The position numbers and the translations under genes were made by a program. Below are positions 1-40,658 of a stretch of 40,658 nucleotides of DNA, one piece after another. Each line of letters begins with the position of its first letter. The first letter of the stretch is position 1. The notes under the pieces were generated by a model. It saw only the letters and a list, made by a program, of their open reading frames with translations, made no database searches and had not been told where the DNA came from. Location: IMG/VR virus record IMGVR_UViG_3300011189_000018, positions 1 through 40,658 of that record. One strand, 5' to 3'. The stretch comes from a virus.

Positions 1-241
1 GATGTTTGAGTCTTCAGGACTCTCTGCAGAGAACTATTCCAGAGCACTTATCGGATGGGGTAATTTTGTAGACGGAAATGCAGGCCTTCCTTCAGGAATA
101 GCATTAGGAGCAGGAACGATAACTTATAACTCAACAATATACGGCGGAACACCTTATGACAACGCAGTAGACGCTCATAATTATCTTACAGGAGTAAATC
201 CAGATCCAGCATGGACAATCACAGACGGAGGTAGTGTATAA
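1..241 (+). CDS. Tail appendage/adhesin, C-terminal fragment (BspA-like, DUF285 end)
   Basis: Only the last ~80 codons are inside the window; the frame is open to the left edge, so the in-frame ATG at base 2 is probably internal. The residues read like the closing part of BspA-type leucine-rich-repeat surface proteins (DUF285): a segment SAENYSRALIGW, then a Gly-rich stretch with YNSTIYGG, and the characteristic ending AWTITDGGSV. In Bacteroidota and their phages such proteins act as adhesins or receptor-binding fibres. It is followed without a gap (stop and next ATG share one base, TAATG) by a small fibre-tip-like gene, which supports a tail-fibre role. The match is to the family's C-terminal pattern by eye; repeat number and full length cannot be seen. 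Confidence 0.7.
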   Translation, partial: MFESSGLSAENYSRALIGWGNFVDGNAGLPSGIALGAGTITYNSTIYGGTPYDNAVDAHNYLTGVNPDPAWTITDGGSV

Positions 242-732
242 TGGGACGAATAAGCAAACCAACAAAGACAACGTATTGGGTAGCTCACGATGAGACGGGA
301 GATGTTCTTCATATAGGACAAACGAACCCCGATCAAGAAACGGTTACAGGTCAACTGGTATTTGAACTTACCGAAGATGAAGCGACACAACTTGCATTTG
401 TATCTAACTTCACAGCCAAACTTCCTGATCTTCCAGAAGAGGGAGAATGGGTTGAAGAGAGGGTGTATAATTATAATGGAACACCCGTAAAAGCCAGACA
501 ACCTCATTATAGAACTCATCACAATGTAGAAGATGTACCAGCATTATTCATTCGAGTTCCAGATCCAACAAATATTCCCGAATGGAGCAGTTTCCAATCT
601 CATGAATTTCAAGCAATGGACTTGGGTACGAAAGTTGTTGATGAAGGTAATACCTATGAGCTTATTGATCAAGGACAAGGGTTTAGAAAACCAAGCGGGC
701 AATATGGACACTTTGGATGGAGCCAGGTTTAA
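241..732 (+). CDS. Small fibre-tip protein with chitin-binding-like (CBM5/12-type) C-terminus
   Basis: 163 aa, start overlapping the preceding stop by one base. The last ~65 residues follow a pattern common at the ends of phage tail proteins: VPALFIRV, PEWSSF, then D.GTKVVDEGNTYELI and a terminal HFGWSQV. The Trp/Tyr positions resemble small CBM5/12 (ChtBD3) carbohydrate-binding modules, where aromatic residues stack on sugar rings. The N-terminal ~95 residues are acidic and unrecognised. Linked to the BspA-like gene before it, it probably serves as a fibre tip, a fibre chaperone or a carbohydrate-binding accessory. The family likeness is inferred from pattern only. Confidence 0.6.
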   Translation: MGRISKPTKTTYWVAHDETGDVLHIGQTNPDQETVTGQLVFELTEDEATQLAFVSNFTAKLPDLPEEGEWVEERVYNYNGTPVKARQPHYRTHHNVEDVPALFIRVPDPTNIPEWSSFQSHEFQAMDLGTKVVDEGNTYELIDQGQGFRKPSGQYGHFGWSQV

Positions 733-741
733 TTATACTTG
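712..741 (+). promoter_or_regulatory. Candidate Bacteroidota-type promoter for the 803 gene cluster
   Basis: TTTG at 712-715 and TATACTTG at 734-741 are 18 bases apart. This is close to the Bacteroidota housekeeping consensus TTTG-N19-TAnnTTTG, with one mismatch in the -7 box and one base less spacing. The -33 part lies inside the end of the preceding gene. Transcription would start just before or within the left arm of the hairpin at 740-799. It is only a pattern match in AT-rich DNA, and crAss-like phages also encode their own polymerases. Confidence 0.3.
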
Positions 742-799
742 TATTATAAAGAAGTTTGTTATATCTTCGTAATGAAGAAGACAATAACTTTATAATACA
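740..799 (+). promoter_or_regulatory. Long imperfect RNA hairpin in the spacer before 803
   Basis: The 70-base spacer is almost filled by one inverted repeat. A perfect 12-bp outer stem pairs 740-751 (TGTATTATAAAG) with 788-799 (CTTTATAATACA). Inner helices TTGT/ACAA (756-759/781-784) and TCTTC/GAAGA (764-768/774-778) close on a five-base loop. It ends three bases before the ATG at 803. There is no U-tract, so it is not a standard intrinsic terminator. It could end or protect the fibre-gene transcript or control translation of the next gene. Confidence 0.6.
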
Positions 800-802
800 C
801 TT

Positions 803-1069
803 ATGACAGTTAATAAAAAGAAGCAACCAGAGAAACAAGACAGCGAGTTTGCTAAGCAAATCTACAATACAGCAAACGATATTATTCATCCCTTTCTCAG
901 AGACTTTGAGAAGAAAATAAAGTCTGAGAATCCTGAAGCACATATTTTAAAGTATCAGTTTGAAAGTGAAGAGGGGGCACTTTGCTATATCTTTACACGA
1001 TCTGATACTAAAGAGCCTATCTGTGCTATTAGATATAACAAAGAATACCAACCAACCCTGTATCTATAA
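803..1069 (+). CDS. Hypothetical protein, 88 aa
   Basis: Not recognised. It is small, highly charged and Lys-rich at the N-terminus, followed by a helical segment (about residues 15-45) and a short segment of alternating hydrophobic residues (HILKYQFE, ALCYIFTR, ICAIRYNKE) that looks like a small beta sheet. It is the first gene after the structured spacer and therefore probably heads the terminase-proximal gene cluster. Its stop overlaps the next ATG by one base, which suggests coupled translation with the following coiled-coil gene. Confidence 0.6.
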   Translation: MTVNKKKQPEKQDSEFAKQIYNTANDIIHPFLRDFEKKIKSENPEAHILKYQFESEEGALCYIFTRSDTKEPICAIRYNKEYQPTLYL

Positions 1070-1392
1070 TGGATATAACTAAAGAATTTGAAATTGTAGG
1101 AGAATTAAAGATCAGCTTAGATACATATGAGCGTATTAAACGAAAAGTATCTACTTTAGAGAAAAGAGATAAGAACATGAAAAGGATTGTAGACGAAGTA
1201 ATACAAGCCTCTAAAGAATTAGCCTCTCTACTGAATCATATAAGTAAGAAAACACCTAATTTTGATCAGCTTATATCAGCATTTAATGAAAGTGCAGATA
1301 ACTGTGAGATCCAAAAATCAGATGATAACATATACAAGATTAAATTAAATGAATCACTAAATGACAGAGAAAAAGACAACCGTAAAGATTAA
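1069..1392 (+). CDS. Hypothetical coiled-coil protein, 107 aa
   Basis: Not recognised. Residues ~15-65 have heptad-like spacing of Leu/Ile/Val among Lys/Glu (for example SLDTYERIKRKVSTLEKR), which predicts a coiled coil; the C-terminus is charged. Its start overlaps the previous stop (TAATG) and its last 32 bases overlap the start of the next gene in another frame. Placement between packaging genes suggests an oligomeric accessory protein, but no function can be assigned. Confidence 0.55.
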   Translation: MDITKEFEIVGELKISLDTYERIKRKVSTLEKRDKNMKRIVDEVIQASKELASLLNHISKKTPNFDQLISAFNESADNCEIQKSDDNIYKIKLNESLNDREKDNRKD

Positions 1393-1717
1393 AACTACTT
1401 TTCAGTATGTTCAGCTAATGAACGGTATCTTTGGACTCACTGATACTGAAATCAAAGTACTAGCTGCATTTATTGATAAGCAAAAACAATTAAAAGCATC
1501 TAATATAGACATTAATGTATTTTGTACTGAAATAAAGAAACAGGTAGCAGAAAGATTAGGTAGAGATAATTTCAATACTTTAAATAACTATATTAAAAGA
1601 ATGCATGATAAAAAAGCTATCAGAAAGATAGACTCAGGCTATGAAATTCATTGGTTACTAGTTCCTAATAATGAAAAAGAAGTTGTATTTAAGATAAAAT
1701 GGATAGATCAGAAATAA
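1361..1717 (+). CDS. Winged-helix-like DNA-binding protein, 118 aa
   Basis: The middle of the protein reads as a helix-turn-helix: GLTDTEIKVLAAFID (helix 1), an acidic turn, then EIKKQVAERLGRDNFNTLNN with IKRMHDKKAI as a recognition-type helix, followed by a small wing-like hairpin (IRKIDSGYEIHWLL). This layout resembles MarR/RepA-type winged helices. Helix-turn-helix proteins directly upstream of a terminase gene can be small terminase subunits or late regulators, so it is one of two candidates for TerS here. It overlaps the previous gene by 32 bases and the HU-like gene by 19. The DNA-binding fold is fairly convincing; the role is inference. Confidence 0.6.
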   Translation: MTEKKTTVKIKTTFQYVQLMNGIFGLTDTEIKVLAAFIDKQKQLKASNIDINVFCTEIKKQVAERLGRDNFNTLNNYIKRMHDKKAIRKIDSGYEIHWLLVPNNEKEVVFKIKWIDQK

Positions 1718-1926
1718 TAGATTACCTGGCTAAAAAACATAATAAGACAAAGAAAGAAATAGAGAAAGCTGTGCAGTCCCAAATAGAATGTATAGCCTAT
1801 GTTATGAAGAAAGGAGGGGGAGAATCTATACGATTGCCTTATTTTGGTAAATTTGATGTGCATCCTTACAGACTTAAAAAATTAAAGGAGAACAGTAATG
1901 GCAGAACACTTAAAAAATCAACCTGA
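1699..1926 (+). CDS. Shortened HU/IHF-like DNA-binding protein
   Basis: 75 aa. The first ~54 residues follow the HU/IHF pattern: MDRSEIIDYLAKKH (helix 1), TKKEIEKAVQSQIECIAYVMKKGG (helix 2), then the signature strand IRLPYFGKFDV at 44-54. Family members are about 90 aa and continue with two DNA-clasping arms and a C-terminal helix. Here only one basic segment (YRLKKLKENSNGR) follows, so most of the arms and the last helix are missing. IHF-like genes are a recognised part of crAss-like genomes. It would bend or compact DNA, perhaps to help packaging or expression, and probably as a dimer. It ends with TGA; the next gene starts 29 bases inside it. Confidence 0.8.
   Translation: MDRSEIIDYLAKKHNKTKKEIEKAVQSQIECIAYVMKKGGGESIRLPYFGKFDVHPYRLKKLKENSNGRTLKKST
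1886..1890 (+). promoter_or_regulatory. Shine-Dalgarno-like site for the 1898 gene
   Basis: AGGAG lies seven bases before the ATG at 1898. Most genes in this window have no such motif, so it is unusual and supports this start even though it lies inside the HU-like gene. Confidence 0.5.
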
Positions 1927-2191
1927 TATAAACTCTACAGATGTTCCAAATGGAGATGTAATCTTAAAAGTCTTGAGAGATCAACTATTAGATCTGTATA
2001 AAGATATTGAACTTAATTATAGAAGAGTTTATTTTAAGAATCCAGTTATATCTATGTTATTAAAGCATATGGCTGATGTATTAAAGAAATTTGCAGAATT
2101 ACTAGAAATGAAGAATGTAGAAGCGAAGGAAGAAGCCTATACAAAGAAAGACAAATTTACTTTTGGAACTACTAAAGAAAGTATCAGATGA
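1898..2191 (+). CDS. Hypothetical helical protein, 97 aa
   Basis: Not recognised. Residues ~20-75 are predicted helical with amphipathic spacing (VILKVLRDQLLDLYKDIELNYRR and MLLKHMADVLKKFAELLEM, split by a short loop), followed by a charged tail. The start is supported by an AGGAG site seven bases upstream. It overlaps the HU-like gene by 29 bases and the next gene by four (ATGA). It may be a partner of the packaging machinery by position, but nothing in the sequence shows this. Confidence 0.6.
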   Translation: MAEHLKNQPDINSTDVPNGDVILKVLRDQLLDLYKDIELNYRRVYFKNPVISMLLKHMADVLKKFAELLEMKNVEAKEEAYTKKDKFTFGTTKESIR

Positions 2192-2754
2192 TAGAACTCT
2201 TAAAAGTAAAGGATAATTACGCTACACCTAATCCTGAGATACGAGCTATCCCTGTCTTTAGAGACATTATAGCTAGGGATAAAGGATCTGAAGGAGATTC
2301 AGATGGTAGAAAAAAGAAACATGCAACGAAAGAATTTGCCTGGATCTATTTTATGTTTGATCCTCTATCTCCTTATCAGGCGTTAGAAGAAGAAGAGCGC
2401 TGGACTAAAGTAGGCAAGCTAATCTTTGATGATGACAAATATAAACCAGATAAAAAACTCTTAGAAGCATCTGAAAAGTATAAGGAGATGACTGAAACTC
2501 TACCTGTAAGATTACTTCAGTCTGCTAGAGAAGGGTGCTATACGATTATTAGCTATCTTAATGCTGTAGATCTTACAGAAGAAGACGATAAAGGTAAGCC
2601 TAAGCATAAGGTAAATGATGTTATACGTGCTCTTGAGAGAATGGGAGAGATAACAGATTCACTAGAGAAACTAGAAGAACGTGTTAAAAAACAGAGAGAT
2701 AAAGAGATTGAAGTTCGTGGGGGGTACAAGATAAACAAGTATAATGAAGGATAA
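2188..2754 (+). CDS. Conserved-type protein directly upstream of terminase; possible small terminase subunit
   Basis: 188 aa, soluble and charged. Residues ~45-80 contain an aromatic-rich segment (EFAWIYFMFDPLSPYQAL), then EEERW and a basic/acidic helical region. The C-terminal third is a likely coiled coil (IRALERMGEITDSLEKLEER). Its start overlaps the previous stop (ATGA) and its end overlaps the terminase start by 11 bases, so it is translationally linked to TerL. Position, size and coiled coil would fit a small terminase subunit, but no helix-turn-helix is evident, and the winged-helix gene at 1361 is a competing candidate. Confidence 0.5.
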   Translation: MIELLKVKDNYATPNPEIRAIPVFRDIIARDKGSEGDSDGRKKKHATKEFAWIYFMFDPLSPYQALEEEERWTKVGKLIFDDDKYKPDKKLLEASEKYKEMTETLPVRLLQSAREGCYTIISYLNAVDLTEEDDKGKPKHKVNDVIRALERMGEITDSLEKLEERVKKQRDKEIEVRGGYKINKYNEG

Positions 2755-4807
2755 TGTAACTAAGAGAATTGAAGATATTATAGAAGTTACAGAAGAAGGA
2801 AGAATCCATCTTGATTATGATTCTATGTTCTTCAAAGATTCCTATCTATTCTCTCCTGCAGCTCATTACTTTAAAGAGCATGGAGTCTACACAAAACTAG
2901 ACCCTTACCTGGATCAGACTGAATTTGAAAAACACTGGGATAGAGAAGTAGACAGGTGCCTATATGGATATACAGCCCCTAATGAAACCTATATAACAGG
3001 TTACCATTATTTCTATTTAAACTACTGCCTTATTGATAGAGCTGTAGAAGTAGAGGATAATGAAGGGAATATGATGTCTAAAAGGGAGAATACTTTCCCT
3101 GCTTTCTATGATGGTGATTATTTTTACTTCTCTATTGTGGAGTATGCCAGAAAGCATAACAAGCACTTAAATCTTCTCAAAGCTCGTAGAAAAGGGTATT
3201 CATATAAGAATGCTGCTATGTGTGTCAGAAACTACTATCATATTAAGCGTAGTAAAAACTTTATCTTAGCTGGTGATAGTAAGTATCTGGATGGTAAAGA
3301 TGCTATTCTTAACAAAGCATGGGAATTTTTATCTCATGTAGATGAACATACGCCTTGGGGTCAGCCTAGATTAAAAGATCAGACAGATTATAAAAAGTCA
3401 GGATATAAACGAAAATTAGATGGTAAAGAAATTGAAAAAGGTAGGCAGTCTCTTATTGCAGGTATTTCTCTTCATGATAACCCTGATGCTGTACGTGGAG
3501 CTGCTGGTGAACTGATTTTATGGGAAGAGTCAGGTAAGTTTCCTGAGCTACTAGATGCATGGGAGATTGCTATGCCTTTGGTAAAACAGGGTGCCAAAAC
3601 TCTTGGTATTATGATTTCTTTTGGTACTGGTGGTACTGAAGGAGCTGATTTTACATCTGCAGAAGCTTTGTTTGAAAGACCCTCTGTGTATGACTGTTTA
3701 GTGTTTGATAATATCTGGGATGATGGTGCTGAAGGAACAGATGCAGGATTCTTTCATCCTAACTGTTTAAACCTTGATGGGTATATTGATGAAGATGGTA
3801 ATTCTGATAGAGAGGGTGCTTATGAGTATGAGCAGTCAGAACGTAAGAACAAGAAGAAAGGTGATTCTGCCAAAGCTTTCCAACAATATGTAGCAGAGCA
3901 TGCTGAGAAACCCTCAGAAGCTGTATTATCTTCAGATAATAATCTGTTCCCAACTCAGGAACTCAACGCTCAATACAATAAAGTAAAAGCATCTGGTAGG
4001 ACTTCTATAATGACACCTGGACAGTTGTATACAGGTGCAAACAATAAGATTAAGTTTAAACCTTCTCAGGATGTTAAACCTATTCTTGTCTATCCTCATA
4101 GCAAAAAAGATGATCTTACAGGAGCTATATGTATTAAAGAAGCTCCATATAGATCTCAAGACGGTAATATACCTAAAGGATTATACATCGTATGCCATGA
4201 TCCTTATGCTCATGATAGCTCTTCTGATAAAGAATCTTTAGGTGCTGCTTATATAATTAAACGTACCAATAACTTCTCTCCTACTTTTAATGGAGCTGTT
4301 GTAGCTTCTTATGTAGGAAGACCATCTACTCAAGATGAATATAACAAGAATCTATTTTTACTAGCTGAGTATTATGGTGCTAAGATAGGATTTGAAAATG
4401 ATCGTGGAGATGTAATAGGCTACGCTAAGAGATTTAAAAAATTACACTACCTGGAAGAAGAGTTTGAAATGCTCGACAAGAAAGAGCTTCAAAGTAATAG
4501 AGTAAATCGTCCCTATGGAATGCATATGACTACTCCTAGAATAGATCAAGGTGAAATTTATATAAGAGACTGGCTACTTACTGTTATAGGAAAAGACAAG
4601 GATGGCAACCCTGTTAAGATACTAAATACGATATATGATACTGCCTTATTAAAAGAATTGATTAAATACAATAAAAAAGGTAACTTTGATAGAGTTCGTG
4701 CGCTCATGGTAGGAATGTACTATGACAAAGAATTATTTAATTATACTATAGCGCCTAAACAACCTAGCAGAACTAACGATGATTTCTTTAACCGATTAAG
4801 ACACTAA
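2744..4807 (+). CDS. terL: Terminase large subunit (packaging ATPase/nuclease)
   Basis: 687 aa, a normal to long size for crAss-like TerL. The ATPase half shows a deviant Walker A region (KARRKGYSYKNA, ~146-157), a Walker B strand with acidic end (LILWEES, 257-263) and a coupling motif (MISFGTGG, 290-297). The RNase H-like nuclease half shows the usual spaced acids: D487 in YIVCHDPYAHD, E551/D553 in GFENDRGD, and D649 near GNFDRVRAL. The protein docks on the portal, pumps DNA into the prohead and cuts the concatemer. It overlaps the preceding gene by 11 bases and abuts the portal gene with no gap (TAA then ATG). The motif set makes this one of the surest calls in the window. Confidence 0.93.
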   Translation: MKDNVTKRIEDIIEVTEEGRIHLDYDSMFFKDSYLFSPAAHYFKEHGVYTKLDPYLDQTEFEKHWDREVDRCLYGYTAPNETYITGYHYFYLNYCLIDRAVEVEDNEGNMMSKRENTFPAFYDGDYFYFSIVEYARKHNKHLNLLKARRKGYSYKNAAMCVRNYYHIKRSKNFILAGDSKYLDGKDAILNKAWEFLSHVDEHTPWGQPRLKDQTDYKKSGYKRKLDGKEIEKGRQSLIAGISLHDNPDAVRGAAGELILWEESGKFPELLDAWEIAMPLVKQGAKTLGIMISFGTGGTEGADFTSAEALFERPSVYDCLVFDNIWDDGAEGTDAGFFHPNCLNLDGYIDEDGNSDREGAYEYEQSERKNKKKGDSAKAFQQYVAEHAEKPSEAVLSSDNNLFPTQELNAQYNKVKASGRTSIMTPGQLYTGANNKIKFKPSQDVKPILVYPHSKKDDLTGAICIKEAPYRSQDGNIPKGLYIVCHDPYAHDSSSDKESLGAAYIIKRTNNFSPTFNGAVVASYVGRPSTQDEYNKNLFLLAEYYGAKIGFENDRGDVIGYAKRFKKLHYLEEEFEMLDKKELQSNRVNRPYGMHMTTPRIDQGEIYIRDWLLTVIGKDKDGNPVKILNTIYDTALLKELIKYNKKGNFDRVRALMVGMYYDKELFNYTIAPKQPSRTNDDFFNRLRH

Positions 4808-7081
4808 ATGGCTGTAGATAAAAGTACATTACATAGAATACCCAAACAGAAGATTCCTTTTGATCAAAAAGATCAAGAGTGGAAAGAAGAAACTGTAGAT
4901 GCTTATATAGAACTATCTTTCTTTAATAGAAACTCTGGCTATGGCTCAGATATTAAAAAACTGTATGATTATTACAATGGTCATAAGCATAGTGAAGATT
5001 ATAGATATGTTCTACAGCCTTATGGAGGAGCTAAACGTAAGAATGTACCAGCTGATCTGAAAAGATATAATATCATCAAACCTATTGTTGATGTTCTCGT
5101 TGGGGAGAAAGCTCGAAGACCAGACAATGCTTCTGTAATTGCAGTCAATTCTGATGCTACAGATATTAAGAAAGAGAAAGAGCAGGAAGCTATTGTAGAA
5201 GCCCTATCAGATGAATTTTATAGTATTCTGCAGAAAAGAGTAGAAGCTAAAAACCCACAGCAACAACAACAGCAACAACAGCAGGATCAAATTACTGTAG
5301 AGGAAAAGATTGACTTCTTTCAAAGAAATTATACAGATATACGAAGTGAGCTTGGCCAACATGCATGGAACTTTATTAAGCAGTATTGTGAAGTATACGA
5401 TAAAAATCAAAAGCTGTGGAAAGACTTTCTTGTAGCAGGTGAAGAGTACGCTTTTATAGGTACAAACAATAATGAGCCTGAGTATCGAGTAGTTAACCCT
5501 TTGGATATAGACTATGATAAAGATCCTGAGCTGGAGTTTGTAGAAGATGGTGACTGGTGTGTATTACGTAGATTCATGACTGCATCATCTATCATAGATA
5601 AATGGCACAAAGAGCTAACTCCTGAAGATGTTGATTATCTAGAAGATCCTGAATACAACCGTGAAAGCTTTTTATCGTTTAGTTCAGATACAGAAGCTCC
5701 TGAGAATGATAATGATCGTCTCATTGAAGTTATGGAAGTCTATTGGAAGTCCTTTAAGAAAATAGGATTTCTGACATACATAGATGAAATGACAGGTAAG
5801 CCTGAAGAAAGAATAGTTGATGAAAATTATGAACCTTCAGAAGAAGAATCAGTAGAATGGTTATGGGTAAATGAATCATGGCAGGGTGTTCGTATAGATG
5901 ATAATATCTATATAGATACATATCCATGTGAAAATCAACGAAGATCGTTAGATAATCCTTCTAGATGTAAACTTCCTGTCAATGGTAGAAAATACTCAAA
6001 CAGGAATTCCGCTAATATCTCACTAGTAATGATGGGTATTCCCTATCAGCTTATCTATGATATTTACAAGTACAGGCTTGAGCTATCTATTGCTAAGTCA
6101 AAAGATATTGTAGCAGAATTCGATTTATCCCTTATACCAGGCGATTGGGGTATAGATGAGTTTATGCATTATCTGGAAGTTACAGGTATAGCATGGATGG
6201 ACTACAATCAGGAAGGTAAGAAATTAAACCCACAAGCTAAGAAAGCGTTAGACCTATCTATCAGAACAATAGAACAATACATTGTTTTATTAGATTCTGT
6301 AAAACAGGAATGGTTTGAAGCATCTGGTGTACCTAGACAAAGACAGGGTAATATAGATTCTTATGATGGTAAGGGTGTAACAGAGCAATCTATTATACAA
6401 TCATCCTATATAACAGAAGATTATTTTAGAAAACATAATCGTTTTGAAGAACGTAATGCACAAGGTCTTGTAGATAACAGTCAAGAGATTTGGATAAATG
6501 GTAAAAAAGGAACATACCTTATGCCAGATGGTACACAGCAATTCTTTGAATTAGATGGTCAGCAATATTCTGAAGCTGAATATGGTGTCTTCATATCATC
6601 TGCTAGGAAAGATATAGAGAATCTGGATAGGATGAAGAATATGACACAGGCATTTGCTCAAAATCAAGGAGATATGTCTACTATTGCTTCTATCTTAGAA
6701 TCTGACAGCTTTGCTGAAATCAAACGTAAGATTGAATTAGCAGAAGATGCTAGAGCCAAGCAAGAAGCAGCTATAGCAGAAATGGAGAAAGAAGCTAAAG
6801 AAATGGATATGTCTATCAAGCAAGCTGAGATGGAAGGTGAAGAACGTAGAAATATTAGAGATAATCAAACAAAAATTGAAGAAGCTCTCATCCAAGCTGA
6901 AGCACAGAAAGACGTACAAAACATGCGTAATACTGTAGACCAAGCTAAAAACGTTGATAATACTCAACTTGAGCAGCAAAAAATCAATGAAGAGCGTAGA
7001 GCTAACAGGGTAGAAGAAGCCCTTAAAAGAGTAGACCTTAGCATTAAACGTACACAGACAAATAAGCCTAAGAACAATTAG
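4808..7081 (+). CDS. Portal protein
   Basis: 757 aa, immediately after TerL. The N-terminal region has the portal-like segments DIKKLYDYYNGHK, RYNIIKPIVDVLVGEKARRP and later IGTNNNEPEYRVVNPLDI and VLRRFMTASSIID. The stem/crown-like C-terminal part (from ~640) is a long Glu/Lys/Gln-rich coiled coil ending in a basic tail. A run of nine glutamines at 151-159 sits in a disordered acidic insertion. The portal forms the dodecameric ring at one capsid vertex through which DNA enters and leaves. This is the only gene in the window that ends in TAG; a 74-base spacer follows before the scaffold-like gene. Order TerL-portal-scaffold-MCP is canonical. Confidence 0.88.
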   Translation: MAVDKSTLHRIPKQKIPFDQKDQEWKEETVDAYIELSFFNRNSGYGSDIKKLYDYYNGHKHSEDYRYVLQPYGGAKRKNVPADLKRYNIIKPIVDVLVGEKARRPDNASVIAVNSDATDIKKEKEQEAIVEALSDEFYSILQKRVEAKNPQQQQQQQQQDQITVEEKIDFFQRNYTDIRSELGQHAWNFIKQYCEVYDKNQKLWKDFLVAGEEYAFIGTNNNEPEYRVVNPLDIDYDKDPELEFVEDGDWCVLRRFMTASSIIDKWHKELTPEDVDYLEDPEYNRESFLSFSSDTEAPENDNDRLIEVMEVYWKSFKKIGFLTYIDEMTGKPEERIVDENYEPSEEESVEWLWVNESWQGVRIDDNIYIDTYPCENQRRSLDNPSRCKLPVNGRKYSNRNSANISLVMMGIPYQLIYDIYKYRLELSIAKSKDIVAEFDLSLIPGDWGIDEFMHYLEVTGIAWMDYNQEGKKLNPQAKKALDLSIRTIEQYIVLLDSVKQEWFEASGVPRQRQGNIDSYDGKGVTEQSIIQSSYITEDYFRKHNRFEERNAQGLVDNSQEIWINGKKGTYLMPDGTQQFFELDGQQYSEAEYGVFISSARKDIENLDRMKNMTQAFAQNQGDMSTIASILESDSFAEIKRKIELAEDARAKQEAAIAEMEKEAKEMDMSIKQAEMEGEERRNIRDNQTKIEEALIQAEAQKDVQNMRNTVDQAKNVDNTQLEQQKINEERRANRVEEALKRVDLSIKRTQTNKPKNN
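5258..5284 (+). repeat. Glutamine codon run in the portal gene
   Basis: Nine consecutive CAG/CAA codons encode portal residues 151-159. Mixed codons mean it is not a pure triplet microsatellite at DNA level. It lies in a charged, probably disordered segment and may vary in length between relatives. Confidence 0.9.
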
Positions 7082-7155
7082 TGTCATATAATTAAGGTAC
7101 ACGATTCTATAAAAAATAATTTTACAAATAACCATTAAACTACATATATTCAACT

Positions 7156-8286
7156 ATGGCAGACGAAGACAAAGACAAACAAGAAGAAGAACGACTATCA
7201 GTAGATGATATAGACTTTGGGGCTTTAGCAGACCCTAGTGCAAATGAAGAGCCTGAGCTTGAAGAGCTTGAAGATCCTAAAACTGATGAAGATGAAGACA
7301 AAGATGATGAAGATAAGTCTAAAAAAGATGATAAATCTGATGAAGGCAAATCTAAGTCTAAGTCTAAAGAATCTGATGAGGAAGATGAAGATGATGATGA
7401 TAAAGGCGATAAAGGCGATAAAGATGATGAGCCTAGAGTTGTTGATACCATCATGCAAGGATTTGGTTATGAATTTGAAGAAGGCGAATTAGAAGGTATT
7501 GAAGATACTGAAGAAGGCCTTACTAAATTAACGAAACTTATTGGTCAAAAGGAGTCTGAAAGACGTTATAATGAGATGGTAGAGGCTTCACCTAATGTAA
7601 AAGCTTTATATGAATATGAAGCTTCTGGTGGAGATCCTGAAGATTTTATTAAAACCTTCTATCCTCCTACTGACTTTAGTAAAATAAGTATTGATGAAAA
7701 TGATGTTGATTCTCAAAAAGAGATTATACGTGCATCTTTACAGTCTAAAGGTCTATCAGATGGTAGAATCAAACGTAACATCCAGGCTATTGAAGATTCT
7801 GGTAATTTATTAGATGAATCTAAGGATTCTCTAAATGATCTCAGAGAGGTTCAAAAGCAAGAGAAACAGCATATTGTTAAAGAGACTGAAGCACGTAAAA
7901 AAGCTCAACGTGAGCAAGCTGAAGAGTCTTGGAAAGAAGTCAATACCATTATTGATAAAGGTACTGTAAGAAATATTCCAGTTTCTGAATCGAAGAAGGA
8001 AGAATTTAAGTCATTTATTAATCCAGATCCTGAGACAGGGGTTTCTGAACGGGATAAGAGAAGTAATGAAATGACAACAGAAGATCATCTGGCAGTGGAT
8101 CTTATCCTGTTTTATGGGATAGATAATGTAGCTAAGATGATGGAGAAGCAAGGTAGCTCAAAGGCTACTAAAAGTTTGAAAGATAAATTAAAGAGTAACA
8201 AAGATCGTAGTAGAAGTGACAGTCAAGACCCTGATCTAGAAAAAAGCAGCGGAAACGTTGAAAAACTAGAGTTTAGAATTGATTAA
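7156..8286 (+). CDS. Putative scaffolding protein, very acidic N-terminus
   Basis: 376 aa. Residues 1-95 are almost entirely Asp/Glu/Lys/Ser, low in complexity and probably disordered. Residues ~95-240 contain short helices, and ~215-265 form a long charged helix (SLNDLREVQKQEKQHIVKE, EARKKAQREQAEES). The tail is Lys/Arg/Ser-rich. Acidic, helical proteins encoded between portal and major capsid genes usually act as internal scaffolds, with a basic C-terminal end contacting capsid subunits. Spacers of 74 bases before and 40 bases after give it its own A-rich leader. No sequence-specific motif confirms the role; it rests on composition and position. Confidence 0.75.
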   Translation: MADEDKDKQEEERLSVDDIDFGALADPSANEEPELEELEDPKTDEDEDKDDEDKSKKDDKSDEGKSKSKSKESDEEDEDDDDKGDKGDKDDEPRVVDTIMQGFGYEFEEGELEGIEDTEEGLTKLTKLIGQKESERRYNEMVEASPNVKALYEYEASGGDPEDFIKTFYPPTDFSKISIDENDVDSQKEIIRASLQSKGLSDGRIKRNIQAIEDSGNLLDESKDSLNDLREVQKQEKQHIVKETEARKKAQREQAEESWKEVNTIIDKGTVRNIPVSESKKEEFKSFINPDPETGVSERDKRSNEMTTEDHLAVDLILFYGIDNVAKMMEKQGSSKATKSLKDKLKSNKDRSRSDSQDPDLEKSSGNVEKLEFRID

Positions 8287-8326
8287 ACTTGCTATTTCAA
8301 CCTAACCTTAAACAATAATAATAACT

Positions 8327-9745
8327 ATGAAAGTAAAAAAGACATATTATAATAGTGATCAGATGACAGACATGAACAGTCTGTCAAATGCACTAGTGTC
8401 AAGTCCTGAAAGGATTTCTCCTATGATTACCCATTTGGGTGGTCGAGAGGATAAGAAATTTCCTCTCAGTTTTCTAACCGAGGGTCTTGGCAATACAAAA
8501 TCTATTGATAAGCTTGAGTATGAGTATGACGTGAATTATCACTTCAGAAAAACTCGACCTATTGCAAAGACACCAGCCAGCACTGCTGACTTGGGTAGAG
8601 GAGGACAACCTTTTGTCCTAACATTCCCTGATAAATGGTTTATTAACCGATACATTCTTGTCTCTGAATCAGGAGTACAGGTTCGTATTATGGGAGAACC
8701 ACGTCCTAATGGAAACAACTGGGATTACACTGTAGAACTTGCTAGCCCTGATATTCCTGCCATGCCTGCAGAAGATGTGCAGTCAGGTAAGAACTTTGGT
8801 CAAATGTTTGCACCTGTAGGTGTTGACTTCTCCAGAGGGAATGCAGCTAACTGGCAATCACCTGCTAAGGTTCGTCATAAACTGACGACTATACGTAAGT
8901 CTTACCAGTTCTCTGGTAATGCTAAGGACTATGTAGCTGAATTTGAGCTACCTATTGAAGGTGGACGTACATCTAAATTCTGGATGGACTATGAGGAATG
9001 GCAACATTTCCTAAGCTGGAAAGAAGAATCTGAACTGTACCTATGGTATGGTAAGAGATCATATGACTCTAATGGAGTTGTACAAATGAAAGATGAGAAT
9101 GGTCAGCCTGTACAAGTAGGTCCTGGTCTTCTTGATCAAATCATTAACAAAGATACATACAGTCGTTTGACTGCAAGCAAGCTTCGTGAGTTGATTGGTG
9201 ATGTATTCTTTGGAATGACTGACGCACAAGCAATGAACGTAACTCTGTACACAGGTACAGGTGGAGCTAGAGAATTTGACAGAGCTATGAAAGAAGAGCT
9301 TGGAAATACTGGCTTTACTATCTATTCAGATGGTAAGTTCCTTGAAGGATCAGGTAGAGAACTGAAACTGACAGGATACTTCAAACGTTATGAGCACATT
9401 GATGGTCATACTATCAATGTGGTTAAAACGCCCCTGTTTGACAGATCAGCACTTGCTCAGGCAAGTAGACGACACCCTGAAAGTGGGCTTCCTATGGAAT
9501 CTTACAGAATGGTATTTGTTGATCAATCTCGCTATGATGGTGAGACTAACATCCAAATGATCAATAAGAAAGGTCGTGAAATGATGAAATGGGGAGTAGC
9601 TGGTTCAGTAGTTCCTCGTGGAATGGGTAACAGCCCACTCAGAGCTAGTGACATTGATGGTGCTAGTGTACATTTCTTGAAGACTGCTGGAGTATGCCTG
9701 AAAAGGTTTGATACTTCTATTGATCTTCAGTGTGTAGCTGAGTAA
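8327..9745 (+). CDS. Major capsid protein (HK97 fold, crAss-like type)
   Basis: 472 aa, third gene after terminase and directly after the scaffold candidate. Size and order fit the crAss-like MCP. The N-terminal segment has the style of these capsid proteins (MNSLSNALVSSPERISPMITHLGG, split around residue 20, and FPLSFLTEGLGNTKSIDKLEYEY), followed by mixed beta/alpha sequence without membrane segments or low complexity. The Gly/Pro-rich, evenly hydrophobic composition fits an abundant structural protein. It would form the icosahedral shell around the scaffold. A 92-base structured spacer follows the TAA. The HK97 fold is inferred from the family, not visible as a motif. Confidence 0.85.
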   Translation: MKVKKTYYNSDQMTDMNSLSNALVSSPERISPMITHLGGREDKKFPLSFLTEGLGNTKSIDKLEYEYDVNYHFRKTRPIAKTPASTADLGRGGQPFVLTFPDKWFINRYILVSESGVQVRIMGEPRPNGNNWDYTVELASPDIPAMPAEDVQSGKNFGQMFAPVGVDFSRGNAANWQSPAKVRHKLTTIRKSYQFSGNAKDYVAEFELPIEGGRTSKFWMDYEEWQHFLSWKEESELYLWYGKRSYDSNGVVQMKDENGQPVQVGPGLLDQIINKDTYSRLTASKLRELIGDVFFGMTDAQAMNVTLYTGTGGAREFDRAMKEELGNTGFTIYSDGKFLEGSGRELKLTGYFKRYEHIDGHTINVVKTPLFDRSALAQASRRHPESGLPMESYRMVFVDQSRYDGETNIQMINKKGREMMKWGVAGSVVPRGMGNSPLRASDIDGASVHFLKTAGVCLKRFDTSIDLQCVAE

Positions 9746-9752
9746 ATTATTT

Positions 9753-9823
9753 GTGGTGGTGTGAAGGTTGAACATTTTGTCTTCTTCCTTCGCATCATCA
9801 CTATTTTAACTAGAAGAAGACAA
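9753..9823 (+). promoter_or_regulatory. Predicted RNA pseudoknot in the spacer after the capsid gene
   Basis: Stem 1 pairs 9753-9767 with 9787-9801: 15 consecutive pairs including three G-U wobbles, loop 9768-9786. Bases 9777-9787 (TTGTCTTCTTC) are in and next to that loop and are perfectly complementary to 9813-9823 (GAAGAAGACAA). This arrangement is an H-type pseudoknot, or alternatively two competing hairpins. It begins eight bases after the capsid stop and ends 14 bases before the next ATG. The bases after stem 1 (TATTTTAAC) are a poor U-tract, so plain termination is not the best reading. It may tune expression of the gene downstream or protect the capsid mRNA 3' end. Confidence 0.6.
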
Positions 9824-9837
9824 CCTAAATTAAAATT

Positions 9838-10698
9838 ATGAGTAAAAAGACATTAACTGAAACAGGGCTAGAACCTCAACAAAAACAGGTACAAATTATA
9901 CGTAAGGAGGCTCATAGTAGCCATGTGCCTATTGAAATCAGACAGACAGCTATCCATAGATTGGGTAGTGTATATGTAGATAATGTACCTCTAACAAATA
10001 AGAATAAGCAGCTTGAGAAAACGTTGCTTCCTCTCATTATAGATGTACCTGCTGATTCTGATGATTTCAGAAAAGAAGCACGTAATTTCTGGAGAAGTAT
10101 TACTATAAAAGTTCCCTCAGAAGGAACTGTACTTAACCTTAATATAGATGAAGATGGATATCCTGAGTCTGTAAAAGACTACCTAACGTATATTTGGGCA
10201 AAGAAACATCCTCACGTAGCAAAGTCTAAATCAGAAATGAATAAGAGCGTTAAAAAGCGTTTTTATATTCATGATCCTGACAGAGAGACAAAAGAAGAGA
10301 ATGATCGTATTAAATCTAAAGCAAAAGCTTATAGAGAGTTCTCTAAAGTAATGGATGATGAGAAGGCTATTAATCGAGTACTTCGAGTAATAGGTTCTGG
10401 TAATCCTGATAAAATGAGTAAGAGCCAGAAAGAAAACTCATTGCACACTGCAATGGAAACTGATCCTACACGCTTTTATGACGTAGCTACAGATAGTAGA
10501 CTTGAGATCAAAGATCTTATTGCTGATCTGGTAGAGAATGAAGTGCTGCGTAAGTCAGGTAACAGTTATTTCTATATTGATGAAGTAGTAGGTGAAAGTT
10601 TAGATGATGCTGTTGGATTCTTCAAAAGCACCAAACACAGTAAAGAGATAAATGATATGAAAGCTAAACTAGAAGATAGAAAATCTGTAGTCGCTTAA
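9838..10698 (+). CDS. Conserved-type protein downstream of the capsid gene, 286 aa
   Basis: Function not recognised. It is soluble and charged: residues ~35-115 appear beta-rich (AIHRLGSVYVDNVPL, LPLIIDVPADSDDFRKEARN, WRSITIKVPSEG), ~130-175 are helical and basic, and ~225-270 look like a small winged-helix-type domain (RLEIKDLIADLVENEVLRK then SYFYIDEVV). Genes at this place in crAss-like genomes are usually conserved virion or head-assembly proteins. Its leader contains the structured element at 9753-9823. One base separates it from the next gene, so the connector genes that follow are probably co-expressed. Confidence 0.65.
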   Translation: MSKKTLTETGLEPQQKQVQIIRKEAHSSHVPIEIRQTAIHRLGSVYVDNVPLTNKNKQLEKTLLPLIIDVPADSDDFRKEARNFWRSITIKVPSEGTVLNLNIDEDGYPESVKDYLTYIWAKKHPHVAKSKSEMNKSVKKRFYIHDPDRETKEENDRIKSKAKAYREFSKVMDDEKAINRVLRVIGSGNPDKMSKSQKENSLHTAMETDPTRFYDVATDSRLEIKDLIADLVENEVLRKSGNSYFYIDEVVGESLDDAVGFFKSTKHSKEINDMKAKLEDRKSVVA

Positions 10699-10699
10699 A

Positions 10700-11341
10700 A
10701 TGACATTTCAAGAACTACATATCGGAGTAAACTTGGGGGCACAACAGATTGCCTCCAATGTTTATGATGATTTTTTAAAAGAAGAAGTAGATTATTTCTT
10801 AAATGAAGCAGTCAAGGACTATATCAAAGAACAGTATAGTCAATTAAAGAATGAAAATAGAGACATGAAGTCTCAGTTTGTAAATGAGAACTTAAGAACT
10901 TTGATTACAAACGTTTCTTTAGCTAACATTTCAGCAGTTTCATATATACCAAATGCTGCACAGGCAGATTTACCTGCTGATTATTTATATTACATCTTCT
11001 CAAGATTAGAATTTAATGGAGAATGGAAGAACTGTAGGAAACTAGGTTCTAAAGGTATAAAAGATTATGTAGAAACCGATTATAATAAACCAATATTTAG
11101 AGAATTTCCCTTACTGATAGAGAATGATTCTGTTATAGTAATAGGTGATTCTCTAAATAGTCTGGATAATACTACTGATATACGGTTTACATATCTTAAG
11201 TCTCCTATGAAAATTTCACTAGAAGGAAATGAATCAACTGAATTTACTAGTCTTCCTGAGCATACGCATCAGGAGGTAGTTAACCTAGCTGTACGAAAGA
11301 TTCTTACTATTATAGGATCACAGCAAACACAAACTGAGTAA
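10700..11341 (+). CDS. Ring/head-tail connector protein A
   Basis: 213 aa. It shares a plan with the next gene: an N-terminal helix with D-E..YFLNEAV, a central LPADYLYYI segment, and near the C-terminus LPEHTHQEVVNLAVRKIL. The helix after LP.H.H is typical of small ring or adaptor proteins that stack under the portal of podovirus-like and crAss-like tails. It probably forms a dodecameric ring between portal and tail. It overlaps the next gene by one base (TAATG). Which of the ring proteins of the known crAss-like virion it matches cannot be settled by eye. Confidence 0.65.
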   Translation: MTFQELHIGVNLGAQQIASNVYDDFLKEEVDYFLNEAVKDYIKEQYSQLKNENRDMKSQFVNENLRTLITNVSLANISAVSYIPNAAQADLPADYLYYIFSRLEFNGEWKNCRKLGSKGIKDYVETDYNKPIFREFPLLIENDSVIVIGDSLNSLDNTTDIRFTYLKSPMKISLEGNESTEFTSLPEHTHQEVVNLAVRKILTIIGSQQTQTE

Positions 11342-12045
11342 TGACGATAAAAGAAATGCAATATCGCTTTGGGATTAAGGTGAACCAACTTGATTCAGCG
11401 CTTCAATTATACACTGATGACATTGAATACTGGTTAAACAGAGCTCAACTAGCTATTGTAAAAGAAGCCTATGAGAATTTTACTACAGATAAGAGGATCT
11501 ATGAACAGAATCCTGAGAGAGTAGATGACTTTAGAGTTCTTATTACTCGTAATACTAGTTTGGATACTGGTTATAGCAGTGCAGCTATAACACCTACTGG
11601 ATATTTTGTAGATACTGTAGAGTTGCCTAGTAATTATATGTTTCTATTAGCTAGCAAGAGTGTGGTACACTATAATTATCCTTCTATATCATTCACTGTA
11701 GCAAACGATAAACGTTCTTCAGCTGAATTTGAAGAGAGAATCGTAGTTAATGAAGTTGTACAACCAGATGATATTTACGATATTCTTAGCGATCCTTTTA
11801 ATACTACAAAGATTAAACGACCTCTATGTACTATTAATGATGATAACATTATGGCATATACAGACGGTAAGTTTTTAGTAGATAAAGTCATTATTGATTA
11901 TTTAAAAGAACCTACTCCTATGAATATAGAGAGTGGTACAGATTCTGAGCTACCTAATCACTTACATGATAATATATTAGATGTAGCTGTTAATTTATTC
12001 GCCTCTAGTGTCCGAAGTCAACAACCAGCTAAAGAAGTTGGATAA
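11341..12045 (+). CDS. Ring/head-tail connector protein B (paralogue-like partner)
   Basis: 234 aa. The layout mirrors the preceding protein: DIEYWLNRAQLAIVKEAYENF at the N-terminus, LPSNYMFLL in the centre and LPNHLHDNILDVAVNLFAS near the end. The two may be an ancient tandem duplication or two rings that stack on each other. The likely role is a second ring in the portal-to-tail connector. It begins on the stop codon of the first protein, and a 92-base leader with two hairpins follows it. Confidence 0.65.
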   Translation: MTIKEMQYRFGIKVNQLDSALQLYTDDIEYWLNRAQLAIVKEAYENFTTDKRIYEQNPERVDDFRVLITRNTSLDTGYSSAAITPTGYFVDTVELPSNYMFLLASKSVVHYNYPSISFTVANDKRSSAEFEERIVVNEVVQPDDIYDILSDPFNTTKIKRPLCTINDDNIMAYTDGKFLVDKVIIDYLKEPTPMNIESGTDSELPNHLHDNILDVAVNLFASSVRSQQPAKEVG

Positions 12046-12068
12046 ACAAATTTTTATAAATATATTTA
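12038..12068 (+). promoter_or_regulatory. Candidate promoter for the 12138 gene
   Basis: TTGG at 12038-12041 and TATATTTA at 12061-12068 are separated by 19 bases, near the Bacteroidota pattern TTTG-N19-TAnnTTTG with one mismatch in each box. A start about seven bases later would place the transcript's 5' end at the first hairpin (12075). The pattern is weak in AT-rich DNA. Confidence 0.3.
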
Positions 12069-12074
12069 AAGAAT

Positions 12075-12109
12075 GTAGCAATGAAGCTACTTGTGTCTGA
12101 AAGGACACA
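12075..12109 (+). promoter_or_regulatory. Twin hairpins in the leader of the 12138 gene
   Basis: Two small stems follow each other with one base between them: GTAGC/GCTAC (12075-12079/12086-12090, loop AATGAA) and TGTGTC/GACACA (12092-12097/12104-12109, loop TGAAAG). They lie 28 bases before the ATG. Paired 5' stems can stabilise an abundant mRNA or control its translation; no U-tract follows, so they are not terminators. Confidence 0.5.
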
Positions 12110-12137
12110 CCCAACCTATAACTAAAAAGTCACAATT

Positions 12138-13322
12138 ATGAGACATTTACTATTTAATAATACAGCCGTAGCAGATGCTGCTGCAGATGCATATAGTTAC
12201 CCAAGTGAGCTACCTAAAGCTCAAATTGGTATATTTGATGCACAAGCAGGAGGAAGCCTAGATCTTACAGGCGCTAACGCTACTGATGAAATGATCATTG
12301 CTCAGGGTGTATCCGCAGGTAAGAGCCCTGTAAGGACACACGTACTGGAAAAAGGCAAGATCGAAAAAGTTGTAACGAAAGCCTATGAAGCCCCTGTTCG
12401 TCAGGTTACTTTTGTAGGATATAACGGAACTAATGGAGATATTGAAGCAGGAGCAGGAGATTATTTCCTGAAAACTGTTGATGTAACTAATGGCTATGAG
12501 CCATATCCAACGATGAGCGCAAACTACTTTACAAAGAGTGTTGGTGTAATTCCATTCACTATTGCTACTGAGATTGCAAAGGTAGCTATAAAGAATCCTC
12601 GATTTTTTGTACAAGTAGATGTAGTTAGTGAACTGACTACTGCTGTTCTAAATAACGGTAGTGCTTCTGCAACAGACGTATCTATTATTCAAGGTAGTGA
12701 TCAAGCTACTTTTGGAGATGCAGCTAATCTTAGTGCAGGAGACTATGTAAGAATTGGCCATGCTACCGATACAGGCTATCCAGTGTACTATGTTAAAGCA
12801 CTTGATGGAGATGTAGCTACTCTTGGACGTCCTTTTGCAGGAGAAACAGTTTCTGATGTTGCTGTTGGATTTACTTCTACAGCACCTGATGCAGATGATG
12901 CTTCAGGCTTGAAACTTACTGGAGCTACTCCAGCACCTGATAACAATGAAGGAATTGAGATTGATACTGAAGATCAAGTAACTTCTTTCCGTACAGCCCT
13001 TTCAGAAGACTTTGGATCAACTCCACTGACTTCTTCAGCTGCTCCTGTCACTGGTTCAGGAAGCTATTTACAAGTAGCTAATATGGAAAAGAATACTCAA
13101 GGTTTCCAATCATTCTTCTACAGAGCTACTCCGTTTGAAGCTGAGAAGCCTGAGTTCTTTGCAGATTCAGATCTAACATACGATCTGGTAACTATTCTTT
13201 ATAGAACAAATACTACTGAAAACATTGCTAAGAGCAATAAGTATGTAGAGATTGTCCTAGCTTTCCAAGCAGGCGTTCTAGCAAGTGATAGTGTAGATTT
13301 TAACACCTTTTTTGGTGTATAA
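12138..13322 (+). CDS. Abundant virion protein candidate (possibly auxiliary capsid protein)
   Basis: 394 aa, not matched to a named family. The sequence is beta-rich, Ala/Gly/Ser/Thr/Asp-rich, with no Cys, no membrane segment and few basic residues, typical of capsid decoration, tube or sheath-like proteins. A middle region (~190-245) looks like a small beta domain with DYVRIGHATDTGYPVYYVKAL. It has its own structured leader and is followed by the only strong intrinsic terminator in the window. That suggests high, separately controlled expression. In crAss-like virions an auxiliary capsid protein is encoded downstream of the MCP, which is my preferred reading; tail tube is an alternative. 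Confidence 0.6.
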   Translation: MRHLLFNNTAVADAAADAYSYPSELPKAQIGIFDAQAGGSLDLTGANATDEMIIAQGVSAGKSPVRTHVLEKGKIEKVVTKAYEAPVRQVTFVGYNGTNGDIEAGAGDYFLKTVDVTNGYEPYPTMSANYFTKSVGVIPFTIATEIAKVAIKNPRFFVQVDVVSELTTAVLNNGSASATDVSIIQGSDQATFGDAANLSAGDYVRIGHATDTGYPVYYVKALDGDVATLGRPFAGETVSDVAVGFTSTAPDADDASGLKLTGATPAPDNNEGIEIDTEDQVTSFRTALSEDFGSTPLTSSAAPVTGSGSYLQVANMEKNTQGFQSFFYRATPFEAEKPEFFADSDLTYDLVTILYRTNTTENIAKSNKYVEIVLAFQAGVLASDSVDFNTFFGV

Positions 13323-13349
13323 GGTATTTACCTTAATCTAAACTTTTAA

Positions 13350-13381
13350 GGGAGAGAGTTTCACACTTTCTCCCTTTTTTA
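13350..13381 (+). terminator. Rho-independent terminator after the head genes
   Basis: A nine-bp stem GGGAGAGAG/CTTTCTCCC (13350-13358/13366-13374, one G-U pair), a seven-base loop TTTCACA and a T-run from 13375 form a textbook intrinsic terminator. It starts 28 bases after the stop at 13322. The next ATG is only 14 bases after the T-run and no promoter is visible between them. Confidence 0.9.
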
Positions 13382-13394
13382 TTATCTTCTCTAT

Positions 13395-14012
13395 ATGAAA
13401 ACACCTATTAAGATTATTGGAGGGGCTATATCATTACTCATCATTTACACTATAGGTATATATCTCTTCACTCCAGACTTTATTACAAAAGAAGTAGAAG
13501 TAGTTGTTGAGAAAGAAATTACTGTAGAAATAGATAGTTCAGCTGTTTACAGAGAGTATTCTGAACGCATACCTGAACCTAAACAAGATACTGTTTTTGT
13601 AGAAATAGAAGTACCCAAACCTGTACCAATATCATCTGGTATGAATGAATACAGATTGGTTTATGCTGATTCTCTAATCTCTGCACTATGGACTACAACT
13701 GTACAAGGTACGCTTACCTCACAAGATTTTGAATACTTTACCAAACGCAGATTGGTTAAAGAAACTGTTTGGACTTTCAATAGAACAGTTACGAATACGA
13801 TCAATACAACAAAGACTATTACAAAAGTAGAGAATCCTAAGCCATACTTTACTGTAGGTGCGGAATTTACTGACTTGGATTACTTATCTGTCTCTGGTGG
13901 CTTCATGACTAGGAATAGGTATCATTTTTATTACAATTATAACACTCACTTTGAAACTCATAGTATAGGGTTTTCCATGCCACTAACCTTTAAACTAAGA
14001 CGACTTTTATGA
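13395..14012 (+). CDS. Membrane-anchored periplasmic protein, spanin-like
   Basis: 205 aa. An N-terminal hydrophobic helix (IIGGAISLLIIYTIGIYLF, ~7-25) follows a short basic start, giving an inner-membrane anchor. Residues ~30-75 are acidic and Pro-rich (PEPKQDTVFVEIEVPKPVPI), able to cross the periplasm. The C-terminal ~60 residues alternate aromatic and polar residues (YFTVGAEF, YHFYYNYN, HSIGFSMPLTFKL) like outer-membrane or amphipathic beta strands. This anchor-spacer-beta plan would suit a one-piece spanin that joins the two membranes at lysis, but other membrane roles are possible. It starts right after the terminator and overlaps the next gene by four bases (ATGA). Confidence 0.55.
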   Translation: MKTPIKIIGGAISLLIIYTIGIYLFTPDFITKEVEVVVEKEITVEIDSSAVYREYSERIPEPKQDTVFVEIEVPKPVPISSGMNEYRLVYADSLISALWTTTVQGTLTSQDFEYFTKRRLVKETVWTFNRTVTNTINTTKTITKVENPKPYFTVGAEFTDLDYLSVSGGFMTRNRYHFYYNYNTHFETHSIGFSMPLTFKLRRLL

Positions 14013-15244
14013 CAATACCTCAAATACGAGAATTTCTTGATAATAAACCTGGATACAAGAAATGGGGAGCAGAGAAATTAGCAGAGTATCTAGGGACTGC
14101 CCCTGGTAAAGTAAAAGAAGCTAAGGGAGAGCTTAAAGCTAATAAAGGTAATTATGATGAATATGACTCTAAAGAGCAGCATGATAATGAACATTCAAAC
14201 AGACCTAATACAGGAGCAAAATCTAAGTTCACAGCTGAAAATGATCAGACATTAAAAGAATACTGTGAATCTGTAGGTATTGACTATGATAGAATTGATC
14301 CCTATAACGATGTAAAGTATTGGACAGATTCAGCAGGTAGACGTAGATACTCTGTTGTACCTAAAACAATCGAAGAAGAGAATTATACGGAATCTATTTT
14401 AGAGGCAATCAAAGAATCTATAACTCCTTTATCTATACCAGATGTAATACTATATACTGGAAACAATGCAGCTATTATGAATGTATATGATGCCCATATA
14501 GATAAACTATCTGAAGTGGGCAAAGGATATACGATTGAAGAAAATCTAGCTTTAATAGCAGATTCTGTAGCACGTATCTATAATTGGATTAGCCCTCATG
14601 GAATAAAGAAACTGTACATTCCTATAGGAAATGACTTCTTTAATACAAATGGCTCTTTCAGTCAGACAAAAGCAGGAACTCCTCAAGAATTAAGTGTCCA
14701 TTGGAAAGAAAGCTTCCAATTAGGGGTATCTGCCATATCTGGTATGGTATCTAAAGGCTTAACATTCGCTCAGGAAGTAGAATTGGTACCTGTAGAGGGC
14801 AATCATGATGAAGATAAGGTCTTCTATCTTAATGAAGTTTTGAAGGCGTTATATGCCAATTCTCAGAGAGTAATACTATCAAACATATCAAAACCCATGC
14901 ATCACAGGAAATTTGGTAAGAACTTGCTATCTTTTGCACATGGTAAGCATGAGAAGAGACGAGTAAAGCAGTTACCATTGGATGTAGCAGAAGAAGTACC
15001 TGCCATGTGGGGAGAAACAAAATATAGAGAGATGTTTCTTGGAGACATTCATCACAAAGAAGAATATCGTTTTCTACGTAAAGTAGATGTACGTGGATAT
15101 ACTGTTAACTTTCTTAGAGATATTAGCTTCAATCAAAGTACTTGGGATAGAAATAATGGATACCATATAGGATTAAAGAGTCTAGAAGCTCATGTATTTA
15201 ATCCTGATTTTGGACAATTTGCAAACTTTAGAGATACCTTTTAA
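14009..15244 (+). CDS. Metallophosphoesterase with N-terminal helix-turn-helix
   Basis: 411 aa. Calcineurin-like phosphoesterase motifs occur in order: D161-x-H163 (VYDAHID), GND at 207-209 (IPIGNDFF), GNHD at 264-267, H311/H313-type pair (FAHGKH) and GDIHH at 345-349. These would bind two metal ions and hydrolyse phosphomono- or diesters, possibly nucleic acid. Residues 1-45 look like a helix-turn-helix (QIREFLDNKPGYKKWGAEKL, then AEYLGTAPGKVKEAKGEL), followed by an acidic linker to ~75. A nuclease or repair enzyme recruited to DNA would fit. The catalytic set is complete, so activity is expected; the substrate is unknown. It overlaps both neighbours (ATGA before, TAATG after). Confidence 0.85.
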   Translation: MTIPQIREFLDNKPGYKKWGAEKLAEYLGTAPGKVKEAKGELKANKGNYDEYDSKEQHDNEHSNRPNTGAKSKFTAENDQTLKEYCESVGIDYDRIDPYNDVKYWTDSAGRRRYSVVPKTIEEENYTESILEAIKESITPLSIPDVILYTGNNAAIMNVYDAHIDKLSEVGKGYTIEENLALIADSVARIYNWISPHGIKKLYIPIGNDFFNTNGSFSQTKAGTPQELSVHWKESFQLGVSAISGMVSKGLTFAQEVELVPVEGNHDEDKVFYLNEVLKALYANSQRVILSNISKPMHHRKFGKNLLSFAHGKHEKRRVKQLPLDVAEEVPAMWGETKYREMFLGDIHHKEEYRFLRKVDVRGYTVNFLRDISFNQSTWDRNNGYHIGLKSLEAHVFNPDFGQFANFRDTF

Positions 15245-15723
15245 TGAATTATAATTCACCTGAGATATATGAATTTTATGTAGATAGAGGAGGAGAACTT
15301 TCCTATAAAGAGTGGTCCGCCATATGCCAGGAATTTAATGAGATGGTTATGGATGAGATCATACTAAAAGGAGAGAAAATTAATCTTGGTGCTAATCTCT
15401 CTACAATTTCTATAGCTAGGATTAAGCGCAATTACAGTAACCAACAAGTTAATTGGGCTGAAAGTAATAAACTAAAGCAGAAGCTTCTTGATGAAGGTAA
15501 ACATTTATATGATTCTAAAACAGGAGAAGGGGAGAATTGGCTAGTCTACTTTACTAATGATTGGTACTGTAGGTTTTATTGGAATAAGGGTCACTGTACA
15601 GTAACAAATAAGACAGCTTATAGATTTGTAGCTACTAGAGGAAAGATGGGAAATAAGACCAAGCTTAAAAACCTATTACGAGATGATGACCTTGCATACT
15701 TACAGTTTGATAAATTGACTTAA
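15244..15723 (+). CDS. Conserved-type phage protein of unknown function, 159 aa
   Basis: The pattern is one I associate with a family common in Bacteroidota phages: LSYKEWSAICQEFNEMVMDEII near the N-terminus, then a nucleus INLGANLSTISIARIKR, VNWAESNKLKQKLL, an aromatic stretch WYCRFYWNKGHC at ~125-136, and RFVATRGKMGNKTKLKNLL near the end. The basic ending and aromatic strands suggest nucleic acid or ring-protein contact, but no activity is known to me. It starts on the phosphoesterase stop codon. A 44-base A/T-rich spacer follows. Confidence 0.65.
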   Translation: MNYNSPEIYEFYVDRGGELSYKEWSAICQEFNEMVMDEIILKGEKINLGANLSTISIARIKRNYSNQQVNWAESNKLKQKLLDEGKHLYDSKTGEGENWLVYFTNDWYCRFYWNKGHCTVTNKTAYRFVATRGKMGNKTKLKNLLRDDDLAYLQFDKLT

Positions 15724-15767
15724 AACGAATTAATACCTATTTTTAACAACCACTAAATTATTTTATT

Positions 15768-16175
15768 ATGAGTTCACCTGACATTTATATTCCTGGCTAT
15801 CCTGTCTGTAAGAATATTGTAGCTAAAAGAAATGATACCTTCGTATGGGAGATTACAGGGTATAATAGAGATGGTACTCCATTTGATTTTTCTAATAAGA
15901 CATTTTTACTGCAGGTAAAAGATGATGCAGATTCTGATGAAACTCTTATAGAGATGCCCAACAGTAGTTTTAGTATAGAATCTACTCCTCAAGGAGATGC
16001 TTTAGATATATTTGACTTACTAGTGGTTGTACACCCTAAAGAATTTATGGATGTAGCTTTTGAAGGTAAACCTTATGATTTAGAGTTAACAGATGATCAA
16101 GATCAAACATTTACATTCTATGAAGGTGTATTTACTGTAACTAAAGATATTAGTAGAGTAGAAGATAATGCCTAA
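15768..16175 (+). CDS. Small appendage/baseplate-like beta protein, 135 aa
   Basis: The protein appears all-beta: KRNDTFVWEITGYNRDGTPF, NKTFLLQVKDDADSDETLI, and an ending YDLELTDDQ then FTFYEGVFTVTKDISR. This layout is typical of the N-terminal attachment domains of phage tail-fibre or receptor-binding proteins (BppU-like Ig folds). It probably links appendages to the virion. Its last eight bases overlap the next gene in another frame, which suggests coupled translation with the MAM-like protein. Confidence 0.6.
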   Translation: MSSPDIYIPGYPVCKNIVAKRNDTFVWEITGYNRDGTPFDFSNKTFLLQVKDDADSDETLIEMPNSSFSIESTPQGDALDIFDLLVVVHPKEFMDVAFEGKPYDLELTDDQDQTFTFYEGVFTVTKDISRVEDNA

Positions 16176-17322
16176 AAACCACACTTCAAGTGTTATTATA
16201 AACAAACGTAAGAGATCAGGTGTGGTCTTTCAGGGGTCTGGTTATATCTCATATAATCCAGTACCACCATCACCCACAGGAGAATGCCCTATATTCTTTG
16301 AAAGCTGGGATACTCAGTTTATATTTGACTTTGAAATATTTGGAGTAACGTTAGCAGATAATGGAGATTCTACATATAATGCTACAGTAGAAGCTTTAGG
16401 TGGAGATACACCCTATGAGTACTCTATAGATGGTGGAGTTACATGGCAATCTAGTAATGTGTTTTCTGGTTTAGTAGAATGGCAAACATATGTTATCAAA
16501 TCCAGGGATGCTTTCTTTGACACAATAGATACTACAATTACACCTTCACCTATTATAGATGATTTTACTGTTAGCGTAAATATAGACAGTTTTGATGCTT
16601 CTTGGGGAGCTATAGCAGAAATAGTTGGATATAATCTCTATTTAGATGAAGGTAGTGGGTATGTTAAACAAAACACTTCATTAATTACTGGTACTTCATT
16701 TAATGTACCTAGTTTTTCTGGCGATTCTTCTGCCTATGTTGCACCTGTAAAAGATGGGATAGAGGGAGCTAGAAGTAATATTGAACAGTTTGCCCCTCAA
16801 ATATCTGCTACATTCCAGATGCATTCTTATGGTAATGACTTAGGTACACTAGAAATCTATGTCATAGATGAATCTGCAACTATACTTGAAACAGTTTACA
16901 GTGAAGTACTTACTAGTGTAAATGCTTGGCAAGAAATAACAATTAATTATAAGACTCCAGACGTTCCTTATAGAATTGTATGGAGACACTACAATAATAC
17001 AGGGTTTGAAGCTGACTTAGCTGTAGATGAAATTACGATAGTAAATACAACATATGGATTTGAAAGTGGTGATGATGGATTTAGAACAATAGCTGGTGTA
17101 CAAACAACAGATGTTGCTACTGCTTTTGCTTCTATAGAAACTATACAAACAACTGCAACAGAAGAATATGGTAAATGGTGCAGGAGTAGTGGAAGTACAG
17201 CTTCTTCAGGAACTGGACCTCCTTCTGCCTATGCGGGAACGTATTATTTAGTTACAGAAGCATCTGCACCTAATGATGTTGGTACAAACTTCTGGTTATT
17301 TAGTCCAGAGATAACACCTTAA
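16168..17322 (+). CDS. Multidomain appendage protein: SprB-like repeat, FN3-like and permuted MAM-like domain
   Basis: 384 aa. Residues ~55-125 match a SprB-type repeat (GGDTPYEYSIDGGVTWQSS, then VFSGLVEWQTYVIKSRD). Residues ~130-205 resemble FN3 (SFDASWGAIAEIVGYNLYLD). Residues 212-292 match the second half of a MAM domain (FQMHSYGNDLGTLEIYV, AWQEITINY, then LAVDEITI), while 297-384 match the first half (GFESGDDGF, GTGPPSAYAGTYYLVTEAS, FWLFSPEI). The halves are therefore in reversed order. MAM domains are adhesive jelly rolls, so host-surface binding is likely. The gene starts inside its neighbour and ends four bases before the next ATG. Confidence 0.7.
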   Translation: MPKNHTSSVIINKRKRSGVVFQGSGYISYNPVPPSPTGECPIFFESWDTQFIFDFEIFGVTLADNGDSTYNATVEALGGDTPYEYSIDGGVTWQSSNVFSGLVEWQTYVIKSRDAFFDTIDTTITPSPIIDDFTVSVNIDSFDASWGAIAEIVGYNLYLDEGSGYVKQNTSLITGTSFNVPSFSGDSSAYVAPVKDGIEGARSNIEQFAPQISATFQMHSYGNDLGTLEIYVIDESATILETVYSEVLTSVNAWQEITINYKTPDVPYRIVWRHYNNTGFEADLAVDEITIVNTTYGFESGDDGFRTIAGVQTTDVATAFASIETIQTTATEEYGKWCRSSGSTASSGTGPPSAYAGTYYLVTEASAPNDVGTNFWLFSPEITP

Positions 17323-17326
17323 TATT

Positions 17327-18043
17327 ATGGCAACTATACGATTAAAATTAAATATTACAGGAAACTTTCCTCCATTTGAGTACCGTCTACAAGGTACTGA
17401 AGCATGGCAAGACTATCCTGTTTTTGAAGTACCTGAACTAGAAGGTGCTGGTGGGTACACTGTAGAAGTAAAGGATGCAAATGAGTGTGTAAAAGCTTTT
17501 GAAATATACGAAGAAGAAATTGGTCTTGAGCTTATTGGAGGGTATGTAACACCTGATTTAACAGTATATGCTAGTTATGGCTCTAATATTCCTGTACAAG
17601 CTCGTATAAATTGGGGTATTGGAGAAGGATATCCATTTGATCCTTCTACTTTTTTAGGGACAACAGAGTGGACAGAAGATTTCACATCTGAAAATAGAAT
17701 ACCCTTTCCTGTAAGTTTTACAGGTTCTCTGCATTTCTTTCAAGCTATGGGTAGAAGTAGGTTAGGTCAGAGGTATACTAATAGCATTAGAGGTATATTT
17801 TATGTACCTTCAGAAATAGAGGTTATAGCTGAATTATCTACAAACGTAGAGAGTTCTGAAGTCTTTATACCACTAGAAACTACTGTGCAAACAAATAATA
17901 TCACTATTACTTCTGCACGTAAAAATAAAGCAAACCCTAGTGTTACTCTTAGTACCTCTTTTGAAAGTAGTACTAAACCTACTGTTAAAGAAAATATTCA
18001 AGAAAATATTGGTAATATACACGCAACAACTATTGTAACTTAA
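17327..18043 (+). CDS. Appendage protein with SprB-like N-terminus, 238 aa
   Basis: Residues 1-60 look like another SprB-type beta repeat (ITGNFPPFEYRLQGTEAWQD, then GGYTVEVKDANECVKAFEI). Residues ~65-165 form an unrecognised beta-rich domain with many aromatic residues, and the tail (~165-238) is Ser/Thr/Asn-rich and probably elongated. Similar composition to its neighbours and close spacing (four bases before, seven after) place it in one appendage operon. It may form a thin fibre or an adaptor for the larger neighbour. No enzyme motif is visible. Confidence 0.6.
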   Translation: MATIRLKLNITGNFPPFEYRLQGTEAWQDYPVFEVPELEGAGGYTVEVKDANECVKAFEIYEEEIGLELIGGYVTPDLTVYASYGSNIPVQARINWGIGEGYPFDPSTFLGTTEWTEDFTSENRIPFPVSFTGSLHFFQAMGRSRLGQRYTNSIRGIFYVPSEIEVIAELSTNVESSEVFIPLETTVQTNNITITSARKNKANPSVTLSTSFESSTKPTVKENIQENIGNIHATTIVT

Positions 18044-18050
18044 TTTTATT

Positions 18051-19649
18051 ATGAAAACATCAGCTAAAACAACTAAGCAAGAAATGAAAACAATCCAGAC
18101 TGGTTTTGATATAAACAAGGATGCTATGCATTTAAATATCAAAGTAGAAAAGAATGGAGAAACTATTGTTGACGAAAAAGGAAACAGCATTTTATTTCAT
18201 TTTTTAGCTGAGCTAGCTATGTCTATGAATGGAGGATCTACTCCTTGGGATGAGGCTGTCCCGTATAGTAATAATCGTACTACATATCAAGAAGGAGGTA
18301 TTCGTAAAAATGCTAGTTACGTCATGCCTGTAATAGATGGATTTTTTAATGGTACTCCAGAATCATTTAATAGACCTCATCAATTTACTATAACTTCTTG
18401 GGATGGAAATACTATTACAGTTTCTCATAATGCTTCAAATTCTGTAATACATTTTATTAGAGAAGCTGAGATGTGCTGCCTTACTGGCGATTCTTCTTAT
18501 TCTGGAAATTATAAAGTACTAAGTATAACATCTATTACAAGTACAAGTACTGAACTTACTTTAGATGGGTTAAATATACCTACAGGTGAAGCTATTGATG
18601 CAAATGCAGTAGTTGCTGCTAAAGTATTAAGTTCTTGGGATGATTATGGGAATGGTATAAAATTAGCTAGATCTTTTGCTTTTGAGGTTACAAATATTCT
18701 TGTGGGAAATTCAGCAGATCCTGTATCTTTACACGATGTCTATTTACCAGGATATTTAGATAGCAGTATTATAGAAATATCTTCAGGAGAACCTCAAATA
18801 TCTACCCCTACTATTGCTGTTGATAGTTCTCAAATAGCTATTTCACAGCAATTTACTAACAAATCAGGAGTTCTTCAAATTATACGTGAAATGGGATTAA
18901 TGGCTAGAGCTTCCCATGACAGTGGTACATCAGGTTATGATAGAATAGTTGGAAGGGATGGAGAAAATAAAGCAGGGCATAATGGAGTAGCGTTGCTAGC
19001 TCGTGATGCAATTTCTCCTTTTCAAGTGGCTGACCAAGAATCCTTTACTATTACTTATGAATTTAAAATTACAGCTTCAGGCAAGTCAGGTGTTGTAGCA
19101 GGTTTTAATGAAATGATGTATAGAGAGCTTTCTTCTAGTAATAGGATTGCAAGAGATTATTTTAATACAGATTGGGACGCTTCTGATGCTTCAGGTAGTA
19201 TAGATCGTTTAGAGGAATTAAATAAAGGGTGTCAATTTTATATCTGGCCCCTTCACTTCAACATGGATTCAGATTTAAGCTTTTTTGGGTTGCAGGTAGG
19301 CACAAATGAAGATGATATTGATATAGATGATTATTACATGAGAGACGCAACAAGTACAGAAACTCGAATACCTCATGGAGGTTATGATGGGTCTTTATGG
19401 TATCATCCTACTTATGTGAAAGAAGTAGTAACGTCTGGTAATCAAGCTTATATAAGTCTAGAAGCACTTTATGAAAATAGAGGAAGTGTAGATGTCACTA
19501 TAAAAGAAGTTGCACTAAACGGGGGGTACAATAGAAGAAATCCAGTACTTCTTACAAGAAATGTGCTCGATGTTGCAGATCATATTACACTACAACCTGG
19601 AGAAGTTGCTAAAATAATTTATCGAATAGGAATATCAACAGGAGCTTAA
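18051..19649 (+). CDS. Large appendage/head-fibre-like structural protein, 532 aa
   Basis: The protein is beta-rich, with many Ser/Gly/Asp/Asn residues and no membrane segment. An N-terminal basic helix (~1-20) may attach it to the virion. It ends with GYNRRNPVLLTRNVLDVADH and LQPGEVAKIIYRIGI, an ending style typical of phage fibre/appendage proteins. Short metal-binding-like acidic loops (NEDDIDIDDYY) occur at ~425. By position between small appendage proteins and the ring proteins it is a tail or head fibre. It ends one base before the next gene. Specific receptor or fold cannot be assigned. Confidence 0.6.
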   Translation: MKTSAKTTKQEMKTIQTGFDINKDAMHLNIKVEKNGETIVDEKGNSILFHFLAELAMSMNGGSTPWDEAVPYSNNRTTYQEGGIRKNASYVMPVIDGFFNGTPESFNRPHQFTITSWDGNTITVSHNASNSVIHFIREAEMCCLTGDSSYSGNYKVLSITSITSTSTELTLDGLNIPTGEAIDANAVVAAKVLSSWDDYGNGIKLARSFAFEVTNILVGNSADPVSLHDVYLPGYLDSSIIEISSGEPQISTPTIAVDSSQIAISQQFTNKSGVLQIIREMGLMARASHDSGTSGYDRIVGRDGENKAGHNGVALLARDAISPFQVADQESFTITYEFKITASGKSGVVAGFNEMMYRELSSSNRIARDYFNTDWDASDASGSIDRLEELNKGCQFYIWPLHFNMDSDLSFFGLQVGTNEDDIDIDDYYMRDATSTETRIPHGGYDGSLWYHPTYVKEVVTSGNQAYISLEALYENRGSVDVTIKEVALNGGYNRRNPVLLTRNVLDVADHITLQPGEVAKIIYRIGISTGA

Positions 19650-19650
19650 T

Positions 19651-20322
19651 ATGAACAGTCTATCTCTTAATCAAATAGCTTATAATTTACAAAATGCCAT
19701 TGAAGGTAATAGACCTGCACCATATGAGTATATATCTCTAGATCAAGTCAAGTTTATTATTAAATATTATAGGTCTCTCTATATACGTAGAGATGCTCAA
19801 AAGAATGGCAATAGGTTAGAACTATTTGAGCAGGATTTAGGCTTATTATCTACAGAGCAAGTGAACTCTTCAGAGAATGATACTACCTTATCTACTCATT
19901 TTCTACGAAGAACTTCTAAAAAGATTCCTACTCCTATTCGTTTAAAGAGAAAGCCAGGATTAACTTATATTGCTACTGTGGGTAAGTTTAATGAACCTTT
20001 TCCATTAGTAAACTCTGCCAGATCTTACTATAAACAATACGATAAGTATACTCCTAAAGATAAATATGCTATATATCAGAATGGTTATGTTTATCTTGAA
20101 AACGCAGTAGCAACAGATAAGCTCAATGTACGTGGAGTATTTGAAGATCCTGAACAAGTATTTGAGTTTTTACGAACTAACGGTTCTGAACTTTATGATG
20201 AGAATGAACCTTTTCCTATTAGTCAGGATATGATAGAGAGTATTACAAAGAATATCATTCAGGGAGAAATAACAATGTTTCAACAACCAGCTAACAGTAC
20301 ACCTAACTCAGAAGCAAAATAA
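19651..20322 (+). CDS. Ring protein of the tail connector, 223 aa
   Basis: The sequence resembles a ring protein conserved in crAss-like phages: SLNQIAYNLQNAIEGNRPAP at the start, QVKFIIKYYRSLYIRRDAQK, FEQDLGLLS, FLRRTSKKIPTPI, and a later YVYLENAVATDKLNVRGVFE. The final ~30 residues are polar and probably flexible. It would stack below the portal as part of the tail barrel. It starts one base after the fibre gene and its stop overlaps the next ATG (TAATG), linking it to the tubular protein that follows. Confidence 0.7.
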   Translation: MNSLSLNQIAYNLQNAIEGNRPAPYEYISLDQVKFIIKYYRSLYIRRDAQKNGNRLELFEQDLGLLSTEQVNSSENDTTLSTHFLRRTSKKIPTPIRLKRKPGLTYIATVGKFNEPFPLVNSARSYYKQYDKYTPKDKYAIYQNGYVYLENAVATDKLNVRGVFEDPEQVFEFLRTNGSELYDENEPFPISQDMIESITKNIIQGEITMFQQPANSTPNSEAK

Positions 20323-21110
20323 TGGCTATACAAGGATATCAATCTTCTAAACGTATAATTTCAAAAGTCTTTAGAGATCTAAAGATACAGGATACTGATT
20401 GGGTATCTGATTCTGTAGAGTGGATGGGAGAGGCTTTACAGGGTACTGGGTCTGTAACTCAGTTAGAGAATAAAATTAAGATAGTCAAAACATCTTCTCA
20501 TAAAGCAGTACTACCAGAAGGGTTGTACAGGTTAGATGAAGTTCGTTATGGATATTTTAATGCTAACAGAGAAGGTGATAACCCTCCTAAGAAAGAGGAT
20601 TTTCCTAAACTAATGACGTATGAGAATACAGGCTATCATCCTTCTATGATTGATAGCTATAACTCTCAGAAGCAAGCTAAAACATATTGTGAAGAAACAT
20701 TTTTTGTACAGGGTAATTATATCCATACTAGTTTTGAAGAAGACTGGATTGCAGTTGTCTATAAAGGTATAGCTACAGACTGTGATGGTTTTCCTCATGT
20801 GCCTGATCATTATAGTTTTTCTCAAGCGTTATATTGGTATATTGTAATGAAGATGCTTGAAAGTGGTATGGAGCATCCTGCAGGAAAGCAACAGATTACC
20901 TGGGCAGTAGCAGAGGATAGATGGCAACACTATTGCTCTCAGGCTAAAACAAAAGCTCTTATGCCAGATCCTGTCAGATATCAAGAGTTTGCTAAGAATT
21001 GGGTAACACTAATACCTAATGTATTAGAAAACTCACAATCTGTATTTGATGATAGAACAGAAGAACCATCTACATTAGCAGGAATGGCTTATCAACCAGT
21101 TAAAGATTAA
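20322..21110 (+). CDS. Tail tubular/ring protein (P22 gp4-like)
   Basis: 262 aa. Characteristic segments include SSKRIISKVFRDLKIQDTDW at the N-terminus, VEWMGEAL, a hydrophobic LPEGLYRLDEVRYGYF strand, IHTSFEEDWIAVVYKGI, then PDHYSFSQALYWYIVMKMLE and WAVAEDRWQHYCSQA. This is the pattern of the crAss-like tail tubular protein related to P22 gp4, which docks on the portal and receives the muzzle. It follows the ring protein with a one-base overlap. The muzzle genes lie a short distance downstream, after two small genes, as expected for tail assembly order. Confidence 0.75.
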   Translation: MAIQGYQSSKRIISKVFRDLKIQDTDWVSDSVEWMGEALQGTGSVTQLENKIKIVKTSSHKAVLPEGLYRLDEVRYGYFNANREGDNPPKKEDFPKLMTYENTGYHPSMIDSYNSQKQAKTYCEETFFVQGNYIHTSFEEDWIAVVYKGIATDCDGFPHVPDHYSFSQALYWYIVMKMLESGMEHPAGKQQITWAVAEDRWQHYCSQAKTKALMPDPVRYQEFAKNWVTLIPNVLENSQSVFDDRTEEPSTLAGMAYQPVKD

Positions 21111-21112
21111 TA

Positions 21113-21568
21113 ATGAAACTGATTATAGAAAGAACTTATAAAGAGAAGCAGACTTTAGGACATCTTAAGGTTATAGGTGTAGTAGGGGATGAAAATTTCT
21201 GTAGAGATATAACACTATTCGAGTGTAAGACTCTTGAATTATCTTGGAAAGACAATAAGATAGATTTATCTTGTATACCAGAAGGTAGATACAAAGCAGT
21301 AAAACATCAATCTCCTAAGTTTGATAATAGTATATGGATTAAAGATGTTCCTAAACGATCAGAAATTCTTATACATAAAGGGAACTTTGCTGGAAGTAAT
21401 AATCCTAATACAGGATTGCCTGATATAAAAGGTTGTGTCCTAGTAGGTGAAGATTTTGTGGATATAGATGGTGATGGTATAAAAGACATTACTAACTCTA
21501 CTCATACTATTAATAAGCTTTACAATATAATTGATAACGATATAATTGTGGAGGTTATTAATGAATGA
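21113..21568 (+). CDS. DUF5675-like protein, candidate cell-wall/lysis protein
   Basis: 151 aa. It follows the DUF5675 pattern: CIPEGRYKAVKHQSPKFDNSI near the middle, IWIKDVPKRSEILIHKGNF, then DIKGCVLVGEDF. The spaced H88 and C108 in IHKGN and KGCVLVG recall the His/Cys of L,D-transpeptidase (YkuD) active sites, so peptidoglycan binding or processing is possible. A DIDGDGIKD stretch at 117-125 resembles a calcium-binding loop. DUF5675 proteins occur in bacteria and phages without proven activity. The next gene, a one-helix membrane protein, overlaps its end by eight bases, which is reminiscent of an endolysin-holin pair. Function is inference. Confidence 0.65.
   Translation: MKLIIERTYKEKQTLGHLKVIGVVGDENFCRDITLFECKTLELSWKDNKIDLSCIPEGRYKAVKHQSPKFDNSIWIKDVPKRSEILIHKGNFAGSNNPNTGLPDIKGCVLVGEDFVDIDGDGIKDITNSTHTINKLYNIIDNDIIVEVINE
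21550..21554 (+). promoter_or_regulatory. Shine-Dalgarno site deciding the 21561 start
   Basis: GGAGG lies six bases before the ATG at 21561. It is the best Shine-Dalgarno match noticed in the window and argues against the upstream in-frame TTG at 21546 as the start. Confidence 0.6.
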
Positions 21569-21956
21569 AGAATTTCTAAATAGTCCTGTTTGGCAAACTA
21601 TGGGGTATGTAATATCTGTTGTTATAGGTGGTGTGATGTATAAATACATCAAACTATTTATAGATGCTGGTAAGCATAAGCAAGAATCTAGCAATGTAGC
21701 TACCCAAAAACTAATTGAAAACTTAGAGAACAGGCTAGATACATTGAGTAAACAGATAGATCAGTTTGAAACAGAACGTAAAGAAATACATAAACGAGAA
21801 CTTAAAAGAACTGAAGAGCTTGCAGAAGCTAAAGCTGATGTACGTATTCTTATGGAAAGAGTGAAACATATGGAAAAAACTATTTCTCGTTTAGATAAAG
21901 AAAATCAACGCTACAGGCAAAAATATGGTAACTTAGACAATGAGCAAAAGACTTAA
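21561..21956 (+). CDS. Holin-like protein: one membrane helix plus coiled coil
   Basis: 131 aa with the chosen ATG. A single hydrophobic helix (MGYVISVVIGGVMYKYIKLF, ~14-33) is followed by a long heptad-rich coiled coil to the C-terminus (LIENLENRLDTLSKQIDQFE, later VRILMERVKHMEKTISRLDK). One helix plus a cytoplasmic coil is seen in small BhlA/UviB-like holins, and some phage structural or chaperone proteins look similar. It overlaps the DUF5675-like gene by eight bases and the muzzle gene by 17, so it is tightly coupled to both. A GGAGG site precedes it. The alternative is a membrane tether needed for tail or cargo function. Confidence 0.6.
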   Translation: MNEEFLNSPVWQTMGYVISVVIGGVMYKYIKLFIDAGKHKQESSNVATQKLIENLENRLDTLSKQIDQFETERKEIHKRELKRTEELAEAKADVRILMERVKHMEKTISRLDKENQRYRQKYGNLDNEQKT

Positions 21957-23973
21957 AGGTTTATATACTGATTGTGATCCTGTAGATCAGCCAGAAGGCA
22001 CATACAGGCACGCTGAAAATATCAATATTAATGATATTGTGGGATCGGTAGTTACTGAAGAAGGTACTATAAATAAGTTTACTATAGAAGATCTATATGG
22101 TAATAGGTATAATCCTATAGGTCATGTTCCCTTACCAAATGGGGATGTAGTTCTATTCTATCCAGGAGGTATTTTAATACAAAAAGATGATGGTGATGAA
22201 TTTGTTCTATTGCAAGAAAGAAATTTTACAGCTCCAGAGATATCAATAACAAGTCAGCAATATATAGCTCATGATCAGATTAGTTTTTCATGGTTAATAG
22301 AAGACGGTCTTTCATCTATTACAGCTGTAGAAACTAGAATCAGACCTGTAGGAGGATCTTTTGGAGCATGGCAATCTGAAGGTACATCTTTAATAGGATC
22401 TACTACATATAACGTTAGCGATGGTGTAGAATATGAATTTGAAGTGCGCGCTACAAACGCTTTAGGTGATATAACTGCATCTGGTAGTCAAACTACAGCG
22501 CCTAACCCTGTTAGTGTTTCATTAGATCAAAATGGAACTGAAATAGATGTTACGTTTACAGCTCCTACTGATGATGGTGGAACTCCTATTACAAAGTACG
22601 AATATAGAGTTAATAATGGTGTTGTTAAAAGAGCAGGTACATTTACAGGTATTACAGGAGGTACTTTTACCCTTACAGGACTATCAGACTGGCAAGCATA
22701 TACTGTAGAAATGAGAGCAGTTAATGCTACAAGTCCTAGTACATGGGCAAGTTCAGGAGCCACAGCTGTAAAAGGATTAGAAGGAGCATTCTTGAATGTA
22801 ACACCTACCACAGGAGTAACTCCACTAGATGTAGAAATAGAATTTGGAGCTACTAATATGTCTAGCTCTTCAATATCTGCAGATCTAATTGTGGAAAATC
22901 AGATAGTAGATACGATAACTATATCTGGCCAGACAACTTCTAGTCAAACATTTGATCTTCTTAATGTTATAGCTTTAGGAACATACACAGTTAAATTCTT
23001 AGGATTAACAGAAACATTCCAAGTTACAGGAGGTCCAACTGATCCTGAGATTGCAAATGCTTTTCTAAATGTTAGCCCTCTTAGCGGAGATCAACCACTA
23101 ACAGTTGACATAAGCTATGGTGCAGATAATACTGGAGGTACAGGAATAGATACAGATCTAATTATTGAAGGGGTTGTAGAAGATACCCTAAACATTCCAG
23201 CTAATGGTTCTAACTCTACAACTATACAGAGAACTTTCCAAAATGCAGGAATGTATGAAGTAAATTACCAAAATAAAGATAGGTTAGTTACTGTTAACGT
23301 TGCTTTTGTAGATGAATTTCAAGGTGAAATCTCTATAAATGGACCTGCAGATGATGATGCAGATCCTACCTTTGATACAGGCGAGGTAGACGTGCTAAAC
23401 AGGCCTAGTCAAGCTTCAGATACATGTGGAAGCTTTGGTAATAACATATTCTACATTGAATGGAATAATGTAGATTATTGCTGGAAAATACCTAATTATA
23501 AGCCAAGTATAATACGAACAATATTAGCTAATGAAGTAAATACAAACATACCTGGTTTAAGCGCTAACATTACAGCGTCAGGTGTTGAGTTTATTGCAGG
23601 TTTTTCTGAAAACGGTTCTTCTATCATTCTTAAAGTACCTACTGCTATTGAAGGGAATGGGTTAATATTTAGTTCTTATACTATATTTTTATATGGCGGA
23701 GATGATGGGTATACTGTAAACGAACAGATTGATATAAAGATAGGTGGTTCAGTATTTGCAACTACAGCTCCTATCACAGCATTAGAGAGTGCTAACAGTA
23801 TAGCACAAAAAATATATGATGCCTGTATAGCTGTATCTTCTGACTACACGTTTACTTTAAACAGTAATGTAGTTACTATAGATACAGACGATAATTCTTT
23901 AACAGGTCTAGTGCAGCTAGATATTAAGAATGCAGGCTTTGCATATTCAACAGACGATATAACCATAGTATAA
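21940..23973 (+). CDS. Muzzle (P22 gp10-like stabilisation) protein, N-terminal part with FN3/PKD-like insertions
   Basis: 677 aa. Residues 1-95 match the start of crAss-like muzzle proteins: GLYTDCDPVDQPEGTYRHAE, then IVGSVVTEEGTIN and LPNGDVVLFYPGG. In the usual protein the next part follows directly; here it is replaced by two FN3-like domains (98-188 and 189-282), two PKD/Ig-like repeats (AFLNVTP, 283-368; AFLNVSP, 374-458) and a module with C496, C514 and C629 (462-677). Translation then stops at TAA followed by TAG, in the same frame as the next gene. It likely builds the tail tip together with that gene's product, with the inserted domains exposed for host contact. Confidence 0.75.
   Translation: MSKRLKGLYTDCDPVDQPEGTYRHAENININDIVGSVVTEEGTINKFTIEDLYGNRYNPIGHVPLPNGDVVLFYPGGILIQKDDGDEFVLLQERNFTAPEISITSQQYIAHDQISFSWLIEDGLSSITAVETRIRPVGGSFGAWQSEGTSLIGSTTYNVSDGVEYEFEVRATNALGDITASGSQTTAPNPVSVSLDQNGTEIDVTFTAPTDDGGTPITKYEYRVNNGVVKRAGTFTGITGGTFTLTGLSDWQAYTVEMRAVNATSPSTWASSGATAVKGLEGAFLNVTPTTGVTPLDVEIEFGATNMSSSSISADLIVENQIVDTITISGQTTSSQTFDLLNVIALGTYTVKFLGLTETFQVTGGPTDPEIANAFLNVSPLSGDQPLTVDISYGADNTGGTGIDTDLIIEGVVEDTLNIPANGSNSTTIQRTFQNAGMYEVNYQNKDRLVTVNVAFVDEFQGEISINGPADDDADPTFDTGEVDVLNRPSQASDTCGSFGNNIFYIEWNNVDYCWKIPNYKPSIIRTILANEVNTNIPGLSANITASGVEFIAGFSENGSSIILKVPTAIEGNGLIFSSYTIFLYGGDDGYTVNEQIDIKIGGSVFATTAPITALESANSIAQKIYDACIAVSSDYTFTLNSNVVTIDTDDNSLTGLVQLDIKNAGFAYSTDDITIV
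23323..23970 (+). repeat. Copy 1 of a duplicated cysteine-containing module (protein level)
   Basis: Encodes residues 462-677 of the N-terminal muzzle protein. It shares SD-x-C, DYC, I..NE.N.NIPGL, and I.L..PTAIE.NG.IF patterns, in the same order, with 25819-26547. The likeness is at protein level; the DNA copies are diverged. Confidence 0.7.
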
Positions 23974-23976
23974 TAG
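23971..23976 (+). other. Tandem in-frame stops (TAA TAG) dividing the muzzle
   Basis: TAA (23971) and TAG (23974) are followed in the same frame by GAC ATT and then the ATG at 23983. Removing two stop codons would make one continuous protein of about 2060 residues. Confidence 0.9.
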
Positions 23977-23982
23977 GACATT

Positions 23983-26900
23983 ATGTATTCAGAATTTTTA
24001 AAAGTAGGATTTAAAAAAACCAGTAATGTTCAAGCTACTTCTCGTATTAATGAGAAGGGAGAAATGATTATATACTGGACAGATGGAGTTACATCCCCTA
24101 GATTCTACAATATCACTAAAGACGAAGGGTTTGAAGCACCTGATGAATTAAACATCTTTCCATCTAGTAAATTTCCTATTGATCTTGATTTAATAGAAGT
24201 AGATGATTTTGGAGGTTCTTTAATATCAGGAGCTTATCAATTTGCAGCTAGGTATGTAGATGATGCAGGTAATATTAGTAACTTTACTACAATTACTAAA
24301 CCTATAGATATTGTTAGGGGTATACAGAGAGATGATTTTGGAGGAGACTATTTTAATCAAGGGAACCCTGTCAATAAGACCAGCAAATCTATTAAGATAT
24401 CTGCAAACAATCTAGATGAAAGTAAAGAAAATATACAGATAGCTGCTATTCGTTATGAAGATGGCGGTATTGCAGAAGTTAATCTGATGAGTCCTAGATC
24501 TATTATTGATACGTCTATGCAGATTACTTATACAGGAAATCAAGGAACTATTGACGGTTCTATAGAAGAAATACTTATAGATAATACTTATTATGAAACA
24601 GCTAAATATATTACTCAAGTAGATGATACCCTGTATATGGGTAATATGACAAAACCAGAAGCTGTACGATATCAGAAATATGCTAATGCCATTAAGACGA
24701 ACTACACAACAAAAGTATTAGACCTTACTCAAAAGTTTCAATGGGCTTATGGGGATGAAACTCTTACATACTTTAATAAGAGTTTTAGAAGAGATGAAGT
24801 GTATGCATTTTACATCTCATTCGTACTTGTAAGCGGTCAGGAGACTATGGCTTTCCATATTCCTGGAGGCTCTGAGGGAGGTATGAGAGAATGGATAAAT
24901 AGTAATGAATTTTATCCTGATACAGATGATTGGGATGTAGTAGAGTCCATAGCAGATACAGAAACAATAACATCTAATTTAAGAAACCAGAATGTAAAAC
25001 ATCACAGATTTCCTACAGAGTTTAATGTACCTATTTATCAAGGAGAGGGTTTTATTAGAGAGAATGTAGCAGTATCTACCATAGGTGTAAAGTTCTCTAA
25101 TATCTACATACCAGATGATATTCGAGAGAAAGTTGTAGGTATAAAGCTTTATATGGCTAAAAAGGATAATGAAAACAAACTTATCCTTGATCAGGGTTTA
25201 ATGACTTTAAATCAAAGACAGAATTGGGGTACTAGTACTACTCCATATGGTTCTTATGAGAATAGACTTCCTGAAGGACCTGTTAATGTGGAAGATGTAG
25301 ATGTATTTAGTTGTGTTCCTTTCAGCACTAAAGTTAGAAATTCTTCTATAGCTAGTATTACACATATTCAAAAGGTTGCTAAAGCTATAATTACAAGTAG
25401 GGAGAGCTATGAATATAATGGAGATATAAACAATGAAGTTAATGTAAAAATATCTGCTCCAACAAGATTTACATACGATTCTAACGATCCTGAAAATTTA
25501 AAAAGAAGAATCAAAGCTATATCCAATATACCTGCAGATACAGACTCTGTAAATATTACTAACTTAGGGTTTGAACATAATAAGAAAAGTACTAATGAAC
25601 ATTCCAGTGTACTTATAGCCTCTAAAGATCCACTGCTAGATATAGACTTTAATCTAACTGTAGGTAACTCTTATGGACCTATTGTAAACTTAATGCAGGA
25701 TAAGAGTGAACTTTACTCTCCTTTTGATCTTCAAGAGTTGGTGTTAATAGGAGAGTATTATCAGAATATGGAAATCTTTAGTGCTAATCCTAGTATTGCA
25801 GGAGGTACTAAAGCTACAGGCTTTGTTACTATTTCAGGAGATGCTCCTACAGAAATAGCAGGCATATCCCCAACAGCTACTTTTGAAATACAGAATGAGC
25901 CTAGTTCTGACAGTGATGCTTGTACAGGTAGCAATCTAAATGAAGCTTACTTGACATACAAGGGTACTGATTACTGTTTACCAATAATAGCTGTAACTAA
26001 ATCTACCTTAGCTACTATTATTGTTAATGAAATAAATTCAAATATACCAGGACTAGATGCTATTAACTTAGGGGGAGCTAATCCAGTAATACGAGTTAGT
26101 TCTACAGATATTTCTGCTACTGATAACGGTGAAACTATTGTTTTACAGATACCTACAGCAATAGAAGATAACGGTGCTATATTCACACCTAATACATTTG
26201 ATTTAACAGGAGGTAGAGATAGATTAGAAGGCTCTGCTGGTAATATAGCATTTAGCTTTAAGAATTTTGAAGATCCTATTCAAAACATGTCTACAGAAGT
26301 TTTCTATGATCAAACAAAGATTCAAATAGCTCAAAATCTAGCTCAAGATTTAAACAATGATGATTTTGTTGCTTACTCTGCTACTGTAGATATATCTGAA
26401 GGTAACCCTGTAATGATTATAGAAGCTAATGCTGTAGGTAGTGAGTGGAACGGTGCTATATATAACACTGTAAATGATCCTACTGTTTCTAATGTTACGG
26501 AAGGTTTAATTGGAGGTAGTTCTCCAGGTGAGGCAGGATCTTTACCTGCTATGTATGGAGGAGATACGTATATAAATAAATTTGGTTATAGAATTGGGGG
26601 AGTATCTAATAAAGATGATAGATCTTCAGATGATTATGGTACTCATGTTGTATTTATTGTTGTAGAATCGTATGATAATATTGCTTTTAGACAGTCTGGT
26701 AATGACTATGGAGAACTGAATGGTAATAATTTATCACAGGCTGAAGAACTGATATTATTAGAAGAGAATCATCCAGATCCTGAATTTGAAGGGTACATTG
26801 ATAACTATCTAGAGTATGATTTATCTCACAGTGTAGATGGTCATCTAGTTGCAAAAACAACTCCTTATCCTAAGAAGTTTTCAGAAATAATAGAGTTTCC

Positions 26901-28122
26901 TAATAGAGTTATTCGTAGTAAAACAGATGATGATGTACTAGAATCTGACTTATTCAGAGTATTCCTTGCTGAGGATTACTTAGATCTTCCTAAGAATAGA
27001 GGAGAGATTACAAACCTAGAAGTTCTTCAGAATATTCTTATAGCTCATATGAGAAGAGGGCTGTTTAAAACTAGAGGTAGAGAAGAACTTGTTACCGCTG
27101 ACTTTAGAGCGTTCTTAGGTAATGGTAACATCTTTGCTGTTAAGCCTGATGAATTATTTTCTGTAGAAGAAGGGTATGCAGGTCTTCAACATTCACGCTC
27201 TTCTGTAGTTACTCCTATGGGATATTTCTTTGTAGATCAACAGGCTAAGAAAGTATTTTCTGTAGCAGGTAAACCTATAGAGATATCAGAGGCAGGGATG
27301 AGGAATTTCTTTGAAGATAATCTGGTCTGGCATATAGATGAACTTGAAGATGGTATTGCAGATAAGATTCTTAATACTGAGATACTTATGTCTTATGACC
27401 CTGAGTATAAAAGAATTATCCTGACTAAAAGAGATTGGAAACCTACTCAAGCATTAAAAGATGCTACATGGTCTGTAGAAGATGGAGAATTGCTTGTAGA
27501 TGGAACACCAATAGATTTCACAAATGACACATACCTACAAGATGAGTCATTTACTATTTCATATTTACCAGAAATTCAGAGATGGGTAAGTTTCCATTCA
27601 TACGTACCAAACTACATGTATAACGATATCAACAAGTTGTTTACTGTAAACGATGGTATTATATACGATCATAAAGGAATTCCTGCAGAATTTTATGGAA
27701 CTCAACATGATATGATCTATGAGTATGTAGGCAATGAAGCTCCAAAACAAACTAAATTAGTACAGAATGTAGAATTCTTAACCTATGCTTATAATCCTGG
27801 GTCATCTGATAGGGTTAATTACAAGAAGACTTTTGATGGAATCCGTATTAGTAATGAACTGCAAGATACTGGATTTGTTGATCTTATTTACTTTACTGAA
27901 CCTAATGGTAATGTTAGAAATATAGACCATACATGGAAAGTGAATAAATTTAGAGATCTTCTTAATCCTGATACAGGTGAGATAGACAATACCTTGCCTG
28001 CACATGAGCAGAAAAAACTAACTGGAAAATATGCTATAGTTAGGTTATATTACACTCCAGAGGATGCTAGATTTCTAAGACTGCTTTCTTCTGATGTTAA
28101 CTTTAAACCGCACCATAGATAA
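23983..28122 (+). CDS. Muzzle (P22 gp10-like stabilisation) protein, main part
   Basis: 1379 aa. It begins where the core of crAss-like muzzle proteins usually continues: INEKGEMIIYWTDGVTSPRF, followed by GAYQFAARYVDDAGNISNF. Further segments include VVGIKLYMAKKD, MYGGDTYINKFGYRIGG, FAVKPDELFSVEEGYAGLQH, VTPMGYFFVDQQAKKVF and YDPEYKRIILTKRDW. A second copy of the cysteine module (C647, C664) is inserted at about 613-855. The muzzle forms the distal tail nozzle that closes the channel and opens on ejection. No membrane segment is visible. The start follows the tandem stops by six bases, and the end overlaps the cargo gene by one base (TAATG). Confidence 0.85.
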   Translation: MYSEFLKVGFKKTSNVQATSRINEKGEMIIYWTDGVTSPRFYNITKDEGFEAPDELNIFPSSKFPIDLDLIEVDDFGGSLISGAYQFAARYVDDAGNISNFTTITKPIDIVRGIQRDDFGGDYFNQGNPVNKTSKSIKISANNLDESKENIQIAAIRYEDGGIAEVNLMSPRSIIDTSMQITYTGNQGTIDGSIEEILIDNTYYETAKYITQVDDTLYMGNMTKPEAVRYQKYANAIKTNYTTKVLDLTQKFQWAYGDETLTYFNKSFRRDEVYAFYISFVLVSGQETMAFHIPGGSEGGMREWINSNEFYPDTDDWDVVESIADTETITSNLRNQNVKHHRFPTEFNVPIYQGEGFIRENVAVSTIGVKFSNIYIPDDIREKVVGIKLYMAKKDNENKLILDQGLMTLNQRQNWGTSTTPYGSYENRLPEGPVNVEDVDVFSCVPFSTKVRNSSIASITHIQKVAKAIITSRESYEYNGDINNEVNVKISAPTRFTYDSNDPENLKRRIKAISNIPADTDSVNITNLGFEHNKKSTNEHSSVLIASKDPLLDIDFNLTVGNSYGPIVNLMQDKSELYSPFDLQELVLIGEYYQNMEIFSANPSIAGGTKATGFVTISGDAPTEIAGISPTATFEIQNEPSSDSDACTGSNLNEAYLTYKGTDYCLPIIAVTKSTLATIIVNEINSNIPGLDAINLGGANPVIRVSSTDISATDNGETIVLQIPTAIEDNGAIFTPNTFDLTGGRDRLEGSAGNIAFSFKNFEDPIQNMSTEVFYDQTKIQIAQNLAQDLNNDDFVAYSATVDISEGNPVMIIEANAVGSEWNGAIYNTVNDPTVSNVTEGLIGGSSPGEAGSLPAMYGGDTYINKFGYRIGGVSNKDDRSSDDYGTHVVFIVVESYDNIAFRQSGNDYGELNGNNLSQAEELILLEENHPDPEFEGYIDNYLEYDLSHSVDGHLVAKTTPYPKKFSEIIEFPNRVIRSKTDDDVLESDLFRVFLAEDYLDLPKNRGEITNLEVLQNILIAHMRRGLFKTRGREELVTADFRAFLGNGNIFAVKPDELFSVEEGYAGLQHSRSSVVTPMGYFFVDQQAKKVFSVAGKPIEISEAGMRNFFEDNLVWHIDELEDGIADKILNTEILMSYDPEYKRIILTKRDWKPTQALKDATWSVEDGELLVDGTPIDFTNDTYLQDESFTISYLPEIQRWVSFHSYVPNYMYNDINKLFTVNDGIIYDHKGIPAEFYGTQHDMIYEYVGNEAPKQTKLVQNVEFLTYAYNPGSSDRVNYKKTFDGIRISNELQDTGFVDLIYFTEPNGNVRNIDHTWKVNKFRDLLNPDTGEIDNTLPAHEQKKLTGKYAIVRLYYTPEDARFLRLLSSDVNFKPHHR
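25819..26547 (+). repeat. Copy 2 of the duplicated cysteine-containing module (protein level)
   Basis: Encodes about residues 613-855 of the main muzzle protein. Matches copy 1 in the order of SDAC, DYC, VNEINSNIPGL, IVLQIPTAIEDNGAIF and LTGGRD. It sits between two core muzzle segments, as an insertion would. Confidence 0.7.
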
Positions 28123-30335
28123 TGAAGAATAACCAACCTTATGGATACACAGGAAAGCCTTCACCTAGAAGAGTAGTTATTAAAAAAGGTAAATATTTCA
28201 ATCCTAATAAATATGGGTTAGGAGGTCTTATAGGTACAGGTTTAGGTGCTATAGGAGGTTCTTTTATAGGGCAGCCTATGCTTGGAGCTCAGATAGGAGG
28301 TATGGTAGGTAACCAGTTTGACAAGAAGAAGGAAAAGGAACCAGAAGAAATAGAAGAAATTACTATGGGTAGTGGAAATTTAGGAGAATATAAAAACGGT
28401 GGGTATAAAGGTTATGCTACAGGAGGGTATGCTAAAAGTATGGGAGGAGGGTCTTATAAAGCTATAGGTAGAAATCATGCTCAAGGAGGAATTGTTATGT
28501 CTCCTGATACTGAAATAGAGGGCGGTGAAACTATAAACGCTGACTCTCAAGGAAGCTATATCTTTTCTGACAGATTAAAAGTACCTAAAAGTAATGAGAC
28601 TTTTGCAGAAAGACACGAAAAACTAATGTCTATGAAAGCTGATAAGACAGCTGTAGACGATCTTGCTGAAATGCAGGAACGTGTATCTGGTAGAAAGAAA
28701 AGAAATTTAGGTAATAATAATTCTAACTGGGGTGAAAAAGGTGCTGTGATGGCTAATGGTGGGTATAAGCCCGCTAAGTATGCTACAGGCGAAGTTCCAA
28801 CTCCAACTACTACTAGTGGAGTAGTAAATCCACCTACTCCTAAATTATATGAAGGAGCTACTGGAAGTTTTGATGATGAAGGATTAACTACTGGAAGTTT
28901 TGATGGTGAAGGATTAACTACTGGAGATTATATATTTGCACTGGCTCCTACTGCATTTAATTTAGGTGCAGGTATTTTTGGTAAAAATAAAACTGAAAAA
29001 CCTACTAAAGTAGCTAGAGCTAAGATTAATGATGATCCTATTAATTATAATATCAATCCTGAACTTAGAACAAGTGCTCAAAGTTATAGAGGTATTTTAG
29101 CTAATCCTGCTGCATCTTCTCAAGAACGATTAGCTGCTTTATCTATGAAGGGTACTGCAGACTCTAGAGCTTATGCTCAGAAGAATAATGTAGAAATGCA
29201 GATGAGTGAAAGACGTAACATTTCACAAGCTAGGCTAGATTCTAATACTAATGCTCAAAACGCATCTATGCAAGAAAGAGCAAGACAAGACAGAATGGCT
29301 GCTGAAGCTCAATTAGGCCTTACAGGTAATCTTTCAAGACAAGCTATTTCTGAAGCATCTACTAACATCATGAAAATGAAGGCTGAAGGTAACATGAGAG
29401 AAAGAGACAAACAGATGGAAAAATACCTTAGAACATACTATGGAGATGATCCTGCTGTATTACGATTCTTCGGTGAGGAGAGTTCAAAAAAAAAAGTAGC
29501 GGGTAAACCTGATACATCTACTTCTTATACACCTGCAGATAGAAATATTCCTCCTACTCCTGAACGTCCTAGTGCCCCTAAAGCTTTAACAACTACCCCT
29601 ATGGGTATTCCTCGTTTAGACATAGAAGAAACAGATTCTGAAAACTTATTTGATAGCAGATTAGAGAAGCCTTATACACCTGCAGATAGAAATATTCCTC
29701 CTACTCCTGAACGTCCTAGTGCCCCTAAAGCTTTAACAACTACCCCTATGGGTATACCTAAGATAAACGTACCTAGCAACAATATGGATTTTAGTGGTAG
29801 GCTACCTATAAAGTCTGCTGAAAAACCTAGCGTACCATCTAGTAAGCCAAAAGATAATATTATAGAGGCTACTGATTTAGAATTAGATCAAGCATTAACA
29901 GATATAGATACTAGTTTGTTAGATAATCTTACCCCTCAAGCAACAGATATAGATACATCAATTACAAAAGGTTCTATCAATTTACCTGTTCAGGGAGAGG
30001 TAACTAAAGGTTTTGGCACACAGACACACCCTGAGCTTGGTACTAAAACACCTAGTCTTGGTATTAATATTAAAACAGAACCTAATCAACCTGTAAATTC
30101 TGTAGGAACTGGTATAGTAAAACGCGTAGCTAACATTTCAGGGCATGGAAACTCTGTAATAGTTGATCATAACGGAACTCTTGTTGTATATGGTAACTTA
30201 GGAGATATTGGTGTGAAAGAAGGGGATACTATCAATGCAGATAGTCCTATTGGTAACAGTGGTCAAAATGATGTATTTTTCTCTATACGAGAAAATGGCA
30301 AGATGGTAGACCCTCTAACTTGGATAAATAAATAA
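28122..30335 (+). CDS. Cargo/ejection protein with degenerate M23 (LytM-like) C-terminal domain
   Basis: 737 aa. The N-terminus is basic, followed by a Gly-rich hydrophobic segment (~33-65, GLIGTGLGAIGGSFIGQPML) that could insert into or cross a membrane. The region ~325-450 is helical and Ala/Gln/Met-rich, as in ejection proteins. An 85-bp exact repeat and a 30-base tandem repeat lie in the linkers. Residues ~618-737 follow the M23 plan (GEVTKGFGTQTHPELGTK to PLTWINK), but the zinc ligands are changed: S645/N649 replace HxxxD, and D717/F719 replace HxH. It may bind rather than cut peptidoglycan. Placed after the muzzle, it is probably loaded in the virion and ejected with DNA. Confidence 0.75.
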   Translation: MKNNQPYGYTGKPSPRRVVIKKGKYFNPNKYGLGGLIGTGLGAIGGSFIGQPMLGAQIGGMVGNQFDKKKEKEPEEIEEITMGSGNLGEYKNGGYKGYATGGYAKSMGGGSYKAIGRNHAQGGIVMSPDTEIEGGETINADSQGSYIFSDRLKVPKSNETFAERHEKLMSMKADKTAVDDLAEMQERVSGRKKRNLGNNNSNWGEKGAVMANGGYKPAKYATGEVPTPTTTSGVVNPPTPKLYEGATGSFDDEGLTTGSFDGEGLTTGDYIFALAPTAFNLGAGIFGKNKTEKPTKVARAKINDDPINYNINPELRTSAQSYRGILANPAASSQERLAALSMKGTADSRAYAQKNNVEMQMSERRNISQARLDSNTNAQNASMQERARQDRMAAEAQLGLTGNLSRQAISEASTNIMKMKAEGNMRERDKQMEKYLRTYYGDDPAVLRFFGEESSKKKVAGKPDTSTSYTPADRNIPPTPERPSAPKALTTTPMGIPRLDIEETDSENLFDSRLEKPYTPADRNIPPTPERPSAPKALTTTPMGIPKINVPSNNMDFSGRLPIKSAEKPSVPSSKPKDNIIEATDLELDQALTDIDTSLLDNLTPQATDIDTSITKGSINLPVQGEVTKGFGTQTHPELGTKTPSLGINIKTEPNQPVNSVGTGIVKRVANISGHGNSVIVDHNGTLVVYGNLGDIGVKEGDTINADSPIGNSGQNDVFFSIRENGKMVDPLTWINK
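28861..28920 (+). repeat. 30-base tandem duplication in the cargo gene
   Basis: Two adjacent 30-base units (28861-28890 and 28891-28920) differ by one base and encode TGSFDDEGLT and TGSFDGEGLT. It is a recent in-frame duplication in a linker. Confidence 0.9.
29524..29755 (+). repeat. 85-bp direct repeat in the cargo gene
   Basis: 29524-29608 and 29671-29755 are identical over 85 bases and 147 bases (49 codons) apart, in frame. Each encodes a Pro-rich unit running from YTPADRNIPPTPERP to ALTTTPMGI. Identity at every base implies a recent duplication or gene conversion. Confidence 0.9.
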
Positions 30336-30338
30336 ATT

Positions 30339-32420
30339 ATGGCGAATAAATACACTAGATTTGTACCCACAGAATATGTACCACAATACCAACCTATTAA
30401 TATGGGGATGGTAGGAGATGCACTTGCTAACGCTAGAACAAGAAGAGAAGCAGCTGAGTTAAGTGATGTACGTCAAGAGAATGCAATGAGACAATTAATT
30501 GGCTCTGCCACAACAGATAAAGGAAAGGAATTTGCACAAGCTGTATTTGATACGTATTCACCTAGTATACAAGAAAGACAAGAGAGAGGTTACTCATCGA
30601 GAGATTTATTACGAACTCAATTAGGCGCTGAAAAAGCAGCTAGCTCTCTAGAAACTCTTCAAACTGCACAAGAAGCTAGATCTCAGTGGGCTGATGATTT
30701 TATGGAGCTCAATAAAGATCGTATCAACAATCCTAATGAACTTGCTCATTGGCAAAAGCGATATGCTCCTGAAATAGAGTATGATATGGATAGTTTGACT
30801 GCTTCTATATCTGGAGGATCTCCTACGCAATTAGCTGAAGATGTCATGTTAGCAGAAAAAACAGACAGTTATCTAAAGGGGAGTAAAGAAAGAGGTTTTG
30901 TAGATGGGGAAGGTAATCAGCTAGTGGAAAGAGTACTTAATCCTGAAACAGGAGAGTATGAAATAACTACAAGTTCTGGTATAGATAATCGTAGAGTTTT
31001 AGCTATTTTGGATAGAGCATTTGCTGCTGATCCTGAAATACAGGCATATAGAGGTAGAAAAACAGCTTATTTTACAGATCTAGCAGAACAACAAGGAGCC
31101 GATGTAGCATTAGAAGAATTAAAACAAAATGCACCTGATAGTAGTTTAGGAGAATTACAAGAAGAAATAGACTCTAAAAGAGCTAGAGGATTCTCTGATG
31201 CTGAGATTGTAGGTACTCTTAAGGCTGATAATGAAATTAGAAGTGCTCAAGGGTTTGGTCAAAGTAAATACGCCTTTACAGAATTTGATAGAAAATATAG
31301 AACACCTGCAGAACAAGAGACAGATAGAAACGGAAGATATCTAGCTACTGACCTTATTCAGTCTGAAGCTCTTAATAATCCTTATGTAACTAGTATGCCA
31401 GAAACTTTTGCAGCTCCTGCATTAACTATCAGTCAAAGTGAAAGACTTGCTACAATTAAAGAAGAAGCTAGAGGAATACAACAAAGAGGATCTAAGGAAG
31501 GAGCTGGACATCAGCCTACTAGATCTAAAGAAGATATAGCAAGGCTTGCAGAAATAAATGAAGAAATTAATAAGATGCAAACTTCTATAGAATTATTTAA
31601 AGATGATACTCCTTTAGAAGAACAAGCTAAATCAGATCAAGTAAGAGAGTTATATGGAGATGCTATTAATCAAATAGTTCAAGAAAATCCTAAAAGAGAT
31701 CAAGAAACAGAAGAAGCATATAAAGAGCGTATTAGTAATCTTTACCAGCAGAAAAGAAACTACTTAGCTTCTCAAAGAGGCTTCTTGTATGATTATTCAG
31801 ATGAAACAGCTAGAGAGAAAGCTAAATCTAAAGTATTAGGAGAGAGAAATTCAAATACTCCTGGTTCTATTGTTAATTCTAAGATATATCCAACAGGACC
31901 TGAAGGAGATGAGGAGTTTTTAAACTTTGAGCAGTGGGTTACTAAGGGACTAGGTATGGATCTTACACAAGATGTTAAAGAAGAAATTCTTGACAATGTA
32001 GCTATGATAGGAGAGTTTAGAGGTAATGATCCTAACATACCTTCTGGAGTCATAGTGAGTACCTTTATTAATGGTGAGAGACAGTTGTTTAAAGTAGCAG
32101 ACCCTAGAATTAGAGAGCAACAAACTTTTGAACCTTTAAGAAAAATATCAGAATTTAAAGCTGATCCTAGAAAAATCTCTAGCTCTTTAGGACTGACAGA
32201 TTCTAGAACAGGAAGAGAACTTGATGTTGAATTTATCAAAGAAGGTCAATATATTGATGGTGCATATAGAGGAGAACGTATAGGATTTAGAGTCCCTTCC
32301 AAGCAAACAATAACAGATGATGATAAGTCTGTAACCTTTGAAGAAGGTCAAGTAATTTGGGAAAACAGTCCATATTACCATCAGTTTTTAACAGGAATAA
32401 CAGGAATAACAGGAAACTAA
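30339..32420 (+). CDS. Cargo/ejection-type protein, 693 aa, no recognised domain
   Basis: The protein is mostly helical and charged, with a polar N-terminus (RFVPTEYVPQYQPINMGMVG) and long Glu/Gln/Lys/Arg-rich helices through most of its length. The C-terminal ~170 residues appear more beta-rich (GVIVSTFINGERQLFKVADP, GERIGFRVPSK). There is no signal peptide and no catalytic motif. Its place between the M23-like cargo gene and the RNA polymerase giant, and its composition, fit the cargo proteins that fill crAss-like portal and tail barrels and leave with the DNA. A short 9-base tandem repeat marks its last codons. Three bases separate stop and next ATG. Confidence 0.65.
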   Translation: MANKYTRFVPTEYVPQYQPINMGMVGDALANARTRREAAELSDVRQENAMRQLIGSATTDKGKEFAQAVFDTYSPSIQERQERGYSSRDLLRTQLGAEKAASSLETLQTAQEARSQWADDFMELNKDRINNPNELAHWQKRYAPEIEYDMDSLTASISGGSPTQLAEDVMLAEKTDSYLKGSKERGFVDGEGNQLVERVLNPETGEYEITTSSGIDNRRVLAILDRAFAADPEIQAYRGRKTAYFTDLAEQQGADVALEELKQNAPDSSLGELQEEIDSKRARGFSDAEIVGTLKADNEIRSAQGFGQSKYAFTEFDRKYRTPAEQETDRNGRYLATDLIQSEALNNPYVTSMPETFAAPALTISQSERLATIKEEARGIQQRGSKEGAGHQPTRSKEDIARLAEINEEINKMQTSIELFKDDTPLEEQAKSDQVRELYGDAINQIVQENPKRDQETEEAYKERISNLYQQKRNYLASQRGFLYDYSDETAREKAKSKVLGERNSNTPGSIVNSKIYPTGPEGDEEFLNFEQWVTKGLGMDLTQDVKEEILDNVAMIGEFRGNDPNIPSGVIVSTFINGERQLFKVADPRIREQQTFEPLRKISEFKADPRKISSSLGLTDSRTGRELDVEFIKEGQYIDGAYRGERIGFRVPSKQTITDDDKSVTFEEGQVIWENSPYYHQFLTGITGITGN
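32391..32415 (+). repeat. 9-base tandem repeat at the end of the 30339 gene
   Basis: ACAGGAATA occurs twice, followed by a partial third copy (ACAGGAA), encoding TGI-TGI-TGN before the stop. It looks like slippage that lengthened the C-terminus. Confidence 0.8.
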
Positions 32421-32423
32421 TAA

Positions 32424-35400
32424 ATGCCAGATAAGAAAGATGTAGGACTATTCAACAGCCTTAACATGAAGCCAGTAGGAAATGATGCTACTGGAAGTAC
32501 TGATCCTGATAGAAAGGAAAGCAAAAAATCTAAACCTTTAACTATACAAGAAGTTATTGATAGAGGTAAAGGAAATGCTCCAGAAAGAACTCTTCCTTCA
32601 AGTTATGGTACTGGCTATGGTAAACTTAATAAATATGATAGAGGTCTTCTTCCTGGCATGGACCTTAATATCAATAGAGCTAGAAACCAAACTAACTTAA
32701 ATAAAACTCTTAAAACAGTAGGTAATGTCTTACCTAACATTGGTTTAGGTCTTTTCGAGTCTGTAGGATATGCAGCAGAACTTGTTTCTTATGGAATGAA
32801 GGAGCTCGCAGATGAAGAATATAAAGTAGATTTTAGTAATGCTGTTACAGAAATGGCTAATGCGGGTAAAGACCTTTTTGGAGAAGCACATAGATATAAT
32901 CCTAATAAAGTTATTGATTTAGGAGACGTGGCTTGGTGGCTTCAAACAGGTTCAAGTTTAGTAGAATCTATAGCTCAGTTTGCAATAGCAGGTGCAGGTG
33001 TAACTAAAGGCGCTTTATGGACTACTGGTAAAGTAACAGGTGCTTTAACTAAAGGAGCTCAAAGCGCTAAAGTAGCTGGAGCTGTTACTAAATCAGGTAA
33101 TGCTTTTTCTCAAGGATTTACTGCAGGTTCTCTTGCTTTCTTTGAAGGAGCTATGTCAGGTAGTGAAATGTTTAAACAAGTATATGACACTAAGTTTAGA
33201 GAAACAGGAGATACAGAATTAGCTACACAAGCAGCTTCAGAAGCAGCAGCTACTACAGCATTTACATCTACAGCTTTAGTAGCAGCATTAAACTTAACAG
33301 GTCTTTATCCTATATTTAAGTCTCAAGGTTTATTTAATAGAGCAAGTAAGGTTGGTCTTACAAGAAAGACTAGAGAGACTAGCAAAGAATTCTTAGAACG
33401 TTTAGCTAAAGCAAAAATAAATCCATCTATACCTGCAAGATCTTTTATGGAAAGATTTCATCCAGGTATAGAAGCTTTCCAAGAATCTTTAGAAGAGGTA
33501 ACTAACGTTTATGCTGAGCAAGTAGGTCTTCAAGAAGCTGGAATGTCTGATAGTGATGCTACAGGCATGGAACTTTGGTTTGAAGCACTAATGACAGAAG
33601 AAGGTGCCTTAAGTGCCATACTTGGTGCTATTGGTGGTGCAGGTCAAAGTGCAGCTATGATGAATCTTCCTATGCATAAAACAAACATAGCTCCAGAGGG
33701 AGAAACGCCTCAATTAAAGTATCTATCAGCTAAACAATTAGGTGAAATGGATTTAGAGATAGCTGGTAAGAGTTATGCTAAAACATTAGAGTCTGATATC
33801 AGAGAAATTGTTACTGCACAGCAAGAATTACAAGATGCAGTGGCAGAAGGTGATGAAGCAGGCATGAGAGCAGCGAGAAACAAGCTTTTCAGCGTGGTTA
33901 GCAAGAGAACCATACCTTTAGATGGGGGAAACGCTTTAAAGGCTTCTATCAAAGAAATAGGAGAAATGGACAATAGTATTAATATTTTAGATCAACTTAA
34001 CGATCAGTTAGCACAGGCTCAGGGAGAAGGGAATCAAGAAGCTGTAACAAAACTTCAAGAGAGAAAAGAAGCTTTAGAAGAACAATTTTTTGGAGAAGAA
34101 ATTGTGACAGAGGCTATGATTATGGGTCTTGCAGAAAATACTCAGGATAATGAGTACAAAGAAACTGTTAAAAAGAAACTCAAAGAGGTAGATGAACTTA
34201 AAGCTGAATACATTTCTACGGTAAACCAATTTAATTTTGGTGATGAGAAAGCTCTGAATATGGGTGAGTATGTATTTGACATTAAACGTAGAATACGTAG
34301 TACTCGTGAAAATGCTGATATCATTAGAAACCAGCTTCAAGAACTAGAAACTGAGATCGAAACCAAGTCTTCAGAAGCCCTACCAGAAGATTTAAGAGGT
34401 GGTACAACTGATCCTATATACTGGAATAAGTTACAAGCAAGAATCGAAGCTTTAGATGAAAACATTAAAGATCTTCAAGAAGAGAAGAAAGAAGCTGAGA
34501 AAGGTAATAGACAAATTCTTGACAGATATGGTGCTCAAACAAAAGAGCAAGCAGTAGAAACTATAGAAGAGTCTATTAAAGATACAAAAGCAGAGTACGT
34601 TCAAGTAAGCAAACTCTTCAGTGAAAATGCTGAAGGTATTATGAAAGAAGCTGAAGATACTTTCTTATTGAGAGAAGATTACAAGAGAGGGGTTAAAGCT
34701 CTTAATAAAACGAATAAACACCTGAATGGGTTAGAGAGACGTTTAAAATTTGTTGAGTCTTCTAAAGGTAGAGATGAATTTGTTAAAAATGCTTTTGATG
34801 CTTATAAATCAGAAGTAGATAAATTTGAGAAAGCTGAGAAAGTACGTAAAAAGAAAGAAAACAAAGAAGTACAAGATAATCAAGTATCTGATATTAAAGC
34901 AGAAAAGAAAGCTGAAAAAGCAGCTGAAAAAGCTAAGAAGGATGCAGAAGATAAAAAGAAAAAGACTGATACAAAAGGTACTGCTGATGATGTAGGGGAT
35001 GATTTCGATCCTAACAACTTACCTGATCCTGATGAAGCAGGCGGTGAAATGTCTGATGGTATTATGGACGCTTTAAATAAGGGTAAAAAAGGATCAGATG
35101 ATGATATTGCTGGTGTAACTGATGGTAATGATAAACCTGTTATTGCAGAAGGAGATACAATATCTCCTGAAGATTTACTGTCTGCTATAGAAAGTGGTTT
35201 TGAACGCCAGAAAGGTGAGAAACCTAATACAAATGAAGATCCTAAAACAGTATCATCTAGTAAGGTTCAATATGGAAATGTTAGAGCTTATAAAGAAGTA
35301 GAAAACTCTGATGGTACTATTAGCAAAGTTACATCGTCTAATGAGCGTAATAATAAATACAATCCTAGACTAGAAAGTAAAACAAATAGTCTGAAAGGAG

Positions 35401-38400
35401 AAACTGTTACTATTGTATCTCTGGAAGAAGGTGAGTATGAAGGCGTTGTCTATGATAAAGGGGATAAACCTACTAAAGAAATTCCTACAGATATTGATAA
35501 CAAGCCAATGGTTATTAAACTTGGTGATGAAGTTATTGGATATCTACCTACTCTTAACTGGATTAGTAGAAAAGAAGGTGATGAATATGTAAACGTAGCT
35601 AATTACAAACTTGAAGCTGGCGGCAATAATGCTGAAATACAGATTGAGCAACTTAAAGCTATAAGAAGAGCTGTAGATGAAAAAGGTTCTATAGACACGA
35701 CTATCAATAGAGTCAGTCAAGGTAATTTGATTTATAACCTTACTGAAGATGGTAAACGTAGAATAGAAGGTAATGCTTCTACATTAATGCCAGATCCTAA
35801 TTTAAAAATTCAAGTAGTTAGAGGTGGTCAAGTAAGATTTAAAGACGAAACTAAAGTAGTTCCATATAATGATGGTACTGTTGTAGCTAACTTAGCAGGT
35901 GTTGCTATTCCTTTTACAATAGGACAACCTTCTAATCAAGAGATTCAAACAATTTTAGAAGCTATCAGAGCTAAATTTACAGGAAATGAAGAACGTATTA
36001 CTGAATTCTCAGACCTGACAAAAGACATTGAAGCTACTGGTAACTATGATTTTGCTAGTACAGAAGGATTAGCTAGATTCTTAGAAGAATACTTTTTCCT
36101 CAGCTCATTTACAAAAGAAGAAATTGATAAGAAGAAGGATGGAGATCCTAATAGAGTTTATATAAATGTAGATGATCGTTCTGGTCATATTTACTTTTAT
36201 AGACCTAATGATGGGTCTAATGATGGTATCATATATACATCTAATGAGAAGTATGTCAATCAGGATTCTAATAAATATGCTTCTATTATTGATGAGGAAA
36301 CTGGTGGATTAGACCCTGCAGTTATGACCTATATCCAACAACTGCCTTTTAATCCAGATAGAGAGAAGTTAAACTCATCAGATGAATATGTACAGATAGT
36401 CTTTGAAGATGGTAAGTTGAATGTAAAGTCTTATGAAAACTATAACCAGTTTGCAAAAGAACATCTTAAAACATACATAGATGGTAGAAATACTATAGAG
36501 CATGAAGACGGTTCTACTGAACATATTTACTTTGAACAGTTAGTAAATAATGTTAATCCTAATCCTATTCTTGGAGAACGTTCTAAGCAAGTTAGTAAAG
36601 AAGATTCTTCAGAAGACACACAAACTAAAGAGTCTGATTCCGTAGTAGAGGAATCTAAGAAAACGTCTAAAGAGAAATCTAAATACTACATCCCTAAAGA
36701 GGAGAGAGACGGAGAAATTACAGGTATTAGAGACCTTGAAGACAATTCTAATTTAGGCTCAACAGCTAGACCATCATCTAGTAAGAGAGATAAAAGGGGG
36801 TTTGATGTTGAAGATTTAACTATTCAAGGTTCTCAGAAATACACAGTAGAAGGATTTACTCAACCACAAATGGCAGAAGTAGTTGACTCTATTGTATTTA
36901 TTATAGCCAACCAGATCAAAGATAATAATGAAATGGTTGAGTTTAGTGAATCTATGGAGACTGCTAAAAAGCTGTTTATAGATGAATTAATCTTACTATA
37001 TGATGAAGGCAACGATATCCTGGCTAATAACTATGAGAAAATCTTAGATAGTTGGGGTGAGTTTTCTGAGAGAGCTATCAGTAGGCTAGAAACTATTGGA
37101 TATGAGTTACGTTCTGATGAAGACATCCTTGAAGGAGAAAATGCCAACTATGAACAGACTAAGTACGATCCTAAAGCTAAATGGCATGAGAACTCAAAAG
37201 ATACTGCTTCAGCTAAGTTAAAATTGTTCTTATCACATATACCTGAGCAAACATGGGTTAATAATGAGAGGAAAATAGCTGAATCTCCTTGGTTAGGAAG
37301 AAGGAGATATGTTCCTATGGACACTCTATATGATAGACTTACAGCTCTATTTGTAGACGAGAATCCTGACTATGATAACTTTATTGCCTTACTTAGAGCA
37401 GAGCAATATAACTATGCACCTTTTGGTACTGTAGCTGAGCAGTTAGAAAACTTACCAGATACATCTACTCTTAAAGATGAGTTTACAAAATTAATGTCCA
37501 AACAGTACGTAAATATGGTTGTAGCTCTAGTCCAGCCTATCTATGATAATATGGGTGGTTTTAGAGGATATAGATACAAGCCAATAAATTCAAACAGAAA
37601 CTCTGCAGTTGATCTTGTGTATCAGGGTTGGATAGAGAATATGAAAGACTCTGATCTTGTTAAGATGGAGGATGGTCAGCTTGTTATAGATCCTGAACAG
37701 GCTAAGAAGTTAAAAGAAGAGTATATATCTGAGTTAAATAACATTACACCTAATAAAAGAAATGATTATATACGTAATTTCTTAGCTAAGCTTGGTGTAG
37801 AAATGGAAGATAAAGCATGGGAGAGTGTAAATAAACCTGTTTCCTATGCACTTAAAGGTAAAGCATTCAATGCAGAATTTGCTGTTAAAGATGGTAAACC
37901 CGCCCCTAACACATTCATTGACTTCTTATTTAAGTCACTACCAGATGAGGCTCCAGAGTCTTTTGATGCTGTGAACCCTCTAACAGATGGATCACTTAAA
38001 TCTAGATTCAGAGCGTTAGCTTCTGTTCAGGTAAATCATTCAGATACGATTTACACATCTTCTTATAATGATATAAATGGAAATAGTATATATCCATACC
38101 AAGATCATACAGCTGCTTCTACAGCTATAAGAAAACTTTCTACTGATGAGATATTTTTAGAAAGATTAGATCAAACCTCATTCTCTAAATGGAGTAGATG
38201 GGCTAAAGATGCTAAAAGTACTGATTCTAGAGGAGTTACGTTAGAGTATGTAGACGGAGTTAAAAACCAAGAGAATAAAAAATCTACCAGTGGTGATAAA
38301 CTAGGTAAGACTGATAATAATTTATTAGCTGCTACATACTTCTTTGGAACTGTAGGTCAAACTAGCGGACAGAAAGCTCGTTTCTTATCTACTACAAAGT

Positions 38401-40658
38401 CAGATAAGACTATGTTACCTATTTATAATGCTCCTAAAGTAGGTACTAAAATCACTCTAGATGATAATGGTCGTCCTAAAGAAATTATAGGTGATGCTAA
38501 GACTGAGATCAAGAGAGATATTATGAGTGAGTTTAAGAGGATACAGAACTTTAAATATACTCATAAAGCTCAAATGGAAGCTAGTGGTATTAGTATTGAA
38601 GGGTATATGGAAGGAGCTAATTACTTTATCCTATTCCCTGAACTGAATGCTGAAATTGCAGAATCATATATAGGTACTGCTATTACTCAAGAAGAATTCA
38701 ATAAAGTGTGGGATTCTGGATCTCCTTTTGCTTTTAGAGAAGGAGACGAGCAATCTAGCATTGATATTATGTATAAAGTAGTGGAACACAGACTTTTACA
38801 AGAATCTAGAAATCTTGTCAGGGATTGGACGGCTGATGGGTTGGTAAATAGAAAGACATCTAATTTCCCAGACCCTAATAACCCTACAAAAACAGTTAGT
38901 AAAACGTACTTTACACACAGTATTGACAGTAAATATATAAAAGGTAAAGACCTTAAAGGTAGAAGTTTAGTTCCTTACACAAAACCTGGATCTCAAATAC
39001 ATTATGCAGCTGTAGACTTTACAGTAAATTACATGCTGAATATGTCAGAAGAATTTAAAGTAATATCTGGAGACCCTGCTCTATTCTGGAAAGGGAAAGA
39101 AGGAAACTCTGTTCGACAGAATCTTCAATCTACTATAGAGAATATAAATAAGAGGTTAGCTAAAGATATTGCTCCTAGATCAGGAGGTAGATATGATAGT
39201 AAGACCTTCACAATGGCTGTTATCAAAGATTCTATTGTAGCCTCTAGAGAAAGAGAGCAATTAGGAGAAGCATATGGTGAAATGGAAATTACGGATGCTC
39301 AGGAATATACTTCTGTACAAGAGCATTTAAGAAACATGAAAGCAGAAGGACGTATATCTCCTGCTCAATATGACGAGCTGTCTAAAGTTATAAAGCCGGG
39401 TCAGTATTATGAGTTCTCAGAAAGTCAGTTAGCTATTCTAAATCCTACACCTACAAAACCATTGTATGTAGGAGATGAATATTTTGACACTTCTTATGAT
39501 GTTATTAATAAACGGTATGTAAAATCAAGTGCATTTCCTCTGCTACCACAATTCTTAAAAGGATTTCAACTGGATTCTTTAAGAAAGAAAATGGAGAAAG
39601 GGGGTATAGATAGAGTTTCTTATTCAACAGCTAATAAAGTAGGATCTGTAAATCCTGTAGAGATCTTTGAAGGTAGAGATATAAAACAAGACTTTGATTT
39701 AGAATCTTCTACTAGAACTCTAAATAGAGAGGGGTTTGGGTTTCAGCAAGATGTTCCTATTAAGAATAAGGAAAGTATCCATTTAGTTAGTCAAGCTAAC
39801 AAACTGATCTTTAACTCTGTTAGAAACCTAGCTGGATTTAAGTTTGAAGATAAAGGATTTACAGGAAGAGAGCTTGAGTTAATTAAAGAGCGTATTGTTA
39901 ACTCTATGGTTAACCGTGCTAGCAAACAGCTGTACAAAGATATGGGTATTGAAGTACAGAATGGTGAAATGACTATTCGTGACTTTGATAAAATACAAAA
40001 ACTTCTTAGAAAAGAAGGGGAGAAAAGAAATTGGTCTCTGGCTTCTATAGAAGCTCTTGAGCTAAATGAAGATGGTACAGGATTTATCTTACCGCTTTCA
40101 TTATCACCTAATGCTTCTGCAATAGAGAGTCTTTTACTTGCTCAGGTATCTAACATTACATTGAAGCAAGAGATGCATGGTTATTCATACGTTCAGGGTA
40201 GCTCTGGTGGGTTAATGACGTATGAAGAATTCAAAAACGATAGTTCAGGTATTGAATTTACTCCTACAAAAGACTTCAATCCTGGTAAAGGGTTAGAGTT
40301 TGTAACAAAAGGAGACGGTAAACTTAATCCTGCACAAGTTATTGTTCCTTGGAGATTTAAAGACTTTGATGGTAACATCATTAACATTGAAGAGTTCATT
40401 AATGAAGATGGTATTATAGATAATGATCGTATACCTGATGATGTACTCTCAGTAATAGGATTACGTATACCTAATCAGGGACATAACTCTATGCTTCCTA
40501 TGAAAATTGTAGGGTTCTTACCTCCTGAAGCTGGAACGTTAGCTATTGTTCCTGAAGAGATTGTAGCTCAGATGGGTTCTGATTTTGATGTTGATAAACT
40601 CTATACATACCAGCCTAAGTCTGAATATAAGATGACTGCAGATGGTGGTCATAGATTA
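32424..40658 (+). CDS. Giant cargo protein with single-chain virion RNA polymerase domain (partial, 3' end outside)
   Basis: An uninterrupted frame of 2745 codons runs to the window edge without a stop. Hydrophobic, Ala/Gly-rich segments at ~185-205, ~274-297 and ~393-414 could be membrane-active. Coiled coils fill ~440-850, with a Lys/Glu/Ala block at ~803-852, then acidic linkers. The region from ~1440 is folded and mixed. The last part carries the polymerase double-psi barrel signature: IGLRIPNQGHNSM, KIVGFLPPEAG, VPEEIVAQM and GSDFDVDKLY, with D2720, D2722 and D2724 as the metal-binding triad. The related crAss-like polymerase (phage phi14:2) is packaged, ejected and transcribes early genes. 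Here long ejection-type sequence is fused ahead of it. Confidence 0.92.
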   Translation, partial: MPDKKDVGLFNSLNMKPVGNDATGSTDPDRKESKKSKPLTIQEVIDRGKGNAPERTLPSSYGTGYGKLNKYDRGLLPGMDLNINRARNQTNLNKTLKTVGNVLPNIGLGLFESVGYAAELVSYGMKELADEEYKVDFSNAVTEMANAGKDLFGEAHRYNPNKVIDLGDVAWWLQTGSSLVESIAQFAIAGAGVTKGALWTTGKVTGALTKGAQSAKVAGAVTKSGNAFSQGFTAGSLAFFEGAMSGSEMFKQVYDTKFRETGDTELATQAASEAAATTAFTSTALVAALNLTGLYPIFKSQGLFNRASKVGLTRKTRETSKEFLERLAKAKINPSIPARSFMERFHPGIEAFQESLEEVTNVYAEQVGLQEAGMSDSDATGMELWFEALMTEEGALSAILGAIGGAGQSAAMMNLPMHKTNIAPEGETPQLKYLSAKQLGEMDLEIAGKSYAKTLESDIREIVTAQQELQDAVAEGDEAGMRAARNKLFSVVSKRTIPLDGGNALKASIKEIGEMDNSINILDQLNDQLAQAQGEGNQEAVTKLQERKEALEEQFFGEEIVTEAMIMGLAENTQDNEYKETVKKKLKEVDELKAEYISTVNQFNFGDEKALNMGEYVFDIKRRIRSTRENADIIRNQLQELETEIETKSSEALPEDLRGGTTDPIYWNKLQARIEALDENIKDLQEEKKEAEKGNRQILDRYGAQTKEQAVETIEESIKDTKAEYVQVSKLFSENAEGIMKEAEDTFLLREDYKRGVKALNKTNKHLNGLERRLKFVESSKGRDEFVKNAFDAYKSEVDKFEKAEKVRKKKENKEVQDNQVSDIKAEKKAEKAAEKAKKDAEDKKKKTDTKGTADDVGDDFDPNNLPDPDEAGGEMSDGIMDALNKGKKGSDDDIAGVTDGNDKPVIAEGDTISPEDLLSAIESGFERQKGEKPNTNEDPKTVSSSKVQYGNVRAYKEVENSDGTISKVTSSNERNNKYNPRLESKTNSLKGETVTIVSLEEGEYEGVVYDKGDKPTKEIPTDIDNKPMVIKLGDEVIGYLPTLNWISRKEGDEYVNVANYKLEAGGNNAEIQIEQLKAIRRAVDEKGSIDTTINRVSQGNLIYNLTEDGKRRIEGNASTLMPDPNLKIQVVRGGQVRFKDETKVVPYNDGTVVANLAGVAIPFTIGQPSNQEIQTILEAIRAKFTGNEERITEFSDLTKDIEATGNYDFASTEGLARFLEEYFFLSSFTKEEIDKKKDGDPNRVYINVDDRSGHIYFYRPNDGSNDGIIYTSNEKYVNQDSNKYASIIDEETGGLDPAVMTYIQQLPFNPDREKLNSSDEYVQIVFEDGKLNVKSYENYNQFAKEHLKTYIDGRNTIEHEDGSTEHIYFEQLVNNVNPNPILGERSKQVSKEDSSEDTQTKESDSVVEESKKTSKEKSKYYIPKEERDGEITGIRDLEDNSNLGSTARPSSSKRDKRGFDVEDLTIQGSQKYTVEGFTQPQMAEVVDSIVFIIANQIKDNNEMVEFSESMETAKKLFIDELILLYDEGNDILANNYEKILDSWGEFSERAISRLETIGYELRSDEDILEGENANYEQTKYDPKAKWHENSKDTASAKLKLFLSHIPEQTWVNNERKIAESPWLGRRRYVPMDTLYDRLTALFVDENPDYDNFIALLRAEQYNYAPFGTVAEQLENLPDTSTLKDEFTKLMSKQYVNMVVALVQPIYDNMGGFRGYRYKPINSNRNSAVDLVYQGWIENMKDSDLVKMEDGQLVIDPEQAKKLKEEYISELNNITPNKRNDYIRNFLAKLGVEMEDKAWESVNKPVSYALKGKAFNAEFAVKDGKPAPNTFIDFLFKSLPDEAPESFDAVNPLTDGSLKSRFRALASVQVNHSDTIYTSSYNDINGNSIYPYQDHTAASTAIRKLSTDEIFLERLDQTSFSKWSRWAKDAKSTDSRGVTLEYVDGVKNQENKKSTSGDKLGKTDNNLLAATYFFGTVGQTSGQKARFLSTTKSDKTMLPIYNAPKVGTKITLDDNGRPKEIIGDAKTEIKRDIMSEFKRIQNFKYTHKAQMEASGISIEGYMEGANYFILFPELNAEIAESYIGTAITQEEFNKVWDSGSPFAFREGDEQSSIDIMYKVVEHRLLQESRNLVRDWTADGLVNRKTSNFPDPNNPTKTVSKTYFTHSIDSKYIKGKDLKGRSLVPYTKPGSQIHYAAVDFTVNYMLNMSEEFKVISGDPALFWKGKEGNSVRQNLQSTIENINKRLAKDIAPRSGGRYDSKTFTMAVIKDSIVASREREQLGEAYGEMEITDAQEYTSVQEHLRNMKAEGRISPAQYDELSKVIKPGQYYEFSESQLAILNPTPTKPLYVGDEYFDTSYDVINKRYVKSSAFPLLPQFLKGFQLDSLRKKMEKGGIDRVSYSTANKVGSVNPVEIFEGRDIKQDFDLESSTRTLNREGFGFQQDVPIKNKESIHLVSQANKLIFNSVRNLAGFKFEDKGFTGRELELIKERIVNSMVNRASKQLYKDMGIEVQNGEMTIRDFDKIQKLLRKEGEKRNWSLASIEALELNEDGTGFILPLSLSPNASAIESLLLAQVSNITLKQEMHGYSYVQGSSGGLMTYEEFKNDSSGIEFTPTKDFNPGKGLEFVTKGDGKLNPAQVIVPWRFKDFDGNIINIEEFINEDGIIDNDRIPDDVLSVIGLRIPNQGHNSMLPMKIVGFLPPEAGTLAIVPEEIVAQMGSDFDVDKLYTYQPKSEYKMTADGGHRL

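Follow-up and report, generated by a model that had tools for sequence, protein, structure and literature searches.

Results

Two same-frame genes at the muzzle locus

The window is the whole stretch of viral DNA that was analysed, 40,658 nucleotides corresponding to positions 1 to 40,658 of IMG/VR record IMGVR_UViG_3300011189_000018. It carries two adjacent genes, ORF1 and ORF2, which share one reading frame; the sequence TAA TAG GAC ATT lies between them and is followed by the ATG that opens ORF2 at 23983. The preliminary description had reported this arrangement of same-frame ORFs, two stops, two sense codons and a start, and it can be read directly from the window sequence. The features of the locus are as follows:

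20322-21110, + strand: tail ring protein 1 (Pfam CrAss_Ring_1, 1.5e-45), the upstream neighbour as in crAss001
21940-23973, + strand: ORF1, 677 aa, muzzle start plus extra domain block
21940-22224, + strand: muzzle N-terminus and predicted propeller blade 1 (ORF1 residues 1-95), with the conserved motif K-G-L-x3-D-x4-DQPEGTYR
22225-22746, + strand: two fibronectin type III (FN3) domains (ORF1 96-269), not at this site in relatives
22777-23304, + strand: two similar Ig/PKD-like repeats, AFLNVTPTTGVTPLDVEIEF and AFLNVSPLSGDQPLTVDISY (ORF1 280-455), recognized by eye in the translation
23323-23970, + strand: diverged duplicate of the ORF2 decoration domain (ORF1 462-677 versus ORF2 613 to about 860)
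23971-23976, + strand: tandem in-frame stops TAA TAG closing ORF1, identical in three assemblies
23977-23982, + strand: GAC ATT spacer, with AGGA (from TAGGA) 4 nt ahead of the ORF2 ATG
23983-28122, + strand: ORF2, 1379 aa, muzzle from the predicted blade 1/blade 2 boundary to the C-terminus (blades 2-7, IG domains, crass domain)
25819-26220, + strand: decoration domain with a duplicate in ORF1 (ORF2 613-746), also present in the nearest relative, L013

The junction has the anatomy of an ordinary gene boundary. The AGGA ahead of ORF2 would form a duplex of -3.9 kcal/mol with the anti-Shine-Dalgarno sequence, a feature that most genes of the window lack, and the ATT-ATG at the ORF2 start resembles other starts in the window, in a context like that of other operon genes. 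Two proteins are the likeliest outcome. Of the window's 32 genes, 9 have a further in-frame stop next to the first and 27 end in TAA; same-frame junctions are also seen at other places in the operon, namely, between terminase and portal (TAA|ATG) and at 30335/30339. As tandem stops and same-frame junctions are both common in this genome, neither is unusual alone. The earlier argument that two consecutive stops indicate real termination is thus weak evidence by itself, and it is the junction anatomy as a whole that fits termination.

The same junction, with the same stops, is present in IMG/VR contigs 3300035034_000200 and 3300028377_000024, which share 99.9% DNA identity with the window. Within gap-free aligned stretches, the two contigs differ from the window by 11 single-nucleotide polymorphisms (SNPs) in total, all silent or missense; these spare the stops and leave both frames open, and all three assemblies preserve the 677 codons of ORF1 uninterrupted. 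Since the stops are identical in assemblies that differ by SNPs, they are not a random assembly error but a property of the phage species. Immediately downstream, the M23-peptidase gene (28122-30335) encodes 737 aa in the window and 729 aa in contig 3300035034_000200, the difference being a repeat-associated block at window positions 29680-29739.

ORF1 and ORF2 together cover one muzzle

The muzzle, a tail-tip protein, serves as the gate of the Crassvirales, the most abundant phages of the human gut, and presumably as their point of contact with the cell. A custom muzzle profile (muz.hmm, length 1404) was built from related muzzles with ORF1 left out. In this profile, positions 18-85 are matched by ORF1 residues 3-75 (i-E 1.1e-15) and positions 110-1385 by ORF2; the two stretches do not overlap, and nothing sizeable is missing between them. 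ORF2 is also matched by Pfam crAss_MUZ (1.3e-38, above the cut-off), in a match that begins only at profile position 108; the muzzle N-terminus (profile positions 1-107) is present in ORF1 by muz.hmm and absent from ORF2 by Pfam. At the other end of ORF2, Pfam crAss_MUZ_C reaches 18.2 bits versus a cut-off of 27, while muz.hmm coverage extends there to position 1385 of 1404. The invariant N-terminal residues D11, Q17, N27, E40, and G61 are kept in ORF1. Because the matched stretches are complementary, ORF1 and ORF2 together make up one complete muzzle, which bears out the preliminary assignment of a muzzle-type start of ~95 residues to ORF1 and of the core to ORF2. Judged from these matches, a gene boundary inside a conserved protein is the unusual feature here. 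Annotating ORF1 alone, as an FN3 protein, and ORF2 alone, as an N-terminally short muzzle, would miss their relation.

An inserted domain block behind the muzzle start

The sequence shared with relatives ends at about ORF1 90-95, and ~580 extra residues separate this point from the ORF2 core. The block begins with two FN3 domains, the second of which is detected by Pfam fn3 at ORF1 187-269 (8e-10); a Foldseek search retrieved tandem FN3 pairs (E about 1e-8). Residues 280-455 are a probable, still tentative PKD-like pair; these repeats had no Pfam family match, and model confidence is low there. The remainder resembles a decoration domain of ORF2, with 37% identity between ORF1 462-589 and ORF2 613-746 (E 1e-16), and the extended alignment of this region also takes in L013. 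The ORF2 decoration domain has a counterpart in L013 and so is native to this clade; the copy in ORF1 seems to stem from an old duplication. Relatives of ORF1 were found neither in phage and plasmid records by tblastn nor in GTDB genome contigs.

Position of the cut

When compared to PDB sequences, the muzzle family profile matched gp44, the muzzle of phi-crAss001 (E 1.5e-24). The published gp44 structure is hexameric, and its seven-bladed propeller already tolerates an insertion, IG1, at residues 163-292 between blades 2 and 3 (PMC10172136). In our alignment, profile positions 85-110, where the window's muzzle is interrupted, correspond to gp44 residues about 86-111, ahead of the IG1 insertion. 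AlphaFold predicts ORF1 strands at 61-64, 70-74, 77-81, and 88-93 (pLDDT about 80-90), with the first FN3 domain directly after them; four short strands are what is expected of one blade. Outside blade 1 and the FN3 domains, the model of ORF1 alone has low confidence. For a partial single-chain read-through model (57 alignment rows), the stops were shown as Q for analysis only. Here blade 1 has pLDDT values of 79-90 and the core 85-95, whereas pLDDT at the join itself is low; the top PDB match of this model is again gp44 (E 6e-14). Taken together, the alignment to gp44 and these moderate-confidence models suggest that the chain is most likely cut between propeller blades 1 and 2.

Muzzle genes of relatives are fused at this point

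In the muzzle tree, the nearest relative and sister to the window is L013 (3300012270_000003), whose muzzle is a single ORF of 1448 aa. Its residues 2-72 align with ORF1 3-77 (40% identity), and co-linearity with ORF2 6-1370 extends over L013 92-1439 (30% identity). So that loci would not be picked by their core, IMG/VR was also scanned blindly with the N-terminus alone, using a five-sequence alignment, as a 15-sequence N-terminal alignment was too diverse for scanning. Twenty loci were retrieved, two of which are this species; the other 18 all carry N-terminus and core in one ORF (18/18, three of these loci being cut by a contig end further downstream). In addition, 77 distinct contigs or records have a complete muzzle in one ORF (85 loci less 8 contig repeats). 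The preliminary description had raised the question of fusion in relatives, including the possibility that the 95-residue start lies outside their muzzles; in the relatives examined, N-terminus and core were joined. From these counts, the fused muzzle is clearly the ancestral state. The N-terminal split, found in one species with a nearest fused relative that is 30% identical, looks derived and unique to this species within the sample.

In six relatives, from at least two lineages, the muzzle is split close to its C-terminus, and its last part is encoded by a second gene of about 277-293 aa:

L084, 9584-15997: C-terminally split muzzle, first gene ending TAA TAA
L087, 9584-15947: C-terminally split muzzle
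L088, 9551-15717: C-terminally split muzzle
L089, 3715-9609: C-terminally split muzzle, first gene ending TAA TAA
L094, 9716-15008: C-terminally split muzzle
L079, 9428-17670: C-terminally split muzzle

These six cases indicate that muzzle chains can be broken. In a limited search of the open literature, neither an N-terminal nor a C-terminal muzzle split was found reported. Several other variations were seen among muzzle genes. The fused-N-terminus ORF of L079 (9428-16882) has an insert of ~100 residues in blade 1, at about residues 85-190, with no stop; the fused muzzle ORF of L069 (9584-18649) encodes 3022 aa, with ~900 extra residues ahead of the C-terminal part; and the muzzle gene of L072 contains a lone in-frame TGA (11507-11509) with no start codon directly after it, which is either read as Trp or an error. 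p-crAssphage gp48, considered as a second muzzle piece, had no Pfam match and was rejected.

Discussion

A proposed two-chain muzzle and its alternatives

We consider it likely that the muzzle gene of this phage has been split at the blade 1/blade 2 boundary, with ~580 extra residues added behind blade 1, and that the muzzle consists of two chains. The earlier proposal of two chains, the small one bearing extra domains, is supported by the assignment of both parts to the muzzle, as well as by the fused relatives, the FN3 and duplicate domains, and the ordinary junction. Ribosomes would terminate on ORF1 and initiate on ORF2 a few nucleotides further on, in the manner of other operon junctions. 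ORF1 would then bind non-covalently to the propeller that ORF2 forms, contributing through its first ~95 residues blade 1 and a portion of the ring-joining region; there would probably be six copies of each protein, and one ring-shaped muzzle domain is probably assembled from two chains. If the closed propeller is kept, ORF1 must give blade 1 in trans, which would leave the extra domains suspended from the tail tip, where they would project and make contact with the cell surface. A further, rather doubtful extension is that the small chain of a true two-chain propeller acts as a plug-in blade with receptor-binding domains and either varies in number from virion to virion or can be exchanged among relatives in co-infection; were this so, host contact could change with the gate-forming core untouched.

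Alternatively, ORF1 might be made but remain outside the propeller, as an accessory adhesin or a relic whose old N-terminus is just a docking tag, in which case ORF2 would fold without blade 1 or recruit another strand donor. Most of ORF1 is indeed non-muzzle sequence, and a propeller with one blade missing can sometimes be tolerated; however, the conserved invariant residues, the frame that is intact in three assemblies, and the close meeting of the two profile halves make this reading improbable. Less probable still is the suggestion, made in the preliminary description, of a recoding site; here a fraction of ribosomes would pass TAA TAG, by readthrough or bypassing, and yield a rare fused muzzle of ~2060 aa, with the extra domains on a few subunits. 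The common frame on either side, the mere two sense codons ahead of the ATG, and the fused chain made at this point by every relative examined are what one would expect of it. Yet there are two stops, the first of them TAA, the dominant terminator here, and an ATG in ordinary context directly follows. No stable RNA structure was found around TAA TAG (z -0.98) and Rfam scans returned no match; the window uses the standard code throughout, showing neither a tRNA gene nor any hint of an alternative code. Readthrough genes are recognized by a single leaky stop together with a stimulatory RNA or a conserved fusion signal, and the junction instead presents tandem stops and no structure. Recoding to a fusion therefore finds no support.

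Two further readings are barely credible. Some clades of crAss-like phages carry introns and inteins (PMC12386605), and a self-splicing intron, an intein, or DNA excised between direct repeats could in principle be removed to restore a fused muzzle. Rfam scans revealed no intron, however, and the block is coding sequence in frame with blade 1 that contains binding-type domains and, by Pfam, no endonuclease. Repeats flanking it do not exceed chance (longest 8 nt versus a random mean of 8.5). The commonness of tandem stops and same-frame junctions, combined with the lack of an intron, a recoding structure, or a flanking repeat, renders readthrough unlikely as well. That the stops are a sequencing or assembly error, or mark a pseudogene in one genome, might be suspected from the metagenomic source and from the lone TGA in the L072 muzzle. 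This reading is already largely refuted by three assemblies that share the stops yet differ elsewhere, and by the succession of two stops and a new ATG.

To our knowledge, the muzzle is structurally known only as a single chain. On sequence grounds, the N-terminal split represents a novel structural form of a protein that is already known. A natural split after blade 1, accompanied by a large adhesin-type block, shows where the muzzle tolerates insertion and chain breakage, and offers a specific, testable two-chain propeller of interest for tail-tip architecture.

Comparison with known muzzles

The L013 muzzle has the same N-terminus and the same core as ORF1 plus ORF2, including the decoration domain, but is one ORF with no inserted block and no stops. 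Muzzle homologues of Flavobacterium phages Fpv1/FpV4 and Leptolyngbya phage Lbo-JY46 likewise align, through N-terminus and core, with ORF1 1-95 plus ORF2, while being single ORFs of 1654-1961 aa. The C-terminally split muzzles of the six relatives resemble ORF1/ORF2 in that the muzzle is spread over two adjacent genes; they differ in being cut near the C-terminal end, with a small piece that lacks an adhesin block. Considered alongside the N-terminal split, they suggest that division of the muzzle between two genes is recurrent. The gene order of the window follows that of crAss001 (ring protein 1, muzzle, two large cargo-like genes, and a giant last ORF, a candidate RNA polymerase gene), except that ring protein 1 and muzzle are adjacent in crAss001, whereas in the window they are separated (21113-21956) by two genes, one for a DUF5675 protein and one of coiled-coil type that is similar to spanin/holin families. 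gp44 itself (PDB 7QOK/7QOL; PF25731 crAss_MUZ and PF25729 crAss_MUZ_C) shares with ORF1 plus ORF2 a profile match along the protein, but it is one chain of 1371 aa. Being a single chain characterizes the relatives seen here and does not belong to the definition of the crAss_MUZ family, whereas the muzzle of the window is encoded by two genes.
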